This document shows positions 1 through 64,000 of a DNA stretch of 64,000 bases, in pieces. The notes beneath the pieces were generated by a model that worked only from the letters and a program-made list of their open reading frames with translations, did no database searches and was not told the DNA's origin. The stretch is taken from contig JAEVEX010000061.1 in the NCBI GenBank assembly GCA_016842085.1, positions 1 to 64,000 of the forward strand. Reading direction: 5' to 3'. Position numbers and translations under genes: made by a program. The stretch comes from Candidatus Thermoflexus tengchongensis. Lineage in GTDB: Bacteria; Chloroflexota; Anaerolineae; Thermoflexales; Thermoflexaceae. Position 1 is the stretch's first letter. Each line of letters opens with the position of its first letter.

Positions 1-337
1 TCAGAACGCGGGGTTGCAACCCCAGCGCCCGAATGCCTTCCAGCAAATTCAGAGTGCCCCGCACGTTGGTCTCGAAGGTCCCCCAGGGATCCCTCCAGGA
101 TTCCGCCACATCGGACTGGGCGGCCAGATGGATGATGCCTTCCGGTTGCACAAGGGCAAGCCCCTGACGGACCGCCTCCGGATCCCGGAGGTCTACCTGG
201 ACAAGCCGCAAGCGCTCCGGAAGCGGAGTCGCGGGCCGCCGGGCCCATCCCCAGAGCTCCCAGTCGGTTTCCTGATCCAGGATGGAGGCGAGATGACGAC
301 CGACGAAGCCGCCCACGCCGGTGATGAGCACCCGCAA
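1..337 (-). CDS. NAD-dependent sugar-nucleotide epimerase/dehydratase (5' part only)
   Basis: Extended short-chain dehydrogenase of the NAD(P)-dependent epimerase or GDP-mannose 4,6-dehydratase type, acting in cytoplasmic nucleotide-sugar metabolism. The reverse-strand frame opens with LRVLITGVGGFVGRHLA, a Rossmann GxxGxxG dinucleotide-binding motif, and continues with IIHLAAQSDV, the segment near the NAD-binding strand of this family. The start is TTG at 337-335 with GGAG about 10 nt upstream. The gene runs off the left window edge, so the catalytic YxxxK is not seen and the substrate cannot be assigned. It diverges from the GH130/GT4 pair, which fits a glycan-related neighbourhood. Confidence 0.85.
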   Translation of the reverse strand, partial: MRVLITGVGGFVGRHLASILDQETDWELWGWARRPATPLPERLRLVQVDLRDPEAVRQGLALVQPEGIIHLAAQSDVAESWRDPWGTFETNVRGTLNLLEGIRALGLQPRVL

Positions 338-742
338 AGGTGATCGCTCCTTTTCCAGAATCGGATCAGGCGCGCAGCTTCGAATTATACCGTAACGCCT
401 CGTCGCAAACCCAGCATCCAGTTGTGCTGGATGGATCCTCTTACAGGCCGCTCCCTCGGCCTGCGGCACCCTGAAGGAAAGCCATAGCGGGCCTATCCGG
501 TCGCCGGACCCCAGGTGAAGAGGGGCATTCTAATCTTCTTCTGATGGAAGGTTGCTATTTTATGAACCGGGGTCTGGACAGAGCCGGACTTGCGCCGTTC
601 AGATCCTATCCGGGAGGCCGAATGGTCTCCGGGAAGGGAAATATGCGCTGGGGCCGGGCGGGACGCCCTCGCGCCTCGCCCGGCTTTATTCCCCAACGTC
701 CGATGTGCTGACATCGCCACATCCTCCAGGAGTTGAGCTGCC
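338..742. other. Intergenic region between divergent genes, with hairpins
   Basis: I see no gene here. A hairpin at 415-433 has a 7-bp stem (CATCCAG/CTGGATG) and a 5-nt loop. A second at 653-684 pairs GCCGGGCG with CGCCCGGC across a 16-nt loop and is followed by TTTATT, resembling a weak terminator or attenuator in the leader of the GH130 gene. An AT-rich patch at 550-563 could hold the rightward promoter, but no convincing -35 is present. Confidence 0.5.
384..412 (-). promoter_or_regulatory. Probable promoter of the epimerase gene
   Basis: Reverse-strand TATAAT occupies 389-384. Seventeen bases upstream the -35 position is only GGGTTT, so this is a good -10 with a weak -35. Transcription would begin about 377 and give a leader of about 40 nt ahead of the TTG start. 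Confidence 0.45.
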
Positions 743-1681
743 ATGCCCGAGCTCTTTCACCGGTATCCGGGAAATCCCATCCTGACAGCGGCCGACTGGC
801 CGTATCCGGTGAACGCGGTGTTCAACCCGGGCGCCACACGTTTCAACAACGAGGTCCTCCTGCTGGTCCGCGTGGAGGATTTCCAGGGTCTCTCCCATCT
901 CACCGTCGCTCGTAGCCCGGATGGGCGGAGCAGCTGGCGGGTGAACCCTGAGCCCACCCTGCTCCCGGACCCCCTGCATCATCCCGAGGAATTCTGGGGG
1001 ATCGAGGATCCCCGCATCGTCTTTCTGGAGGAAGAAGGCCTGTATGCGGTGACGTATGTCGCTTACTCCCGGGGCGGGCCGCTGGTCGCCCTGGCGACGA
1101 CCGCGGACTTCCAAACCTTCCATCGGCTGGGACCGATCCTCCCCCCGGAGGATAAGGACGCCAGCCTGTTTCCCCGCCGGTTCAAGGGCCGCTGGGCCAT
1201 GATCCACCGCCCGATGCCCACCGCGCCGGGAGCCCGCCCTAACATCTGGATCTCCTTCTCCCCGGATCTGCGCCACTGGGGGGACCATACGGTGATCATT
1301 GAAGCACGCCCCGGGGGCTGGTGGGATTCCGATCGGGTGGGCCTGGGGCCTCAGCCCATCGAGACGCCGGAGGGCTGGTTAATTCTTTATCACGGCGTGC
1401 GCCAGACCGCATCGGGGCGGATCTATCGCGTGGGCATGGCTCTGCTGGATCTGGAGGACCCTCGAAAGGTGATCCGGCGCAGCGCCGAGTGGGTTTTCGG
1501 CCCCCGCGCTCCTTACGAGCGGATCGGCGACGTGCCCAACGTGACCTTTCCGTGCGGCGCGGTAGTGGATCCACCTTCCGGGGAGCTGCTGATGTATTAC
1601 GGGGCGGCGGATACATGCGTCGCCCTGGCGACAGCCAATCTGCAGGAGTTACTGGATTACTTGAGGCATGCGCCGGTATAG
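743..1681 (+). CDS. GH130 family glycosidase / mannoside phosphorylase
   Basis: Five-bladed beta-propeller enzyme of family GH130, which cleaves beta-mannosides by phosphorolysis or hydrolysis. The 312-residue length is typical. The segment WGIEDPRIVF (about residue 91) carries the conserved EDPR containing the catalytic acid Asp. Later WWDSDRVGLGPQPI, LYHGV and the C-terminal MYYGAADT are family hallmarks. ATG at 743 follows CCAGGAG. The GT4-six-hairpin gene starts 77 nt downstream, so the two are probably co-transcribed, an arrangement seen in other bacteria. Phosphorylase versus hydrolase cannot be decided by eye; it depends on the phosphate-binding basic residues. Confidence 0.85.
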   Translation: MPELFHRYPGNPILTAADWPYPVNAVFNPGATRFNNEVLLLVRVEDFQGLSHLTVARSPDGRSSWRVNPEPTLLPDPLHHPEEFWGIEDPRIVFLEEEGLYAVTYVAYSRGGPLVALATTADFQTFHRLGPILPPEDKDASLFPRRFKGRWAMIHRPMPTAPGARPNIWISFSPDLRHWGDHTVIIEARPGGWWDSDRVGLGPQPIETPEGWLILYHGVRQTASGRIYRVGMALLDLEDPRKVIRRSAEWVFGPRAPYERIGDVPNVTFPCGAVVDPPSGELLMYYGAADTCVALATANLQELLDYLRHAPV

Positions 1682-1758
1682 ACCGGACGACTGGAGTGGG
1701 CGGCTTCGCCTTCTGACCAGACCCTGAGGCGATCCATCTCTCATACAGGAGGTGAGAG

Positions 1759-4062
1759 ATGAACAGGGATCGCATTCGGGTCGCTCTGGTGGGGACTTAT
1801 GTGCCCCGGCAGTGCGGGATCGCCACATTCACGCACGATCTGGCAAAGGCCATTGCCGAGGCCCAGGGAGAGCCGCTGGACCGCTCCAGGAGCGTCCAGA
1901 TCGTTGCCCTCACCAACCCGCCTCACTGCTATGCCTATGGTCCGGAGGTGATCTTCGAGATCCGGGATGAAATCCCGGAAGACTACCGGGCCGCGGCGGA
2001 TTACCTGAACCAGACCCGTGTGGATGTGGTCTGCCTGCAGCACGAGTATGGGATCTTTGGAGGGACGGATGGCGCATATGTGCTGGATCTGGTGGAAGCC
2101 CTGCGCAAACCCCTGGTGGTTACCCTGCACACCGTTCTCTTTGAACCATCGGAGAACCAGCGGCGGATTCTGATCGCCCTCGCCCGCCGGGCGGATCGCG
2201 TGGTGGTGATGACGGAGCGGGCCCGTCAGTTCCTGATGGAGCGCTATGGGGTGCCCGCCGAGCAGATCGAACGGATCGACCATGGGGCCCCCGCTATGCC
2301 TTTTGAGGATCCCGCCCCCTATAAGGCGCGCCTGGGGCTGGAGGGACGGCGGGTGCTGATGACCTTCGGGCTGCTCAGCCCGAATAAGGGGATCGAGACG
2401 GTGATCGAGGCGATGAAGACGCTTGTCCCCCGGCATCCCGATCTCCTGTATCTGATCGTGGGGGCGACCCATCCGGAGGTCCGCCGCCGGTTCGGCGAAT
2501 CCTACCGCCGCTCCCTGGAGGAAGCGATCGCGCGGGCCGGGTTGCAGGATCATATCCGCTTCGTGGATCGCTATCTGGATCGAGAGGAGCTGCTGACGTT
2601 CCTGATGGCGGCGGATATCTACGTTGCGCCCTATCTGGCGCGGGAGCAGATCGTTTCCGGCACCCTGACCTACGCCCTTGCCTGCGGAAAGGCCATCCTC
2701 TCCACGCCCTCGTGGTATGCGGAGGAGATCCTGGGGGATGGGCGGGGCATCCTGGTTCCCTTCCAGGATCCGGAGGCCATGGCCCGGGCGCTGGACTACC
2801 TGCTCTCCCATCCGGAGGAACGCGAGCGGTTGCGCCGGGCCGCCTATGAGCGGGGACGGGAGATGGCGTGGCCGGTCATCGGCCACCGCTACCTGGACCT
2901 GTTCCGGAGGGTCCTGGAACACCCCCGGTCGGTTCATCGCCCGGCCTGGCTTCCCCTCCGCCCATCGAAGTTGCCTGCAATACGCCTGGAGCACCTGCGC
3001 CAGCTCACCGACGATACGGGCCTCCTCCAGCACGCACGGGGGACGATCCCGGACCGACAGTTCGGCTACTGCACCGACGACAACGCCCGCGGGCTGCTGG
3101 TGATCGTGCGGGAATGGACGCGGAGCAGGGATCCTTCCCTCCTTCCATTGATGAAGACATATCTGGCGTTTCTGATCCACGCCTGGAATCCCGAGCGCGG
3201 GCGATTCCGCAACTTCATGGGCTACGACCGGCGATGGCTGGAGGAAGTCGGATCCGAGGATGCGCATGGCCGCGCCCTCTGGGCGCTGGGCGAGGCCATG
3301 GTGTTCGGGCCAGAGGATCTTCAGGCCATCGCCGCTGCGTTGTTCCGGGAGGCCTGGCCAGCCAGCCAGGCATTTCAGCATCCGCGGCCCTGGGCGTATG
3401 CCATTCTGGGAGGCCTGGCCAGTTTAGAGCGGTTTCCGGGCGATCTCCGATTGCGAGAGGGAGTGAAGGAACTGGCCCAGCGTCTGGCGGATCGTTTCCA
3501 GGCTCACGCCCGGCCCGACTGGCGGTGGTGCGATGAGGTGGTCACCTACGATAATGGGATTCTGCCGGCGGCCCTGATCGCTGCCGGGCATCGCCTGCGA
3601 GAGCCGCGATGGGTCACGGGGGGCCTGGACGCCCTGCGATGGCTGGTGGAGATCCAGACCGATCCCCAGGGAGGGCATTTCTCCTGGATCGGAAACCGGG
3701 GATGGTTCCCCCGGGGCGGGTCCAGGGCCCGGTTCGCCCAGCAGCCCCTGGAAGGAGCGGCCATGGCGGAAGCGGCGGCGCGGGCCTGGGAGGCCACCCG
3801 GGATGCGCGCTGGCTGGAAGTCCTGGAACGGTGCGTCGGCTGGTTCCTCGGGTGGAACGACCGGGGATGCGCTCTGGCGGATCCCAAGACCGGCGGATGC
3901 CGGGATGGCCTGGAGCCGCTCGGGCCCAGCATCCACCAGGGCGCGGAATCCACCCTGGCCTGGCTGCTCACGCTCCAGCTGGCCCATCGGCTGCTCCCGT
4001 CCGCTCCCGAGCGGATCCTGTCGGCGCAGGCCCGGTCGCTGTTCTCCCGGGCTCCTGCATGA
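1759..4062 (+). CDS. GT4 glycosyltransferase fused to a six-hairpin (alpha/alpha) domain
   Basis: Cytoplasmic 767-residue fusion. Residues 1 to about 385 are a GT-B fold family 4 transferase: N-terminal VALVGTYVPRQCGIATFTHDLA, acceptor-side HEYGIFGG, the second Rossmann start MTFGLLSPNKGIE and the donor-site segment REQIVSGTLTYALACGK. Residues about 395-760 are helical with GYCTDDNARGLL, MGYDRRW, TYDNGI and GAESTLAWLL, typical of six-hairpin glycosidase-like domains often encoded beside such transferases. ATG follows AGGAGGTGAGAG. The preceding gene is GH130, so the pair probably builds and trims or recycles a mannose-containing saccharide; substrate unknown. Confidence 0.85.
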   Translation: MNRDRIRVALVGTYVPRQCGIATFTHDLAKAIAEAQGEPLDRSRSVQIVALTNPPHCYAYGPEVIFEIRDEIPEDYRAAADYLNQTRVDVVCLQHEYGIFGGTDGAYVLDLVEALRKPLVVTLHTVLFEPSENQRRILIALARRADRVVVMTERARQFLMERYGVPAEQIERIDHGAPAMPFEDPAPYKARLGLEGRRVLMTFGLLSPNKGIETVIEAMKTLVPRHPDLLYLIVGATHPEVRRRFGESYRRSLEEAIARAGLQDHIRFVDRYLDREELLTFLMAADIYVAPYLAREQIVSGTLTYALACGKAILSTPSWYAEEILGDGRGILVPFQDPEAMARALDYLLSHPEERERLRRAAYERGREMAWPVIGHRYLDLFRRVLEHPRSVHRPAWLPLRPSKLPAIRLEHLRQLTDDTGLLQHARGTIPDRQFGYCTDDNARGLLVIVREWTRSRDPSLLPLMKTYLAFLIHAWNPERGRFRNFMGYDRRWLEEVGSEDAHGRALWALGEAMVFGPEDLQAIAAALFREAWPASQAFQHPRPWAYAILGGLASLERFPGDLRLREGVKELAQRLADRFQAHARPDWRWCDEVVTYDNGILPAALIAAGHRLREPRWVTGGLDALRWLVEIQTDPQGGHFSWIGNRGWFPRGGSRARFAQQPLEGAAMAEAAARAWEATRDARWLEVLERCVGWFLGWNDRGCALADPKTGGCRDGLEPLGPSIHQGAESTLAWLLTLQLAHRLLPSAPERILSAQARSLFSRAPA

Positions 4063-4126
4063 CACACAGTGACAGATCGTCACCTGGAATCTGGATCTCT
4101 TTCCCCAAAAAACCCGGGAAGCCCGG

Positions 4127-4155
4127 TTGACGTTTCCTCTTCCTTCCCGTAGAAT
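4127..4155 (+). promoter_or_regulatory. Sigma70-type promoter of the cytochrome c gene
   Basis: TTGACG at 4127-4132, a 17-base spacer and TAGAAT at 4150-4155. Transcription would begin near 4162 and give a leader of about 190 nt before the ATG at 4353. No folded regulatory element was recognised in that leader. Confidence 0.75.
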
Positions 4156-4352
4156 CCGATCAGGTCAGGTCTGGATTCCGAGCTCTATCGAATCGTTTAT
4201 GGCTGGGTCGGAGGCTGGAAGAGCCCGGACCCGCTGCCCAAGCTTGCAGGGAAAGGGAGATCGGGCAGAGCATCCGTGGGGAACGGCGTGCCGCCCCCAA
4301 CCTGAAGAGCCGAATGCTCGATGCGGATTCCCTTATGGCGAGGTGAACGTTC

Positions 4353-5021
4353 ATGCCCGCGCTCTCACCGATTCAGATCACCCTTCTGATCGTCGGCGTC
4401 CTTCTGGCCACGTTGATCCTGGGAGGCCTGCTGGCCATCCTCATGGCCTGGCTGACCCGGGAGGTCCAGGCGGCCTACGGGCAGGCTCCGGCGACGACCG
4501 CGAAAGCGCCAGCGCCCGCGATGCCAGCGGAGACGGCGGCCGCTCCCGCGGCCCCCTCGCAGCGGATCGGCCCCTGGCCGTTTGTGATCAGCGGCCTGGC
4601 CCTGCTGGTCGTGCTGGCGGTCATCTTCTATCCTATGCCCCAACCTCAGACCGCTTCGCCCGAGACATCCTCCGGGGGAAGCCCCGCGTCATCGACCCCG
4701 TCCCCCCAGCCGGTGGCGGCCGCGCTTTCGGGGAACCCGGAGAAGGGCAAGGAACTGTTTCTGGGCACCTGCGCCTCGTGTCACGGGCCGGATGCCAAAG
4801 GATTGCCCGGCCTGGGGAAGGATCTGACCACAAGCGCCTTCGTGAAGCAGCAGACCGATGCCCAGCTGCTGGAGTTCATCAAGAAGGGGCGGCCGGCGAC
4901 GGATCCGGCCAACACCACCGGGGTGGATATGCCGCCGAAGGGCGGCAACCCCGCCCTCACCGATCAGGATCTGGCCGATATCATCGCCTTCATCCGCACG
5001 TTCAACCCGCATCAGCCGTAG
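4353..5021 (+). CDS. Membrane-anchored monohaem cytochrome c
   Basis: Electron carrier with a class I cytochrome c domain at the C terminus: haem motif CASCH at about residues 140-144 and a later Met ligand in the VDMPPKGG segment. Two hydrophobic helices precede it (about residues 7-32 and 73-92), separated by an Ala/Pro-rich linker, with another Ser/Pro-rich linker before the haem domain. The arrangement places the haem domain outside the membrane. The start is chosen from GAGGTG nine bases before ATG. It has its own promoter and sits alone, so its redox partner is not evident. Confidence 0.85.
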   Translation: MPALSPIQITLLIVGVLLATLILGGLLAILMAWLTREVQAAYGQAPATTAKAPAPAMPAETAAAPAAPSQRIGPWPFVISGLALLVVLAVIFYPMPQPQTASPETSSGGSPASSTPSPQPVAAALSGNPEKGKELFLGTCASCHGPDAKGLPGLGKDLTTSAFVKQQTDAQLLEFIKKGRPATDPANTTGVDMPPKGGNPALTDQDLADIIAFIRTFNPHQP

Positions 5022-5045
5022 CGCCTGGCCCGACGAAGGGACCTT

Positions 5046-5233
5046 GGAAGGGGGCTAAAGCCCCTCCCTGCCGGGTTGGTGGTGGTTTGCAGGAGTCATT
5101 TGTAGGAGCCGCTTCAGCGGCGACATAGGGGTCGGGCTTCAGCCCCCTCCTAACCAATTGCAATTGTGACCTGCAGGAGCCGCTTGAGCGGCGGTGCTGG
5201 TTGGGCTGAGGTCGGGGTCTGAAGACCCCCACC
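5046..5233. repeat. Cluster of REP-like palindromic repeats
   Basis: Several short imperfect palindromes fill the gap before the tRNA: 5046-5068 (core GGGGCTAAAGCCCC), 5101-5124 (GGAGCCGCTTCAGCGGC), 5130-5151 (GGGCTTCAGCCC), 5171-5194 (GGAGCCGCTTGAGCGGC) and 5212-5233 (GGGGTCTGAAGACCCC). Each has a short loop of the CTTCAG/CTTGAG or CTAAAG type. One member recurs with 26 identical bases at 43620-43645. Known REP elements of Pseudomonas and Xanthomonas have a similar look; no REP-associated transposase is visible here. Confidence 0.75.
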
Positions 5234-5235
5234 GC

Positions 5236-5264
5236 TTGTCATTGCGATGGAATCCTGCTAAAAT
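5236..5264 (+). promoter_or_regulatory. Promoter of tRNA-Arg
   Basis: TTGTCA at 5236-5241, 17-base spacer, TAAAAT at 5259-5264. Predicted start near 5271, seven bases before the mature tRNA 5' end. Confidence 0.7.
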
Positions 5265-5277
5265 GTAAACAGCGAAC

Positions 5278-5355
5278 GCGCCCGTAGCTCAGCCTGGATA
5301 GAGCGTTGCCCTGCGGAGGCAAAGGTCGCAGGTTCAAATCCTGCCGGGCGCGCCA
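5278..5355 (+). tRNA. tRNA-Arg (anticodon GCG)
   Basis: Complete cloverleaf with encoded CCA: acceptor GCGCCCG (5278-5284) pairs with CGGGCGC (5345-5351), D stem GCTC/GAGC, anticodon stem TTGCC/GGCAA, loop CTGCGGA giving anticodon GCG at 5313-5315, T stem GCAGG/CCTGC with loop TTCAAAT, discriminator G and CCA at 5353-5355. GCG reads CGC and CGU arginine codons. Most bacteria use an ACG (inosine) tRNA for these codons, so G34 is notable. argS begins 77 nt after the CCA end. Confidence 0.95.
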
Positions 5356-5364
5356 TCGAACATC

Positions 5365-5404
5365 GCAGAGGCCGCCGATCGGCGGCCTCTGCTGGTTTTA
5401 TTCC
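5365..5404 (+). terminator. Intrinsic terminator or attenuator between tRNA-Arg and argS
   Basis: Perfect 28-base palindrome at 5365-5392 (GCAGAGGCCGCCGA and its complement) followed by TGGTTTTATT. It would end the tRNA transcript. Because argS starts 28 nt further on with no other obvious promoter, readthrough past it may supply argS mRNA. Confidence 0.75.
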
Positions 5405-5431
5405 CCCGAACTCCGCTCACAGGAATCCACG

Positions 5432-7585
5432 ATGATTTTAGCGGCCTATCGAGAGTGGGCTTCCGAACAGATCCGACAGGCACTGCAGGCCCTGGGCCTT
5501 CCCCAACCCCCAGCCCTGGAGTGGCGGGATCTCCCCTTCGCCTACACCTGGGGTATCGCCACGCCGCTGGCCATGCAACTGGCCGCGCAGGAGAAAAAGA
5601 CCCGCCCCGACCTGGATGTCCCAGCCCGGGCTCAGGAGATCGCTCAGCGCCTCGCGGAGCACCTGGCCAGGGTCCTGGAGGGGGATCCCCGCTTTCAGCG
5701 GGTGGAAGCGGTACGGGGTTATCTGAACCTTTACTTCAATCCCTCTCAGGTCGCCCGGTTCGTCATCGAGACCGTCCTCCGGGAGGGACCCGCGTATGGC
5801 CGGGGTGCTCCCAAAGGCGAACGGGTGATGGTGGAGTTCTCCCAGCCCAACACCCATAAAGCCTTCCACATCGGCCATCTCCGCAACGCGGTCCTGGGGG
5901 ATGCCCTCTCCCGCATCCTGGACTTTGCGGGCTTCGAGGTGATCCGGGCCACTTACCCCGGGGATATCGGGGCCCATGTGATCAAGTGCCTGTGGGGATA
6001 TCTCCGGTTTCATCAGGGGGAGGAGCCCGCGGAGCGGCGGGGCGCCTGGCTGGGCCAGATCTATGCTGAGGCCGAGGCTCGCCTGGAGGAAGCGGATGCC
6101 TACCGCCAGGAGGTGGTTCGATTTTTGCTCGGCGCCTTCCGGGAAGAGGGAACCACCCCATGGGTGCGGGAGTTCCTCCTGAACCGCCTCTCGGAAGCCC
6201 TGGCCGCCCACGCGGCTTCCGGGCCGGTGGGTCAGAAAGACACCGCCGTCCTGATCCGGGCGATGGCTACCGGGGAGCTGCCGGACCTCGACGCCATTGT
6301 GGATAAGGACTGGTTGTGGTCTCTCTGGGAGGCGATGGGCCGATGGCTGGAGGAGCTGGCGGAGAAAGCGCGGGGCCGGCGGGGGAAAGGTGGGGAGGCG
6401 GATCGCCAGGCGGTGGCCTCCCTGCAGGCCCGTTATCGGGCCATCGGCCATCGACCGGAGGAATGGAACTATGAGAAGGAAATCCGGGCGCTCTTCGCCC
6501 GATGGGAGGCGCGGGATCCGGAACTGCTGGAGTTATGGCGACGAACCCGCGAGTGGAGCCTGGAGGAGTTCCGCCGGATCTACGAGGAGCTGGACATCAC
6601 ATTCGACGTCTGGTTCTTTGAAAGCGAGGTGGAAGAGGAAGGCAAGCGCATCGTTGAGGAGCTGATCGCGAAGGGCATCGCCACGGACCTGCGTCCCCAT
6701 GGCCCGGTGGTGGTGGAGATCGATCGCCTCCTGGGCCAGGAGGGAAAGGAAGAATACCGGACCTTAGCGATCCTGCGCAGCGATGGGACCACCCTCTATT
6801 CCACCAAGGATCTGGCTCTGGCCAAGCGGAAATTCGAGCAATATCGGATCGATCGCTCCATCTACGTCGTCGATGTCCGCCAGTCGCTCTATTTCAAGCA
6901 GATCTTCAAAATCCTGGAGCTGTGGGGCTTCCCCCAGGCCAGCAAATGCTACCACCTGGCCTACGAAATGGTCACCCTGCCGGGCGGGAAGATGTCCTCC
7001 CGGGCGGGGACGATCGTGCTTTATGAGGACTTCGCGGCGGAGGCGCGGGAGCGGGCGCGCCGGATCGTGGAGGAAAAGAACCCCGAGCTCCCGCCGGAGC
7101 AGAAGGCGCGCATCGCGGAGGCGGTGGCGAAGGGCGTGATGAAATACAGCATGCTGAGTGTGGACAACAACAAGGTCATCGTCTTCGATTGGGATGCTGC
7201 GCTGAACCTGGAGGGACAGACCGGACCGTATCTGCAATACGCCCACGCGCGGGCCTGTCGCATCCTGGAGAAGGCCGAGACGCCGGTTCGGCTGGAGGGC
7301 GATCATCTCTTTGAAACCCTGGAACCCCAGGAAGTCGCGCTGATCGAAGCCATCGCCACCTTCCCGGATCTGGTCCAGGCGGCCGCGGAGCGTTACAAAC
7401 CGCTCCTGATCGCGAACTATGTTTTCGATCTGGCGAAAGCGTTTAATGAATTCTACCGGGATTGTCCGGTCCTGACGGCGCCTTCCCCGATCCGTGAGGG
7501 TCGGCTGGCCCTGGTCGCCGCGGCCCGTCAGACGATGGCCAACGCCCTGAACCTCCTGGGCATCCCGGCCCCTGAAGTCCTCTAA
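5432..7585 (+). CDS. argS: Arginyl-tRNA synthetase
   Basis: Class I synthetase charging tRNA-Arg with arginine using ATP, cytoplasmic. The N-terminal Add-1-type domain is followed by the HIGH signature HIGHLRN at about residues 145-151 within FSQPNTHKAFHIGHLRNAVL. GGKMSSRAG around residue 517 is the KMSKS-equivalent loop. The C-terminal helical DALR domain includes GPYLQYAHARACRI. ATG at 5432 starts MILAAYREWASEQI; the frame is open further upstream, but those codons run through the tRNA and its terminator. 717 residues, somewhat longer than many bacterial ArgRS. It lies directly downstream of tRNA-Arg, its own substrate. Confidence 0.97.
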   Translation: MILAAYREWASEQIRQALQALGLPQPPALEWRDLPFAYTWGIATPLAMQLAAQEKKTRPDLDVPARAQEIAQRLAEHLARVLEGDPRFQRVEAVRGYLNLYFNPSQVARFVIETVLREGPAYGRGAPKGERVMVEFSQPNTHKAFHIGHLRNAVLGDALSRILDFAGFEVIRATYPGDIGAHVIKCLWGYLRFHQGEEPAERRGAWLGQIYAEAEARLEEADAYRQEVVRFLLGAFREEGTTPWVREFLLNRLSEALAAHAASGPVGQKDTAVLIRAMATGELPDLDAIVDKDWLWSLWEAMGRWLEELAEKARGRRGKGGEADRQAVASLQARYRAIGHRPEEWNYEKEIRALFARWEARDPELLELWRRTREWSLEEFRRIYEELDITFDVWFFESEVEEEGKRIVEELIAKGIATDLRPHGPVVVEIDRLLGQEGKEEYRTLAILRSDGTTLYSTKDLALAKRKFEQYRIDRSIYVVDVRQSLYFKQIFKILELWGFPQASKCYHLAYEMVTLPGGKMSSRAGTIVLYEDFAAEARERARRIVEEKNPELPPEQKARIAEAVAKGVMKYSMLSVDNNKVIVFDWDAALNLEGQTGPYLQYAHARACRILEKAETPVRLEGDHLFETLEPQEVALIEAIATFPDLVQAAAERYKPLLIANYVFDLAKAFNEFYRDCPVLTAPSPIREGRLALVAAARQTMANALNLLGIPAPEVL

Positions 7586-7630
7586 CAAGGAGCCGGGGGA
7601 GATCCCCGAGCCGAAGGAAAAATACCCCCA

Positions 7631-7668
7631 GGGCTGGGCGGGAACCCCGAAGGGCCTCCGCCCAGCCC
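7631..7668 (+). terminator. Probable terminator hairpin after argS
   Basis: An 11-bp perfect stem (GGGCTGGGCGG at 7631-7641, CCGCCCAGCCC at 7658-7668) lies 46 bases after the argS stop. There is no U-tract, so termination strength is uncertain. Confidence 0.45.
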
Positions 7669-7771
7669 CAAAGCTCCATGGACAAACCGGCTGCCTCTCT
7701 GCCCTGCTCTCGCGGACGTTCTCCCCATTGCGTTAAAATACTCTATAGCTGGACTCTGAACCAGAAGCGCT

Positions 7772-7807
7772 GCGCAGCAGGAGGAGTTCACCCCTCCTCC
7801 TTTGCGC
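7772..7807 (+). promoter_or_regulatory. Extended hairpin in the leader of the winged-helix gene
   Basis: AGGAGGAG (7779-7786) pairs with CTCCTCCT (7794-7801) and an outer GCGCA/TGCGC adds five pairs. The strand contains a Shine-Dalgarno-like AGGAGGAG, but the gene start is 130 bases away. An upstream AT-rich TTAAAATACTCTATAG near 7733-7748 could hold the promoter. Apart from these, I see nothing in the 331-base gap 7586-7916. Confidence 0.35.
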
Positions 7808-7916
7808 TGTTCTGCGGTGCGGAGCGGGAAAAGAGATCCGTTCAGGCCGGGGGCGCGCTGGAGGCCCATTCGCCTGACCCCGAAGAGAAGGTGAAGCGCG
7901 CCCCGGGAGGTGAGCG

Positions 7917-8144
7917 ATGGCGGTGACCACGTTCAGCGAGGCGGAGCGCAAGATCCTGGTCTATCTGCGGGATCACCGGGGATATCACAGCCCCTACACC
8001 ATTGCCCGCGATCTGGCGATGAACCCCCGGGATGTCATCCGGATTCTGGAAGACCTTGCCAAGCGGGGTCTCGTGCGCCAGAGCCTGGCGAACCCGGTTT
8101 ACGGCATCACGGATCAGGGGCGGGCTGCCATTGGAGAAAGCTGA
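7917..8144 (+). CDS. Small winged-helix DNA-binding protein
   Basis: 75-residue protein consisting of little more than one winged helix-turn-helix: FSEAERKILVYLRDHR, YTIARDLAMNPRDVIRILEDL (recognition helix) and a wing GLVRQSLANPVYGITDQGR. Resembles PadR/MarR-like or archaeal-type transcription factors. GGGAGGTGA precedes ATG by 4 bases. It has its own leader and ends convergently with rpsT, sharing the terminator at 8276-8326. No target is evident. Confidence 0.75.
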   Translation: MAVTTFSEAERKILVYLRDHRGYHSPYTIARDLAMNPRDVIRILEDLAKRGLVRQSLANPVYGITDQGRAAIGES

Positions 8145-8275
8145 CAGAGCCTCCCCGGATGCCGGTTGGGAGCTTCATGCCGCGAGAGAGGATGGGGTGA
8201 GCCGGCCTTCGCTCCCTCCTCATGAAGGTGGGGCTCATTTGCTGCATGACTGCCCACCGCCTGATCCTCTGAGAA

Positions 8276-8326
8276 ACAAAAAGCGGGGCGGGGATGGCAG
8301 TAAAGCCACCCATCCCCGCCCCGCTT
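8276..8326. terminator. Terminator between convergent winged-helix gene and rpsT
   Basis: A 17-base arm beginning AAGCGGGGCGGGG (8281-8297) pairs with 8310-8326. On the reverse strand it is followed by TTTTTGTTTCTC, giving a classical U-tract for rpsT. It may also stop transcription from the left. Confidence 0.85.
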
Positions 8327-8346
8327 CCCGGAGCTATCCGGATGCT

Positions 8347-8637
8347 TCAGGCCGACGCTGCCGCCTGAACCGGACCGAAGGTTCGGTTGAACTGCTGCAT
8401 CAGGCGGGACTTGAGGCGCGCGGCCGTGTTCTTGTGAATCACCCCTTTGCGAGCCGCACGATCCAGCTCCCGGTAAGCCTCCTGGATCGCCTTCTGCGCC
8501 GCCTCCAGATCCGCCTGGGCGATGGCCTGACGGGCATATTTCACAAAGGTGCGCACCCGGGTTCGGATGGCGCGGTTCCGCTGGCGCCTTCGCTCAGCCT
8601 TGCGCAACTCCTTCAGAGCGGATCGCGTGTTCGGCAA
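8347..8637 (-). CDS. rpsT: 30S ribosomal protein S20
   Basis: 96-residue basic, helical protein binding 16S rRNA in the small subunit. The sequence begins LPNTRSALKELRKAERRRQRNRAIRTRVRT, the typical S20 arrangement of Ser/Ala-rich start and Arg/Lys-rich helices, and has the conserved KGVIHKNTAARLKSRL near the C terminus. The start codon is TTG at 8637-8635, five bases after GGAGGTG. It is transcribed alone from a strong promoter at 8711-8683 and ended by the hairpin at 8276-8326. Confidence 0.93.
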   Translation of the reverse strand: MPNTRSALKELRKAERRRQRNRAIRTRVRTFVKYARQAIAQADLEAAQKAIQEAYRELDRAARKGVIHKNTAARLKSRLMQQFNRTFGPVQAAASA

Positions 8638-8682
8638 GGATGCACCTCCCCCAGAAGGAATGGATGAGTTTGCCGGATCCTT

Positions 8683-8711
8683 ATTCTATCTGAGTTTGAA
8701 CCTGACGTCAA
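8683..8711 (-). promoter_or_regulatory. Sigma70-type promoter of rpsT
   Basis: On the reverse strand TTGACG at 8711-8706, a 17-base spacer and TAGAAT at 8688-8683: the same hexamers and spacing as the cytochrome c promoter at 4127-4155. Confidence 0.75.
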
Positions 8712-8794
8712 AAGCATCGGGGAGGGCACAGAAGATTTTCCCTCCTTGTGGCTTTTCGGGCTACCGCCGCCATCAACGACCCTGGATTTCCGCG

Positions 8795-8800
8795 TATAAT
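8795..8800 (+). promoter_or_regulatory. -10 element ahead of the histidine kinase
   Basis: A perfect TATAAT with no recognisable -35 at the usual distance. It is followed by AAAGGAGG at 8811-8818, which is too far from the kinase ATG (8957) to be its ribosome site. Confidence 0.35.
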
Positions 8801-8956
8801 GGGGAAGCGAAAGGAGGATCCAGAATCGATTCCATTGTGAAACAATTCCCTTCCGAACCAATCTTCAGCAGGAGCTCCACGGTCGGCTTCCCCTATGGAA
8901 ACTTTTGGGGGCGGCCTGGCCCCGCATGGAAGGCACAGGCAGATGGAGCGCGGAGC

Positions 8957-10540
8957 ATGCTGACGGATTTCCGGGTTCGACAGCGGGATTATCTCCTGGA
9001 GATCACGCGGGCGATCACCGCGCAGCTGGATCTGGACGCCGTGTTGCGACTGGTGGTCGAAGCCGCGGCGGAGATGCTGGCCGGGCAGGTGGCGTTCATC
9101 GCCCTGCGGGAAGAGGATGCCTTCACCATCCGCGCCGCGTATGGCCTGCCGGACACGCAATGGGGTGAGCTGGATGCCCTGCTGGCGAAGCTCCCCGCCT
9201 ACCCGGAAGCCTGGGGACGGGCGGAGGTGGAACGGGTGCTCACCCAGATCGCCCGCTGGCTTCGAGTGGAAGCCCAGCAAGCCGTCGCCCTCCCCCTGAT
9301 CGTGGGGGAAGACCTTCTGGGCCTGCTGGTGGTTTTCCGCACTTTCGGGACCGCTTTCACCTACGATGATCGATTGCTCCTGCGCGCCTTCGCGGATCAG
9401 GCAGCTATCGCGGTGCATAATGCCAAACTCTACCAGCAGCTGGCTACGGAGAAGCGGCGGCTGGAGGCGATCATCGAGGCCACCGCCGATGGCGTGATCA
9501 TCCTCGACCCGGCCCATCGCATCCAGGTCTTTAACCGGGCGATGGCCCGGCTGACGGGATGGTCCCCTTTCGAGGTCATCGGGCGACCCCACGATGAGGT
9601 GGTGATCCTCAATCCCCGGCGCTCCGGCATGACGCTGGCGGAGGCGGAGGCCGGTGGATGGCCCCTGGCGACCGACCGGCCGATCTATGTGGAGGGCGAT
9701 CTGGTCCGTCGCGATGGCGGACGGGTCGCTGTGGGGATCACCTACTCCCCCCTACTGGATCGCACCGGACGTCTGGTGAACATCATCGGCGTGGTCCGGG
9801 ATATGACCCGCATCCGGGAGGCGGAGGAGCTGAAATCTACGTTCATTTCCATCATCTCCCACGAGCTCAAGACGCCCGTCTCGATCATCAAAGGCTATGC
9901 CGGAACGCTGCGGCGCGAGGATACGACGTGGGATGCCACCATGGTGCGGCAGATCGCCGCCATTATCGAAGAGGAAGCAGACCGACTGACCCAGCTGATC
10001 GACAACCTGCTGGACGCCTCCCGCCTGCAGGCTGGAGCGCTGGAGCTCCAGTTCGTCGAAGTGGCCCTGGATGAGCTGGCGGAGCAGGTGGCGGACCGTT
10101 TCCGTCCCCAGACGGATCGCCATTTCATTGTGGTGGACTTCCCACCGGACTTCCCGCTGGTTCAGGGCGACCCACGCCGGCTGGAGCAGGTGCTGGCCAA
10201 CCTGGTGAGCAACGCCATCAAGTATTCCCCCCAAGGGGGAACCATCCGGATCTCCGGGCGCGTGACGCCGCGGGAGGTGATCGTCACCGTCACGGATGAG
10301 GGGATCGGGATCCCACCGGAGGAGCAGGAGCGGATCTTCGAGCGGTTCTACCGGGCCAGCGCAGCGCGGGCGCGTCAGACCCCCGGGACCGGCCTGGGGC
10401 TCTATCTGGCCCGGGCGATCGTCGAGGCCCATGGGGGACGGATCTGGGTGGAGAGCGAGCCGGGGCGCGGCTCCTCCTTCAGCTTCTCGATCCCGCGCCC
10501 GCGGCGGCCTGCCGGAAGCGCATCGGAAGCGCACGCCTGA
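8957..10540 (+). CDS. GAF-PAS sensor histidine kinase (orphan)
   Basis: Cytosolic sensor kinase of about 527 residues with no membrane segment. Domains in order: GAF (about 10-155), PAS (about 170-290, containing ATADGVIILDP and GWSPFEVIG), HisKA with the phospho-acceptor His in FISIISHELKTPVSIIKG, and HATPase with N box NLVSNAIKYSPQGG, G1 DEGIGIPPEEQERIF and G2 GTGLGLYLARAIVEAHGG. ATG 8957 follows GCGGAGC; an in-frame GTG at 8837 is an alternative. No response regulator is adjacent, so its partner is elsewhere. Confidence 0.88.
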   Translation: MLTDFRVRQRDYLLEITRAITAQLDLDAVLRLVVEAAAEMLAGQVAFIALREEDAFTIRAAYGLPDTQWGELDALLAKLPAYPEAWGRAEVERVLTQIARWLRVEAQQAVALPLIVGEDLLGLLVVFRTFGTAFTYDDRLLLRAFADQAAIAVHNAKLYQQLATEKRRLEAIIEATADGVIILDPAHRIQVFNRAMARLTGWSPFEVIGRPHDEVVILNPRRSGMTLAEAEAGGWPLATDRPIYVEGDLVRRDGGRVAVGITYSPLLDRTGRLVNIIGVVRDMTRIREAEELKSTFISIISHELKTPVSIIKGYAGTLRREDTTWDATMVRQIAAIIEEEADRLTQLIDNLLDASRLQAGALELQFVEVALDELAEQVADRFRPQTDRHFIVVDFPPDFPLVQGDPRRLEQVLANLVSNAIKYSPQGGTIRISGRVTPREVIVTVTDEGIGIPPEEQERIFERFYRASAARARQTPGTGLGLYLARAIVEAHGGRIWVESEPGRGSSFSFSIPRPRRPAGSASEAHA

Positions 10541-10560
10541 AGAGGGCCCTCCTCTTTTCC
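10540..10560 (+). terminator. Weak terminator-like hairpin after the histidine kinase
   Basis: AAGAGG and CCTCTT pair across GCCCT and are followed by TTCC. Short stem and poor U-tract. The rest of the gap to dnaE (10561-10818) holds a 14-base REP-like fragment, ACCTGCAGGAGCCG near 10646, and nothing else I recognise. Confidence 0.3.
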
Positions 10561-10818
10561 TAACCGGCCCAGCCCCGCTTGAGGGAAGGAACTCTACACC
10601 CTTTCCCAATGGAAGAGGAGGCCTCTCCCCTCCCAACGGGAACCGACCTGCAGGAGCCGGAACCGAATCCCCATCGGCGTCCTGGGAGACATAGCCCCCT
10701 AAAAGTTAAAGCGAACCCCCAGGGCTCCCCTCCCCAGAGGAACAGTGGTATAAGTGAACTGTAAAGTAACGCGGCCTCTTTCCCGACTCACCCTATCCGG
10801 ATCAGCGCGAAAGGCCTC

Positions 10819-13800
10819 ATGTCGTTCGTCCACCTGCACGTCCACAGCGAGTATTCTTTGCTCGATGGCCTGAGCCGACTCGATGACCTGATCCGCCAGG
10901 CGGTCGAAATGGGCATGCCCGCGATCGCCCTGACGGACCACGGTGTCCTCTATGGAGCAGTGACCTTCTATCAAAAAGCGCAGGAGGCCGGGATCCGCCC
11001 GATCCTGGGGATGGAGGCCTATCTGGCCCGCCGCACGATCCAGGATCGGGAGCCGGATGACCGGAGCCTTTACCACCTGACCCTCCTGGCTATGGATGAG
11101 ATCGGGTGGCGTCATCTCATCCGGCTGGCGACGATCGCCCAGCTGGAAGGCTTTTACTATAAACCGCGTATAGACAAAAACCTCCTGGAACAGCACGCAG
11201 ATGGGCTGATCGTCCTCTCCGGATGCCCCTCGGCGGAGATCCCCCGCCTGCTGGCCCAGGGGCGGATGGAGGAGGCCGAGGCGGTCGCCGCCTGGTTTGC
11301 GGAGCGCTTCCCCGGCCGCTTCTTCCTGGAATTGCAATCCCACCCCGGGGTTCCAGAGCTGAATGACATCAATCGGGGGCTGGTCACGCTCTCCCGTCGT
11401 CTGAATCTCCCCCTGGTGGCCACCAACGACGTCCACTACGTCCGTCCGGAAGATGCCGGGATTCAGGACGTCCTGCTCTGCATCCAGACGGGGAAACGCC
11501 TGAAAGAGCCCGGCCGGATGAGGATGAGCGACGCGACCTACTATCTCCGCTCCCCGGAGGAGATGCGGGAGCTCTTCGCCGAGGTCCCCGAGGCCCTGAT
11601 CAATACGCTCCGGGTGGCGGAGATGTGTTCCCTCACCCTGGAGCTGGGCCGACATCGCCTGCCCCGGTTTGAGCCCCCACCCGGGTTCCCCGATCCCGCC
11701 GCGTATCTTCGCCATCTGGCGGAGGAAGGCTTCCGGGCCCGGTTCCCCGAACCCAAACCGGGTTATCGGGAGCGGCTGGATTATGAGCTGGAGATCATCC
11801 ATCGGATGGGGTTCGACGCGTATTTCCTGATCGTATGGGACCTCATCCGCTACGCCCGGGAGCGAGGGATCTGGTGGAACGTGCGGGGCTCCGGCGCCGG
11901 GAGCCTGGTCGCTTACTGCCTGGGGATCACCCGGGTGGATCCCATCGAGCTGGATCTGATCTTCGAGCGCTTCCTGAATCCGGCCCGCGTGTCGATGCCG
12001 GATATCGACATCGATTTCCCGGACGACCGGCGGGATGAGATGATCCGTTACGCAGTGAGCCGCTACGGGGCCGATCGAGTGGCCCAGATCATCACCTTCG
12101 GAACGATGAAGGCCCGGGCGGCCGTTCGGGATGTGGGGCGCGCGCTGGATCTCCCCCTGCCGGAGGTCGATCGCGTGGCCCGGTTGATCCCGGCCATCCC
12201 GGGCAAGGAGGTCTCGATCCGCGATCTCCTGGATCCCTCCAATGAGGAAGGGCGAGAGCTGCGTCGTCTCTATGAGGAGAAAGACTACATCCGGGAGTTG
12301 CTGGATCTGGCGATGCAGCTGGAGGGAACGGTGCGTCACGCCGGAACCCACGCCGCCGGCGTGGTGATCGCCGACCGTCCACTGGTGGATTATGTGCCCC
12401 TGCATCGACCGACCGGGGTGAAGGAGGGGCGACCCGGCGGGTCGCCCCCACGCGAGGAGAACGGTGAGGGGAACGGGGAAGGAGAGACCCTCCTGCCGGT
12501 CACCCAGTTCGATATGGAAGCCCTCGAGGCCCTGGGTCTGCTGAAGATCGATTTCCTCGGCCTTTCCACCCTTACGGTGATGCGGGAGACATGCGATCTG
12601 GTCGCCCGCCGACACGGCGTCCGGCTGGATCTGGAGACCATCCCCACCGACGCCCCGGAGGCCTACGCGCTGCTGGGCCGGGGCGAGACCGTAGGAATCT
12701 TCCAGGTGGAAGGCCGGGGGTTCAGCCGGATGATGCGGGATCTCAAACCCCGCGCCTTCTCCCACGTGATGGACGCCCTGGCCCTCTATCGTCCCGGCCC
12801 GCTGGAGTATATCCCCAATTACATCCGTCGTATGCGCGGACAGGAGCCCATTGAATACCGGCACCCTCGCCTGGAGCCTATCCTCCAGCGCACGATGGGC
12901 ATCCTGGTCTATCAGGAACAGATCATGCGGGTGGCCATCGACCTGGCGGGCTATACGCCCTCTGAGGCGGATGAGCTGCGCAAGGTTGTGGCCAAGAAGA
13001 AGGGCGAAGCCTTCCCGAAGCAGCGGGCGAAATTCCTGGAGGGCTGCGTCCGCAACGGCATCCCGCAGGAGACCGCCGAGGCGATCTGGGGGGATATCGA
13101 ATTCTTCGCCCGCTATGGCTTCAACGCCGCCCACGCCGCCTCTTACGCCGTGATCACCGTCCAGACCGCTTACCTGAAGGCGAAATACCCGGTGGAGTAT
13201 CTGTGCGCCCTGATGACCGTGGACCGGGACAAAACCGAGAAGATCGGCCTTTACGTGGCGGAATGCCGCCGGCTGGGAATCCCGGTCCTGCCCCCCGATG
13301 TCAATCGAAGCGAGGCCACGTTCACGATTGAGAGGACGCCAGAGGGAAAGGAGGCCATCCGGTTCGGGCTGACGGCGGTGAAGAACGTGGGGGAGGGAGC
13401 GGTGGCCCGCATCCTGGCCGCGCGCCGGGAGGGCGGCCCGTTCCGGGATCTGGATGATCTGGCCCGACGGGTGGATCTGAAGGAGGTCGGCCGGCGGGCG
13501 ATGGAGTCGCTGATCCGGGTGGGGGCCCTGGGAGCTTTCGGGAACCGGGCGCAGCTTCTGGAGATCCTGGATCGCCTGATGGAGGCCAGCGCCCGCTATC
13601 ACCGGGAGCGCCAGCAAGGGATGCTCAGCCTCTTCGAGTTGAGCGGGGTATCCATCGAAGCGGCCTCCCTGGTCGGATCGCTCCCGCAGCTCCCGGAGGT
13701 GGAGGAGAGCCAGATCCTGGAGTGGGAAAAGGATCTTGTCGGAACCTATCTCTCGGAAACCCCCCTTACCCGGCAGTGGCCCACTCTGCAGCAGCTCATC

Positions 13801-14751
13801 TCCCATACCACAGCGGACCTGAGCGAAGAACTCCACGGTCAGACCGTGAAGCTCGCCGGGATCGTCCGGGCGGTGCGGACGACCACCACGCGAACCGGAG
13901 AGACGATGGCTTACGTGTCCATGGAGGATATTCACGGAACGGTGGAGGTGGTGATCTTCCCCCGGCTCTGGAAACAGAAGGGGCACCTCGCGCGCCCGGA
14001 GGCGATCCTGATCGTGGTGGGTAAAGCGGAGGCGGGCGGGCGGGAGCCCCGAGTGGTGGCGGAGGATCTGCGGGATCAGGATACGATCGTGAGACCGGTG
14101 GAAGAGCCATGGGAGGAGGAAGAGGAGGAAGAGGAGGTAGAGGCGCAGCGACGCTACGCCGCTACGATGCCTGACACCGGGATGGATTTCGACGCCCGAC
14201 CACCCAACGGGAACACCGGAGTGCGCCCGGCCGGGGGAGAGACCCTTTCCTTATCGAGGGCTCCCCAGGAGATCCGCCCGGTTATGGAGCCTGTGGATAC
14301 GCATTCCATCCCCACCGGGCCGATCCCTTCCCCCTTCACGATGGCTGGAGGCCCCGCTGAGCATGAAGAGGCCACCTCACCTTCATCGGGCGCTCCAGGG
14401 CCCTCATCCCCTGCTTCCGCGCCCGGTCAGGGAGATACGCCCGGGGTGGTGCAGGGCGAAGCATCCCGGAAAGAGCCGCCCGAGCCGAGAGCCGTTCCCT
14501 CCCGGCATCTCCTGATTTATTTCTATCGAACTGAACAGCTGGAAGAGGATCTCCGCCGTCTCCGCGAACTTCATCGGGTGCTGACGGAACAGCCCGGGCC
14601 GGATCCGTTCAGCGTGGTGGTGGTGTATCCGGACCGGCGACAGGTACGCCTGCGCTTCCCCCATCACGGCACCACGTATTCCCCGGAGCTGCTGGCCCGC
14701 CTGGAGAGCCTCCTGGGCCCGGATTCCGTGCGCGTCCTGCCGCTGGGGTGA
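10819..14751 (+). CDS. dnaE: DNA polymerase III alpha subunit
   Basis: Replicative DNA polymerase, 1310 residues. N-terminal PHP domain with FVHLHVHSEYSLLDG and ALTDHGVLYG. Palm active site PDIDIDFPDDRR near residue 394, with fingers and helix-hairpin-helix regions after it (YQEQIMRVAIDLAGY, GFNAAHAASYAVI). An OB-fold lies near residue 1010. An acidic low-complexity and Pro/Gly-rich linker at about 1094-1230 precedes a C-terminal domain of about 80 residues (HLLIYFYRTEQLEEDLRRL). A short charged insertion (about residues 535-555) interrupts the fingers. ATG 10819 begins MSFVHLHVHS, the family's usual start. Confidence 0.96.
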   Translation: MSFVHLHVHSEYSLLDGLSRLDDLIRQAVEMGMPAIALTDHGVLYGAVTFYQKAQEAGIRPILGMEAYLARRTIQDREPDDRSLYHLTLLAMDEIGWRHLIRLATIAQLEGFYYKPRIDKNLLEQHADGLIVLSGCPSAEIPRLLAQGRMEEAEAVAAWFAERFPGRFFLELQSHPGVPELNDINRGLVTLSRRLNLPLVATNDVHYVRPEDAGIQDVLLCIQTGKRLKEPGRMRMSDATYYLRSPEEMRELFAEVPEALINTLRVAEMCSLTLELGRHRLPRFEPPPGFPDPAAYLRHLAEEGFRARFPEPKPGYRERLDYELEIIHRMGFDAYFLIVWDLIRYARERGIWWNVRGSGAGSLVAYCLGITRVDPIELDLIFERFLNPARVSMPDIDIDFPDDRRDEMIRYAVSRYGADRVAQIITFGTMKARAAVRDVGRALDLPLPEVDRVARLIPAIPGKEVSIRDLLDPSNEEGRELRRLYEEKDYIRELLDLAMQLEGTVRHAGTHAAGVVIADRPLVDYVPLHRPTGVKEGRPGGSPPREENGEGNGEGETLLPVTQFDMEALEALGLLKIDFLGLSTLTVMRETCDLVARRHGVRLDLETIPTDAPEAYALLGRGETVGIFQVEGRGFSRMMRDLKPRAFSHVMDALALYRPGPLEYIPNYIRRMRGQEPIEYRHPRLEPILQRTMGILVYQEQIMRVAIDLAGYTPSEADELRKVVAKKKGEAFPKQRAKFLEGCVRNGIPQETAEAIWGDIEFFARYGFNAAHAASYAVITVQTAYLKAKYPVEYLCALMTVDRDKTEKIGLYVAECRRLGIPVLPPDVNRSEATFTIERTPEGKEAIRFGLTAVKNVGEGAVARILAARREGGPFRDLDDLARRVDLKEVGRRAMESLIRVGALGAFGNRAQLLEILDRLMEASARYHRERQQGMLSLFELSGVSIEAASLVGSLPQLPEVEESQILEWEKDLVGTYLSETPLTRQWPTLQQLISHTTADLSEELHGQTVKLAGIVRAVRTTTTRTGETMAYVSMEDIHGTVEVVIFPRLWKQKGHLARPEAILIVVGKAEAGGREPRVVAEDLRDQDTIVRPVEEPWEEEEEEEEVEAQRRYAATMPDTGMDFDARPPNGNTGVRPAGGETLSLSRAPQEIRPVMEPVDTHSIPTGPIPSPFTMAGGPAEHEEATSPSSGAPGPSSPASAPGQGDTPGVVQGEASRKEPPEPRAVPSRHLLIYFYRTEQLEEDLRRLRELHRVLTEQPGPDPFSVVVVYPDRRQVRLRFPHHGTTYSPELLARLESLLGPDSVRVLPLG

Positions 14752-14801
14752 CCCCCCTGTCCTAAAATAGATGTGTGGAAGGAACGATTCGAGGGGGGGC
14801 G

Positions 14802-15389
14802 ATGGGGTGGTGGCTGGCGCTGGCGGCTTACCTGGTGGGTTCGATCCTTCCGGCAGAGCTCTTCGTGCGCTGGCGGACTGGTCGAAGCCCCCATGACTTT
14901 GAGGATAACCCGGGAGGCGGTGGGGCATGGCGGCTGGCCGGGCCGCTGGCCGGGGTGATCACAATTCTGTTTGATCTGGGGAAGGGGGCGATCCCCACGG
15001 CCATTGCCCTGCAGGCAGGGCTCCGCCCACCGGAGTTGATCGCCGTGGCGGTCGCGCCGGTGATCGGCCACTGCTGGCCGTTCTACAAGATCATCCGTCT
15101 GGATCGGGGCGGGCGGGGGTTAGGGCCCGCGACTGGAGCGTTGTTCGCCATGGCCTTCCGCGAGGTGGTGCCCGCTTACATCCTGGGGGCGCTCGTCGCC
15201 TATCGTCTCCGCTGGCTGCCCAGCGTGGGCATTGTGGCGTTCCCCCTCGGGCTGAGCCTGATGCTCCTCTGGCGTGTTCCCCCCGAACGTCTAACGGCGG
15301 CCTTCGCGGTCATGCTGGTGGTGCTGGTCCGGAATGTGGGGCTTTTGTGGACCGTGCTTCGCACCCGCGGGGCGCGGTTGCCGCATTAG
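14802..15389 (+). CDS. PlsY-like membrane acyltransferase homologue
   Basis: Integral membrane protein of about 195 residues resembling PlsY, which acylates glycerol-3-phosphate from acyl-phosphate. Matching segments: start YLVGSILPAELF, then DNPGGGGAWRLAGPLAG with the following LFDLGKG, then VIGHCWPFYK (PlsY: GHxxPVFLxFKGGKG). The usual GSGNxGATN and FKGGKGVAT motifs are altered (NPGGGG, RGGRGLGPATG), so activity may differ. ATG 14802 follows GAGGGGGGG; GTG 14775 is possible. A TAAAAT at 14763 may be its -10. Confidence 0.6.
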   Translation: MGWWLALAAYLVGSILPAELFVRWRTGRSPHDFEDNPGGGGAWRLAGPLAGVITILFDLGKGAIPTAIALQAGLRPPELIAVAVAPVIGHCWPFYKIIRLDRGGRGLGPATGALFAMAFREVVPAYILGALVAYRLRWLPSVGIVAFPLGLSLMLLWRVPPERLTAAFAVMLVVLVRNVGLLWTVLRTRGARLPH

Positions 15390-15429
15390 CATGGGGCCAG
15401 GGTCGCCAGGATGACCATGGCGCACAGGG

Positions 15430-16152
15430 ATGAAGAGGGCAATGAACGCTGGTCCCCGTGTGGTAGCCCTGACGGGAGCCGGGATCTCGGCGGAGAGCGG
15501 GGTCCCGACGTTTCGAGGTCCCGGTAGCCTCTGGGAGCGCTACCGCCCTGAGGAACTGGCGACGCCGGAGGCCTTTGCCCGCGACCCGACCCGGGTCTGG
15601 GCGTGGTATGCATGGCGACGGGAGCGAATCGCCCGGGCGGAGCCGAATCCCGCCCACCGCACGCTGGCTGAGATGGAAGCCGCCCTGCCAAGCTTTATCC
15701 TCATCACCCAGAATGTGGACGGCCTGCACCAGCGAGCCGGCAGCCGTCGGGTCATCGAGCTGCACGGCAATCTGTGGCGCGTGCGTTGCGTCCAGGAAGG
15801 GCGAACCTGGGAGGATGACCGGGTTCCTCTACCGGAGATCCCGCCTCGCTGCCCCGCCTGTGGCGCGCTGTTGCGCCCCGACGTCGTCTGGTTCGGCGAG
15901 CCCCTTCCTCCTGTAGCCTGGCGTCAGGCACTGGAAGCGGCCCAGCAGGCGGAGATCTTTCTGGTGATCGGAACCTCCGGGATCGTGGAGCCGGCCGCGA
16001 GCCTCTCGCGCCTGGCCCGGGCCCATGGGGCCCGCATCATCGAGTTTAACATCGAGGAGACCCCCCTCACATCTCTTGCGGATGAAGTCTGGCGCGGCCC
16101 GGTGGGAGAAACCCTGCCCCGCTGGTGGCATGCTTTCCAGGATCGCCCATAG
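15430..16152 (+). CDS. SIR2-family NAD-dependent protein deacylase
   Basis: Sirtuin removing acyl groups from lysines using NAD. Rossmann motif GAGISAESGVPTFRG (residues about 16-30), TQNVDGLHQRAG with catalytic His in ELHGNLW, and VVWFGEPLP. YAWRRERI has the YxxR arrangement of class III (desuccinylase-type) sirtuins such as CobB and SIRT5. The zinc site seems incomplete: one Cys in VRCVQEG and two in CPACG, where four are usual. ATG 15430 or 15442. No acetyl-CoA synthetase or GNAT neighbour gives a target. Confidence 0.9.
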   Translation: MKRAMNAGPRVVALTGAGISAESGVPTFRGPGSLWERYRPEELATPEAFARDPTRVWAWYAWRRERIARAEPNPAHRTLAEMEAALPSFILITQNVDGLHQRAGSRRVIELHGNLWRVRCVQEGRTWEDDRVPLPEIPPRCPACGALLRPDVVWFGEPLPPVAWRQALEAAQQAEIFLVIGTSGIVEPAASLSRLARAHGARIIEFNIEETPLTSLADEVWRGPVGETLPRWWHAFQDRP

Positions 16153-16267
16153 CCGCTGGCTCCCTTTTCCAGGCTACTCCCAGACTCCCTTTTGTAACTT
16201 CCCCTCTACTAAATTCCAACTTTGTGCAAATAAACTTTAGTAACTTGTGTTCTGAAAGACTCGCCGG

Positions 16268-16335
16268 ATAACAATCTACCAGTGCCTCACCCCTAAGCCT
16301 CTTTTCTCTGAGGAAGGGGTGAAATCGGTGGTTAT
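16268..16335 (+). promoter_or_regulatory. Nested stem-loop leader before the surface protein gene
   Basis: Four consecutive helices nest: ATAAC/GTTAT (16268-16272, 16331-16335), ACC/GGT, CACCCCT/AGGGGTG (16288-16294, 16315-16321) and CCTC/GAGG. It lies just ahead of AAGGAG and the ATG at 16363. It matches no riboswitch consensus I know. The AT-rich stretch 16190-16250 upstream probably holds the promoter. Confidence 0.4.
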
Positions 16336-16362
16336 GTCTTCGCTAAAAAAGGAGCCCCCTCT

Positions 16363-17211
16363 ATGATCTATTTTCGTAAAGTATGGGTAGGCGGCCGGAT
16401 CCTTCTCCTTCTGCTGAGTTTGCTTTACACCATACAGATGACCCCGGCGCTGGTGAGGGCGGACCACGCTGGAAACCCCAATATCGCGGATATTGTGCTG
16501 ACTGCCCCCCAGACGTATATGATCTGCCCATCGGGCACGGACTCCGATGTGGTGGCGCTCCGCAATGTGGGAACCCGCTGGCTGAGGGGATATGTCCAGC
16601 TGGACTTCGTCATCCCCGACGGCGGTGGACGCCAGATGGTCCAGCGCTGGGATATCCTCCAGGGAGGAGACTACCGCCTGGAGATTATCTACCCGGCCTG
16701 GGAGACATGGCCGGCGGGATTCTTTGAAATGCACGTGGATCTGGTCTTCGAGATCTATCCAACGGAGGCGGATGCGCGGGCGGGCACGAATCTGCTGGGG
16801 ACGATCGGGCCGGGGCATCCGTGGGATATCTTCTGTCTGGCGGAGCGGCCGCCGGCGACGTCGACCCCCTCGCCGACTCCATCTCCGACCCCGACGACTC
16901 CATCCCCGACCTCGACGGCGATGCCGCCGCCCCCGGTCACGCCCACACCAACGCCGGTCGCCGCGCCCCCGACCGCCACTCCCAGCCCGCTTCCCACCGA
17001 AACGCCGATCACGGTTCCACCCGTGGCTCCACCCGTTCCCCCTGCGATGGACCCCACGCCAACGCGCTCCGAGCCAGTGGATGGGGAATTGCTGGGCCGC
17101 ACGGGCGCGGAGGGCGCTCCATTCCCCACCCCATGGATCTCCGGGTTATCCCTGGGGATCGCTGGGGGGCTGGCGATGAGGCGCATTCTCGGCCGCCGAC
17201 ATCGCGGATAA
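16363..17211 (+). CDS. Secreted surface protein with Pro/Thr stalk and sortase-like sorting signal
   Basis: 282 residues. N-terminal signal peptide (RILLLLLSLLYTIQM, cleavage probably after ALVRA), then a beta-rich domain of about 130 residues with two Cys (YMICPSG and DIFCLAE). A low-complexity Pro/Thr/Ser stalk follows at about 165-235. The C terminus has LGRTG (residues 244-248), a hydrophobic stretch (ISGLSLGIAGGLA) and an Arg-rich tail: the layout of an LPxTG sorting signal with G for P. The sortase gene begins 32 bases downstream, so this is probably its substrate. Function of the folded domain unknown. Confidence 0.7.
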   Translation: MIYFRKVWVGGRILLLLLSLLYTIQMTPALVRADHAGNPNIADIVLTAPQTYMICPSGTDSDVVALRNVGTRWLRGYVQLDFVIPDGGGRQMVQRWDILQGGDYRLEIIYPAWETWPAGFFEMHVDLVFEIYPTEADARAGTNLLGTIGPGHPWDIFCLAERPPATSTPSPTPSPTPTTPSPTSTAMPPPPVTPTPTPVAAPPTATPSPLPTETPITVPPVAPPVPPAMDPTPTRSEPVDGELLGRTGAEGAPFPTPWISGLSLGIAGGLAMRRILGRRHRG

Positions 17212-17242
17212 GGGCCTGCGGTGATCGCTCCGGGGATCTTCC

Positions 17243-17947
17243 ATGACGGTCCTTGAACGCTGGATCCTGAGCCTCGGGCTCCTTCTAAGCGGCTTCCCCA
17301 ACGCAATGCCTCCAGCCCGGCGATCGGAGGAGGCGGCTCGGGCAACATCTCCCTCCATCGTTCCCGTGGAGGAAGCCGACATCGCTTCGGGCCTCGAAGA
17401 ACCGATCCCGGGACCTCCCATCTCCGATGGGGGCGCGTCCGGGCATGGACCGTGGATGGCGAGGCCGGAGCGGACCGCGGCCCTTCCAGAGGGTGGGATC
17501 CCGGAGCGTCTGGTGATCCCATCCATCGCGCTGGATGCCCCGATCGTTCCCGCGGCATCGCGTCTCGTTCTCATCGAGGGCCGTCGTTATCGGGAATGGC
17601 TGGCGCCGGACCACTATGCGGCAGGCTGGCATCCGACCTCGGCACGGGCCGGGATGCCCGGCAATATGGTCCTCAGCGGCCACAACAACATCGCGGGAGC
17701 AGTGTTCCGGCATCTGGGGGATGTGAAGATCGGAGATCCGATTCAGATCTACACCCGCGACCGGGTTTTCCGCTATGAGGTGACCGAACGCCACATCCTT
17801 CCGGAGCGAGGCCAGCCCCTGCAGGTTCGACAGGCGAACGCGCAATGGATCCGGCCGTTTCCGGATGAGCGATTAACGCTGGTCACCTGCTGGCCTCCCT
17901 GGAGCAACTCCCATCGCCTGATTGTGGTCGCTCGCCCCCGCCCGTGA
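17243..17947 (+). CDS. Sortase (class D/E-like)
   Basis: Cysteine transpeptidase that joins surface proteins to the cell wall or to each other. N-terminal hydrophobic segment (LERWILSLGLLLSG), a linker, then the sortase barrel. Catalytic His in LSGHNN, Cys in TLVTCWP, Arg in SNSHRLIVV. VFRHLGDVKIGDPIQIYT is characteristic. 234 residues. ATG 17243 follows GGGGATC. Directly downstream of the stalked surface protein, so the two form an operon-like pair. Confidence 0.88.
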   Translation: MTVLERWILSLGLLLSGFPNAMPPARRSEEAARATSPSIVPVEEADIASGLEEPIPGPPISDGGASGHGPWMARPERTAALPEGGIPERLVIPSIALDAPIVPAASRLVLIEGRRYREWLAPDHYAAGWHPTSARAGMPGNMVLSGHNNIAGAVFRHLGDVKIGDPIQIYTRDRVFRYEVTERHILPERGQPLQVRQANAQWIRPFPDERLTLVTCWPPWSNSHRLIVVARPRP

Positions 17948-18049
17948 TGAGCTCAGGAGTTACGCCATTGCGACCGGCTTCGGGACGCAGAATGGCCCCT
18001 TCCCCTTTTCAGGAGCCGGGCAGGTCGCTTTCAGCCCCCAAGCCCGGTC

Positions 18050-18078
18050 TTGACAAAATTTCCGATCTGTGCTATAAA
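18050..18078 (+). promoter_or_regulatory. Promoter of the ilv-leu operon
   Basis: TTGACA at 18050-18055, exactly 17 bases, TATAAA at 18073-18078. This is the closest match to consensus in the window. Predicted start near 18085, about 30 nt before the leader peptide ATG. Confidence 0.9.
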
Positions 18079-18114
18079 CAGCGTCAAACCCTGAACCGGC
18101 AGGAACAGAAGCCC

Positions 18115-18225
18115 ATGGCATTCGGTCTGGTGGTTCTCTCCCTCGTCCTTATCGCCCTTATTCTTCGGGGCATCCTTCGCCTCGGAGAGGCGATGCCCGT
18201 TTGGGAGGGAACCACCCCCGGTTAG
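18115..18225 (+). CDS. Branched-chain leader peptide (attenuation)
   Basis: 36-codon ORF from ATG 18115 to TAG 18225. The product starts MAFGLVVLSLVLIALILRG and ends MPVWEGTTPG. It holds eight Leu, four Val and three Ile, mostly in codons 5-23. It lies between the consensus promoter and an intrinsic terminator ahead of ilvB, so ribosome stalling at scarce Leu/Val/Ile-tRNA would control termination, as in enteric ilv leaders. The codons overlap RNA segment 1 of the attenuator (18168-18174). Confidence 0.88.
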   Translation: MAFGLVVLSLVLIALILRGILRLGEAMPVWEGTTPG

Positions 18226-18280
18226 CCCGGATCGCATTCCAAATTTTCATATCCGCACATCGGGAGGGGGCCTCCCAAAC
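18168..18280 (+). promoter_or_regulatory. ilv attenuator: protector hairpin and antiterminator
   Basis: Segments 1:2 form GGGCATC (18168-18174) with GATGCCC (18192-18198) over an inner GCCTC/GAGGC stem. The next ten bases, GTTTGGGAGG (18199-18208), are perfectly complementary to CCTCCCAAAC (18271-18280). That stretch is the 3' side of the ascending terminator arm plus its loop. Pairing there would prevent the terminator. A ribosome stalled in the Leu/Val/Ile codons frees the antiterminator; an unstalled ribosome reaching the stop codon covers 18199-18208. Confidence 0.8.
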
Positions 18281-18301
18281 GGGAGGCCCCCTCCCTTTTT
18301 T
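18262..18301 (+). terminator. Attenuator terminator ahead of ilvB
   Basis: GGGAGGGGGCCTCCC (18262-18276), loop AAAC, GGGAGGCCCCCTCCC (18281-18295), then six T at 18296-18301. A 15-bp perfect stem with a U-tract, 28 bases before the ilvB ATG. Confidence 0.92.
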
Positions 18302-18329
18302 ATCCCCGCCTGTCGAAAGGAGGGATCCG

Positions 18330-20087
18330 ATGGAAACAGCGACGATGACCCAGACCCAGGTGACCGCGCGCCCGCTCCGGCGGGAGCGCCGTCGGATGAA
18401 GACGGCGTGGGCCGTGATGGAAGCCCTGGTCCGCGAAGGTGTGGAGGTGATCTTCGGGGTCCCCGGCGGCGCCTCCCTGCCCCTTTACGATGCCCTCTGC
18501 GATTATCCCCAGATCCGCCATGTCCTCGTCCGCCATGAACAGTGCGCCATCCATATGGCGGAAGGTTACGCCCGGGCGACCGGGAAACCCGGGGTGTGCT
18601 TCACCACCTCCGGCCCCGGCGCGACGAACCTGGTCACCGGCCTCACGGACGCCATGATGGATTCCACGCCCGTGGTGGCGATCACCGGCCAGGTCCCCAC
18701 ATTCTTTATGGGCGGCGATGCTTTCCAGGAGGCCGATGTCATCGGCCTCACCATGTCGGTCACCAAACACAACTGGCTGGTGAGAAAGCCAGCGCAGGCC
18801 CCCGAGGCCGTTCACATGGCCTTCCGGCTGGCCACGGATGGACGGCCCGGCCCGACCCTGGTGGACCTCCCCCGGGATGTGCTGCTCACCGAGGCGGATT
18901 TCGTCCTCGAGGACCCGGAGGCCTTCTCGCTCCCGCGCCCGCGCCCGCCCTTCCCGGACGAGAGGACGCTCCGACAGGCGGCCGATCTCATCGCGCAATC
19001 CCAGCGCCCCATCCTCTATGTCGGCGGGGGCGTCATCCATTCCGGCGCCGCCCCGGAGATCCGGGCACTGGCGGAGAAGGCCCGCATCCCGGTGACCACG
19101 ACGCTGATGGGCCTGGGGGCGTTCCCCGAGGATCACCCCTACGCCCTCAAGATGCTGGGAATGCATGGGACCGTTTACGCGAACTTCGCCATCAATTTCT
19201 CCGACCTCATCATCGCTGTGGGTGCCCGCTTTGATGACCGGGTGACCGGCAAGCTCTCCGCCTTCGCGCCCCATGCGAAGGTGATCCACATCGATATCGA
19301 CCCGGCGGAGATCAACAAGAACCGCCGGGCCGATGTGGCCCTCATCGGCGACGCCAAACAGATCCTGCGCGCCCTGCTCCCGCTGGTTCGTCCCCCGGAT
19401 ACCGAGGCCTGGTGGCGCCAGATCGAGGACTGGAAGGCCCGTTACCCGCTGCGCTACCGGCAGGGGGATGATGTCATCAAGCCCCAGTTCGCCATCCAGA
19501 TGATCTACGAGCTGACGAAGGATGATCGACCCATCGTCACCCTCGATGTGGGCCAGCACCAGATGTGGGCGGCCCAGTTCTTCACGTGGACGGAGCCGCG
19601 GACCTGCATCACCTCCGGTGGGCTGGGGACGATGGGCTTCAGCCTCCCCGCTGCGGTCGGCGCCCAGTTCGGCCGCCCGGACCGGCTGGTGATCAACATC
19701 AACGGCGATGGGTCCTTCCAGATGACCTTCCAGGCCCTGATCACCGCCGTGGAATGGCGGCTGCCCATCAAGGTGTTCGTCATCAACAACCAGTATCTGG
19801 GGATGGTCCGCCAGTGGCAGGAGCTGTTCTACAACCGGCGTTACTCCGCCGTCTATCTGGCCAACCCGGACTTCGCCCGCATGGCTGAAGCGGTGGGCGC
19901 CGCCGGGATCCGGGTGGAGCGGCCGGATCAGGTCGAGCCAGCCATCCGGCAGGCCCTGACGATCACAGATCGGCCGGTGGTGGTCGACATCCTGGTGGAT
20001 CCGGAGGAGAACTGCTTCCCGATGATCCCTTCCGGGATGACCGTGTTCGACATGATGATCGCCCCCGGCGTGAAGGCCGTGCCGTAA
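18330..20087 (+). CDS. ilvB: Acetolactate synthase large subunit
   Basis: Thiamine-diphosphate enzyme condensing two pyruvates to acetolactate (Val/Leu path) or pyruvate with 2-oxobutyrate (Ile path). 585 residues. The ThDP-activating Glu lies in RHEQCAIHMAEGYARATG; TSGPGATNLVTGLTDAMMDS is the FAD/ThDP domain signature. The ThDP/Mg motif GDGSFQMTFQAL through NNQYLGMVRQWQELF is complete. ATG 18330 is chosen for AAAGGAGGG six bases upstream. First structural gene after the attenuator; ilvN follows 34 bases after the stop. Confidence 0.97.
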   Translation: METATMTQTQVTARPLRRERRRMKTAWAVMEALVREGVEVIFGVPGGASLPLYDALCDYPQIRHVLVRHEQCAIHMAEGYARATGKPGVCFTTSGPGATNLVTGLTDAMMDSTPVVAITGQVPTFFMGGDAFQEADVIGLTMSVTKHNWLVRKPAQAPEAVHMAFRLATDGRPGPTLVDLPRDVLLTEADFVLEDPEAFSLPRPRPPFPDERTLRQAADLIAQSQRPILYVGGGVIHSGAAPEIRALAEKARIPVTTTLMGLGAFPEDHPYALKMLGMHGTVYANFAINFSDLIIAVGARFDDRVTGKLSAFAPHAKVIHIDIDPAEINKNRRADVALIGDAKQILRALLPLVRPPDTEAWWRQIEDWKARYPLRYRQGDDVIKPQFAIQMIYELTKDDRPIVTLDVGQHQMWAAQFFTWTEPRTCITSGGLGTMGFSLPAAVGAQFGRPDRLVININGDGSFQMTFQALITAVEWRLPIKVFVINNQYLGMVRQWQELFYNRRYSAVYLANPDFARMAEAVGAAGIRVERPDQVEPAIRQALTITDRPVVVDILVDPEENCFPMIPSGMTVFDMMIAPGVKAVP

Positions 20088-20121
20088 TTCCTCAGGGGAA
20101 AAATCCAACCAGGAGGTGGAG

Positions 20122-20640
20122 ATGCCACACTGGCTGGCGGTGACGATTGAGAACTCTGTGGAGAGCCTGAACCGGGTGTTCCATCTGCTGCGCCGGCGTC
20201 ATCTTCCGGTGGGCGCGATTTCCATGTGCCGGACGGAGGATCCGCAGGATCTCCGGCTGCTGATCCCGGTGGATCCAGCTCAGGTGGATCCGCAGCGGGT
20301 CCGGGCCAACCTGGAGAAGCTTCTCTGCGTGAAGGCCGTGGAGGACTGGGGGGAGCGCCCGCTGGTGGTCCGCGATATGGCCCTGGTGAAGGTCCGGGCC
20401 CCGGCAGAGGCGTGGGTGGAGATCGCCCAGCTGGCGGAGTTCTACCGGGCCCGGATCGTGGATGTCGGTCCGGAGACCCTCATCGTGGAAGTCACGGGCT
20501 CGGCGGAGAAGGTGGATTCCTGCATCGCCCGTCTGCAACGGTTCGGTGTGGTGGAGGTGACCCGCTCCGGACCCATGGCGATGGTCCGGGGCCATGGCGA
20601 GGCCGCGCCGGTCGAGCCGATGGCGGAGGCGGCCGCGTGA
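20122..20640 (+). CDS. ilvN: Acetolactate synthase small (regulatory) subunit
   Basis: 172-residue regulatory partner of IlvB. An N-terminal ACT domain ([32 protein letters not shown]) binds valine for feedback inhibition. The C-terminal half ([32 protein letters not shown]) is the usual ALS_ss_C domain. In the ACT domain the normally conserved GVL of DxxGVLxR is replaced by VESLNR, a divergence that could alter valine binding. ATG 20122 follows AGGAGG by five bases; the GTG at 20116 lies inside that site. Confidence 0.92.
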
Positions 20641-20735
20641 GCGCAGTTTCCGGAAGAAACCTTCCCTCACGCAGGAAGGACCCGGAGCCTGAGTTCAGCT
20701 TACAGCTATCCTATCCCTTCACTGGAGGTATCCCG

Positions 20736-21737
20736 ATGGCGCGCGTTTACTATGACGCCGATGCGGATCTCAGCCTCCTGAACGGCCGTCGGATCGCCGT
20801 TCTGGGCTACGGCAGCCAGGGCCACGCCCACGCCCTGAACCTCAAAGACAGCGGCTGCGATGTGTGTGTCGGCCTCTACCGGGGGAGCAAATCCTGGGAG
20901 AAGGCCGAGGCGGATGGGTTGCCCGTCTATGAGGTTCCGGAGGCGGTGCGACAATCCGACATCATCGTGATGCTGGTGCCGGATCCGGCCCAGCCGGCCC
21001 TCTATCGGGAGGCGGTGGCGCCGAACCTTTCCCCGGGCAAGACCCTGATGTTCGCTCACGGTTTCAACATCCGGTTCGGCCAGATCGTTCCGCCTCCTGA
21101 CGTGGACGTGAGCATGGTGGCCCCGAAATCCCCCGGGCATCGGATGCGGGAGGTTTTCAAGGAGGGGGGCGGGGTTCCGGCCCTGGTGGCCGTTCATCAG
21201 GATGCCACCGGGAAAGCCCTGCAGACCGCCCTGGCCTATGCAAAGGGTATCGGATGCACCCGAGCCGGGGTGATCGAGACCACCTTCGCGGAGGAAACGG
21301 AGACCGATCTCTTCGGCGAGCAAGTCGTGCTGTGCGGAGGAGTCACGCACCTCATCAAGGCCGCCTTCGAGATCCTGGTGGAAGCCGGGTATCAGCCGGA
21401 GATCGCTTACTTTGAATGCCTCAACGAACTGAAGCTGATCGTGGACCTGATGTATCAGGGCGGGCTTTCTTACATGCGCTATTCGGTAAGCGACACAGCG
21501 GAATATGGCGACTACCGCAGCGGGCCCAGGGTGATCGACGACCACGTGCGGGCCACCATGAAGCAGATCCTGGAAGAGATCCGCAGCGGAGCCTTCGCCG
21601 AGGAATGGATCGAGGAGAACGCGAAGGGCCGCCCGTGGTTTAACGCCAAGCGGGAAGAGGAGCGCAAACATCCCATTGAGGAAGTGGGCCGCCGGCTGCG
21701 GGCGATGATGCCCTGGTTGAATCCAAAGGAAGTATGA
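20736..21737 (+). CDS. ilvC: Ketol-acid reductoisomerase
   Basis: NADPH- and Mg-dependent isomeroreductase converting acetolactate to dihydroxyisovalerate (and the Ile homologue). 333 residues, class [14 protein letters not shown] is the dinucleotide motif. The specificity loop LYRGSKSW has Arg and Ser residues expected for NADPH. The C-terminal knotted domain has the Mg ligands in [10 protein letters not shown] and the later [18 protein letters not shown] follows TGGAGGTATCCCG. Third gene of the operon. Confidence 0.97.
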
Positions 21738-21794
21738 TGTGGGGCAACCGTTCCCGGCTAACTCGAGCGCTCAGCAGGAGGAAAGGAGGTTCGG

Positions 21795-23381
21795 ATGGAG
21801 GACGATGTCGTTCGGATTTTCGACACCACCTTGCGGGACGGTGAGCAATCGCCAGGGGCGACCCTCACCGTGGAGGAGAAGCTGGAGATCGCCCGGCAGC
21901 TGGTCCGCCTGGGGGTGGATATCATCGAAGCCGGGTTCCCGATCGCCTCGCCAGGGGATTTCGAAGCCGTGCGACGGATCGCCCGGGAGATCGGCCCCCT
22001 GGGGAAGGATCGCCCCCATGGCCCGCCGGTGATCGCCGGGCTGGCCCGGGCCAATAAAGAGGATATTGACGCCTGCTGGGAGGCGGTGCGGGAGGCCCCC
22101 CGCCCCCGGATCCACGTCTTCCTGGCGACCTCGGATATCCACCTGCAATACAAGCTGCGGATGACGCGCGAGGAATGTCTGGCCCGGATTCGGGAGATGG
22201 TCGCCTATGCCCGTAGCCTGTGTGACGATGTGGAGTTCTCCCCCGAGGATGCCGGGCGCACCGATCGCGATTTCCTGATGCAGGCATTGACGGCGGCGGT
22301 GGAGGCCGGGGCGACCACCCTGAACATCCCCGACACGGTGGGCTACACCACGCCCGAAGAGTTCGGCGGCCTCTTCGCGGAGATCCGCCGCCGGGTTCCG
22401 GGGGTGGAGCGGGTGATCCTCTCCGCCCACTGCCACAACGATCTGGGCCTGGCCACCGCCAACACCCTGGCGGCCATCCGAAACGGCGCCCGCCAGGTGG
22501 AGGTCACCGTCAACGGCATCGGCGAACGGGCGGGCAACACCGCCCTCGAGGAGGTGGTCATGGCCCTCCACACCCGGCGGGATGTCTTCCGGGTGCGCAC
22601 CCATATCGACACCACCCAGATCTATCGCACCAGCCGTCTGGTGAGCGCCCTCACCGGCATCCCCGTCCAGCCCAACAAGGCCATCGTGGGGGCGAACGCC
22701 TTCGCCCACGAGGCCGGCATCCACCAGGATGGGATGCTGAAGAACCCATTGACTTACGAAATCATGCGGCCGGAGACGGTGGGGGTTCCGGAATCCCGTC
22801 TGGTGCTGGGGAAGCACTCCGGACGACACGCCTTCCGGGTTCGCCTGGAGCAGATGGGCTATCACCTCCCGCCGGACGCCTTCGAGGAAGCGTTCCGCCG
22901 GTTCAAGGCGCTATGCGATCGCAAGAAATACGTGACGGACTTCGACCTGGAAGCCCTGATGGCCGATTTCACCCAGAGCAGCGGCCAGAGCTGGCGGCTG
23001 GATACGCTCCAGGTGACCTGCGGCACGCCGCTGATCGCCACCGCTACGGTCCGCTTGGTGGGACCCGATGGGGAGGTCCGCATGGGCACCGGAACGGGGA
23101 ACGGACCGGTCGACGCCGCTTACCGGGCCATTGAGGCCGCTCTGGGGGTTCAGGCCCGCCTGCTGGAATTCAACGTCCACGCGGTGACCCCGGGACGCGA
23201 TGCGATGGGACGTGTTTTCGTCCAGGCGGAAGATCCCCAGACTGGCACCCTGGCCGGCGGCTTTGGCGCAGATACGGATATCGTCGTGGCGGCGGCCAAG
23301 GCCTATCTGCACGCCCTCCTGCGGCTCAGCCGTGCCCCTCAAACCGCTCCGGTGGAAAGGATGTCCATCCCGGTTCCATAG
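21795..23381 (+). CDS. leuA: 2-isopropylmalate synthase
   Basis: First committed step of leucine synthesis: acetyl-CoA plus 2-oxoisovalerate. 528 residues. TIM barrel with [17 protein letters not shown], metal-binding [14 protein letters not shown] and [17 protein letters not shown]. The C-terminal LeuA allosteric domain (about 400-528) binds leucine for feedback. ATG follows GGAAAGGAGGTTCGG, a very strong ribosome site. A second member of the same superfamily, cimA, lies downstream. Confidence 0.96.
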
Positions 23382-23498
23382 CGATCGGGCAGGCCGAGAG
23401 CGTTCTGGGCCGGACCGACCCAAAAGCGCATTCTTCACACCGTGGGGGAAGAGACAACAACGCGCTGGAGCGATGAAACACCATCCGGAGGTCCACCG

Positions 23499-24779
23499 AT
23501 GGGCATGACCATGGCCGAGAAGATCATCGCCGCTCACGCAGGCCTGGATCACGTGGAGCCAGGGGATCTGGTGGAGGTTCGGGTCGATTTCGTGATGGCC
23601 AACGACATCACCGCCGCCCTGGCTATCCGGGAGTTCGAAAAACTGGGCGTGGAAGGGGTGTTCGACCGGGAGCGGGTCGCCTTCGTGGCTGACCACTTCG
23701 TCCCACCCCCCAACATCAAGGCTGCGGAGCAATGCATGACCGTCCGCACCTGGGCCCGGCGTAAAGGGATCCTCTATTTCGAAGGGGGGCGGGAGGGCGG
23801 CATCGAGCACATCGTGCTGCCGGAGCAGGGCCTGGTGCTGCCCGGAGAGATCATCATCGGGGCGGACTCCCACACCTGCACCTATGGGGCTCTGGGCGCC
23901 TTCTCGACCGGCGTGGGCTCCACCGATGCCGCCGTGGCCATGGCGACCGGCCGGCTCTGGCTCAAGGTGCCCCCCACCATGCGCCTGTTCTATCACGGGA
24001 CGCTCCGCCCCTGGGTCACGGCGAAGGATCTCATCCTTCACACCATCGGCCGCATCGGGGTCGATGGGGCCCTCTATATGGCGATGTTCTTCACCGGTCC
24101 GGTGATCCAGAGCCTCAGCATGGATGGACGGTTCACCATCACGAACATGGCCATTGAGGCAGGGGCGAAGGCCGGGCTGATGGAAGTGGATGAGAAGACC
24201 CTGGATTACGTTCGCCCCCGGGCGAAGCGCCCCTTCACGGTTTATCGGGATGATCCGGATGCCCGGTATGAGGTCGATCTGGATTTCAACGTCAGCGAAT
24301 GGGAGCCGGTGATCGCGGTGCCTCACCTGCCCTCGAACGTGCGGCCGGTGAGCGAGCTCGCCGACATCCGGATCGATCAGGTGTTCATCGGCTCGTGCAC
24401 GAACGGGCGAATCGAGGATCTGCGGCTGGCGGCTCGCATCCTTCAGGGCCAGCGGGTGCATCCCGAGGTTCGCTGCATCATCATCCCGGGCAGCGGGCCG
24501 ACTTACCGGCAGGCGCTGGAGGAGGGCCTGATCGATATTTTCGTGGAGGCCGGCGCGGTGGTGGGCCTGCCCTCGTGCGGCCCGTGCATGGGCGGATACT
24601 CCGGCGTGCTGGGGCCCGGGGAGCGCTGCGTCTCCACCACCAATCGCAACTTCATCGGCCGCATGGGCCATCCGACCAGCGAGGTGTATCTGGCCAACCC
24701 GGCGGTGGCCGCAGCCAGCGCCATCATGGGCCGTATCGCCAGCCCGGAGGAGGTAAGGGCTCAGGCCATGGCCGCGTAA
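23499..24779 (+). CDS. leuC: 3-isopropylmalate dehydratase large subunit
   Basis: Aconitase-family [4Fe-4S] subunit isomerising 2- to 3-isopropylmalate, and citramalate to 3-methylmalate when fed by CimA. About 426 residues. Cluster ligands are visible in IGSCTNGR and PSCGPCMGG (three Cys). ADSHTCTYGALGAFSTGVGSTD is a substrate-site motif. ATG 23499 chosen for CGGAGG nine bases upstream; GTG 23442 would add 19 residues without homology. Works with LeuD; a 53-codon ORF lies between them. Confidence 0.95.
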   Translation: MGMTMAEKIIAAHAGLDHVEPGDLVEVRVDFVMANDITAALAIREFEKLGVEGVFDRERVAFVADHFVPPPNIKAAEQCMTVRTWARRKGILYFEGGREGGIEHIVLPEQGLVLPGEIIIGADSHTCTYGALGAFSTGVGSTDAAVAMATGRLWLKVPPTMRLFYHGTLRPWVTAKDLILHTIGRIGVDGALYMAMFFTGPVIQSLSMDGRFTITNMAIEAGAKAGLMEVDEKTLDYVRPRAKRPFTVYRDDPDARYEVDLDFNVSEWEPVIAVPHLPSNVRPVSELADIRIDQVFIGSCTNGRIEDLRLAARILQGQRVHPEVRCIIIPGSGPTYRQALEEGLIDIFVEAGAVVGLPSCGPCMGGYSGVLGPGERCVSTTNRNFIGRMGHPTSEVYLANPAVAAASAIMGRIASPEEVRAQAMAA

Positions 24780-24897
24780 AGGCCGGGGAGCCTGAGGGAG
24801 TTCACTCCCGCGATCCGGGCCATGAGAGATTTTTCGCCTCACGATGCATTCCGACTCCATCCTGCCGAATTCCGGGCACATAAAAAAGGAGGATCCC

Positions 24898-25059
24898 ATG
24901 AAGGACTCGCGATCGGTCTGGGAGGAATTTCTGGAGGAAGCGATCCCCTCCTGGGGGGCGGATCCGGAGGAGGATCCCGCGCGCAGCTCCCATCCAACGA
25001 GCTGGGTGGTGGACTGCATGATGGGCTGCTACAACTTCACCGAGCCTGAGGAGAACTGA
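24898..25059 (+). CDS. Small acidic protein between leuC and leuD
   Basis: 53-residue ORF with an excellent ribosome site (AAAAAAGGAGGATCCC then ATG). It begins MKDSRSVWEEFLEEAIPSWG and ends with VVDCMMGCYNFTEPEEN. It is strongly acidic with a CxxxC pair near the C terminus and no membrane segment. leuD follows 11 bases after its stop, so the two are probably translated in sequence. I do not recognise a family. The separation of leuC and leuD, normally adjacent, by this ORF suggests a role with the dehydratase, for example an Fe-S or stability accessory, but that is inference. Confidence 0.65.
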   Translation: MKDSRSVWEEFLEEAIPSWGADPEEDPARSSHPTSWVVDCMMGCYNFTEPEEN

Positions 25060-25070
25060 GGAGGGGGATC

Positions 25071-25574
25071 ATGCACTTCCATGGACGCGCCTGGGTCTTC
25101 GGGGACAACATCGACACGGATGTGATTATCCCGGGGCGTTACCTGAACACCACGGATCCGAAGGAGCTGGCCGCGCATTGCATGGAAGGGATCGACCCGG
25201 AGTTCCCCCGCAAAGTGCAGCCGGGGGACATCGTGGTGGCGGGGCGAAACTTCGGGAGCGGCTCTTCCCGGGAACACGCGCCGATCAGCCTGAAGGCGGC
25301 CGGGGTCTCCTGTGTGATCGCCAAATCCTTCGCCCGTATCTTCTTCCGAAACGCCATCAACATCGGCCTCCCGGTGCTGGAGTGCCCGGAAGCGGTGGAG
25401 GCGATCGCACCAGGGGATGAGCTGGAGGTCCATCTGGATACCGGCGAGATCCATAACCGCCGCACCGGTCAGACCTTCCGGGCGAAGCCCTACCCGCCCT
25501 TCATGCTGGAGCTGATCCGCGCCGGGGGGCTGATCCCTTACACCCGCGCCCGCCTGCAACAGGAACGGGCATAG
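25071..25574 (+). CDS. leuD: 3-isopropylmalate dehydratase small subunit
   Basis: Swivelling small subunit completing the LeuC active site. 167 residues, the short form common in archaea and Chloroflexota. WVFGDNIDTDVIIPGRYL at the N terminus, then the substrate loop NFGSGSSREHAPISLK and AKSFARIFFRNAINIGLP are diagnostic. ATG 25071 follows GAGGAGGGGGATC. Operon position between the 53-codon ORF and cimA. Confidence 0.96.
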   Translation: MHFHGRAWVFGDNIDTDVIIPGRYLNTTDPKELAAHCMEGIDPEFPRKVQPGDIVVAGRNFGSGSSREHAPISLKAAGVSCVIAKSFARIFFRNAINIGLPVLECPEAVEAIAPGDELEVHLDTGEIHNRRTGQTFRAKPYPPFMLELIRAGGLIPYTRARLQQERA

Positions 25575-25645
25575 GCGCCCACCCCTTTCGGGCAGCTTTG
25601 AGGAGAGCGGGGTTATTTCAGCTTGAGGATTCAGAGGAGGTCTTC

Positions 25646-25870
25646 ATGTCCCGTCAGGAAAGGAGGTGGACCCGGGTTGCCCCGCGCTGGGACCACTGGA
25701 TGGAGGTCCTGAGCGGGGCCGCCCGCGCCATCGCCGCCGCGTTCGGCCGGATATCCTGCCCTGCTTTCCATCCCATACCGGTCGAGGAGGTGCGCGATGG
25801 AACCTGTTTTGCTTTACGACACCACGCTGCGCGATGGAAGCCAGCGCGAAGGCATCTCGTTCACCGTTGA
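25646..25870 (+). CDS. Possible small ORF overlapping the start of cimA
   Basis: 74-codon ORF with AGAGGAGG five bases before ATG 25646, running 74 bases into cimA in another frame. Its product begins MSRQERRWTRVAPRWDHWME and is basic and Trp-rich. No family recognised. It may be a leader coupling translation of cimA or a chance frame; the part inside cimA is likely constrained by the cimA codons. Otherwise the 222-base gap from leuD to cimA holds nothing I can name. Confidence 0.35.
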   Translation: MSRQERRWTRVAPRWDHWMEVLSGAARAIAAAFGRISCPAFHPIPVEEVRDGTCFALRHHAARWKPARRHLVHR

Positions 25871-27350
25871 GGACAAGCTCCGGATCACCGAGAAGCTGGA
25901 TGAACTGGGGGTCCATTACATCGAAGGGGGCTGGCCCGGCTCGAATCCGAAGGACGCCGAATACTTCCGCCGGGTCCGCCAGCTGCCCCTCCGCCACGCC
26001 CGGATCGCCGCCTTCGGCATGACCCGACGTCCAGGCCGCCAGGTGGAGGAGGATGAAAACCTGCGGGCACTGCTGGAGGTGGAGACCCCAGTGGTGACCG
26101 TGGTCGGCAAGTCGTGGGATCTCCACGTCCATCGGGTGCTGGAGACCACGCTGGAGGAGAACCTGGCGATGATCCGGGAGAGCGTGGCCTTCCTGAAGGC
26201 CCATGGGCGGGAGGTTGTTTACGACGCCGAACATTTCTTCGATGGCTGGAAGCGAAATCCGGATTACGCCCTGGCGACCCTGCGGGCCGCCCAGGAGGGC
26301 GGGGCGGACTGGATTGTCCTCTGCGACACGAATGGGGGATCCATGCCCTGGGAGATCGAAGACGGAGTCGATGCAGCGAAACGCGCGGTCTCCGTCCCCC
26401 TGGGCATCCACACGCATAACGACTGTGAGCTGGCCGTGGCCAATTCCCTGGCTGCCATCCGCCGGGGTGCCCGTCAGGTGCAGGGGACCATCAACGGCTA
26501 TGGGGAGCGGGTCGGCAATGCCAACCTGATCTCGATCATCGCCAATCTCAAGCTGAAGATGGGCATCGACTGTGTCACCGATGAGCAGCTGGCCCGCCTG
26601 ACCGAGATCTCTCGCTTCGTGGCGGAGGTGGCAAACCTGCCTCACGATTCGCATCAACCCTACGTGGGGGCCAGCGCCTTCGCCCATAAGGGCGGCATCC
26701 ATGTGGCCGCGATCCTGAAGGCCGAGGAAAGCTATCAGCACATCGATCCGGCCCGCGTGGGCAACGTCAAGCGGGTTCTGGTCTCCGAGCTCTCGGGGCG
26801 CGGGAACATCGTGGCCAAGGCGCTGGAGTTCGGACTGCGGCTGGATCCCGATGACCCGGCCGTGCAGGCGGTGGTGCGCCGCATCAAGGCCCTGGAAAAC
26901 GAGGGCTTCTATTTCGAAGATGCGGAGGCTTCGGTGATCCTGATGCTGCGGCGCGCGCAGCCCGATTACACACCGCCCTTTGAGGTTCTCGATTACGTCG
27001 TGATGGTGGAGCGGCGGGACGGCCGGGAGCCGGTCGCGGAGGCCGCCGTGAAAGTCCGGGTGGACGGGGAGACCGTGCATACGGCGGCGGAGGGCAACGG
27101 CCCGGTCAACGCCCTCGACGCGGCGTTGCGCAAGGCGCTGCTCCCCCGCTACCCGGCCCTGGCCCGTGTTCACCTGACCAACTATCGGGTCCACATCCTG
27201 AACGGAGACGCCGGCACGGCGGCCCGGGTGCGGGTCTGGATCGAGAGCACCGATGGCCAGCGGGTGTGGCGGACGGTCGGGGCTTCCACGAATATCCTGG
27301 AGGCCAGCCGTCTCGCCCTGCAGGACAGCCTGGAGTTCGGGATCGGATAG
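25797..27350 (+). CDS. cimA: Citramalate synthase
   Basis: Condenses pyruvate and acetyl-CoA to citramalate, the threonine-independent route to 2-oxobutyrate for isoleucine. 517 residues. [23 protein letters not shown] and [18 protein letters not shown] are DRE-TIM motifs. [27 protein letters not shown] and CDTNGG separate the CimA group from LeuA. The C-terminal LeuA-type regulatory domain is present. GAGGAGGTGCGCG precedes ATG. It shares LeuCD and LeuB with the leucine branch in the same operon; no ilvA is seen in the window. Confidence 0.93.
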
Positions 27351-27388
27351 GCACCCGGTGGATCAATGGCGCAGGGCTCATCACCGGA

Positions 27389-27425
27389 CCTGGCGGGCCG
27401 CCCTCAGCGGTCCGCCAGGCTTTTT
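27389..27425 (+). terminator. Intra-operon terminator between cimA and leuB
   Basis: CCTGGCGGGCCGC (27389-27401) pairs with GCGGTCCGCCAGG (27407-27419), including one G-U pair, followed by C and five T. A strong intrinsic terminator 31 bases before leuB, expected to lower or regulate leuB-ilvD expression unless another promoter or antitermination exists. Confidence 0.8.
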
Positions 27426-27456
27426 CCGAATCTTCAGGGAGGAGAGGGAACACGCT

Positions 27457-28539
27457 ATGGGGCGCTTCGTCATCACCGTGCTGCCTGGGGATGGGATCGG
27501 GCCGGAGGTGACCGCTGAGGCTGTGCGGGTTCTGGAAGCCGTGGGGCAGCGGTTCGGGCATCGCTTTGAATTCCACGAGGCGCTCATCGGCGGGGCCGCC
27601 ATCGATGCAACGGGTTCGCCGCTTCCCCCCGAGACGCTGGAGCGCTGCCGTCGCTCGGACGCGATCCTCCTGGGAGCGGTCGGCGGGCCGAAGTGGGACG
27701 ATCCCACCGCCCCGGTGCGGCCGGAGCAGGGTCTGCTGGGCCTGCGCAAAGCCTTCGACCTGTTCGCCAACCTCCGTCCGGTCCGCGTGTTCCCCGCCCT
27801 GGTCCATGCGACCCCTCTCAAGGAGGGGATTGTGCGAGGGGTGGATATCCTGTTCGTCCGGGAGCTCACCGGGGGCCTCTATTTCGGCCCCCGTCAGGAG
27901 GCCGGGCCGGATGGGGAGGAAGCTTATGATACCATGCGCTACACCCGGCCGGAGATCGAGCGGGTGGTGCGGCTGGCCGCCCGCCTCGCCCGGGACCGCC
28001 GGAAGAAACTGACCTCCGTGGACAAGGCCAACGTGCTGGCGGCCTCCCGCCTCTGGCGACGGGTGACCGAAGCGGTGGTCCGGCAGGAATTCCCGGATCT
28101 CGCCCTGGAGCACATCCTGGTGGACGCTTTCACCATGCACCTGATCCGGCGTCCGGCGGTCTTCGATGTCGTGGTCACAGAAAACATGTTCGGAGACATC
28201 CTGACCGATGAGGCGGCGGTGCTGGCGGGATCCATGGGGATGCTTCCTTCCGCCTCGCTGGGGGAAGCGCCGCCCGGCCTCTTCGAGCCGGTGCATGGTT
28301 CCGCCCCGGACATCGCCGGACGCAACCTGGCCAACCCGATCGGGGCGATCCTGAGCGGCGCCTTGATGCTGCGCTACAGCTTCGGCCTGGAGGCGGAAGC
28401 CCGGGCGATCGAGCAGGCGGTGGAAGCAGCCCTGGAAGCGGGCTACCGCACCCGGGATATCGCGGATGGCGAGACCTGTATCGTCGGGACGCGAGAGATG
28501 GGCGAGGCCATCGCCCGATATATCCTGGACGGCGCATGA
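27457..28539 (+). CDS. leuB: 3-isopropylmalate dehydrogenase
   Basis: NAD-dependent beta-decarboxylating dehydrogenase converting 3-isopropylmalate to 2-oxoisocaproate, and 3-methylmalate to 2-oxobutyrate in the citramalate route. 360 residues. [28 protein letters not shown] with the preceding [19 protein letters not shown] and [17 protein letters not shown] are all canonical. ATG 27457 is preceded by GGAGGAGAGGG. It lies after the terminator at 27389-27425. Confidence 0.96.
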
Positions 28540-28670
28540 CCGGCCGGCTGCCTCCTTCAGGATAATCGGGGTTAGGGGGGAAGCGCCTTCGGGGCCCGGC
28601 GCAGCCCTAAATCCACTGGATGAAATCAGCTGCACCGCTTCTACTCCAATTCGGATCCGGAGGTTTCGCA

Positions 28671-30356
28671 ATGCACACTCCCTCGGATGGCCGCAAGCAT
28701 CGCAGTGCCCAGGTGACGGAGGGCCTGGAGCGAGCTCCGCATCGGGCGATGCTCCGGGCTATCGGATTCCGGGACGAGGACTTCCGCCGGCCTTTCATTG
28801 GCGTCGCCAACACCTGGTTCGAAGCGCAGCCCTGCAACCATCATCTTCATCGCCTCGCCGAGCTCGTCAAACAGGGGATCCGGGACGCCGGCGGAACGCC
28901 CATTGAATTCAACGCCGTCCCGGCCAACGACGCCCTCGGAATGGGCCATGAGGGCATGAGGGCTTCCCTGGTCAGCCGGGAGCTGATCGCGGATTCCATC
29001 GAGCTGGCCGCCATCGCCTATCAGCTGGATGCCCTGGTGACCATTGGGGGCTGCGATAAGACGCAGCCGGCCTGTGTGATGGCCATGGCCCGCCTGAACC
29101 TGCCCGCCATCTACCTGTATGGAGGAAGCGTTCCCCCGGGGAACTGGCGCGGGCGGGCCGTGACCATTCAGGATGTCTTTGAGGCGGTGGGAGCAGTGAG
29201 CCGCGGGCGGATGAGCGTCGAGGAATTGAGGGAGCTGGAGGAAGCCGCGGTGCCCACCTATGGTGCCTGCGGGGGGATGTTCACCGCTAACACGATGGCC
29301 TCCGCCTTCGAGGCAATGGGGTTGACCCTTCCCAACGGGGCCGCACCGGTCGCCCCCAGCCGGGCCCGAGAGGAGCTGGCCTATGAGACCGGCCGGGCGA
29401 TCGTCCGCATTCTGGAAGCCGGCATCCGGCCCCGGGATGTCATGACCCGCGAAGCCTTCGAAAACGCCATCGCCGTGGCCGCGGCGATGGGTGGGTCCAC
29501 CAACCTCATCCTGCACCTGCTGGCCATCGCCCACGAGGCCGGAGTTCCCCTCACCCTGGAGGACTTCGAGCGGGTCAGCGAGCGAACGCCCCATCTGGCG
29601 GACCTGAAACCGGCGGGCCGTTATGTGATGGCCGATGTGGATCGCATTGGCGGCGTGCCGGTGGTGATGAAGGCGCTGCTGGATGCCGGGTTGCTGCACG
29701 GGGAATGTCGCACCGTCACCGGCGAGACCATCGCCGAGCGCCTGGCCGGGGTGGTCTTCCCGGAGGATCAGGATGTCGTTCGGCCGGTCAGCCGTCCGCT
29801 GCACCCGACCGGCGGCTATGTCATCCTGCGCGGCAACCTGGCCCCGGAGGGCGGCGTTCTGAAGATCACGGGGACCACCAAGCGCTATCACCGCGGCCCG
29901 GCGCGCGTTTTCGATCGGGAAGAGGATGCCTTCCAGGCGGTCAACACCGGCCAGATCCGGCCGGGGGATGTCGTCGTGGTGCGTTACGAAGGTCCCAAAG
30001 GCGGGCCGGGGATGCGGGAAATGCTGGTGGTCACCGCGGCCCTGGTGGGCCAGGGCCTGAAAGATGAGGTGGCCCTCCTGACGGACGGTCGGTTCTCCGG
30101 AGCCACCCACGGGCTGATGATCGGCCATATCTCCCCGGAGGCCGCGGTGGGAGGCCCGCTGGCGCTGCTCCAGGACGGTGACATCATCGAGATCGATGTG
30201 GATCGCCGGGCGGTGAATGTGGAGCTTTCCGAAGAGGAGCTGGCCCGGCGTCGGGCGGCCTGGACACCGCCGCCGCCGCGGTATCCTCGGGGGCTCTTCG
30301 CCAAATATGCTCGTCTGGTCTCCTCCGCCGCCCGTGGGGCCATTTGTGAAGGGTAA
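28671..30356 (+). CDS. ilvD: Dihydroxy-acid dehydratase
   Basis: Fe-S dehydratase giving 2-oxoisovalerate and 2-oxo-3-methylvalerate, the last shared step before transamination. 561 residues. Cluster ligands lie in [27 protein letters not shown] and [14 protein letters not shown]. Mg/substrate motifs [14 protein letters not shown] and the C-terminal [22 protein letters not shown] are complete. ATG 28671 ([12 protein letters not shown]) is selected over 28620 because CCGGAGG lies eight to nine bases upstream. Last branched-chain gene of the block. Confidence 0.96.
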
Positions 30357-30413
30357 GAACTGGACTCCGGACCAGGCCGCTCTATGGCGCGGGGAGAGGA
30401 AAGAGATATTTTT

Positions 30414-30450
30414 GGGCGGGTGGATACGCCGAGGGCGTGTCCGCCCGCCC
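30414..30450. other. Strong stem-loop between ilvD and asd
   Basis: GGGCGGGTGGATACGCC and GGCGTGTCCGCCCGCCC form a 17-bp stem with two G-U pairs and a 3-base loop. The T-run lies before, not after, on the plus strand, so it is not an ordinary terminator. It ends 33 bases before the asd ATG and could influence asd translation or mRNA stability. Confidence 0.45.
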
Positions 30451-30483
30451 AGGAAAGCATAAGTCCTCTGGGAGCAGAACCGG

Positions 30484-31539
30484 ATGAGCGCGAAATCCTC
30501 TTTTCGGGTCGCGGTGCTGGGCGCAACGGGGATGGTGGGCCAGTGGCTGGTGCACCTGCTGGACCGTCATCCATGGTTTCGGGTGGTCGCACTGACGGGG
30601 TCCGATCGCTCGGTGGGCCGTCCCTATGGCGAGGCATGTCGCTGGCTGCTGAGCGCCCCCATGCCGGAGTGGGCCGCCCGCATGGTCGTGCAGCCGACAG
30701 AACCGGGATTCGACGCGGAGATCGTGATCTCCGCCCTCCCATCCGACATCGCCCGGGAGGTGGAGCCCCGGTTCGCCGCCGCGGGCTATCTGGTGGCCAG
30801 CAACGCCTCCGCCTACCGGATGGCCACGGATGTGCCGCTGGTGATGCCGGATGTCAACTTCGACCACCTGGGGTTGCTCTCGCACCAGCGCGAAAGCCGG
30901 GGCTGGTCCGGTGCCCTGGTCACCAACCCCAACTGCACCACCACCGCGGCGGTCCTTCCCCTCAAAGCCCTGCTGCCCTATGGCGTCCGGCGGGTGCATC
31001 TCGTGAGCCTGCAAGCCCTCTCCGGCGCCGGCTATCCCGGTGTCTCCGCTGTCGAGATCGCGGACAACGTCCTCCCGTATATCCCGGGGGAAGAAGAAAA
31101 ACTGGAAACCGAACCCCGCAAGCTGCTGGGGCGGTTACAGGACGGGAAAGTGGAGGAAGCGCCGGTGCGCCTGAGCGCGCAGACGAATCGGGTTCCTACC
31201 CTGGATGGACATCTCGTATGCCTTTCCGTGGAGCTGGAGGAATCCATCGGCCCGGAGGAAGCGATCAGGGCGATGACGGGTTACCGTCCACCGGAGGAAG
31301 TGGCGGATCTTCCCAGCGCGGCGGCCCAGCCGATGGTGGTGCGGATGGAGCCGGATCGACCCCAGCCTCGCCTGGACCGCATGACAGGCAATGGGATGAG
31401 CGTGGTGGTGGGGCGGGTGCAGCGATGCCCGGTCTTCACCTTGAAGTTCGTGGCCCTCACCCACAACACCATCCGGGGCGCCGCCGGCGCCGCCCTCTTC
31501 AACGCCGAAGCCGTCCTGCGGTGGATGGGACGGGTGTAG
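30484..31539 (+). CDS. asd: Aspartate-semialdehyde dehydrogenase
   Basis: NADPH-dependent reduction of aspartyl phosphate to the semialdehyde, the branch to Lys, Met, Thr and diaminopimelate. 351 residues of the archaeal/fungal-type ASADH. VAVLGATGMVGQWLVHLL is the Rossmann motif. The catalytic Cys is in NPNCTTTAAVLPL and the active-site His in RVPTLDGHLV. The start MSAKSSFRV follows GGAGCAGAACCGG. Co-directional with the ilv-leu genes, 127 bases after ilvD. Confidence 0.93.
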   Translation: MSAKSSFRVAVLGATGMVGQWLVHLLDRHPWFRVVALTGSDRSVGRPYGEACRWLLSAPMPEWAARMVVQPTEPGFDAEIVISALPSDIAREVEPRFAAAGYLVASNASAYRMATDVPLVMPDVNFDHLGLLSHQRESRGWSGALVTNPNCTTTAAVLPLKALLPYGVRRVHLVSLQALSGAGYPGVSAVEIADNVLPYIPGEEEKLETEPRKLLGRLQDGKVEEAPVRLSAQTNRVPTLDGHLVCLSVELEESIGPEEAIRAMTGYRPPEEVADLPSAAAQPMVVRMEPDRPQPRLDRMTGNGMSVVVGRVQRCPVFTLKFVALTHNTIRGAAGAALFNAEAVLRWMGRV

Positions 31540-31551
31540 ACGTATTGTTCT

Positions 31552-31587
31552 CCCCCCTCTCCATGGCCTTTCGCATGGGGAGGGGGG
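31552..31587 (+). terminator. Hairpin after asd
   Basis: CCCCCCTCTCCATG (31552-31565) pairs with CATGGGGAGGGGGG (31574-31587) with one wobble and an 8-base loop. It lies just after the asd stop and likely ends or protects the long transcript; there is no U-tract. Confidence 0.55.
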
Positions 31588-31962
31588 ATCGAGCAAAAGG
31601 ATCCTCATGATCCCTCAGAGCGGCCACCCGGGATCCCTTCTCCCCCGCAATGGGAAGCCTTCAGGCCAGGAAACCGCCGCGGCCGTTACGTGGTTGGGCG
31701 GATCTCCGAGAGATCCAGGCCTGTGGTTTTGGTTAGCCCTTCGAGGGTGTTATAACAGGCTCGTGCGGCTTTAAGGGCTTCCATCTGTGGAATACCCTTT
31801 CCCCGACCGGACAGGCGTGCTCCCCCAGATTCGCGGTGGATTCACGGGAATCTCTCTGGAGAGCACGACAGGGATGAAGGGGGATCCACGGCGACTTATC
31901 GGAAGCGCCTGTTGAGAGCTCCCGATCTATGATAGGGACATCGAATTCTGACCGAGGGTCTC
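31588..31962. other. Intergenic region with a vestigial reading frame
   Basis: The 375-base gap between the asd hairpin and the EamA gene holds one coding-like remnant on the reverse strand (31784-31686, listed separately). A -10-like TATGAT lies at 31928-31933 shortly before EamA, without a matching -35. Nothing else recognised. Confidence 0.5.
31686..31784 (-). pseudogene. Possible C-terminal remnant of an unidentified protein
   Basis: A reverse-strand frame ending TAA at 31688-31686 encodes 32 residues beginning MEALKAARACYNTLEGLTK and ending DLSEIRPTT. Composition looks like real protein (amphipathic helix, no low complexity). Upstream the frame becomes incoherent, as if the rest of the gene were lost. 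A transposase tail is possible but I could not identify the family. Confidence 0.3.
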
Positions 31963-32829
31963 ATGGGAAGGATGCGTGTCGGAGATGTCTTCACATTGCT
32001 CATGCTGGGGGCGATCTGGGGTGCCTCCTATCTGTTTTTCGCCCTGGGGGTGCGGACGATCCCGCCCCTGACGTTCGTGACGGGGCGGCTGCTGATCGCC
32101 GCCGCTCTCCTCGGGTTGTTCCGGCGGATCCGTCCCGGTGCCCGAGTGGATCCACCGTGGGGCGCTTACCTGGCGATGGGGCTGTTCAACGCTGCGCTGC
32201 CCCATACGCTGATCGCCTGGAGCGAGCAGACCATCCCCAGCGGGCTGGCAGGGGTGCTGGTGGCCACGATGCCGCTCTGGGCAGCAGGATTCACAGCCAT
32301 CGGGATTCGAGAGGAACGACCATCCCGACGGCAGCTGGCCGGGCTGCTCCTCGGCTTTCTGGGGATCCTGATCCTGCTGTTCCCGGATCTCCGGCGGGCG
32401 GCCCATGGACATCTGATCGGCGAAGGGGCTGTGGTAGTGGCCGCCCTCTCTTACGCTGCGGCCACGGTCTATGCCCGACGGGCCCTGCGAGGGGTTCCCC
32501 CGGTGGACGCGGCGATCGGTCAGCTCGGGTGGGGCGGGATGCTGCTGCTGCCTTTCAGCCTGTTCCTCGATCGGCCGTGGACGCTCTCCCCGGCACCGGA
32601 GTCCCTCGCCGCCCTGATCCTCCTAACGGTCCTGGGCACCGCGATCGCCTATGTGATGTATTACGGGCTGCTCCAGCGGGTGGGAGTGGTGGGGGTCTCC
32701 CTGGTGGTGTATCTCAACCCGATCTTCGCGGTGCTCTGGGGGGCGGTCTGGCTCGGGGAACCCCTTTCCGGATGGCTTCTCGGGGGCATGGCGCTCATCC
32801 TGGCCGGGGTGTTTTTAGCCGGGCGGTGA
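31963..32829 (+). CDS. EamA/DMT-family transporter
   Basis: 288-residue integral membrane protein with ten predicted helices arranged as two EamA repeats. LMLGAIWGASYLFFALGVRTIPPLTFVTGRLL opens the first repeat and AALSYAAATVYARRALRGVPP the second; YLNPIFAVLWGAVWLGEPLSGWLLGGMALILAGV is the typical C-terminal helix pair. Likely exports small metabolites (amino acids or similar); substrate unknown. GAGGG precedes ATG 31963; ATG 31972 is an alternative. Converges on the repeat array at 32843. Confidence 0.85.
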   Translation: MGRMRVGDVFTLLMLGAIWGASYLFFALGVRTIPPLTFVTGRLLIAAALLGLFRRIRPGARVDPPWGAYLAMGLFNAALPHTLIAWSEQTIPSGLAGVLVATMPLWAAGFTAIGIREERPSRRQLAGLLLGFLGILILLFPDLRRAAHGHLIGEGAVVVAALSYAAATVYARRALRGVPPVDAAIGQLGWGGMLLLPFSLFLDRPWTLSPAPESLAALILLTVLGTAIAYVMYYGLLQRVGVVGVSLVVYLNPIFAVLWGAVWLGEPLSGWLLGGMALILAGVFLAGR

Positions 32830-32842
32830 GGGATTGGGGGGT

Positions 32843-33394
32843 GTCGAATGAATTCGACCTTATCGGCCTGCGGCCGGTGGCCGGCCTTAGGGCGTCGAAT
32901 GAATTCGACCTCAAAAGGCCTTCGGCCATCGGCCGGCCTCCGCCGGCCGAAAAGCATCTTCGCGTCAGCGAAGGCCGACGCCCGGCGCAAAGCGCCTCAC
33001 CAGGCCGATTTCAATCGGCGTGGGGGTCATCGGCCGGCCTTAGGACGTCGAATGAATTCGACCTCGAGAGGCCTCCGGCCGATCGGCCGGCCTTCGCCGG
33101 CCGGAAGGTTTTTCGCGTCGGCGGAGGCCGACGCTTGGCGCGTAGCGCCTCGGGAGGCCGATTTCAATCGGCGCAAAAGGCCTCCGGCCAGCGGCCGGCC
33201 TCCGCCGGCCGAAAAGCATCTTCGCGTCGGCGAAGGCCGACGTTCGGCGCGAAGCGCCTCACCAGGCCGATTTCAATCGGCGCAAAAGGCCTCCGGCCAG
33301 CGGCCGGCCTCCGCCGGCCGAAAAGCATCTTCGCGTCGGCGAAGGCCGACGTTCGGCGCGAAGCGCCTCACCAGGCCGATTTCAATCGGCGCAA
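32843..33394. repeat. Multi-hairpin repeat array with a 109-bp exact tandem duplication
   Basis: About 550 bases built from short palindromes. GTCGAATGAATTCGAC occurs three times (32843, 32894, 33047). Four copies of a larger unit follow, each with GGCC-TCC-GGCC, CGGCCGGC-CTCC-GCCGGCCG, CTTCGC-GTCG-GCGAAG, GGCGC-GAA-GCGCC and GCCGATTTCAATCGGC. Units at 33171-33279 and 33280-33388 are identical over 109 bases. The last palindrome supplies the stop codon of the convergent glycosyltransferase. No transposase or cas gene is nearby. Confidence 0.9.
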
Positions 33395-34593
33395 TGCGCC
33401 CACCCCATCAACCAGACTGCTGCTTCCTCCACGCCGCCGGCGGCCTCCATGCGTTGCGCCCAGTCCTGCGCTCGCTCTCGAAAGACAGGTTCCTGGAGCA
33501 GGGCGGCAATGTGTTCCCGCCATCGACGGGGCGTGGCCTCAGAAGGCCACAGCGTCATGCCCACCCCCGCCGCCACCACCCGACGGGCCTGCAGGTGCTG
33601 TTCCCCCGCATGCGGAACCACCAGCTGAGGGACACCATAGACCAGCGCGGTATGGGTAGTTCCCATCCCCCCGTGATGGATCACCAGATCCAGTTGCGGG
33701 AACAGGGTTGGGTAATCCACCCAATCCCGAACCGGGAGATCTGGAAGCGCCCGCGCCACAGCCTCCCGGAGCCCGGGGGCGAAGGGGCTCCTCCCCAGGA
33801 CCAGGAGGGGCTCGCCGCCCAGGCTCTGCACAGCGCGAGCCGCTCCGATGAAGAAGGCGGGATCCCCGGTGAAGGTGCTTCCCAGAGTGATCAGGACGCG
33901 AGGACGCGAGCGCGGCGGGGGTGGAACAATCGATGCCTTCCGACGTCCCCCGAAGAACCGGTTCTGGGGATCCAGACGCTCCAGATCGATGAACCAGCCG
34001 GCGGGAAAGAAGACGATGTGCGCGTATGGAGAGGTGATCTGAGGGAAAGGATCCACCCGCCAGAAGCGTCCGGTCAGCCTGAGGCGTGCGGCGATCTCCA
34101 TCAGCCGGGCCCGGGCAGCTTCCACCTCGGCCTGGGCCTCCAGAGTGGAGGGGGCAGGCCAGCGCCCGGCGGGAAATCCCACCACGATCAGGGGAAGGTC
34201 ATACCGCTCCGCCGCCCAGGCCGCGACGCCGGCGAAAGGCTCCGCCACGATCCAGTCCGGGCGCCAGACTTCGATCAGGGAGCCCAGGGCGCGCAGCGCC
34301 CGGGCATGCTCCTCCGGATGGAGCCAGGCTTCCAGGGCCCGCTCCCGCCGCCATCGCGCCCGCTCCGCGGGGGGAACATCCGGTGGGAGCGGAGGCAGCC
34401 ATCGCCAGCCCACCGAGGGCAGCGGGGTAAAGGGAAGGCCCCGGCGGACCACTGCCTCCTGCACCAGGGATCCGCTGGCCCAGAGCACCTGATGGCCCCG
34501 CCGAGCCAGCGCGACCGCCAGATCCATGTAGCCCCCATAGTCCAGGTGGCCCCATAAAGGAACCGAGAGGAAGAGCCAGCGTCGTGGCTTCAT
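33382..34593 (-). CDS. UDP-glycosyltransferase-like (MGT/UGT type) protein
   Basis: 403-residue GT-B fold glycosyltransferase of family GT1 type, as in macrolide and glycolipid glucosyltransferases. N-terminal LFLSVPLWGHLDYGGYMDLAVALARRGHQVLWASG. The C-terminal donor-binding signature is LVIHHGGMGTTHTALVYGVPQLVVPHAGEQHLQARRV with the PSPG-like HHGGxGT. Acceptor unknown; a lipid or carotenoid are options. Its ATG overlaps the stop of the pentaheme cytochrome gene (ATGA, 34593-34590), indicating coupled translation. Its stop codon lies inside the repeat array. Confidence 0.87.
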   Translation of the reverse strand: MKPRRWLFLSVPLWGHLDYGGYMDLAVALARRGHQVLWASGSLVQEAVVRRGLPFTPLPSVGWRWLPPLPPDVPPAERARWRRERALEAWLHPEEHARALRALGSLIEVWRPDWIVAEPFAGVAAWAAERYDLPLIVVGFPAGRWPAPSTLEAQAEVEAARARLMEIAARLRLTGRFWRVDPFPQITSPYAHIVFFPAGWFIDLERLDPQNRFFGGRRKASIVPPPPRSRPRVLITLGSTFTGDPAFFIGAARAVQSLGGEPLLVLGRSPFAPGLREAVARALPDLPVRDWVDYPTLFPQLDLVIHHGGMGTTHTALVYGVPQLVVPHAGEQHLQARRVVAAGVGMTLWPSEATPRRWREHIAALLQEPVFRERAQDWAQRMEAAGGVEEAAVWLMGWAHCAD

Positions 34594-35213
34594 GGCCCCA
34601 TTCGAACGGGCCCCCGGCCGACCTCCCGATGGCAGCGCTCGCAGGCCGGGATCACCACTTCCCGGATCGTGAAGAAGGGCTCCAGGCTCTCCATATGGGA
34701 AGGATGGCAATCCACACAGCCCACCGACGTCCGAAGGTCCGGCCGGAGCAGGTCCGTGTGGAAGTGATTCTCGAAGATCGGAACAGTCACCGGGTTCGGT
34801 TCTCCCCGGGGCACGCCCCCGCGTTCCGGCTCGCGGATGTGGCAGAGCCGGCATCCGGCCTCTGGAAGGGAAACTAGGCGGACCGGATGGCGAGGCGTAT
34901 CCGGGGAAATGAACGGCGTGCGGGCGGTGTTCCATGCGCCCAGGGCGAGGGCAACGGCGCGGTGGGGCAGGGATTGATCGCCCCGATGGCATCCCACACA
35001 TGAGATCCCGGCGGCCGCATGGGCGGCGGCGAGATCCACAGGCTGCCCCTCCTGGGCCGCCATCGCCCGCCCGACGTAGGTGGTCTCCGGGCGCAGATGG
35101 CAGCTTGCGCAGAAAGGATCGCGCTCCTCCGCCCGCGAAACCCAGAGCGCCGCACCGAGAACGGCGACCAGGGCGCCGCTCAGGACCAGCCCCACCTCTT
35201 TCCAGGAGATCAT
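34590..35213 (-). CDS. Membrane-anchored pentaheme cytochrome c (NapC/NrfH-like)
   Basis: 207 residues. One N-terminal membrane helix (VGLVLSGALVAVLGAALWV) followed by five haem-binding motifs: CASCH, CVGCH, CRLCH, CVDCH and CERCH, with extra His residues for distal ligation. The layout resembles quinol-oxidising NapC/NrfH proteins that pass electrons across the membrane, although the usual count there is four. Start ATG at 35213 follows AGAGGATCT. Co-translated with the downstream glycosyltransferase through an ATGA overlap, an unusual pairing. Confidence 0.88.
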   Translation of the reverse strand: MISWKEVGLVLSGALVAVLGAALWVSRAEERDPFCASCHLRPETTYVGRAMAAQEGQPVDLAAAHAAAGISCVGCHRGDQSLPHRAVALALGAWNTARTPFISPDTPRHPVRLVSLPEAGCRLCHIREPERGGVPRGEPNPVTVPIFENHFHTDLLRPDLRTSVGCVDCHPSHMESLEPFFTIREVVIPACERCHREVGRGPVRMGP

Positions 35214-35263
35214 AGATCCTCTTTCCGCCACCCGACTCCAAAGCAGGATCCGCTGGCCCGGAT

Positions 35264-37267
35264 TCACCCTGATGAGCTGGAGGACAGCAGCCGTTGGGCC
35301 TCCTTCAGCGCCTCCGGCTCCCCGATCAGAACCGCCTGGTCTCCAGGTTGAAGGATCAGACGACCGTTTGGGATCAGAGAGAAGGACTTCCGCCGGACCA
35401 CAGCGATCCGGCATCCGGATGGCCATGGGATTTCGCCCAGCGGCCGTCCGACGGCCGGCGAATCCGCTTCCACGGGGACTTCGATGATCTCCACGCCGCT
35501 CAAGGCGCGCAACCGGATCTGGTCCAGGCGATGCTGCAGCAGGCGCTTCCGGGCCAGGGCCAGATCATACGCCCGCACCACTTCCTCCCGCCGCACGATC
35601 CCGATCACCCGCTGAGGATCTTCCCGGCTTACCACAGGAACCTGCCCGATATCCCATGCGCCCATCCGCCGGACAGCCTCCGCCATGCTTTCATCGGGGA
35701 ACACCGTAATCACAGGGCGCCTGGCGATCCGATCCACCAGCTCCTCAGACCGCCCATCCATCAAGGCCGTTTCCAGTTCCCGCAGGGTCACGATCCCCCA
35801 CAGCTGCCCCTCGGGGGTTTCCACGATGGCCGTTCGCCGCCGATGCTGGGTGAGGACCTCCAGCGCTGCCTCCACAGTCATCTCCCGAGGGATCCGAACG
35901 ACGCTGGGGTTCATGACCTCTTCCACCCGGATTCCCTCCATGACATCCACATCGCGTCCCCGGGAGAGACGAAGGCCCCGTCGGCGCAGGGCCTCGGTAT
36001 ACAGGCTGCCCGGCTGCAATGGTTCGCTCAGGATTGTGCTGAGGCCCACGGCGGCCATCAGTGGAAGGATGATCCGGTAGTCCCGGGTCATCTCAAAAAG
36101 TAGCAGGGTGGCGGTGAATGGAGCGCGCACCGCTCCCGCCAGCACCGCCGCCATCGCGACCATGGCATAGGCCGAGGGAGGGGCGACCCAGGCCGGGATC
36201 AGGTCATTCAGGAACGCTCCATATCCGTATCCCAGCATCGCCCCGATGAACAGGGCTGGGGCGAACACGCCGCCCACAAATCCGGCGGCCAGCGAGAACG
36301 GCGTCAGGATCATCTTGAGGAACATCAGCGTCAGGGCCAGCTCCGGGCGCCAGGGCTCCCCCTGCAACACGGCTTCGATGGTGGAATAGCCGACCCCCAG
36401 CGCCTGGGGCGCAACCAGCCCGATCAGGCCCAGGATGAACCCGGCGACAGGCGTTTGGATCCAGTCCGGGAAAGGCAGGCGGCCTGCGGCTTCCCGCATC
36501 CCATAAAGCAACCGGATGTAAACCACAGCGATCAGCCCGGCCGCCAGACCGAGGATCAGATACAGCGGAAGCTCGAGGGGATGACGGAATGTGTAGGCCG
36601 GCACGTCGAAAGCCGGATGAGGCCCCAGGAAAATCTGGGCAATCAGAGCGGCGGCCACTGCGGCCAGAACCAGGGCCGTGATCGGGGCGGCAGCGAATTC
36701 CCCCAGCAGGATCTCCGTGGCGAAGAGAACCCCTGCGATCGGCGCGTTGAAAGCGGCGGCGATCCCCCCGGCCGCGCCAGCAGCCACCAGCAGGCGCATG
36801 GAATCCTCGGAAATCCGCAATCGCTGACCCAGAGCCGATCCCAGGTTCGCCCCGATCTGGACGCTGGGATCCTCCGGCCCGACGGAGGCTCCCACGCTGA
36901 TGGAGAGGATGGCCGCCAGGATCCTCCCGGGGATTTTCCAGTAAGGAAGACGCCCGCCCGCGGTGGCGATGGCCAGGATCAGGCTGGCAACTCCGGGCAT
37001 CTCCTCCCGCTCCCGGGATATGCGGAGGATGGCCACAACGGCAAGCCCGCCGAACATGGGGATAAGAGCCTGGATCCATCCCCCGGATGGCCAGAGGGAG
37101 GCAAGGGCGTAGAGTTCCTGAGATAACCCCTCCACCGCGCGGCGGAAGAGGACCACGCCGATCCCGGCCCCGAGGCCGATGGCGGAGGCCAGGATCAGGG
37201 TGAAGGCATTTTCGGAGAGATGGATTCGGAGACGATGCCAGCGAAGCCATCCCATCATATCCTTCAC
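35264..37267 (-). CDS. ClC chloride channel/antiporter with CBS pair and TrkA-C domain
   Basis: 667 residues. Residues about 15-420 are the ClC membrane domain: GASVGPEDPSVQIGANLG holds the gating Glu (GxExP) and VGGVFAPALFIGAMLGYGYG the anion-path GxFxP motif. Two CBS domains (about 440-560) may sense adenine nucleotides. The C-terminal region about 580-660 resembles TrkA-C/RCK-C. The start is GTG 37267 overlapping the lgt stop (GTGA); ATG 37258 is an alternative. Probably Cl-/H+ exchange; the accessory ligand is unknown. Confidence 0.9.
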   Translation of the reverse strand: MKDMMGWLRWHRLRIHLSENAFTLILASAIGLGAGIGVVLFRRAVEGLSQELYALASLWPSGGWIQALIPMFGGLAVVAILRISREREEMPGVASLILAIATAGGRLPYWKIPGRILAAILSISVGASVGPEDPSVQIGANLGSALGQRLRISEDSMRLLVAAGAAGGIAAAFNAPIAGVLFATEILLGEFAAAPITALVLAAVAAALIAQIFLGPHPAFDVPAYTFRHPLELPLYLILGLAAGLIAVVYIRLLYGMREAAGRLPFPDWIQTPVAGFILGLIGLVAPQALGVGYSTIEAVLQGEPWRPELALTLMFLKMILTPFSLAAGFVGGVFAPALFIGAMLGYGYGAFLNDLIPAWVAPPSAYAMVAMAAVLAGAVRAPFTATLLLFEMTRDYRIILPLMAAVGLSTILSEPLQPGSLYTEALRRRGLRLSRGRDVDVMEGIRVEEVMNPSVVRIPREMTVEAALEVLTQHRRRTAIVETPEGQLWGIVTLRELETALMDGRSEELVDRIARRPVITVFPDESMAEAVRRMGAWDIGQVPVVSREDPQRVIGIVRREEVVRAYDLALARKRLLQHRLDQIRLRALSGVEIIEVPVEADSPAVGRPLGEIPWPSGCRIAVVRRKSFSLIPNGRLILQPGDQAVLIGEPEALKEAQRLLSSSSSG

Positions 37268-38166
37268 GCCTTTGGGCTCCCCGCCTGGGATTCCGACCAG
37301 CCGATCTCCGCTTCGGGGCCGCCCCCTGCTTTCCGGAGACGGGCAGAGAGGCGGTTCCGGATCAGGATCGCCAGCCCGGCCGCCAGGGCGATCAGGGAGA
37401 AGACCTGGGCGGCAGCGATGTTCCCCAGTTTCCAGGCATCCGGTCGCAGGGTCTCAATCCAGAGACGTCCCACCGGATACCAGATCAGATAAAGGGCGAA
37501 GAGATCGCCCTCCCGCAATCGATGGCCGAGCCGCCGGCTTACGTTGAACAGGATCAGGAACCCGATGGTGTTCCACAGCGACTCATACAGGAACACCGGA
37601 TGGAAGCGCGTCTCCGGCGGCAGCGTCAGATGCTGAGGCAATCGATGCTCCAGGGCGATGGGGATCCCCCAGGGCAGCGTGGTGGGCGGGCCGTAAAGCT
37701 CCTGATTGAAGAAATTCCCCCAGCGGCCGATGGCCTGGCCCACCAGGATCGAGGGCGCCGTGATGTCCAGCCAGCGCCAGATGGCGAGGCGGTGCCGGTA
37801 GGCATACAGGAAGAAGCCCGCCAGCCCGCCGATCAGGGCACCGTAGATGGCCAGCCCCCCCTCCCAGATGTAAAGGATCTTGATGGGGTTCTCCCGGTAA
37901 TAGGACCATCCGACGGCGCCCTCGGGGTTGGAAAACACCTCGGGGTTGGAAAACACATGGTAAAGACGGGCGCCGATCAGACCCAAGATGAAGACAACCA
38001 GCAGGCCGTCCCACACGTGATCGGGGTTCTCCCCACGCCGGCGAGCCTCCGCGGCGGCCAGCCAGGCACCGAGCAGGATCCCGATCATCAACAGAAGGCC
38101 ATAGGCCCGGATGGCGAAGTTGCCCACACACAGGATCGCTCCCGTCGTTCCCGGCGGACAGAACAT
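37264..38166 (-). CDS. lgt: Prolipoprotein diacylglyceryl transferase
   Basis: Membrane enzyme that transfers diacylglycerol from phosphatidylglycerol to the lipobox Cys of prolipoproteins. 300 residues with about seven helices. IRAYGLLLMIGILLGAWLA, GLIGARLYHVFSN, GGLAIYGALIGG and GQAIGRWGNFFNQELYGPPT (Lgt signature) are clear. It carries a 6-residue exact duplication (VFSNPE twice). ATG 38166 follows GGGAGGTCTCT. Overlaps clc by 4 bases. A plausible client is the M28 lipoprotein at 59902. Confidence 0.95.
   Translation of the reverse strand: MFCPPGTTGAILCVGNFAIRAYGLLLMIGILLGAWLAAAEARRRGENPDHVWDGLLVVFILGLIGARLYHVFSNPEVFSNPEGAVGWSYYRENPIKILYIWEGGLAIYGALIGGLAGFFLYAYRHRLAIWRWLDITAPSILVGQAIGRWGNFFNQELYGPPTTLPWGIPIALEHRLPQHLTLPPETRFHPVFLYESLWNTIGFLILFNVSRRLGHRLREGDLFALYLIWYPVGRLWIETLRPDAWKLGNIAAAQVFSLIALAAGLAILIRNRLSARLRKAGGGPEAEIGWSESQAGSPKA
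37921..37956. repeat. 18-bp perfect tandem duplication inside lgt
   Basis: CTCGGGGTTGGAAAACAC occurs twice in a row (37921-37938 and 37939-37956), duplicating VFSNPE in the loop after GLIGARLYH without shifting frame. Confidence 0.95.
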
Positions 38167-38207
38167 AGAGACCTCCCGACAGGGATCAGATCGACTGCAT
38201 CTTCCCC

Positions 38208-38213
38208 ATTATA
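38208..38213 (-). promoter_or_regulatory. -10 element of lgt-clc
   Basis: Reverse-strand TATAAT at 38213-38208, 42 bases before the lgt ATG. No good -35 at 17 bases; TTGAGG lies four bases further than ideal. Confidence 0.4.
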
Positions 38214-38370
38214 GTTCATGGCCTCACGGGATGACCTCAAGGGCCACCATCAGTCCGCCGACCAGGGCGGGCAGGCCGTTACTGTTCAGGCTAAAATAGG
38301 TAAGACATCCGCCGCTTGCTTTCCTGATCCAGGCCCGGCGGCGGACATGCTGAGAACCATGGAACGGGCA

Positions 38371-38389
38371 TAAATCCCAGCGGGATTTA
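38371..38389. other. Inverted repeat upstream of the zinc-ribbon gene
   Basis: TAAATCCC and GGGATTTA form a perfect 8-bp inverted repeat with a 3-base centre, 62 bases before the ATG at 38452. It could be an operator or a short hairpin. A TAAAAT at 38292-38297 may be a promoter element. Confidence 0.35.
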
Positions 38390-38451
38390 CAGCACGCCTG
38401 GCACCCACGGAGATCAGAACCATCGCGCTTCTGGATCCTCAGGAGGCATCC

Positions 38452-38946
38452 ATGCTTCGCACCCGATGTCCCTATTGTGGCCGGCCCTTCTCCATTTCCC
38501 GGGAGGAGGCCGGGACGATCCTGGCCCACGCGCTGGCGGCGAATGCCCGCTATGGCGTCCGCGAGTGCCCCTTCTGCCGCCGGATCGTCAAGATCGGGCT
38601 GGCGGAGCTCCGTCGGGCAGCCCCAGTTCTGATCGAAGCTCCTGCCCGGGCGGAGACGGAGGCAGAAGCCCTGGGCGCACCTGCCACTTCCCTGGAGCCG
38701 ACACCCGCTTCCGAGGAGAAAGCAGCTGGGGAAACCGCAGCTCCAGAACCGCCCGTTCCCTCGATCGCGGAACCCTCCTCGCTGGAGCAATCCACCGAAC
38801 CCCCTCCCCGGCGGCGCGGAAAGCGGGCGAAAGCGGAAGAGGCTACGCCATCCGCACCCCGGCGGACCCGGGCGCGCCCCGCGGCGACTTCCTCGGAGGA
38901 GGGAAAATCCGAACGTCCCCGGCGATCCAGGAAGCAGAAAGAGTGA
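38452..38946 (+). CDS. Zinc-ribbon protein with disordered charged tail
   Basis: 164 residues. The N-terminal 50 residues hold two CxxC knuckles (CPYCGRPF and CPFCRRIV) that form a zinc ribbon. The rest is Ala/Glu/Pro-rich and then Arg/Lys-rich (RRRGKRAKAEEA, RPRRSRKQKE), probably disordered and nucleic-acid binding. Starts at ATG 38452 after CAGGAGGCATCC. Followed 24 bases later by the aldolase gene; a functional link is not obvious. Function unknown. Confidence 0.65.
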   Translation: MLRTRCPYCGRPFSISREEAGTILAHALAANARYGVRECPFCRRIVKIGLAELRRAAPVLIEAPARAETEAEALGAPATSLEPTPASEEKAAGETAAPEPPVPSIAEPSSLEQSTEPPPRRRGKRAKAEEATPSAPRRTRARPAATSSEEGKSERPRRSRKQKE

Positions 38947-38970
38947 TCACAACCCGAAGGAGGCAATCGC

Positions 38971-40383
38971 ATGAGCGAGGGGCGAAGTCTTCTCCAGCAC
39001 CCGAAGTGGAGCAAAGCCATGACCCTGAAGGACAACCGGGTGGAGGTGCGGGATCTCGCCTGGATCCGGCAGGAAGGGATCGATACGCTGGTCCGCCAGG
39101 CGGTCTTCGGGAGCCCGGCGGAGAAAGCGGAGGCCCGCGGATGGATCTTCCGCATCGGCGAGGCCCTGGGGATTATGCCGGCATCCATCCATGAGCTCTA
39201 CGCCGCGCGGGGTCGGGGCGAGATCCCCCCTACCTTTACCGTGCCCGCCATGAACCTGCGGGGGATGACCTACGAGATGGCCCGGGCGGCTTTCCGGGCC
39301 GCCCTTCGCCTGGATGCCGGCGCGATCGTTTTCGAGATCGCCCGCAGCGAGATCGGTTACACCGATCAGCGGCCGGAGGAATACGCCGCGGTGATCACCG
39401 CCGCGGCGATCAAGGAGGGGTTCCGCGGGCCGCTCTTCCTCCAGGGCGATCACTTCCAGGTCTCCGCCAAGGCCTACGCCAAAGACCCCGAGCGCGAACT
39501 CCAGGCCGTGCGGGATCTCACCGCCGAGGCCGTCGCGGCCGGCTTCCTCAACATTGATATCGACACCTCCACCCTGGTGGACCTCTCAAAGCCCACCCTG
39601 GACGAACAGCAGCGGCTGAATTACACCCTGTGCGCCGAGCTGACCCGCTACATCCGCTCCATCGAGCCGCCCGGCGTCACGATCTCCGTGGGCGGGGAGA
39701 TCGGGGAAGTGGGCGGGAAGAACAGCACGGTGGAAGAGCTGCGGGCCTTCATGGATGGCTACCGCCGACATCTGGGCGATGCGGTGGGGATCAGCAAGAT
39801 CAGCGTGCAGACCGGCACCACCCACGGCGGGGTGGTGCTGCCGGATGGGCGGCTGGCCCAGGTGGCCATCGACTTCGATACCCTCCGGGCTCTTTCCCGG
39901 GCGGCGCGCCTGGAATACGGCCTGGCGGGCGCGGTGCAGCATGGGGCCAGCACCCTGCCGGAGGAGGCTTTCAACAAGTTCGTGGAATGCGAGGCCTGCG
40001 AAGTCCACCTGGCGACCGGCTTCCAGAACCTGGTCTTCGATATGCTGCCCGCGGCCTTCCGGGAGGAGATCTACGCCTACCTGCGGGCGCACCACGCGGA
40101 TGAGTGGAAGCCCGGGGAGACCGAGGAGCAGTTCTACTATAAGGCCCGCAAGCGGGCGTGGGGACCGTTCAAGCAGGCGTTCTGGGAATTGCCCGAGGAG
40201 GTCCGGGGCCCGATCCGCGAGGCGCTCGAAGCCCGCTTCGCGTTGCTTTTTGAGCGGCTTGCGGTGGCCGGCACGCGGGAGCTGGTCGCCCAATGGGTGC
40301 GGCCGATCCCCTTCCCCCGTGCAGCGCCAGCAGCCCCGGAGCCCCGCCCCTCTCAGGAAGAGGTGGAGGGCCTGGCGGATTGA
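38971..40383 (+). CDS. Class II fructose-bisphosphate aldolase family protein (long form)
   Basis: 470 residues, about 150 more than standard class II aldolases. Core TIM-barrel motifs are visible: FTVPAMNLRGMTYEMARAAF, FLQGDHFQVSAK (metal His), NIDIDTSTLVDLSKPTLDEQQ, GGEIGEVGGKNSTVEELRAF, then KISVQTGTTHGGVV and LAGAVQHGASTLP. The extra C-terminal region (about 360-470) is helical. Likely cleaves or forms fructose- or tagatose-type bisphosphates in glycolysis/gluconeogenesis; substrate uncertain. ATG follows CGAAGGAGGCAATCGC. Confidence 0.82.
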   Translation: MSEGRSLLQHPKWSKAMTLKDNRVEVRDLAWIRQEGIDTLVRQAVFGSPAEKAEARGWIFRIGEALGIMPASIHELYAARGRGEIPPTFTVPAMNLRGMTYEMARAAFRAALRLDAGAIVFEIARSEIGYTDQRPEEYAAVITAAAIKEGFRGPLFLQGDHFQVSAKAYAKDPERELQAVRDLTAEAVAAGFLNIDIDTSTLVDLSKPTLDEQQRLNYTLCAELTRYIRSIEPPGVTISVGGEIGEVGGKNSTVEELRAFMDGYRRHLGDAVGISKISVQTGTTHGGVVLPDGRLAQVAIDFDTLRALSRAARLEYGLAGAVQHGASTLPEEAFNKFVECEACEVHLATGFQNLVFDMLPAAFREEIYAYLRAHHADEWKPGETEEQFYYKARKRAWGPFKQAFWELPEEVRGPIREALEARFALLFERLAVAGTRELVAQWVRPIPFPRAAPAAPEPRPSQEEVEGLAD

Positions 40384-40393
40384 TGGGGTTTCC

Positions 40394-40434
40394 GGGTTGT
40401 GGGATGGGCAGCAACGCCACCCATCCCACAACCC
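40394..40434. terminator. Terminator between the convergent aldolase and EamA genes
   Basis: GGGTTGTGGGATGGG (40394-40408) pairs perfectly with CCCATCCCACAACCC (40420-40434). A 15-bp stem between converging genes; T-runs are weak on both sides. Confidence 0.7.
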
Positions 40435-40440
40435 CCTTCC

Positions 40441-41373
40441 TCAGCGACCGGCGCGGGCGGCCCAGAGGCCGGCACCGATGATCAAAGCCCCTCCGATGAA
40501 GTGCGAGAGGCCCAGGGATTCCCCCAGCAGGAAGTGCCCTAACAGCGCCCCATAGATCGGCAGGGTATTGTAGAACATCATGGCACCCCCGGGGCCCAGC
40601 CGGCGCACGCCCTCGTTCCAGGCGAGAAAGCCCAGCACCGTCGGGGCGACCCCGATGTAGAGCACGGCCAGCGCGACCTCCGGACGCCAGCGGGGTGGAA
40701 GGGAGAGCTGCTCCACCAGCGCGGCGGGGATCAACAGCGGCAGGGCCAGGGCCATCGACAGGGCCGTGGTGGAGATCGCAGAGCGCCGGGCCATCACCTT
40801 CCGCCCCAGAACCGAGTAGATCCCCCACAGCGTGAGCGCCATCAGCACCAGCAGATCCCCGAGATTGCCGTGGAAGGTTTCCCGGAACGTCCTTTCGCCG
40901 TTGGAGATCACCAGGATCACCCCGAGGAGCCCCAGGAGGGCAGCGGTCAGCTGGCGGGAAGTCAGGGGTTCCCGGATCATAAGGGCGGCGAGCAGGCCGG
41001 TGATCAGCGGCCCCAGGCCGTTGATCAGGGTGGCGTTCACCGCAGTGGTGTAACGCAGGCCCCAGTAGAGCGTGGGGGCGAAGAGCGCCACGCCAGCCAG
41101 GGCCATCGCGAGGAGAAACGGCATATCGGCTCCTGGACGCCGCTCCTCGGGAGGCCGGGACCGGAGCAGCCATCCGAAGCAGAGCGTGGCGATGAGAAAC
41201 CGGAGGGCCGACAATGTCAGCGGGCCGATGCTATCGCGCAGCCACCGCCCCAGCGTCATATTCGTGGCCCAGGTGAAGGTGGCCAGATTGACCAGGAGCA
41301 TCCCGATCCAGATCGATTCTCCGGCGCCCAGCATCCACAGCTTCCGGGAGATCCCTGCTTTCGCTGGCTCCAT
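40441..41373 (-). CDS. EamA/DMT-family transporter (second)
   Basis: 310-residue ten-helix membrane protein with two EamA repeats: WIGMLLVNLATFTWATNMTLGRWLRD and, in the second, LLVLMALTLWGIYSVLGRKVM. PTLYWGLRYTTAVNATLINGLGPLITGLLA and LGPGGAMMFYNTLPIYGALLGHFLLGE are standard. Substrate unknown. ATG 41373 (MEPAKAG) is preferred because GGGAGGAGGCGGAG precedes it; an upstream ATG at 41436 lacks a site. Only loosely similar to the EamA protein at 31963. Confidence 0.85.
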   Translation of the reverse strand: MEPAKAGISRKLWMLGAGESIWIGMLLVNLATFTWATNMTLGRWLRDSIGPLTLSALRFLIATLCFGWLLRSRPPEERRPGADMPFLLAMALAGVALFAPTLYWGLRYTTAVNATLINGLGPLITGLLAALMIREPLTSRQLTAALLGLLGVILVISNGERTFRETFHGNLGDLLVLMALTLWGIYSVLGRKVMARRSAISTTALSMALALPLLIPAALVEQLSLPPRWRPEVALAVLYIGVAPTVLGFLAWNEGVRRLGPGGAMMFYNTLPIYGALLGHFLLGESLGLSHFIGGALIIGAGLWAARAGR

Positions 41374-41590
41374 CTCCGCCTCCTCCCTGCTGGATCGTTT
41401 CCACCCGGGGGCCGGATGGGATGCTTTCGGCGTCATGCCCAGCCCTCAGACGCTCCGTTTTCCCTCATTCCGGCCCTTCGAGCTATGGCGAGAGACCATC
41501 CCGCTCCCCGGACGGAAGACGAACGGCGCATGCCCTGAGAACATGGATAAAGATCCAGCTCCTACCCTGGGGGGAAGCCGCCGGAATATT

Positions 41591-42697
41591 TCACCCCTCC
41601 TCCGAAACCGCGGGCAGGGTGAACACGAAGCGGGCGCCCCGCCCGGGCTCGCTGAAGGCCTGAATGCGGCCGCCGTGGGCCTCCACCGCATGGCGGGCGA
41701 TGGCCAGCCCGAGGCCACTGCCACCGCCTCCCCGGTGGCGATCCCGGCGATAGAAACGTTCAAAGATCCGGGGGAGATCCTCCGGCGGGATCCCGGGCCC
41801 GGTGTCAGACACCTCGATCGCCACCCATTCTCCCTCCGACCAGGCCCGCACCCGTACCTCACCGCGGGGCGGCGTGAACCGGATGGCATTGTCCAGAAGG
41901 TTCCCCAGCGCGCGTCCGGCCCACTCCGGATCCGCCCACACCCGAAGGCCTTCGGGAAGATCCAGCTGAACGGTTAAGCCCCTGGCCTGCCACAGGGGAG
42001 CGAACCGCTCGACCCAGCTCTGAACCCAGGGGCGGACCTCCAGGGCTTCATAAGCCAGGGGCCATTCCCCGGCCTCCAGACGGGCCAGATCCAGCAATGT
42101 GTTGACCAGCCGGATCAGCCGATCCAGCTCCCCGGTCAGGCGCTCCCAGGAGGCTGGAAGAGGCTCCGCCGGTTTCAACTCGTCCAGCAACAGACGGATG
42201 GTGGTCAGCGGCGTCCGCAGGTCATGGGCGACGTTGGCCGTGAGCTCCCGCCGTGCCCGCTCGGCTTCCCGCTGACGGGTGATATCCATCAGCGCCAGCC
42301 CCCAGCCGCCGGACCACACCCAGCTGGTGCCCAGCCACCAGCGATCCCTCCACCGGATCTCGGCCGTCCCCGTCGTGTTCAGGAGCGCCTCCAGTTCGGG
42401 GGAAGGGATCGCCTCCAGCAGGGCACGGCCTGGCCGGGCGTTCAGCTGCTCCACCGCCGGACGGTTCGCCCACAGGATCCGCTGATCCCGGTCGAGCAGA
42501 AGAAGCGCTTCCACCCCGCCCGGCTTCAATCCCTCCAGCCAGGCCGCCATGCGATCGCGCTCGGCTTCCAGCTCCCGGTGCGCTCGCCGCGCTTCCCGCA
42601 GCGCTTCCTCCAGCCGGCGTCGCTGACGCTCGAGGAAGACCAGACCGGCCAGCGCCCCAAGCAGAAGGATCCCCAGGACAGGCGTTAACCATGACAT
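41591..42697 (-). CDS. PhoR-like sensor histidine kinase
   Basis: 368 residues, second gene of a two-component operon. One N-terminal membrane helix (LTPVLGILLLGALAGLVFL), a coiled-coil linker, a PAS-like domain (EALLLLDRDQRILWANRPAVEQL), HisKA with H box LTANVAHDLRTPLTTIRLLLDEL, N box NLLDNAIRFTPPRG, G1 SDTGPGIPPEDLPRIFERFYR and G2 GGSGLGLAIARHAVEAHGG. One helix places the sensor inside the cell. It would phosphorylate the OmpR-type regulator encoded just upstream. Confidence 0.92.
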   Translation of the reverse strand: MSWLTPVLGILLLGALAGLVFLERQRRRLEEALREARRAHRELEAERDRMAAWLEGLKPGGVEALLLLDRDQRILWANRPAVEQLNARPGRALLEAIPSPELEALLNTTGTAEIRWRDRWWLGTSWVWSGGWGLALMDITRQREAERARRELTANVAHDLRTPLTTIRLLLDELKPAEPLPASWERLTGELDRLIRLVNTLLDLARLEAGEWPLAYEALEVRPWVQSWVERFAPLWQARGLTVQLDLPEGLRVWADPEWAGRALGNLLDNAIRFTPPRGEVRVRAWSEGEWVAIEVSDTGPGIPPEDLPRIFERFYRRDRHRGGGGSGLGLAIARHAVEAHGGRIQAFSEPGRGARFVFTLPAVSEEG

Positions 42698-42815
42698 ATC
42701 CCTTCACCGTCGCCGGATCGCAAACAGGAGGCCCCGAGACGGCAGGTGAGAGACAAAATCATCCACCCCCCACCCATCCCCTCCCGGCACCGCTCCACGG
42801 CCCGAGGATGCATGG

Positions 42816-43484
42816 TTAACCCTCAAAGCGATAACCGATCCCCCGCACCGTGACGATCCGCCGGGGGTGCGCGGGATCCTCCTCGATTTTCTCTCGAAGC
42901 CAGCGGATATGGGTGTCCACGGTCCGGGTATCCACGGGATGTTCCACCCCCCAGACCCGTTCGAGGAGGAAGGCGCGGCTCAGGACACGGCCGCGGTTCT
43001 GGATCAGGGTGGCCAGGAGGTCGAATTCCTTGAGCGTGAGGCGAAGCTCCTGGCCGCCCTTATACGCCTTGCGGGCCAGCAGATCCAGGGTTAGATCCCC
43101 GGCGGTCAGCGTCGTCGCGGGGCGACCCCGGACCCGACGGAGGAGGGCCCGGACGCGGGCGATCAGCTCCCCGACGTGGAAGGGTTTCACCACATAATCG
43201 TCGGCTCCCACCTCCAGCCCGATAATCCGATCCACCGGCCCGCTGCGAGCCGTGAGCATCAGGATGGGGACATCGCTTTCCTTGCGGAGGATCCGGCAGA
43301 CCGAAAGGCCATCCAGTGTGGGCAGCATGATATCGAGAATGATCAGATCAGGCTGGATCGCACGGGCCAGCTCCAGCGCCTCCCCTCCGTCCCCTGCGGT
43401 GATCACCTCAAAACCCTCCCGTCGAAGCTGATCCGCCAGGGTCTCCCGCAACGACGGATCGTCCTCTACCAGCAACAGACGCAT
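42816..43484 (-). CDS. OmpR/PhoB-family response regulator
   Basis: 222 residues. Receiver domain with acidic pocket (LLVEDD), phospho-acceptor Asp in [13 protein letters not shown], Thr in MLTARSG and Lys in DYVVKPF. The C-terminal winged helix ([50 protein letters not shown]) is OmpR type. GAGGTGAACG precedes ATG 43484. First gene of the pair with the kinase; target genes unknown, the region has no pst genes. Confidence 0.94.
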
Positions 43485-43619
43485 CGTTCACCTCGCTACC
43501 AGCATGTGCACGCTCCGCAAGCTTCCAGGAGCAATCAGGACCGAAGCAGCAACCGGAGTTGGAACGGAAACCCCTCCCATAGATACCCGTTAGGGCTGTC
43601 GAAGCAGTCGGCAGAAGCT

Positions 43620-43645
43620 ACCTGCAGGAGCCGCTTGAGCGGCGG
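43620..43645. repeat. REP-like palindrome (same family as 5046-5233)
   Basis: ACCTGCAGGAGCCGCTTGAG and the next six bases are identical to 5169-5194, 38 kb away. The palindromic core is GCCGCTTGAGCGGC. It is the only feature found in the 222-base gap before the ABC permease. Confidence 0.8.
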
Positions 43646-43706
43646 CTTTAGTAGCGATGGCTCCAAGAGCCCCAGGAAGAGGTCAGCTACGCAAATCCTG
43701 ATGGAA

Positions 43707-45425
<1,719 letters not shown>

Positions 45426-45683
45426 CGATCAGGCTCCCTACCGTAAATAGGGTCCGGGCGAAGCGCCTTCCGCACCCCGTCCTGATCCTCCTGGGGATCT
45501 CCCCTTTCCTGCAGCCCGGCAGCCAAACTGCACAGGAGGGGATTCCCCGCGGCCACCGGGCCTTATCATGCCTCCCTCAGGGTGATCCCTCCAGCAGGCA
45601 AACCCGAATCATTTTAGCTCAGGGGAGCATTCCTCGTTACGGGGGGTGATCGATCGAAACGCCCCGTCGCAGACCGGGAACGC

Positions 45684-45712
45684 TTGCCTTTCACCCTGTC
45701 GCTTCCTATAAT
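45684..45712 (+). promoter_or_regulatory. Promoter of secD-secF
   Basis: TTGCCT at 45684-45689, 17 bases, TATAAT at 45707-45712. Start near 45719 and ATG at 45754. The remaining gap from 45426 holds a small hairpin (CCCTA/TAGGG at 45436-45452) and nothing else recognised. Confidence 0.75.
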
Positions 45713-45753
45713 CAAACCGCTTGCTCAGATCCATCTTTGAGGATGAGAGGCCC

Positions 45754-47172
45754 ATGCGGAATCGGAATCTCTGGCTGGCCATCATCGGCCTTCTGACGGT
45801 TTTCGCCCTCTGGGTGGATTTCTCGGAAACACAAATTGCGATCGATTTCCTGGGCATCCGCCGGGAGATCCGCACCGTGCTCGGGCTGGATCTTCAGGGA
45901 GGGATTCAGATCCTCCTGGAAGCCGATGTCCCGCCCAACCAGCCGGTGGATCGCGGGAACCTGGAGGACACCCGGCGCATCATTGAGAACCGGGTCAACG
46001 CCCTGGGCGTGAGCGAGCCAGTGGTGCAGATCGCTGGAACCCGACGGATCGTGGTGGAGCTCCCCGGGGTCACAAACCTGGAGCAGGCGGTGAACACCAT
46101 CAAGCAAACCGGCCTGCTGGAGTTCGTGGATGCCGGGGCTGCCCCAATCCCGGAGGGCACCATCATCCGCACCACCCTGGATGTCTCCCCCACAGAGACC
46201 GTCCCCCTGACGGGGACACCGACGCTGACCCCCACCCCGGTGCTGACGGAGACCGCGCCGATCACCGGAACCACCCCGGTGAGCCCGACCGAGCGGGTGT
46301 ACCAGACCATCATGACGGGCCGGAATCTGCGCAGCGCCCGGCCTCAGCTGGACCAGTTCCGTCAGCCGGAAGTGGCCTTCACCCTGGACGCCGAGGGCAC
46401 GCGGCTCTTCGCGGAATATACGTCCCGGAACGTGGGGCGTTATCTCTGCATCGTGCTCGACAAGAAGGTGATCTCCTGTCCGGTGATCCAGGAGCCGATC
46501 ACGCAGGGGCAGGGAGTGATCCGCATGGGCTCGGGGAGCACCCTGGCGGACGCCGAGGCTCTGGCGGTGACCCTCCGCTATGGTGCCCTGCCGGTGCCGT
46601 TAAAGATCGTGGATACTCGGAACATCGGGCCGACCCTGGGCCGGGAATCGATCCACCGCAGCCTGATCGCTGGGATTGTGGGATTCGCCACCGTCGCCCT
46701 TTTTATGATCCTTTATTATCGGGTGCCGGGGATCCTGGCCGTTCTCGCCCTCAGCCTTTACACCGCCCTGGTGTTCGCGATCTTCAAGCTGCTCCCGGTT
46801 ACCTTAACCCTGCCTGGGATCGCCGGGTTTGTGCTCTCGATTGGGATGGCCGTGGACGCCAACATCCTGATCTTCGAGCGGTTGAAGGAGGAGCTCCGCG
46901 CCGGCCGTGCCCTGGCCCTGGCCATCGATTATGGCTTCGAGCGCGCCTGGCCTTCGATCCGGGATTCCAACATCTCCACCCTGATCACCTGCGCCATCCT
47001 GTATGTGTTCGGCCTGAACTTCGGGGCGAGCATGGTGCGGGGGTTCGCCCTCACCCTGGCGATCGGGGTGGCCGCCAGCCTGTTCACCGGCATCTGGGTC
47101 ACGAGGGCCTTCCTGCACGTCTTGCTGGATCGCCTCAGTGCTCAGGCCCACGGGCGCTGGTTTGGAATCTGA
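45754..47172 (+). CDS. secD: Protein translocase subunit SecD
   Basis: Membrane component that uses the proton gradient to assist Sec export. 472 residues with a first membrane helix (LWLAIIGLLTVFALWVDF), a large periplasmic/extracellular domain containing GLDLQGGIQILLEAD and RYLCIVLDKKVISCPVI, then five C-terminal helices with LRYGALPVPLKIV and SIGMAVDANILIFERLKEELR. A Thr/Pro-rich insertion (about 144-180) in the P1 domain is unusual. ATG 45754 fits the predicted transcript start. secF follows after 58 bases. Confidence 0.95.
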   Translation: MRNRNLWLAIIGLLTVFALWVDFSETQIAIDFLGIRREIRTVLGLDLQGGIQILLEADVPPNQPVDRGNLEDTRRIIENRVNALGVSEPVVQIAGTRRIVVELPGVTNLEQAVNTIKQTGLLEFVDAGAAPIPEGTIIRTTLDVSPTETVPLTGTPTLTPTPVLTETAPITGTTPVSPTERVYQTIMTGRNLRSARPQLDQFRQPEVAFTLDAEGTRLFAEYTSRNVGRYLCIVLDKKVISCPVIQEPITQGQGVIRMGSGSTLADAEALAVTLRYGALPVPLKIVDTRNIGPTLGRESIHRSLIAGIVGFATVALFMILYYRVPGILAVLALSLYTALVFAIFKLLPVTLTLPGIAGFVLSIGMAVDANILIFERLKEELRAGRALALAIDYGFERAWPSIRDSNISTLITCAILYVFGLNFGASMVRGFALTLAIGVAASLFTGIWVTRAFLHVLLDRLSAQAHGRWFGI

Positions 47173-47230
47173 AGGGCCCGCTGAACACTTTCGCTTTTCA
47201 TTGAGGGGACAAGATTCAGGGAGGAAAGGG

Positions 47231-48160
47231 ATGATCGATATCATCGGCAAGCGCTACTGGTATTTCGCCCTTTCGCTTCTGGTGATCATTCCGGGCCTGA
47301 TCGCTCTGGCCCTTTACGGGTTGCCCCTGGCCATCGATTACACGGGCGGCTCGCTGATGGAGATCCGGCTCCCGCCGGGCGTTGCCGCCTCCAGCGAGGA
47401 GGTCATCGGGGTGGTCGGGCAGATCACCGGGTTTAACGTCGCCGATATCCGGGTCCAGCCATCCCTCCAGGGCACCCTGATCATCCGCACCCGGGAAATC
47501 GATGCGCCGACCAAGACCCGCCTGGAGGAGGCCCTGCGCTCCCGTTATGGGGAGATCATCCTGGAGCGTTTCGAATCGGTGGGGCCCACGGTAGGCGCTG
47601 AGGTGACCCGGGGCGCCCTGGTGGCCGTGGCCATGGCCTCCCTGGCGATCATGCTTTACCTCACTTTCGCTTTCCGACATGTTCCCCACGCCTTTCGCTA
47701 CGGCGTCGCTGCCGTCATAGCTCTGCTGCACGACGTGGCCGTGGTGGTGGGGACCGCCTCGATTTTCGGCAAGGCCTTCGGCTGGGAGGTGGATGCCCTT
47801 TTCCTCACCGCCGTGCTGACGGTGATCGGGTTCTCCGTCCATGACTCCATTGTGGTGTTCGACCGCATCCGTGAGAACCTTCTCCGCTATCGCGGCGAGC
47901 CTTACGAGCGGATCGTCAACCACAGCATCCTGCAGACCCTGGATCGCTCGATCAACACCCAGCTCACGCTGATCTTCACCCTGGTCGCTCTGCTCCTCTT
48001 CGGGGGGACGACCATCCGCCAGTTCGTCGCGACGCTGCTGATCGGGATGATCAGCGGAACCTATTCCTCCATCTTCAACGCGGCGCCCATCCTGGTGGTC
48101 TGGGAGAAGCGAGAATGGCGGACCTGGTTCCGCCGGCCGGCCGAGCAGCCCGTTCATTGA
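47231..48160 (+). CDS. secF: Protein translocase subunit SecF
   Basis: Partner of SecD in the accessory translocase. 309 residues, six helices. AIDYTGGSLMEIRLPP, ESVGPTVGAEVTRGALVAV and TVIGFSVHDSIVVFDRIRENLLRY are diagnostic, as is RSINTQLTLIFTLVALLLFGG. ATG 47231 follows GGGAGGAAAGGG. The perfect terminator at 48209 ends the operon. Confidence 0.95.
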   Translation: MIDIIGKRYWYFALSLLVIIPGLIALALYGLPLAIDYTGGSLMEIRLPPGVAASSEEVIGVVGQITGFNVADIRVQPSLQGTLIIRTREIDAPTKTRLEEALRSRYGEIILERFESVGPTVGAEVTRGALVAVAMASLAIMLYLTFAFRHVPHAFRYGVAAVIALLHDVAVVVGTASIFGKAFGWEVDALFLTAVLTVIGFSVHDSIVVFDRIRENLLRYRGEPYERIVNHSILQTLDRSINTQLTLIFTLVALLLFGGTTIRQFVATLLIGMISGTYSSIFNAAPILVVWEKREWRTWFRRPAEQPVH

Positions 48161-48208
48161 AGGGCAAAGCCGCTGACCTTCCGGGGCCTCTCAACCAGTG
48201 AGCCCCTG

Positions 48209-48249
48209 GAGAGAAACGGCGGCGACCCAAAGTCGCCGCCGTTTCTCTC
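48209..48249. terminator. Bidirectional terminator between secF and the amidase gene
   Basis: GAGAGAAACGGCGGCGAC (48209-48226) and its exact complement at 48232-48249 form an 18-bp stem with a CCAAA loop. The sequence continues in T/C-rich bases on the plus strand. The right arm overlaps the amidase stop codon. Confidence 0.85.
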
Positions 48250-49042
48250 ATTCACTCCCTTCCAGAAAACACCGCAATCCCTCCACAATCCCTTCCACCA
48301 CACGCTCCTGCCCCCGGGTGAGAAGATCCCGATCCAGGTAAAGGAAACCGGTCTCGATGATCGCGGCGGGGGTCTCCGGGGCGATCTCCCGGAACGCATG
48401 GTAGTCCGTCATATCGTAGGTGATGCTGTCCGCATGGAAACGCAGTCCGGTGCTCCGACCGTAAGCGGAGACCAGACAGGCCACCAGGCGATCGCTCTGC
48501 TCCGGCACCATATCGGCCTGGGCTCGCGCGACCTTGAAGCCGGTCGCCAGCTCATTGATGTATTCGCAGGAATCGGCATGGATCGAGAGGAGAGCCGCCG
48601 CGCGGTATCCATGAAGACGTTCATCAAATTCCTCCAGGACATCTACTGTGTATCCCAGCGCCTCCAGACGACGGGCCACCTCCCGGGCGATCGCAGTGTT
48701 CACCTCCACCTCCGTGAGCCCGTCCGCGCAAACCGCCCCGCTATCGTGCCCCAGATGCCCGGCGACCAGGCCCACCCGGGGAGATCGGGAAGGGGAGACC
48801 GGCTGAGCGGCGATGTAAACCTCATGCCCGGATAGCGCCGTAGAAAGCCTTCGGTAGCCCCCCAGTCCGCTGAGGAGCCCCACCATCAGCAGTGCGGGAA
48901 ACAGAAGCAGGAAGAGGACCAGTGGGGACAGCCTCCGGGGTCCCCGGATCTCACCTCCTGTGCGGGGATAAGCCATCGGCGGCCGGGCCCGCTTTCGGGG
49001 CCCCTTTGGGGAATGCGATAAGGTGGCCATCGCTTTACCCAT
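48248..49042 (-). CDS. N-acetylmuramoyl-L-alanine amidase (Amidase_3), membrane-anchored
   Basis: Zinc amidase cleaving the lactyl-peptide bond in peptidoglycan. 264 residues. N-terminal basic cytoplasmic stretch, one helix (LSPLVLFLLLFPALLMVGLLSG), then the catalytic domain: zinc ligands His in GLVAGHLGHDSG, Glu in LTEVEVNTAIA and His in LLSIHADSC, and catalytic Glu in AAIIETGFL. Several in-frame starts exist (49042, 49030) without clear ribosome sites. Role in cell-wall turnover or daughter-cell separation. Confidence 0.88.
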   Translation of the reverse strand: MGKAMATLSHSPKGPRKRARPPMAYPRTGGEIRGPRRLSPLVLFLLLFPALLMVGLLSGLGGYRRLSTALSGHEVYIAAQPVSPSRSPRVGLVAGHLGHDSGAVCADGLTEVEVNTAIAREVARRLEALGYTVDVLEEFDERLHGYRAAALLSIHADSCEYINELATGFKVARAQADMVPEQSDRLVACLVSAYGRSTGLRFHADSITYDMTDYHAFREIAPETPAAIIETGFLYLDRDLLTRGQERVVEGIVEGLRCFLEGSE

Positions 49043-49145
49043 CCGAACCAGTGGCGGATTCGTCGAACGACAGGATCGGATCGCCGGGATCAGGATGGGT
49101 GTCGGGGTCGAGCTCGAAGCCCGGCGACATGAGTCCTGATGGATG

Positions 49146-50354
49146 TCATCGGCGACGTTGGGCGATCAGGGAAAGCAGCACAAAAGTCAGGGAGGCCCCG
49201 AAAAGCAGCGTGGAAATCGCATTCAGCTCCGGCGTGATCCCCAGCCGGACTTTGGAATACAGCAGCACCGGAAGCGTGGTGGATTTTGGACCGGTGACGA
49301 AGAAGGTGATCACGAAATCATCGATGGAAAGGGTGAAGGCCATCAAAGCGCCCCCCAGGATCCCCGGCATCAGCAAGGGCAGCGTGATCCGCCGGAAGGT
49401 TTCCCACTCGTTGGCTCCCAGATCCTGAGCGGCCTCCTCCATGGTGCGGTCATAGGTCGACAGCCGGGCACGGACGATGACGTAAACGAAAGGCACACAG
49501 AACGCCACGTGGGCAATCAGGATCGTCCACACGCTCAGGGGTGTCCGCGTCAGGACAAAGAACAGCAGGAGACCCACACCCATCACGATCTCCGGGATGA
49601 TAATGGGAAGATAGAGCAGGCCCTCCAGGAATGTCCGCCCGGGGAACCGATACCGATCCAGTCCCAGAGCCAGCATGGTCCCCAGGACGGTGGAGATCAC
49701 CGTGGCTAAGAAGGCGATGAACAGGCTCCGCTGCGCCGCCGCCAGGACCAGAGCGTCCCGTAAAACTCGCTCATACCACGCGGTGGAAAAACCCTTCCAT
49801 ACCGTTGCGATGGGGGAGGCATTGAAAGAGAAGGCAATTAAAATGAAGATCGGAACATACAGGAAGAGGAAAGCCAGACCGATCATCCCGGCGCGCCACT
49901 CGGCAGCGAAGCGGAAGGCGGGAACCGGCCAGGGTTCTACTCGCAGGAAACGACCCAGCACATGTTCCCGATGGATATCCAGGAGAACCAGTCCGAGGAA
50001 AATCAGGGTCAGCGACCCCCAGGTCAGGAGATGTCGCAGGATCCTCCCGGCTCGCCCCGGGCGACGCCAGAGCCAGCCGGCGAGGAGCAGCGCCCCATAA
50101 CATGCCAGCAGACCGCTGACCAGCCGGGGCCAGCCCGGCCCCTCCGGACCTGTCCATTGACGGGCGATCTCCAGCAGGTCCCCCAGGACGCCCAGGCCGG
50201 TTAACCAGGGGATCGCCGTCGCCAAAGCGCCCCCCAGATGCAAGATGATCAGCCCGCCGACCGTCCATTCCAGCCCTTCCACCCCATACAACACGATGGG
50301 AGGCAGGGCGCGGATCGCTGCCCGCTCAGATTGGGTGACGACCGGGACACTCAT
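49146..50354 (-). CDS. Spermidine/putrescine-type ABC permease (PotC-like)
   Basis: 402-residue permease. The C-terminal 270 residues match PotC: FLYVPIFILIAFSFNAS, TVISTVLGTMLALGLDRYRFPG, PIIIPEIVMGVGLLLFF and the EAA loop EEAAQDLGANEWETFRRITLPLLMPG. About 130 extra N-terminal residues hold further hydrophobic segments, unlike standard PotC (about 260 residues). ATG 50354 overlaps the stop of the potB-like gene (ATGA). Polyamine specificity is inferred from the neighbouring agmatinase. Confidence 0.87.
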   Translation of the reverse strand: MSVPVVTQSERAAIRALPPIVLYGVEGLEWTVGGLIILHLGGALATAIPWLTGLGVLGDLLEIARQWTGPEGPGWPRLVSGLLACYGALLLAGWLWRRPGRAGRILRHLLTWGSLTLIFLGLVLLDIHREHVLGRFLRVEPWPVPAFRFAAEWRAGMIGLAFLFLYVPIFILIAFSFNASPIATVWKGFSTAWYERVLRDALVLAAAQRSLFIAFLATVISTVLGTMLALGLDRYRFPGRTFLEGLLYLPIIIPEIVMGVGLLLFFVLTRTPLSVWTILIAHVAFCVPFVYVIVRARLSTYDRTMEEAAQDLGANEWETFRRITLPLLMPGILGGALMAFTLSIDDFVITFFVTGPKSTTLPVLLYSKVRLGITPELNAISTLLFGASLTFVLLSLIAQRRR

Positions 50355-51508
50355 AGCGCACGCTCCCCACCGCCGACACGGAGATAGACCATGGTAGCCA
50401 CCAGCACCATCGCCATCAGGATCAGCGAGAGGGCAGAGCCGAAGGGCCAGTGGCGGACAGTGAGGAATTGATACTGGATCACATTGCCGATCATGATCGT
50501 CTTCGCCCCGCCCAGCAGATCCGGGGTGATAAAGGCACCCACCGAAGGGATGAACACCAGCGTCGATCCTGCGAGGACGCCCGGGAGAGTGAGGGGCCAG
50601 ATCACCCGCCGGAAGGCGTGCCATTCATTCGCGCCCAGATCATAGGCTGCTTCCACCAGGGAGAAATCGAAGCGCTCCAGGGTCGCATAAAGCGGGAGGA
50701 TCATGAAGGGGAGCTCACCATACACCAGGCCCAGGATGACCGCGTTCTGGGTGAAGAGCAGCGAGAGGGGCTCCTGAACCAGACCGAGGGCCATCAGAAG
50801 GCCGTTGATCGGGCCGTCCGAGCGCAGCACAAACATCAGCGCCAGGGTCCGAACCAGGAAGTTGGTCCAGAAGGGGATCATCGTGAGGATGAGCAGCGTA
50901 TTGCGCCATCGCGCCGGGGCGCGCGCCATCGCATAGGCGACCGGATAGCCGATGAGGAGACATAGCACGGTGGTCACCAGCGCGATCCACAGGGAGATCA
51001 GGATAATCTGCACATACAGGGGATCCAGAGCACGTTGATAGTTCTCCAGAACGAACACCCACCGGATCCCTCCATAAGGTCCCCGTTTCAGAAAGCTGAT
51101 CACTGCGATGATGCCCACCGCGAAGGCGAAAAAGACCAGCAGATAAAAAGCGCCCGGGAGGATCAGAAGCGCAGGAAGCCGGGCCCGGGGGAGGGCGGCG
51201 ATCCCCAGCGCCAGCGCCACGAGGCAAAGACCCAGGCCGACAGCCAGGCCCATGGTGAACATCAGCCCCAGGCCGAGGACAAACCCAAGGGCCGCCCGGA
51301 CCAGGATCAGGGCGGGGATCGCCGGAAGCCCGAGGATCCATGTGGCGGCGAGGACCGTATCCAGGAGCCCGATCCCGCCCATGAGAATCCGCCAGGGCGG
51401 TTCGGCCGTTCTCCCGGCCATCAGAAAGGCCAGAAGGCTGCTGAGCACCAGGATCCCAAAGACCTCCAGGGAACGCCCTTTCCGGCTCAGGATGCCCATT
51501 CCGAACAC
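50351..51508 (-). CDS. Spermidine/putrescine-type ABC permease (PotB-like)
   Basis: 385 residues with a PotB-like C-terminal permease (ISLWIALVTTVLCLLIGYPVAYAMARAP, MIPFWTNFLVRTLALMFVL, EAAYDLGANEWHAFRRVIWPLTLPGV as EAA loop, FIPSVGAFITPDLLGGAKTIMIGN). An extra N-terminal block of several hydrophobic helices (residues 1-120) again exceeds the usual length. Between potA (9-base gap) and potC (4-base overlap). Confidence 0.9.
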   Translation of the reverse strand: MFGMGILSRKGRSLEVFGILVLSSLLAFLMAGRTAEPPWRILMGGIGLLDTVLAATWILGLPAIPALILVRAALGFVLGLGLMFTMGLAVGLGLCLVALALGIAALPRARLPALLILPGAFYLLVFFAFAVGIIAVISFLKRGPYGGIRWVFVLENYQRALDPLYVQIILISLWIALVTTVLCLLIGYPVAYAMARAPARWRNTLLILTMIPFWTNFLVRTLALMFVLRSDGPINGLLMALGLVQEPLSLLFTQNAVILGLVYGELPFMILPLYATLERFDFSLVEAAYDLGANEWHAFRRVIWPLTLPGVLAGSTLVFIPSVGAFITPDLLGGAKTIMIGNVIQYQFLTVRHWPFGSALSLILMAMVLVATMVYLRVGGGERAL

Positions 51509-51517
51509 GACCCCCTC

Positions 51518-52603
51518 CTATTCGGTGAGAACGCGCGCGCTTTCCGGAAGCCATGCCACCCAGATCACAGCGCCCGGATGATAGCGATCCATGGAGGCGC
51601 TGCCATCCCGGTTCTGCATGCGCACCCGCAATCCAGGCCACTCACCCACCCGAACCCGAAAGAGCGTATCAGTTCCGATGTAGATGATTTCCTCGATCAC
51701 ACCTGGATAGCGATTTGGCGTATCCTCGGGCTCTTCCGCGCACAGATGGATCCGCTCTGGCCGAATGGCCACGGTGACCCTCTGGCCCCGATGGATCCCC
51801 TCTGAGGGCGCGGCGAAAACCGGGAACCCCTCGACCTCCACACGGGCCATCCCTTTCTCCAGATCCACCACCTGCCCTTCCAGGAAGTTCGTCTCACCGA
51901 TGAAGTCCGCCACGAAGCGGGTGGCCGGATGCTCATAAATCTCCACAGGAGTTCCGACCTGAAGGACACGCCCCTGGTTCATCACGGCGATGCGATCCGA
52001 CATGGTCATCGCCTCTTCCTGATCATGCGTGACATAGATGAAGGTAATGCCGACATGATGCTGCAGCATCTTCAATTCCAGCTGCATCTCTTTGCGGAGC
52101 TTCAGGTCCAGAGCGCCCAGGGGCTCGTCGAGCAACAGCACCGCCGGGCGGTTGACCAGGGCGCGGGCCAGGGCCACCCGTTGCTGCTGGCCGCCGGAGA
52201 GCTGGCGGGGGTAGCGGTTTTCCAGCCCGGTGAGGCGCACCAGGCGCAGGGCTTCTTCCACCCGTCGGCGGATTTCATCCCGGGGGAGGCGTTTCATCTC
52301 CAGGCCGAAGGCCACGTTCTCGAAAACGGTCATATGGGGGAAAAGGGCATAGTGCTGGAACACCGTGTTCACCGGGCGATGGAAAGGGGGCACATCGTTC
52401 ATCCGCTCGCCCTTGATGTAGATCTCTCCCTCCGTAGGACGTTCGAAGCCAGCGATCATCCGAAGCGTTGTGGTCTTCCCGCAACCCGAAGGGCCCAGCA
52501 GGGAGAAAAACTCCCCATCCCGGATCTGAAGGCTGATCTGATGAACGGCCTCGACCTCACCGAAATGCTTGCTGACTTTCCTGAGCTCCACAGCAAACAC
52601 CAT
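51518..52603 (-). CDS. potA: ABC transporter ATP-binding protein (PotA-like)
   Basis: 361 residues. Walker [20 protein letters not shown] loop [15 protein letters not shown], signature [16 protein letters not shown], Walker B VLLLDEP and H loop THDQEEA. The C-terminal TOBE domain ([22 protein letters not shown]) is typical of PotA/MalK-type ATPases. ATG 52603 follows AGGAGGGGCAGGAG. Energises the PotB/PotC-like permeases; no substrate-binding protein gene (potD) is found in the cluster. Confidence 0.92.
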
Positions 52604-52673
52604 CTCCTGCCCCTCCTGAACAGAATGGTGCTGGCCTTGTAAGGGCGCAGACTGCTGAAAGGGTGTGCGCAAA

Positions 52674-53663
52674 TCAGAGCCCTTCCGGCCGGGCCCCCAG
52701 AGTCGCCACTCGCGGCAGGCCATCCCGCCGGCGGGCAGCCAGAAGGGCCAGCCCCTCGTAAACTACATTGGCGGCCAGCAACGCCGTGATCCCGGCCGGA
52801 TCATAAGCGGGCAGCACTTCCACCACATCCATACCTACCAGGGGCAGGCCCACCAGTCCCCGGAGCAGGGAAAGCCCTTCCCATGATGTAAACCCCCCCA
52901 CCTCCGGCGTGCCCGTTCCGGGCGCATAGGCCGGGTCGAAGAAATCGATGTCGAACGAAAGGAAAGCCGGATGATCGCCAACGCGCTGGAGGATCCGACG
53001 GGAGACGCTTTCCAGGCCGATCGCCCGGACCTCCGCGGCAGAAAGGAGCTCCAGGCCCAGGTCCCGCGCAGCCTCCCAATCCCCCGGCCCATAGATCGGC
53101 CCTCGAAGGCCGACCTGAATGGACCGCTCCGGAAGGATCAACCCCTCCTCGACCGCTCGCCGGACCACCGTGCCATGGGTATAGCGATGCCCGAAATAGG
53201 CATCCCATGTATCGGGATGGCTGTCGAACTGGATGAGAGCGACCGGCCCATAGGCGGCCGCCACCGCCCGCAATTCCCCCAGGAGCACCGAGTGATCCCC
53301 GCCCAGGCCGATCGGGATCACACCCGCCAGCGTCAGCCGGGACAGAACATCCGCGATCCGCCGAAGGGAGTCCTCGATGAAGCCCGGGGCAACCGGCGCA
53401 TCCCCATAATCCACGATGGAAAGATGCTCGAAGAGATTTACGCGGAGAAAGGGATGGTAGGGGCGAAGCAGAGCAGAGGCGCTGCGGATGGCTTCAGGGC
53501 CAAAGCGAGCCCCTACCCGGAACGTGGCTCCCGTATCGAAGGGGAGCCCGACAATCGCCACATCCACACCCTCCGTGGTCTGGACATGAGGCAACCGCAT
53601 GAAGGTGCGGATACCCGTGAAGCGGGGGAATTCCAGGGCATCCGGCGGCCGATAGCGGTCCAT
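52674..53663 (-). CDS. speB: Agmatinase / ureohydrolase family protein
   Basis: Mn-dependent ureohydrolase, most likely agmatinase (agmatine to putrescine and urea). 329 residues. Metal ligands lie in [21 protein letters not shown] and [22 protein letters not shown], in the usual order and spacing. The start is taken as ATG 53663 ([12 protein letters not shown]) after GGGGGGTGG; ATG 53675 lacks a site. First gene of speB-potA-potB-potC, linking polyamine synthesis and transport. Arginase or guanidino-acid hydrolase activity cannot be excluded. Confidence 0.88.
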
Positions 53664-53783
53664 TCCACCCCCCATACTGGGATAAGAGAGACGGGATACC
53701 CGCTCCCCATAGCCCTCAGGGCCACGAGAGCAAGGAACCCTCCCATCTTCCAAATCCGGATCCCACGCCCCCGGGTCCAGATC

Positions 53784-54254
53784 TTATGGATGTTCTCGCG
53801 CAGAAACCGGCATCGTGGAAGGCGGGACAGGGGCGCCCAGCGCGACGCCACAATAGGGGCACAGGCTCCACTCCAGGCGCAAGGGCCTCTGGCAGCGAGG
53901 ACAGGGTTGCTTTAAACGGGTGTGGCAGTAAGGGCAAACGATGAACTCCGCTTTCACCCGCCGGCCGCAACCCGGGCACTGCTCGATCTCCTCCAGGCTC
54001 TGCAGGATCAGCTCCTCCTCCAGCGCCCGTTCATATGCCTCCGCCAGGGTCTCCCGGGGACGCAGGATCAGATAAATCAGCAATCCTGGAATGTTGAGCA
54101 CAGCCACCAGCAACGTCGCCAGGAACTGGGTGGGCAGATCCCGGGTCCGTGACCGGATATCCCGGAAGGTCCAGATCACCATGCTCAGCCAGAAGGCTGC
54201 GACGGTCGCGCCCAGGAACGCAACAGGCAACAGGATCAGATCCATGAGATCCAT
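53784..54254 (-). CDS. Two-helix membrane protein with double zinc-ribbon
   Basis: About 156 residues. Two N-terminal membrane helices (ILLPVAFLGATVAAFWLSMVIW and FLATLLVAVLNIPGLLIYLIL), a charged linker, and two zinc-knuckle pairs: CPGCGRRV with CPYCHTRL, then CPRCQRPL with CPYCGVAL. Similar DZANK-like proteins are common in Chloroflexota and function is unknown. ATG 54254 follows AGAGAGGATCC. A reverse-strand TATAAT lies 45 bases upstream. Confidence 0.7.
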   Translation of the reverse strand: MDLMDLILLPVAFLGATVAAFWLSMVIWTFRDIRSRTRDLPTQFLATLLVAVLNIPGLLIYLILRPRETLAEAYERALEEELILQSLEEIEQCPGCGRRVKAEFIVCPYCHTRLKQPCPRCQRPLRLEWSLCPYCGVALGAPVPPSTMPVSAREHP

Positions 54255-54298
54255 GCGTTTTGGATCCTCTCTCAGGATGAGCCATCCGGTTGCCACAA

Positions 54299-54304
54299 AT
54301 TATA
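54299..54304 (-). promoter_or_regulatory. -10 element of the double zinc-ribbon gene
   Basis: Reverse-strand TATAAT at 54304-54299. No good -35 at 17 bases (GTGTGG). Confidence 0.4.
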
Positions 54305-54339
54305 TCCGAATTCCCAGGCCTCCACACCGCGCCGCCGGA

Positions 54340-56544
54340 TCATGGGAGCACCCGAATCGCCCCCAGCTCCACCGCCCGGTGAGGCGGTCGCGCGCCGCTC
54401 GCCTCGATGACCTCGGCACGCTCCCCATCGGGCCGGTAGAGGCCGACGCGCAGACCATAGAGGCCCGGGGGCAGATCCGTCGGGATCCGAAGCGGATGCG
54501 GATCCGCGAAGCGATCGCCGGGCTCCCACCACCCGGCGGGCAGCTCCCCCAGAGCCGGGGGGCCGTCATGCTGGGCCCGGGGCGGACGATCGGGATCCCC
54601 CAGATGCACGAATACCCTCCAGTCCTCTCCAGAGGCGGCTTCCACCTCCCAGTAAAGCGTCACCGTAATGGTCTCCCCCGCGCGGACCTCTGCAGGGCGA
54701 TCCACCCCGATCAGCCGGGCCGGTCCAACCCGCACATCCAGAGGCTCCACCGGGGAAAGGGGCATGGTCCCCCGCAGCTTCCCGGCCTCCAGGATCACAT
54801 ATGGGATGGGCTGACCATGGCCGTCTCGCGCCGGGGCGACCCAGCCGGTCTTCGCCTCGTAGAGACCGACGTGGATCCGGATCACCGCAGGGGCTTCGTT
54901 CCGCGAACCAACAGGAACCCAGTAAGGATCAGCGAACCGGAAGCCTGGACGACAATCTGTGGTGGAGAACAGGCCCCTCCCCGGGTGGCGATCGACCTGC
55001 CGAACATCGCGGACCCGGGGGGTGAGAACCGGATGGAGAAAGACGCTCCAGGGCTGTTTGGTGGGCTGCAGGCACTCCCAGAACAGAGTCAGGGCGAGGG
55101 AGCCCCCAGGCGCTGCGCGCCCGGGAAGATAGCCCAGCAGGCGCAGATGATCATCGAACACCACTTCCACCTGATGGGCTTCTGGCGGGAGATCGGCGAT
55201 CGGGATAGGGCCCGCATACGTGGGCAGGATGTAGCGCACCGGGGCGATCCACGCGATCGCCATCCAGATCACGGCGGGAGCCCAGCGTCCGACGGTTCGC
55301 CCCCAGGGAAGCCATCGTTCCACGAGATGCTCCCAGCCAGCCCAGAGCATCCAGGCGATGGGGCCGATGGCCGGGAACATCAGCCGCCCCTGGGAGGCAG
55401 AGGTCATGGAAGTCCACCGCACCAGCCCGGCGAAGATCAGCCCGGTGTAGCCAACGGAACCGGCCCAGAGCGCCTGGGCCTCGGGGTCTGGCTTCCCCCA
55501 TGCCCGGCCCATCGCCAGCATCGCCCCGATGGCCGACAACAGCAGCCAGGCTTCGAGGAAGAGATACACCGGTGGGTCCGCCAGGATGTTAAACCAGCCC
55601 CAGACCGCCCAGAAGGACCAGATGAAGCCCCGGGCCTCCGCGAGGAGCTGCGCGGGAGAGACCGTGCGGCGTCCGAAGATCTCCAGCATCACGTTCAGGC
55701 CGGTGGGATCTCCATAGAGCATCCAGTTACGAAGGAACCACCACCCGGAGAGGGCAATGGCAAGACCATAGATCAGCCCTCCATATCGGAGCAGCTCGGG
55801 AAGGCGGAGCCGGCCTTTCCTGACGAGAATGAAGAGGACCCCTGCGGCGAAGGCCCAGAGGGCCAGACCGCTCAGCTTGCTCAGCGCCGCCAGCCCCAGC
55901 AGGAGCCCGAGGAGGACGGCACGAGATCTGCTCATCCCGCATCGCCAGAGGCGGGCCAGCTGCCAGAGGGTCACCGCAGACAGGGTGTTGACGAGCACGT
56001 CGTTGTTGATCGCGCCCATAATGAAGGGGAACATCGGGTTCCAGGCGGTCAGTGCGGCGGCCCCCAGGGCCCATCGCGGCCGGCCCGGGGCCATCGCTCG
56101 GATCGCGGCATAGATCGCCCCCACGGTGGCTGCTCCGAGGAGCAGGGAGAGGAACCGCCACACATGGAGTGTACCGACGGCTCCATGCCAGGGGAATCGT
56201 TCCCACGAGCCGTGCAGGACCATGTTCTTATTGTCGGGGAGCTCCGCATTCCCCGGCGCGGCGTGCTGGTTCTCAAGCCGCATCGCCTCCAGATCGTCCA
56301 GGGGCAGCTCAAGCAGACGCGTCATGGCGGCCAGCAGCGCATAATAAAGCGGCGGCTGGCTGCCCTCCTGCCGCCACGGAGTCTCCTCGCCAGGCCGCTG
56401 AACCGGCAGCCCTCCGCCCCGGGCCAGGTGGGCCGCCATCCCAACATGCCAGATCTCATCCGGCGTCTCAAACAGCGGTGTCGCAATCTGAAAAAGACCC
56501 CCGATGATCAGGAAAGAGATCAGCAGCCCATAGACAGGCCGCAT
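54340..56544 (-). CDS. GT-C type membrane glycosyltransferase-like protein
   Basis: 734 residues. The first 430 hold about ten hydrophobic helices. Near the N terminus FETPDEIWHVGMAAHLARGGGLPVQRPG contains an acidic pair in the first external loop, as in PMT/ArnT-like (GT39/GT83) polyprenyl-phosphate-dependent enzymes, followed by SQPPLYYALLAA. The C-terminal 280 residues are beta-rich, with LRLLGYLPGRAAPGG, LTLFWECLQPTK and a second similar block (TLYWEVEAASGEDWRVFVHLGD), probably an extracytoplasmic carbohydrate-binding or sandwich pair. Acceptor unknown. Confidence 0.75.
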   Translation of the reverse strand: MRPVYGLLISFLIIGGLFQIATPLFETPDEIWHVGMAAHLARGGGLPVQRPGEETPWRQEGSQPPLYYALLAAMTRLLELPLDDLEAMRLENQHAAPGNAELPDNKNMVLHGSWERFPWHGAVGTLHVWRFLSLLLGAATVGAIYAAIRAMAPGRPRWALGAAALTAWNPMFPFIMGAINNDVLVNTLSAVTLWQLARLWRCGMSRSRAVLLGLLLGLAALSKLSGLALWAFAAGVLFILVRKGRLRLPELLRYGGLIYGLAIALSGWWFLRNWMLYGDPTGLNVMLEIFGRRTVSPAQLLAEARGFIWSFWAVWGWFNILADPPVYLFLEAWLLLSAIGAMLAMGRAWGKPDPEAQALWAGSVGYTGLIFAGLVRWTSMTSASQGRLMFPAIGPIAWMLWAGWEHLVERWLPWGRTVGRWAPAVIWMAIAWIAPVRYILPTYAGPIPIADLPPEAHQVEVVFDDHLRLLGYLPGRAAPGGSLALTLFWECLQPTKQPWSVFLHPVLTPRVRDVRQVDRHPGRGLFSTTDCRPGFRFADPYWVPVGSRNEAPAVIRIHVGLYEAKTGWVAPARDGHGQPIPYVILEAGKLRGTMPLSPVEPLDVRVGPARLIGVDRPAEVRAGETITVTLYWEVEAASGEDWRVFVHLGDPDRPPRAQHDGPPALGELPAGWWEPGDRFADPHPLRIPTDLPPGLYGLRVGLYRPDGERAEVIEASGARPPHRAVELGAIRVLP

Positions 56545-56704
56545 TGCTCCCAGTCTCCGCTAATAGGATCTGAGGCGCCCACGTTTCACTTTGGAAAAGC
56601 AAGCCTCTCGGGCAGCTGGATGGGGAAAGTGCCCCACAAACTGATCAGCAAACGAGCCCCATGGGTTCTCTCCAAGCTTATCATACTCATGGGAGCGGCC
56701 GGAG

Positions 56705-56737
56705 CGCATGGCCGCCGCCATGCGTCTGTGATAAAAT
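56705..56737 (+). promoter_or_regulatory. Inverted repeat and -10 before the coiled-coil nuclease-like gene
   Basis: CGCATGGC/GCCATGCG (56705-56724, 4-base centre) lies where a -35 would be, with TAAAAT at 56732-56737. This layout suits an operator overlapping a promoter. Otherwise the 219-base gap between the divergent genes shows nothing recognisable. Confidence 0.4.
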
Positions 56738-56763
56738 GAGCACAAGCCTGCGAGGAGAGAGAT

Positions 56764-57963
56764 ATGGCGTTCACGGTTCGGGATCTGGATGATCTGATCC
56801 GCCTGCTGGACAGGCATCCCCAGTGGCTGGAAGCGTTGCGCCAGCGGCTGCTGACGAAGGAGCTCATGCAGTCGCCGAAGACCCTGCGGCGTGTGTCCAC
56901 CCGGTTGGGGAAGGTGGAAAAGGCCCTGAACAGCCTGACGGAGACCGTGAAGACCCTTACGGAATCGGTCACCGCTCTCACGGAGGCCCAGCGGCGAACC
57001 GAGGAGTCCCTGACCACCCTCCGCCGGGAGTTCCTGGAACAGCGCGCGGAAACCGAGCGCCGCTTCGCCGAACTGGCCGAAGCCCAGCGGCGAACGGACG
57101 AACGCATGGGACGCCTGGAGGAATCCCTGGCCGCCCTCGCCGAGGCCCAGCGCCGCACCGAGGAGAACCTGGGGCGCCTCAGCGAAGCCTTCGCCGCCCA
57201 CCGCCAGGAGTTCCTGGAATACCGCGCGGAAACCGAGCGCCGCTTTGCCGAACTCGCCGAAGCCCAGCGGCGAACCGACGAACGCGTGGGACGCCTGGAG
57301 GAATCCCTGGCCGCCCTCCGCCAGGAGTTCCTGGAGCACCGCGCGGAAACCGAACGCCGCTTCGCCGAACTGGCCGAAGCCCAGCGGCGAACCGACGAAC
57401 GCGTGGGACGCCTGGAGGAGGCCGTCGCTGCCCTCGCCGAAGCCCAGCGCCGCACGGAGGAGGCCGTCGCTGCCCTCGCCGAAGCCCAGCGCCGCACAGA
57501 ACAGCGCCTGGATCGCCTTGAGGCCGTGGTCCAGGGGCTGGCCGCCCAGGTTGGCCGCCTTACGGAGACAATGGGCGCTACCGCCGAGGAAGAAGCCCAC
57601 GATGTCCTCCTGACGGTCCTTCGGGAGCGGGGCATGAAAGCCCTGGCCCGCCCTGCTCCCCTGATCGTGGATGGCTGGGAGATCGATCTGGCAGCTCCGG
57701 TGGAGGATCGGGAGGGCCAGCGGGGATGGGTGCTGGTGGAGGTGAAACTCCGGCTGTCTGCGGATCACGTGTGGGCATGGGCCAGCCGGGTGGGCTCCGA
57801 GGGATTCCGGGAGGCGCTGCGGCGGGCCGGAGTGGAGGGGCCGGTGTGGGTGTATATCTACGGGCTACGGGTGACGCGGGAGGCCGAGGAGGCCGCCGAG
57901 CAGGCTGCAATGGGGCTCCTGTGGCCCCGTGGAGAGCTCCGGGAGCCAGTGAAGATTCTTTGA
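56764..57963 (+). CDS. Coiled-coil protein with C-terminal PD-(D/E)XK-like domain
   Basis: 399 residues. An N-terminal helical segment is followed by long Ala/Glu/Arg repeats (variants of LAEAQRRTDERVGRLEE, residues about 70-265) forming a parallel coiled coil. The C-terminal 130 residues contain GWEIDLAAPV and WVLVEVKLRL, fitting the D and ExK of the PD-(D/E)XK nuclease fold, as in DUF3782-like proteins. The repeats are encoded by near-identical DNA blocks of about 80 bases. RBS GAGGAGAGAGAT precedes ATG. Function unknown; such proteins are frequent in thermophilic Chloroflexota and cyanobacteria. Confidence 0.7.
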   Translation: MAFTVRDLDDLIRLLDRHPQWLEALRQRLLTKELMQSPKTLRRVSTRLGKVEKALNSLTETVKTLTESVTALTEAQRRTEESLTTLRREFLEQRAETERRFAELAEAQRRTDERMGRLEESLAALAEAQRRTEENLGRLSEAFAAHRQEFLEYRAETERRFAELAEAQRRTDERVGRLEESLAALRQEFLEHRAETERRFAELAEAQRRTDERVGRLEEAVAALAEAQRRTEEAVAALAEAQRRTEQRLDRLEAVVQGLAAQVGRLTETMGATAEEEAHDVLLTVLRERGMKALARPAPLIVDGWEIDLAAPVEDREGQRGWVLVEVKLRLSADHVWAWASRVGSEGFREALRRAGVEGPVWVYIYGLRVTREAEEAAEQAAMGLLWPRGELREPVKIL

Positions 57964-57996
57964 TCCTTAAGTCGCGCGGCCCCAAACAATCCAGCG

Positions 57997-58023
57997 GGGG
58001 TCGGGGGAAGCTCTCCCGACCCC
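57997..58023 (+). terminator. Hairpin after the coiled-coil protein gene
   Basis: GGGGTCGGG (57997-58005) pairs with CCCGACCCC (58015-58023), followed by TGTCTGGTTT. Probable terminator 34 bases after the stop codon. Confidence 0.55.
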
Positions 58024-58156
58024 TGTCTGGTTTCAGACCCTTAACGCATGGAACCAGGGACCTCCGCTCCCTCTCCTCGTTTGAATCCTATGGACGCAAG
58101 GCGGAGATCTCGTTAAGATGAAGGCGTGAAGATCTATACAGCCCGGAGGTCTTCCC

Positions 58157-58555
58157 ATGCCATGGCTCCGTGCCCGATGGCCGCTCGTCCTGGCCGGGCT
58201 GGCGGCCGGGTTCGGGCTGCTGGGCGGGCTGGTCTGGGGGTTGCGGCCCCGTACCGAAGCGGAGACGGCCGTCCTGGCCCGTCGGGAGCTCCAGGAGGCG
58301 ATCCGCCAGCTCGATCGATTCCTGGAAACCTACCCAACCGCTCCCGGTGAGGCCCGGGGGGCCTTGCAGCGGGCTCAGTCGGCCTTCGACAAAGCCGCCG
58401 GCCATCTGGCCCTCACCCGTCGGGCAGAAGTGCAACGGGGAACAGCGGATTTCCGGCGACTTCAGGCGCTGACGGCCGCCAGCGCCCCGCCGGAAACGAT
58501 CCTCCCGCTTGCCCGGCAGCTCCGGGAGCGCATGCGGTCCCTGCTGGAGGAATAA
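58157..58555 (+). CDS. Small membrane-anchored helical protein
   Basis: 132 residues: a single N-terminal membrane helix (WPLVLAGLAAGFGLLGGLVWGL) then an all-helical, Arg/Glu/Ala-rich region with no motif I recognise. GGAGGTCTTCCC precedes ATG 58157. The apgM gene starts 93 bases downstream. Function unknown. Confidence 0.6.
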   Translation: MPWLRARWPLVLAGLAAGFGLLGGLVWGLRPRTEAETAVLARRELQEAIRQLDRFLETYPTAPGEARGALQRAQSAFDKAAGHLALTRRAEVQRGTADFRRLQALTAASAPPETILPLARQLRERMRSLLEE

Positions 58556-58648
58556 GCCGGGTGCATCATGATCCGTGGGACAGCGGCACTTAACGGTCCC
58601 ATTCCCCTGAATGAATCTCCCTCTCATCCCGGCAACGGAGGAATCCCG

Positions 58649-59860
58649 ATGGCAGATCTCTCCATGATCGCAGAACTTGCCACAGAGGGCACAACGAAGA
58701 TCGTGCTGCTGGTGATGGATGGCCTGGGCGGGATGCCCATCGAGCCGGGCGGGCCCACAGAGCTGGAGGCCGCCCGTACGCCGAACATGGACCGTCTGGC
58801 CGCCGAGGGGACGCTGGGACTGCACATCCCGGTGCGACCCGGGCTGGCTCCCGGTAGCGGCTACGCCCACCTCGCCCTCTTCGGCTACGATCCCCTGGTC
58901 TACCCCGTGGGCCGGGGCGTGCTGGAGGCCGTTGGGATCGGCTTCCCCCTGGAACCCCACGATGTGGCCGCCCGGGGCAACTTCGTCACCGTCGACGCTG
59001 AGGGCCGGATCATCGATCGACGGGCGGGCCGTATCCCCACCGAGGTCAACGCCCGCCTGGTGGAGCGCCTGCGATCCATTCGCCTGGAGGGCGTGGAGGT
59101 CTTCGTTGAGCCCGTCAAAGAGCATCGCTTCGTCCTGGTCCTGCGGGGCGAGGGGCTCTCGCCGGCGCTGACAGAGACCGATCCCGGGAAAACCGGCGTG
59201 CCACCCCTCCCGGTCCGTGCCCTCCAGCCCGAGGCGGAGCGCACCGCGACGCTGGTCAACCAGTGGATCGCGCAGGCGCGGGCGCTGCTCGCCGACGCCC
59301 ACCCAGCGAATATGGTGACCCTGCGTGGATTCGATCGCCCGCCTCGCCTCCCCGCCTTCTCCGAGGTGTATAAGCTCCGGGCTGCGGCCATCGCCGCTTA
59401 TCCCATGTATCGCGGGGTCGCCCGTCTCGTGGGGATGGAGATCCTGGAGGCCCACGGGGACAGTCCGGAGGCCCTCTTCCGGGAGGCCGTTGCTCACTGG
59501 GACCGCTTCGACTTCTTCTTCATCCACATCAAGCCCACCGACAGCCGGGGAGAAGATGGCGACTTCGCCGCTAAGGTCCGCGTGATCGAGGCCGTGGACG
59601 CCGCGCTGCCGATCCTGCTGGAGCGCGCGCCGGACGTTCTGGTGATCACGGGGGATCATTCCACCCCGGCCGCTCTCCGAACCCACACCTGGCACCCGGT
59701 TCCGGTGCTCCTGTGGGCCCCACGAACGGCGCGGCCGGACGGGGCACCGGGCTTCGGAGAGCGGACGTGCCGGACCGGCGGGCTGGGGATCTTCATGGCC
59801 ACCGATCTGATGCCGCTGATCCTGGCTCACGCGGGGCGTCTGAGCCGCCTGGGCGCGTGA
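58649..59860 (+). CDS. apgM: 2,3-bisphosphoglycerate-independent phosphoglycerate mutase, archaeal type
   Basis: Glycolytic interconversion of 3- and 2-phosphoglycerate. 403 residues of the alkaline-phosphatase superfamily. VLLVMDGLGGMP carries the metal Asp, RTPNMDRLAAEG is typical, and PGSGYAHLALFGYDP holds the nucleophile Ser. The metal-binding C-terminal segments DFFFIHIKPTDSRGEDGD and VITGDHSTPAALRTHTWHPVPVLL are complete. ATG 58649 follows ACGGAGGAATCCCG. M28 lipoprotein gene follows after 41 bases. Confidence 0.94.
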   Translation: MADLSMIAELATEGTTKIVLLVMDGLGGMPIEPGGPTELEAARTPNMDRLAAEGTLGLHIPVRPGLAPGSGYAHLALFGYDPLVYPVGRGVLEAVGIGFPLEPHDVAARGNFVTVDAEGRIIDRRAGRIPTEVNARLVERLRSIRLEGVEVFVEPVKEHRFVLVLRGEGLSPALTETDPGKTGVPPLPVRALQPEAERTATLVNQWIAQARALLADAHPANMVTLRGFDRPPRLPAFSEVYKLRAAAIAAYPMYRGVARLVGMEILEAHGDSPEALFREAVAHWDRFDFFFIHIKPTDSRGEDGDFAAKVRVIEAVDAALPILLERAPDVLVITGDHSTPAALRTHTWHPVPVLLWAPRTARPDGAPGFGERTCRTGGLGIFMATDLMPLILAHAGRLSRLGA

Positions 59861-59901
59861 ATCCCCCCGAGCAGTCTCCAGCCTGTGGAGGAGGATCCCC
59901 G

Positions 59902-60795
59902 ATGGAAACCGGCGCTCCGCTCTCCCCGCGCCCCAAACTCCCTGCCCGGATTCGCCTGTTTCTCATCCCGATCCTGCTCCTCGGCTGCCATCCGTTATCC
60001 CCTTCCATAGAACGACGCTTCGATGGCCGGGAAGCCTTCCGTCACGTGCAGGCCCAGCTGGCAATGGGCCCGCGCTACCCCGGCAGCCCGGGATGGGAGG
60101 CCGTGCAGCGTTACATCCAGGATCACGTGATCCGACAGGGCTGGACCTTCGAGGTCCAGCCCTTCACCGCTTCCGGGATCTCCGGCCGCAACCTGATCGC
60201 CCGGGCCGGGCAGGGGCCGGTGGTCCTGGTGGGGGCGCATTACGACACCCGGCACCGGGCGGATCGGGACCCCGAGCGGCCGCAGGATCCGGTGCCCGGG
60301 GCCAACGATGGGGCCAGCGGTGTCGCCGTGCTCCTGGAGCTGGCCCGCGTCCTGGATCGCCCGCGCCTGCGCGACGAAGTCTGGCTGGTCTTCTTCGACG
60401 CCGAGGATCAGGGGGAGCTGAATGGGATGCCGTGGATCCTGGGCTCCACCCACTTCGCCGCCGCCATGACCGTGACCCCCACCGCGATGATCCTGGTGGA
60501 TATGGTGGGGGACGTCGATCCCCAGTTCTACTACGAGCGGAACTCCGACCCCGGGCTGCGGGAACGGCTCTGGCGGGTCGCGGCGGAGCTGGGATACAGC
60601 CGCTGGTTCATCCCGGAGCCCCGCTGGGCGCTGATCGACGATCACCTTCCTTTCCTCCAGCGGGGCATCCCCGCTGTGGATATCATCGATTTCGATTACC
60701 CCGCCTGGCACACCACCACGGACACCCTGGACCGCATCTCCCCCCAGACCCTGGAGGCAGTGGGCCGGGTGCTCGAGCGGTTCCTCGAGCGCTAA
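59902..60795 (+). CDS. M28-family zinc metallopeptidase or glutaminyl-cyclase-like lipoprotein
   Basis: 297 residues. N-terminal lipoprotein signal with basic start, hydrophobic LFLIPILLLGC and lipobox Cys29, so it is exported and lipid-modified (lgt is at 37264). The catalytic domain has the M28 ligands in GAHYDTRH, ANDGASGVAVLLELARVL, FFDAEDQGE, VDMVGD and WHTTTDT. FDAEDQGEL and the overall length resemble glutaminyl-peptide cyclotransferases as much as aminopeptidases. ATG follows GGAGGATCCCCG. Confidence 0.87.
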   Translation: METGAPLSPRPKLPARIRLFLIPILLLGCHPLSPSIERRFDGREAFRHVQAQLAMGPRYPGSPGWEAVQRYIQDHVIRQGWTFEVQPFTASGISGRNLIARAGQGPVVLVGAHYDTRHRADRDPERPQDPVPGANDGASGVAVLLELARVLDRPRLRDEVWLVFFDAEDQGELNGMPWILGSTHFAAAMTVTPTAMILVDMVGDVDPQFYYERNSDPGLRERLWRVAAELGYSRWFIPEPRWALIDDHLPFLQRGIPAVDIIDFDYPAWHTTTDTLDRISPQTLEAVGRVLERFLER

Positions 60796-60915
60796 GCGGG
60801 GAACCCGCGCAAGACCTCGGGCGGCCGGCCCTCGATCATGACAGCATTCCGATGCGCTCGACCTTCGGCGAGCATCGTTCCCCCGCTTAACTCTCCCCTC
60901 CTGTGCCTATCCCCC

Positions 60916-60944
60916 TTGACCCCAGGCACCTGAAAGCCTAAAAT
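60916..60944 (+). promoter_or_regulatory. Promoter of the LuxR-type regulator
   Basis: TTGACC at 60916-60921, 17 bases, TAAAAT at 60939-60944. Start near 60951, 27 bases before the GTG start codon. Confidence 0.75.
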
Positions 60945-60977
60945 GGGGATCGTCAGCAAATCAGAAAGGCCTAACGG

Positions 60978-61685
60978 GTGGAGGCGATCGGACTGTGGGC
61001 GCCACCGGTCCTCCGCGCGGCGCTGGCCGCTCGATTCCCGGATTTGCGTCCTCTCTCTGCCGTGGAGGAGCTGAAGGCCTGCTCCTGCGCGTTTCCCCTT
61101 TTGCTGGCCGGCGAGGGGATCTGTCCCTCCGGGTGGCTGCTTGCCGCCTTCCTGCGCGCAGAGGACCCGACCCGCCCCCTGGCCCTGCTGGAGAGCCGGT
61201 GCACCCCCCTGTCGATCTGGGTCGCCGGGGAGATCGGCCTGAACGCGATCCTGGACCTCACCCGAACCCCGGAGGAATGGGCCGAGGCCCTCGCCTGCCT
61301 GGCCCGGGGTCAGATCGCCTGGCCCTCGGACCTCCTGGACCAGGCGGCCGACTTCGAGCGCGGCCTGGGCAGGCGGCTGCGCCGCCTTTCCCCCCGGGAT
61401 TGGGCCCGCTGGCGGGATCTGGCCGCCGGGCTTCCCCCCAAGGCCCTGGCGGCCCGCTGGGGCCTCTCCCCCGCCGGCGTGAGCCGTTACCTCCGCCGCC
61501 TGGCGGATCGCCTGGGGGTCGCAGGCCCGATGGACCTCCTCTGCCTGGGCCTCGCCATCGGGATCTGGGTCGGCCCGCCCGGCGCCCCCCGGCTCGCCCT
61601 ACCCCTCCAGGCCTGGCGCCTCCTCCGGGCCGCCGGAGACCCACCCGCTGTCAAAAATTGGAACACACACATGTCAAAAAAATGA
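60978..61685 (+). CDS. LuxR-type (GerE-like) transcriptional regulator with divergent N-terminal domain
   Basis: 235 residues from GTG 60978, preceded by GAAAGG. Residues about 135-200 look like a LuxR/GerE helix-turn-helix: LSPRDWARWRDLAAGLPPKALAARWGLSPAGVSRYLRRLADRLGV. The N-terminal 120 residues have the alpha/beta rhythm of a receiver domain but no aligned phospho-acceptor Asp is seen, so it is probably a pseudo-receiver. The last twelve codons read into AT-rich repeated DNA (61649-61689), so the C terminus may be altered. It is the nearest regulator to the DCC/Cys-rich gene array that follows. Confidence 0.6.
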   Translation: MEAIGLWAPPVLRAALAARFPDLRPLSAVEELKACSCAFPLLLAGEGICPSGWLLAAFLRAEDPTRPLALLESRCTPLSIWVAGEIGLNAILDLTRTPEEWAEALACLARGQIAWPSDLLDQAADFERGLGRRLRRLSPRDWARWRDLAAGLPPKALAARWGLSPAGVSRYLRRLADRLGVAGPMDLLCLGLAIGIWVGPPGAPRLALPLQAWRLLRAAGDPPAVKNWNTHMSKK

Positions 61686-61689
61686 ACAC
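61649..61689. repeat. Two 18-bp direct repeats at a 23-bp period
   Basis: TGTCAAAAATTGGAACAC (61649-61666) and TGTCAAAAAAATGAACAC (61672-61689) lie in the same orientation, overlapping the end of the LuxR-type gene. AT-rich against a GC-rich background. Repeated TGT-starting ends are known for IS21-like elements, but no transposase is adjacent; a binding-site array is the alternative. The 213 bases from here to the DCC gene show no other gene. Confidence 0.5.
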
Positions 61690-61902
61690 TCCAGCCTGGA
61701 CATCGCTGCCGGACCTGCTTACCATCGAGGATGGATCCAGCGGTCCCTCCAGACTCGGCCGCCGGACGGGATCGCCGGATCCACCGGCTAAGAGCATTGA
61801 ACCCAGGAGGGAAGCTACGAGTTCAACACGCGCAGATTACAGAAAACCCTTGCAGGGTGATAGGTGGACTACCCCTGGACAATTATCAAGGAGGGAAAAC
61901 CC

Positions 61903-62349
61903 ATGTCGAACCGGTGGCTGTTATATGACAGTGGATGTTCCGTGTGCGCCGCCCTGGCCCAGGAGGTGGAGGCCTCCAGCGGCGGGCGGCTGGGGGTGCG
62001 CTCCCTGCGCGATCCCGAGGTCCAGGCGATGCTGAACCGGGCGAAACCGGGCTGGCGCTGGGAGCCGATGCTCCTCGAAATCGAGGGGGAGCACGTCCGG
62101 GTCTTCACGGGTCTCGCGATGCGGATGCGGTTGCTCCAGATCCTGGGCCCCGTGCGAGCCCTGCGGGTGGCCCAGGTCGTGGCCCGCTTCGGTGAGCCCG
62201 TGCTCGGGGTGGATTGGGGAAGGCGCGATTTCCTCCATCGGGCGGGAGGAGCCCTGCTCGGCTTTCTGGCGCTGCAAGGCTTAGGAACTCCGCTCTCCGC
62301 CGGAGCCACCGAGCCGCCCATCCCTCCCAGGGCTTTCCAGTTTTCATAG
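61903..62349 (+). pseudogene. 5' half of a split gene: DCC thiol-redox domain plus internal Tat signal
   Basis: 148 codons from ATG 61903 (AAGGAGGGAAAACCC precedes it). Residues 8-15 YDSGCSVC carry the CxxC of the DCC (DUF393-type) thiol-disulphide family. Residues 105-128 WGRRDFLHRAGGALLGFLA form a textbook twin-arginine motif and hydrophobic core, unusually placed after a folded domain. The last six codons and the stop lie inside the inserted element at 62328. Excising 62328-62586 joins this frame to the 8-Cys reading frame at 62587-63154, giving a 330-residue protein. The truncated product may still be made. Confidence 0.8.
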
Positions 62350-62577
62350 CTTTCGGCGGATCAGCGGGCTTAGACCCTGATCATGCCAGGCGCTTAAGGC
62401 CCGGAATCCGTCGACCACGAACCGGTAACCCAGGGCTCTGAGCCGGTTAAGGGCCAGGTTCCGGATCCGACGGAGCCCCGGCCCGATCTTCCGTCCATGC
62501 CGCCGGTCTTCCCTCAAACTCCCATCACGGATCCAGTAGAGCCGGTTCTTGATAGCTCAGAAAACCGGAAAGCCCTG
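62328..62577 (-). mobile_element. 250-bp non-autonomous ISAs1-type element (MITE-like)
   Basis: Terminal inverted repeats CAGGGCTTTCCAGTTTTC (62328-62345) and the complement of CAGGGCTTTCCGGTTTTC (62560-62577) differ at one base. Flanking 9-bp target duplication CATCCCTCC at 62319-62327 and 62578-62586. The interior encodes only the last 70 residues of a transposase on the reverse strand. ISAs1 elements are known for CAGGG-type ends and 8-10 bp duplications, which fits. Inserted in a coding region. Confidence 0.9.
62344..62556 (-). pseudogene. Transposase C-terminal fragment (ISAs1-like)
   Basis: Reverse-strand frame reading AIKNRLYWIRDGSLREDRR then RIRNLALNRLRALGYRFVVD and ending IRRKL-stop. 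The pattern IxNxLxxxRDxxxxED followed by RNLAxxxLR is the usual ISAs1 transposase C terminus. A TGA precedes it in frame, and the catalytic DDE domain is missing, so it cannot mobilise itself. Confidence 0.75.
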
Positions 62578-62586
62578 CATCCCTCC

Positions 62587-63154
62587 CCCATCTCCCCAGC
62601 CCTCCCGCCGACGGGTGCAAAATGGAGAACCCCTCTACAGCGCCCTCTTCCAACAGGCCCAGAAACAGTTCCGCTTTGAGCGATGGAACGCCGAACCGAA
62701 CTGGGAGGAGGTGTGGCTATATTCTTTTGAGAGGGGCTCCGCCCTGGTCGCCCCGCTGTCCCCATCCGGCCCATCCCAGCGCTTCCTGACCGCCCCCGTG
62801 CGCGGGACGGAGATCCTGGCCCTATATGTGGTGGAGATCGAACTGAAGGAAGGTCCTGCTCGCTCCGGACGTGTCCACGTAGTGCGACCCGAAGGATTGA
62901 GCGTTGTGGAAATCCAACTGGAGGATGGACGCGTTGCTGCCGTGCGTCCGACCTTCACGCGCCGGAACAGTCGTTCTCCGGGGCATCCCGCTCCTCTCAG
63001 GAATGTTTGCTGTGACTGGTTTCGACTGTGGGCTTGCATCTCCGCCGGAACCGTTCCTTGCGAGCTCGGTTTCTTTTGGGACCCCGCGGCTCTGGCCGCT
63101 TGCCTTGCTGCGGTTGTGGCCGGCTGTATGGCCACTTTATGCTGGTTCTGTTAA
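62587..63154 (+). pseudogene. 3' half of the split gene: leader domain and 8-cysteine bacteriocin-like domain
   Basis: In-frame continuation of the gene begun at 61903 once the element is removed. The open frame starts inside the element (TTG 62549), and neither that codon nor GTG 62615 has a ribosome site. About 100 residues (YSALFQQAQKQFRFERW, WLYSFERGSALVAPLSPSG, VVEIELKEG) resemble a propeptide. The last 50 residues (63002-63151) hold eight Cys: CC-x7-C-x7-C-x13-C-x7-C-x4-C-x2-C, ending in Cys. This resembles halocin C8-like Cys-rich precursors; assignment is tentative. Confidence 0.65.
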
Positions 63155-63179
63155 TCCAAAAGAGACAAAGGGGATTCCG

Positions 63180-63524
63180 ATGTTAGAACGCGGCTGGCGG
63201 TGGTCTCTGATCATCCTGCAGATCGTTTGGATGGCAGTCGCCTTCGGGCTCGCTGTGGGCTCCGGGATATCTTCACTGCCCGTGATGGCTTTGTTAAGCC
63301 CGCTCCTCGGGGCTGCAATCGCTACTTTCACTCCCATCCAGGCCGGGATATGGGTGGGAGGGGGATTCGTGCTCCTGGGATATGGAAGTCTGCTCATCGC
63401 AGGATGGATGAAGCAATTCTATGGCCCCCTGGAGCCAATCGCGGTCATCGCCGTGCAAGTCCTTTGCGCCGGTTGGATATGGGAGCGAGCCCGGCAGTGG
63501 CGCACATCGCAGCCCGGGAGGTGA
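63180..63524 (+). CDS. Small polytopic membrane protein after the Cys-rich gene
   Basis: 114 residues with three to four hydrophobic helices (WSLIILQIVWMAVAFGLAVG, LPVMALLSPLLGAAIATFT, AGIWVGGGFVLLGYGSLLIAGW, PIAVIAVQVLCAGWIW). CAAAGGGGATTCCG precedes ATG 63180, 25 bases after the stop of the Cys-rich frame. Position and size would suit an immunity or export partner of a secreted peptide, but no family is recognised. Its last codons overlap the degenerate DCC copy. Confidence 0.6.
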   Translation: MLERGWRWSLIILQIVWMAVAFGLAVGSGISSLPVMALLSPLLGAAIATFTPIQAGIWVGGGFVLLGYGSLLIAGWMKQFYGPLEPIAVIAVQVLCAGWIWERARQWRTSQPGR

Positions 63525-63763
63525 AAGCCCGCTGCGCCGGGCGGATGGGGGCACGGAGTTTGCACGATCCCAAGGTTCGGGCCCTGCTGAACCAGGCCCG
63601 CCCCGGCTGGCGCTGGGAGCCGATGCTCCTCGAAATCGAGGGGGAGCACGTCCGGGTCTTCACGGGTCTCGCGATGCGCTGGCGCCTCATGCAGATCCTG
63701 GATCTCGAAGACCCGCCCCCACTCGGCGAGGATCGGATCGACGAGGGGTTCCTCAAAAAATGA
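63500..63763 (+). pseudogene. Degenerate DCC-family copy
   Basis: About 88 codons homologous to the middle of the 61903 gene (AREVKARCAGRMGARSLHD, then WRWEPMLLEIEGEHVRVF). The N-terminal CxxC region is missing, replaced by the end of the membrane-protein gene, and the frame stops before the Tat motif. Bases 63605-63678 are identical to 62050-62123 (74 bp), indicating recent duplication or gene conversion. Confidence 0.8.
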
Positions 63764-63800
63764 GGAAGGCCAGACGGCTTTTTCCTCCAAAAATGAGGAA
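63749..63800. repeat. Pair of near-identical AT-loop hairpins
   Basis: TTCCTCA-AAAAA-TGAGGAA (63749-63767) and TTCCTC-CAAAAAT-GAGGAA (63782-63800) lie 33 bases apart. The first overlaps the stop codon of the degenerate copy. They could act as terminators or operators ahead of the next DCC gene; a TAAGAT at 63822 may be its -10. Confidence 0.55.
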
Positions 63801-63860
63801 GCGCGAGGAGGGCGAAGGGGATAAGATGAGAAGTGGAACCTCTTCCAGGGAGGCGAGGCC

Positions 63861-64000
63861 ATGATCGAACGATATCTTCTCTTTGACAGCGGGTGTGCGA
63901 TGTGCGCGGCCCTGGCGCGGGAGGTGGAGGCCCGGAGCGGCGGGCGGCTGGGGGTGCGCTCGCTGCGGGAGCCCGAGGTGCAGGCCCTGCTGAACCAGGC
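63861..64000 (+). CDS. DCC thiol-redox family protein, third copy (5' part)
   Basis: ATG 63861 after GGAGGCGAGGCC begins MIERYLLFDSGCAMCAALAR, with the CxxC at residues 12-15, and continues with SGGRLGVRSLREPEVQALL, closely matching the 61903 protein. It runs off the window after 46 codons. Whether it also has the Tat signal and an intact Cys-rich C terminus cannot be seen here; this is the copy most likely to show the ancestral architecture. Confidence 0.85.
   Translation, partial: MIERYLLFDSGCAMCAALAREVEARSGGRLGVRSLREPEVQALLNQ

Follow-up and report, generated by a model that had tools for sequence, protein, structure and literature searches.

Head-to-tail arrays of a six-hairpin repeat in Thermoflexus and their probable partner, a low-copy Y1 transposase

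Architecture of the Array and Its Unit

The window, i.e., the whole stretch of 64,000 nucleotides analyzed here, lies on contig C73 of the Candidatus Thermoflexus tengchongensis genome (G000; 3.89 Mb, 100 contigs). Between the genes for an EamA transporter and a glycosyltransferase, positions 32843–33391 are occupied by a head-to-tail array of a unit with six small hairpins, H1 to H6, comprising one partial, two full, and two short units (Table 1). Full units have a period of 153 bp, and the short unit of 109 bp is a unit without H1. A preliminary description of this region had claimed exact 109-bp tandem units between convergent genes, one of which receives its stop codon from the array. All of this was confirmed: the two short units are identical over all 109 bp, EamA transporter (+) and glycosyltransferase (−) genes flank the array, and the TGA of the latter (TCA on the forward strand) is situated inside the last H6. 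The five hairpins counted in that description apply to the short form (H2–H6), whereas the full form has six, as H1 is added. Allowing up to three mismatches, module H6 was found eight times in the window (0.45 expected) and module H1 seven times (0.36 expected). Elsewhere in the window, tandem repeats of 117 bp and 42 bp were noticed at 57136–57497, inside the predicted coding gene 56764–57963.

Table 1. Features of the array and its flanks (positions within the window).
Feature	Position	Strand	Remark
Whole array	32843..33391	+	all units co-oriented
Partial unit: H1 hairpin and H2/H3-like fragment	32843..32893	+	
Full unit 1 (H1–H6)	32894..33021	+	covariance model match, E 6.5e-34; followed by linker to 33046
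H1 hairpin, full unit 1, left end	32894..32909	+	
H2 hairpin, full unit 1	32917..32927	+	
H3 hairpin, full unit 1	32929..32950	+	
H4 hairpin, full unit 1	32962..32981	+	
H5 hairpin, full unit 1	32984..32996	+	
H6 hairpin, full unit 1, right end	33004..33019	+	
Full unit 2 (H1–H6)	33047..33173	+	covariance model match 33047–33174, E 3.1e-34
Short 109-bp unit (H2–H6, without H1)	33174..33282	+	
Second short 109-bp unit	33283..33391	+	identical to the preceding unit
Flanking EamA transporter gene	31963..32829	+	context, outside the element
Flanking glycosyltransferase gene	33382..35001	-	context, outside the element
Glycosyltransferase stop codon	33382..33384	-	within H6 hairpin of the last unit

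The outer hairpins are H1 (GTCGAATGAATTCGAC) at the left and H6 (GCCGATTTCAATCGGC) at the right; H2 (GGCCTTCGGCC) and H5 (GGCGCAAAGCGCC) lie further inward, and H3 and H4 are approximately reverse complements of one another. Because nearly all of the unit matches its own reverse complement, it can be described as a quasi-palindrome of small palindromes. Folding energies of a single unit were 6.7 SD (DNA) and 6.5 SD (RNA) below those of shuffled sequences. The edges are sharp: on the left, conservation is at background level beyond H1, and on the right, it reaches this level a few bases past H6. Across Thermoflexus arrays, units measure 110–160 bp and contain up to six small hairpins. GAATTC, the recognition sequence of EcoRI, occurs in H1 of nearly every Thermoflexus unit; the H1 copies of the window array are located at 32843–32858, 32894–32909, and 33047–33062.

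The stems of the hairpins are preserved through compensatory changes. Among 199 Thermoflexus units, pair 2 of H1 occurs as T-A (111 units) or C-G (78), and pair 3 of H3 as T-A (107) or C-G (89), which corresponds to 95% and 99% Watson–Crick pairs, compared to 51% and 50% expected for independent columns. In an alignment that also covered further families of the class, 88 double-changed cells were counted in the stems, compared to 19.1 in shuffles, and the stem covariation score was 0.220 compared to 0.079; relatedness among the units inflates both counts, and sliding the partner columns destroyed the signal. Selection and template-switch repair could each maintain the pairing, and the data fit both.

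Known hairpin labels were searched for as well. The motif GT[AG]G was present at only 3 of the 912 feet of H2–H6 in the 199 units, and the CGTC tag did not occur regularly at the hairpins. At the foot of H1, G-Y precedes the stem in most arrays. Comparison with Rfam yielded no match above the gathering score. The best one in the window array was Chloroflexi-1 RNA (23 bits, cut-off 80), an identity that we dropped and took as chance, as it did not recur in other arrays.

A Genome-Wide Repeat Family in Thermoflexus

A DNA search returned at least 129 unit matches in G000 and at least 230 in G004, the complete one-contig genome of a congener. As the latter number stems from a single contig, the repeat family is no assembly artefact. 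In G000, 37 clusters were read, of which three are weak, and in G004 the number was 36; about 34 clear arrays are present in G000, and equally many in G004. The modular palindromes thus form a genome-wide family, as had been proposed, with many arrays in both genomes rather than at this locus only. A pattern scan of named genomes based on H1 gave additional matches in Candidatus Thermoflexus japonica and Thermoflexus sp. 629H.11. Within arrays, modules are almost uniformly oriented (171 versus 0 in G000, 263 versus 2 in G004). Units of the same array share 91% identity and units of different arrays in one genome 84.5%, which, together with the differing lengths of orthologous arrays, bears out the idea that the family grows in place.

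The plasmid and phage collections contained no unit match, and these Thermoflexus repeats are not described in the part of the literature covered. The 19-mer GTCGAATGAATTCGACCTC matched exactly twice in one bin named Gammaproteobacteria, which could be chance.

Gene Context of the Arrays

Gene calls around the arrays came from a simple model for which long ORFs served as the training set. By these calls, the arrays of G000 lie in 14 co-directional, 6 divergent, and 14 convergent gaps, and those of G004 in 22, 7, and 7, respectively. Array-free gaps of at least 50 bp served as control. Convergent gaps were in excess when both genomes were pooled (21 of 70 arrays versus 27 of 192 array-free gaps; odds ratio 2.6, p 0.006), with odds ratios of 3.6 (p 0.004) in G000 and 1.8 (p 0.27) in G004. 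Divergent gaps showed no deficit (13 of 70 versus 36 of 192; odds ratio 0.99). Of the previously suggested bias towards convergent intergenic regions, a weak pooled excess remains, but it is not significant in G004 alone, and most arrays are located in co-directional or divergent gaps. Relative to co-directional genes, 31 arrays have the same and 14 the opposite orientation (p 0.016). In G004, neither GC skew nor the strand of local genes was linked to array orientation.

A Y1 Transposase Gene between Two Arrays

Searching nine Thermoflexus genomes with the Pfam model Y1_Tnp revealed nine matches. The three strongest, in G008, G002, and G004, represent one protein type of 142–157 aa. In each of these congeners, the gene for this HUH/Y1 transposase lies between two co-oriented arrays. 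There is one gene of the partner type per genome, and the one to four Y1 matches found per genome in all are not near-identical. The partner protein passes the NCBIfam IS200 model NF033573 (58–67 bits, cut-off 55); against the REP transposase model NF047646, it reaches no more than 25–26 bits (cut-off 80). Its relatives of solved structure are IS200/IS605-type transposases, and its motifs are DHLH, WQ, and YI(R/Q)RQKEHH. A first impression from the DNA search, that G002 has units nowhere except around the transposase gene, was dropped, as the covariance model finds 42 units in this genome.

A transposase of the partner type was not found in G000, G003, and G006, all three of which are rich in units; most genomes are metagenome bins, and gene absence is therefore uncertain. 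In G000, the enzyme may sit in an assembly gap or be lost, or the array may now change through recombination alone. Regarding array length, we observed long arrays in G004 and G008, where the transposase was detected, and sites with mostly just one or two units in G003 and G006, where it was not. G000 breaks this pattern with long arrays and no detected partner gene.

At the site of the transposase gene in G004, no array is present in G008, G000, G002, G001, G005, and G007, while G003 and G006 carry a single unit without the gene. In the gene tree, genes of two other families fall among those of Thermoflexus. The array-free site and the tree together suggest movement of the partner gene and its transfer between lineages, with contamination of metagenome bins as a caveat.

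Transposase and Unit across the Class

A class-wide search identified relatives of the partner gene in 126 of 298 genomes. At 24 of the 30 relatives' loci that were read, direct repeats were present in both 450-bp flanks, compared to 1 of 118 control genes; the remaining six had no direct flanking repeats. In G084, a member of another family, the repeat beside the transposase gene has 44 matches over the genome. Using the covariance model, we found the unit outside the genus in 19 of 19 gene-positive and 4 of 14 gene-negative genomes. After removal of the training genomes, the numbers were 13 of 13 and 4 of 14 (p 1.5e-4). In many genomes, unit counts from this model are lower bounds (at least about 83). 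Unit matches with no detected transposase of the partner type were seen in G014, G023, G024, and G028.

Turnover of Units and History of Sites

Array flanks in G003 and G004 are mostly 94–98% identical, and every site that could be compared on both flanks is filled in both genomes. This also applies to all six G003 stretches that were chosen by synteny and had no known G003 match. Three apparently empty sites turned out to be misplaced flank alignments beside an array. The two genomes share the sites and differ in unit sequences and numbers. Across 26 locus pairs, the arrays total 20.7 kb in G004 and 6.4 kb in G003, a multi-contig assembly in which array collapse is possible and bears on the latter figure. 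Identity at variable positions was 0.541 between orthologous sites of G003 and G004, compared to 0.485 after permutation (0 of 500 as high), and 0.745 within one array. Units at corresponding sites thus resemble each other little more than units at different sites do, and their contents are exchanged almost completely. The state of the covarying H1 pair was uncorrelated between orthologous sites (r 0.005). As a change of this pair needs two substitutions, it is more likely that units were replaced by other units than that they mutated. The arrays might accordingly be regarded as fixed docking sites between which a single-strand transposase would swap units in a manner resembling homing or conversion, instead of units jumping anew; we put this forward as a tentative idea that is rather less likely than likely to apply.

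Regarding the locus in the window, the EamA and glycosyltransferase genes are adjacent with no array between them in G001, G002, and G005. In G008, each of the two genes has an array and each is found at a contig end, as if once joined. G003, G004, and G006 have the glycosyltransferase gene with an array and the EamA gene elsewhere without one. The simplest reading of this distribution is that the gene pair is older than the array and that a rearrangement with a breakpoint close to the array followed later. A second case is the transposase gene of G008, where the outer flanks of its two arrays correspond to two separate contigs of G000. As judged from these two cases, too few for statistics, arrays may act as recombination points. 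No exact empty site of high identity was found that would fix the cleavage positions or a target duplication; the empty sites between the EamA and glycosyltransferase genes in G001, G002, and G005 are too diverged for this.

Comparison with Known Systems

By its motifs, the partner protein is a candidate member of subclass 1.2 of the TnpA-Y1 transposases (Quentin et al., 2018). Members of this subclass are reported to be low in copy number, generally lack IS200 ends, have no REP association, carry the motifs Y---Q--HH, WQ, and DH[IV]H, and are mostly found in Cyanobacteria and Bacteroidetes (PMC6006769). The Thermoflexus protein shares Y---Q--HH and WQ, a length of 142–157 aa, and the low copy number. 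It differs in its HUH motif DHLH, with L instead of I/V, in its occurrence in Chloroflexota, and in being flanked by dispersed palindromic units. In the part of the literature covered, no repeats are described together with subclass 1.2. So far, REP-type repeats, mostly with GTAG at the foot of the hairpins, were known in connection with other Y1 transposase subclasses; should the link proposed below be true, a subclass reported as repeat-free has multi-hairpin repeats of its own across a class of Chloroflexota.

A low-copy Y1 gene flanked by dispersed intergenic palindromes resembles the REPtron, i.e., REP/BIME sequences with their TnpA-REP (RAYT) (PMC2817692, PMC6006769, PMC8266576), and by analogy the arrangement of arrays and transposase appears to work like one. 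However, it is not a canonical REPtron: the hairpins lack the GT[AG]G foot, the enzyme is outside the REP transposase family and has Y---Q--HH in place of the Y---NP of class 2, and units of about 130 bp with six hairpins are strictly head-to-tail, in contrast to the alternating pairs of BIMEs. With IS200/IS605 elements, the system shares a transposase that matches Pfam Y1_Tnp and the IS200 model, and hairpins at element ends. In contrast to these elements, there is one gene copy per genome and no discrete insertion sequence of fixed length in near-identical copies, and the flanks are arrays of a unit that is also found alone in dozens of places. Like REPINs, the units are non-autonomous, nearly self-reverse-complementary, and form a sequence population within one genome (PMC3116915, PMC8049555), but they are longer, have six hairpins and tandem arrays, and lack a canonical RAYT; moreover, the enzyme occurs patchily and seems to have been exchanged between families. 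CGTC-tagged palindromes and the neisserial dRS3/NIME arrays are also clustered intergenic palindromes, but small single ones reported without a dedicated transposase (PMC3733652).

A Probable Single-Strand DNA Element and Alternative Explanations

We consider it probable that the array is a REP/BIME-like, non-autonomous single-strand DNA element whose cognate enzyme is the low-copy HUH/Y1 transposase with the subclass 1.2 signature. Among the three roles considered in the preliminary description, namely transcript ends, DNA supercoiling sites, and single-strand recombination, the last one fits the partner Y1 gene best. Enzymes of the Y1 superfamily catalyze single-strand cleavage and strand transfer (PMC8266576); from this chemistry and the association of gene and unit, we infer that the enzyme moves the units. 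It would recognize the unit hairpins in single-stranded DNA, cut and join near the unit ends, and copy or swap units between sites, and tandem growth would proceed via unequal exchange or slippage between direct copies. The main weak point of this explanation is the missing partner enzyme in G000, G003, and G006; the four gene-negative genomes with units outside the genus and the six relatives without direct repeats on their flanks also speak against it. The genus offers a natural comparison between species with and without a detected enzyme, by which it is directly testable whether the transposase moves the repeats, and it represents a case of inherited repeat sites with exchanged contents.

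The unit-rich genomes without the gene would also be expected if the repeat family were independent and the transposase gene merely had a tendency to enter or persist in it, similar to certain insertion sequences that are known to target REP sequences (PMC1525189, PMC8450116). The single unit at the G004 gene site in G003 and G006 would fit an insertion of the gene into a unit, although gene loss by recombination leaves the same trace. We regard such independence as unlikely, since a plain target preference predicts neither the direct repeats flanking 24 of 30 relatives in many families nor a unit presence that tracks gene presence. A function of the arrays mainly as bidirectional transcription terminators or stabilizers of mRNA 3′ ends would agree with the strong RNA folding, the mild excess in convergent gaps, and the terminator-like sites of the region, of which five were counted (0.8 expected) and four lie inside the array. 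Yet divergent gaps are not avoided, and such a role requires neither arrays of up to 1.5 kb nor a link to a transposase, which makes it quite improbable.

Chromosome-structure roles are known for E. coli BIMEs. Binding sites for gyrase or nucleoid proteins, multiplied by homologous recombination and slippage alone, would be in line with the intergenic position of the arrays and with sites that are all filled in both G003 and G004. This reading appears very improbable to us, as array orientation in G004 follows neither GC skew nor gene strand, and recombination alone leaves the transposase linkage and the patchy spread over the class unexplained. Tandem copies created by misassembly might be suspected from the two exactly identical units and from several arrays at contig ends of draft genomes. 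However, the same arrays are present in one-contig G004, and the sequences of almost all units are distinct, so that we give this explanation hardly any credence; for the identical 109-bp pair itself, an assembly error is possible.

Other Y1_Tnp Genes in the Genus

The other six Y1_Tnp matches in the genus, outside the partner type, have no units of this repeat family nearby. Near position 304772 of contig C1 in G004, a different Y1_Tnp gene is accompanied on both sides by unrelated repeats of about 120–140 bp, several of them in tandem, and perhaps represents a second transposase–repeat system in the genus. Another Y1_Tnp gene, near position 14797 of contig C97 in G000, has palindromic repeats of 59–75 bp in both flanks, which are unrelated to the array unit.

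Follow-up and report, generated by a model that had tools for sequence, protein, structure and literature searches.

A DCC-Like Head Joined through an Internal Tat Signal to Variable Exported Parts in Thermoflexus and Other Bacteria

The formation of disulfides is usually assigned to compartments outside the cytoplasm, and the Tat pathway exports folded proteins. Canonical DCC proteins are stand-alone, and in the precursor of halocin C8 a Tat signal, an intermediate domain, and a hydrophobic Cys-rich peptide are found together. The production of halocin C8 and the immunity to it come from a single gene, as Sun et al. (2005) are cited in PMC6759562. Tat refuses some substrates whose cytoplasmic disulfides are unformed (PMC6708511). 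MauE is thought to aid disulfide formation in the beta subunit of methylamine dehydrogenase, and with decRiPPter, MauE/MauD genes have been found beside putative Streptomyces precursors containing at least 8 Cys (PMC7794033).

Like the halocin C8 precursor (ProC8/HalI-HalC8; TIGR04449), the protein of the locus described here combines a Tat signal, an intermediate domain, and a hydrophobic Cys-rich peptide in one precursor, but it begins with a DCC-like head that comes before the Tat signal, and a gene of its own encodes the membrane protein downstream. Membership of TIGR04449 was considered and rejected, as none of 249 Anaerolineae genomes contains a protein above its threshold (best score 10.9 bits, for a member from genome G023, versus 24). 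In the Streptomyces proteins recognized by the fulvocin C-related model NF033852, the same head, a Tat signal, and a Cys-rich C-terminus occur in one ORF. The model, however, spans the C-terminal part only, and the head lies outside the described family. Over the C-terminal ~140 residues, the score is 105.6 bits for the S. anulatus protein (WP_330323407) and 102.6 bits for that of S. goshikiensis (WP_322872104), against a cut-off of 35 bits. The exported part of the present locus gives no match to NF033852. Its earlier description as bacteriocin-like finds real backing in the Streptomyces members, where the same head stands in front of this curated domain.

Polymorphic toxins likewise have a conserved N-terminal module, variable C-terminal effectors, an adjacent immunity-like gene, and swapping; they differ in that the present family has no known trafficking domain of the polymorphic-toxin kind, is predicted to be exported by Tat, and has a redox domain as its conserved module. 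As in the MauD/MauE maturation pair of methylamine dehydrogenase and the candidate RiPP clusters that contain Mau genes, a thiol-redox helper accompanies an exported protein that has many cysteines. In the Mau systems, however, the helper is a separate gene, whereas here the redox domain is fused before the export signal of the cargo or of its carrier.

The Split Gene in the Window

The window, i.e., the whole stretch of 64,000 nucleotides that was analyzed, comes from a Thermoflexus draft genome of 3.89 Mb. The gene of interest spans positions 61903-63154 and is interrupted. It is preceded by a gene for a LuxR-type HTH regulator of 235 aa (60978..61685, plus strand), which scores 19 bits with the GerE model, below the cut-off of 23.5, and by two direct copies of a TGTCAAAAATTGGAACAC-like sequence (61649..61689, repeat family D17) that may represent an operator. 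A strong Shine-Dalgarno sequence, AAGGAGGG, can be read directly at 61888..61895 on the plus strand, ahead of the ATG at 61903.

The DCC-like frame that starts there (61903-62349, plus strand) encodes 148 aa. Residues 1-104 (61903..62214) constitute the DCC-like head, to which a thioredoxin fold is assigned on the basis of the AF2 and Foldseek results discussed below. The translated frame contains a CxxC (CSVC, residues 12-15, 61936..61947) within the string YDSGCSVC (residues 8-15), which has the N-terminal DxxCxxC motif of the DCC1-like family (PF04134). It is followed by an internal Tat signal at residues 106-136 (62218..62310), GRRDFLHRAGG plus a hydrophobic stretch. The full Tat-type signal reads GVDW-GRRDFLHRAGGALLGFLALQGLG, a twin-arginine motif and then a hydrophobic stretch, as in Tat substrates. 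The exported part is encoded by the Cys-rich frame at 62588..63154 (plus strand, 188 aa) and consists of a spacer domain and a Cys-rich tail. The last 48 residues (63008..63151) form a hydrophobic tail with eight Cys (CCDWF...LCWFC). This frame is now out of phase with the head, whose own frame stops inside an inserted element.

The element (62328..62577) is 250 bp long, has 27-bp terminal inverted repeats that are 85% complementary, and is bordered by a 9-bp target site duplication, CATCCCTCC, read directly at 62319..62327 and 62578..62586. On the minus strand it retains a remnant of a transposase C-terminus (62344..62517), recognized by comparison with the ORF of the parent element. Further copies and pieces occur in the genome, among them the 1197-bp parent itself at C56:22447-23643, which has a DDE_Tnp_1-associated domain (PF13808, 50 bits) and a transposase that seems to be split across two frames. 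The terminal inverted repeats, a target duplication within the 8-10 bp of the ISAs1 family, and the DDE_Tnp_1-associated transposase of the parent place the element in that family, although the window copy is an internally deleted, non-autonomous derivative. One copy, at C74, matches the element at 100% identity over 192 bp, which suggests recent activity.

An earlier note on this DNA had read the two frames as one gene, and the arithmetic agrees with it: removal of the element and one copy of the repeat leaves 425 + 568 = 993 bases, or 331 codons. The motif positions given there are also recovered, with the CxxC at residues 12-15, GRRDFLHRAGG starting from residue 106, and the eight Cys in the final 48 residues. 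Independent evidence that the two halves once formed a single frame comes from genomes G004 and G003, where the Tat part and the same Cys-rich part lie in one open frame, the element is absent, and the number of residues across the insertion site is identical to that in the window. No relative was seen in which the DCC-like and Cys-rich halves are separate genes at the homologous place.

The exported part has orthologues at 59% (G004), 54% (G003), and 41% (G006) identity. The start of the head, including the CxxC, is missing in two of them (the first ~26 residues in G004 and ~55 in G003), and these genes are therefore not complete three-part examples. The cargo frame of these two orthologues is nevertheless still under selection, with a dN/dS of ~0.38, despite the lost CxxC half. 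The G004 copy resides at a different genomic place from the window gene, and an intact full-length gene with exactly the window cargo was not found among the relatives. The insertion is probably recent and has probably inactivated the window copy, which is disrupted and probably yields a head-Tat stub only.

At 63180..63524 (plus strand), 25 bp downstream of the cargo, a membrane protein of 114 aa with 3-4 hydrophobic helices is encoded, and small membrane ORFs resembling it are likewise found behind this cargo in G003 and G004; it is a candidate immunity protein. A decayed piece of another DCC-like head (63494..63703, plus strand, repeat family D1) and two tandem palindromes TTCCTC-N-GAGGAA (63749..63801, repeat family D4) come next, the latter ahead of another headed gene that starts in the window (63861..64000, plus strand) and continues to contig position 64736. 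The earlier note had counted it as a third copy. Read to its end, it encodes a head, a signal sequence, and a matrixin metalloprotease (291 aa; PF00413, 45 bits) and not the same peptide.

The Family and Its Head

It is close to certain that the order head, Tat signal, and cargo is a genuine and widespread architecture. Many intact homologues have all three parts in a single ORF, which the earlier note had named as support, not only in the genus but also across Chloroflexota and beyond. The family layout comprises a DCC-like head of ~100 residues with a thioredoxin fold, a CxxC at about residues 11-15, a Tat motif at about 104-113, and a variable cargo. The head is found, whole or as pieces, at 19 places in this genome and is present in eight of the nine Thermoflexus genomes examined. 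Outside the genus, the same order occurs in other Anaerolineae and elsewhere in Chloroflexota, on plasmids of Thermomicrobium roseum and Rubrobacter radiotolerans, and on Streptomyces plasmids. The T. roseum member is annotated by NCBI as a single protein. No description of the three-part architecture was found in the open-access literature searched.

Among 15 wider homologues, the CxxC lies near residues 11-20 in 14 and the RR at about residues 104-113 in all; the exception without CxxC is the Cys-rich member of G023, the only one that exceeds the cut-off of the Tat model TIGR01409 (17.3 versus 16.7). Several Thermoflexus copies lack the CxxC half of the head, and damaged heads (truncated, frameshifted, or interrupted) are numerous in the genus.

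An AF2 model based on 19 diverse heads has pLDDT block means of 87-96 over residues 1-90 and the order strand-helix-strand-helix-strand-strand-helix, which is of thioredoxin type. The best Foldseek matches are mostly thioredoxins and PDI (probability 0.96-1.0, E about 3e-3, TM about 0.3-0.5), and the third match is a streptococcal bacteriocin transport accessory protein. The modest E-values support the fold class but no specific relative, and on the strength of the model the head is predicted to adopt a thioredoxin-like fold. A PDB sequence search with the head profile returned chance-level matches only.

The assignment to the DCC family made in the earlier note is more delicate. The heads share with the DCC1-like oxidoreductases (PF04134) the LLFDxxCxxC start and the thioredoxin-like fold, and they match the Pfam profile repeatedly and from its position 1. 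However, all members tested score below the curated cut-off of 27.8 bits (14.3 for the window head and 24.4 for the best member), and the genome also encodes a separate canonical DCC protein (75 bits). Alignment of the heads with canonical DCC proteins by hhalign gives a probability of 82%, limited to 37 columns around the CxxC. We refer to the head as DCC-like rather than as a DCC member.

Among 13 intact heads, dN/dS is 0.26-0.28, with the CxxC part and the remainder behaving alike, which shows that the head is kept as a protein under purifying selection. In a tree of the head DNA, one well-supported clade of nine heads spans at least five different cargos. The window head groups with heads of other cargos, and the G004 head that precedes the window cargo groups with that of a gene 7.6 kb away carrying a different exported part, the W domain described below. 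At the orthologous locus L010/L076, the near flanks and the cargo are mostly 94-99% identical, while the head is 84-92% identical. In Thermoflexus, heads have thus been exchanged among unrelated cargos, and gene conversion of the head between paralogues would be the simplest reading of these patterns.

A few peculiarities of individual heads should also be mentioned. Contig BEHK01000145.1 (L095), filed as Bacterium HR08, bears a Thermoflexus-type head and may be misbinned. The first ~45 bp of a head (LLYDSGCSVCAALA) are found inside short repeats (RLSQSPENGSRSCK) at two other genomic places, L012 (~4972) and L013 (~5113), on G000 C80 and C75, respectively. In the Streptomyces sp. NBC_01224 plasmid NZ_CP108530.1 (L179), the annotated start of the gene at 2501-3451, named 'bacteriocin fulvocin C-related protein', omits a head, complete with CxxC and Tat motif, that lies in the same frame. 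An unannotated head match just upstream of the gene in L181 (NZ_CP108874.1) is a candidate for the same case.

Cargos, Partners, and Neighbors

The exported parts fall into several types. A Cys-poor W domain of ~200 residues is present in intact headed ORFs at L006, L008, L075, and L081-L083, and a ten-Cys cargo in intact headed ORFs at L010, L076, and L087. Matrixin-type metalloproteases with about four Cys occur at L005 and L009, a 26-Cys tail in a headed ORF at L084, and a 22-Cys tail at L092, where the N-terminus is replaced. The L095 protein has a Cys-rich part resembling a double-psi barrel (lytic-transglycosylase-like, 17 bits). For the ten-Cys cargo of L010, the light chain of methylamine dehydrogenase (MauA) was considered and rejected, as no PDB profile match was obtained.

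The type of cargo correlates with the downstream gene. Of 21 genes with Cys-rich tails, 16 have a membrane ORF with at least two hydrophobic helices no more than 150 bp behind them, compared with none of 13 W and matrixin genes (Fisher 1e-5, or about 6e-4 once orthologues are roughly collapsed); in the ten-Cys type, the ORF is longer and permease-like. Directly upstream, an HTH regulator (LuxR-type or similar) is found in the window, at L150, L154, and L156, and in T. roseum, with GerE scores of 47 bits at L150 and 39 bits at L154. Read from gene order, a regulator, a Cys-rich cargo, and a membrane protein would correspond to the layout of a regulated bacteriocin with its immunity.

The W genes have a neighbor of another kind. 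Each of the 13 W genes examined has a Cys-rich partner ORF behind it, complete or as a fragment, and no such partner is found near the matrixin-type cargos. The partner ORFs encode about 120-225 residues, begin at a conserved N-terminus, and have no signal peptide. They form an alignable family with invariant YAP, D, GH, and HxH, in the string YVYAPxSG...YGH...GxHxH; examples at L075 (11768-12418), L008 (from 5487), L122 (2540-3037), and L127 have about 165-225 aa and up to 25 Cys. The invariant residues are reminiscent of M23 peptidases, but this assignment was rejected, as neither Pfam nor PDB profiles match the family. We infer that W could carry the partner out as a Tat hitchhiker, which would account for both the missing signal of the partner and the head on W.

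Several loci link the family to disulfide chemistry. In G206, one gene joins a head to a MauD-like domain, whose 82.8 bits do not reach the cut-off of the MauD equivalog, and a head-Tat-TPR-Cys-rich gene comes next. G077 shares this layout. At two W/partner loci without a head, in G253 and G096, W has an ordinary N-terminal Tat signal and MauE adjoins both (79.7 and 91.2 bits, cut-off 27); only two such loci were found. The same search gives no MauE match for three headed loci from outside the genus, and a MauE motif was not seen in the loci of Thermoflexus either.

In G206 and G077, the head-MauD gene and the head-Tat-Cys-rich gene are followed by genes for a beta-propeller-like lipoprotein and for a protein of radical-SAM-like type with the string NCNARCGHCLL (L210 9384-12009 and L211 1748-4398), an arrangement that recalls peptide maturation clusters.

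Proposed Function and Alternatives

On the basis of the above observations, we propose the following scenario. The head would be a cytoplasmic DCC-like domain with a CxxC, followed by an internal Tat (sometimes Sec-like) signal and the variable exported part. It would oxidize or isomerize the cysteines of the effector before or during export by Tat, which favors folded cargo. In genes of the window type, the head would act in cis, on the Cys-rich, bacteriocin-like tail of its own polypeptide. With the Cys-poor W cargo it would act in trans, on the signal-less Cys-rich partner from the same operon, for which W possibly serves as the carrier. The exported Cys-rich part would then act outside the cell, most likely on competitors, and the neighboring small membrane protein would shield the producer. 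We give this reading, i.e., a redox-headed exported family in which the head oxidizes a Cys-rich effector before Tat export for antimicrobial use, a probability of about 0.5.

The proposal that the module treats the disulfides of its own cargo, already made in the earlier note, is thus retained in part. It agrees with the existence of Cys-rich partners, with the fusion to MauD, and with MauE as a neighbor, whereas the G023 member without CxxC, the losses of the CxxC half in the orthologues and in other copies, and the matrixin cargos with their few cysteines do not fit it. Given these exceptions and the fact that only two headless loci are available, we put the probability of catalysis by the head between about one third and one half. 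The more general picture of an export platform, with a built-in disulfide catalyst working in cis or in trans, a head kept uniform by conversion, and cargos swapped to give a polymorphic bacteriocin-like arsenal, is offered tentatively.

The exceptions also bear on what the head would do otherwise. It might serve in trafficking or anchoring, as a conserved N-terminal cytoplasmic tag by which the protein is stalled at or targeted to the membrane or the Tat machinery, or it might sense redox state, and gene conversion would keep it uniform as a platform on which new cargos recombine. Such a role would agree with the presence of the same head before Cys-few cargos (the matrixin types and W itself), with its homogenization independently of the cargo, and with the one member and the several Thermoflexus copies that lack the CxxC or its half of the head. 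We regard it as possible but doubtful, since almost all other members, whatever their phylum, have the CxxC and purifying selection acts on it, and since thiol chemistry is indicated by the partners in trans as well as by the fusion to MauD and the MauE neighbors. Another alternative, in which an unrelated DCC gene fragment came into frame with a Cys-rich gene by chance and the window is a graveyard of recombining head pieces, could draw on the many damaged heads of the genus and on the insertion in the window copy itself. The intact single-ORF fusions, which keep their spacing from phylum to phylum, the purifying selection, and the T. roseum protein annotated by NCBI already refute a chance fusion at the level of the family, and we consider this alternative highly improbable.

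A different question is whether the exported parts are weapons at all. They could be ordinary secreted digestive or envelope proteins, with the cysteines serving thermal stability, and the matrixin cargos and the double-psi barrel tail of L095 (17 bits) point in this direction, as does the proteolytic metabolism of T. hugenholtzii with its many secreted peptidases (PMC8129789). However, members from mesophilic Streptomyces pair this head with a curated bacteriocin domain, the small membrane proteins come after hydrophobic Cys-rich tails and not after W or matrixin parts, and the tails vary widely between species in a weapon-like manner, all of which makes a purely digestive or envelope role unlikely.

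The redox-headed reading suggests that bacteria build a disulfide-making tool into a weapon or its carrier, with a head that is apparently exchangeable with helpers of the MauD/MauE type, and the oxidation of Tat-exported disulfide-rich peptides becomes testable within one polypeptide. Fulvocin C-related tails, halocin C8-like precursors, and Mau-associated Cys-rich precursors are already known parts. As a search handle, the head additionally finds, in Chloroflexota and Actinomycetota, Cys-rich bacteriocin-like precursors and a new partner family that are missed by tail-based models.

Two further features recur beside these genes. WD40/beta-propeller proteins and lipoproteins are found next to headed or W genes in different genomes (L075 5808-8357 and 13642-15177, L009 4065-5603, and L208 4741-5985). 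Several headed genes in G000, G008, G004, and HR08 are preceded by tandem palindromes, TTCCTCAAAAAATGAGGAA, which stand before genes with differing cargos in the window (63749-63801) as well as at L006 (4024 and 4057), L093 (551 and 584), and L095 (182); they are possibly a common operator of the headed genes.
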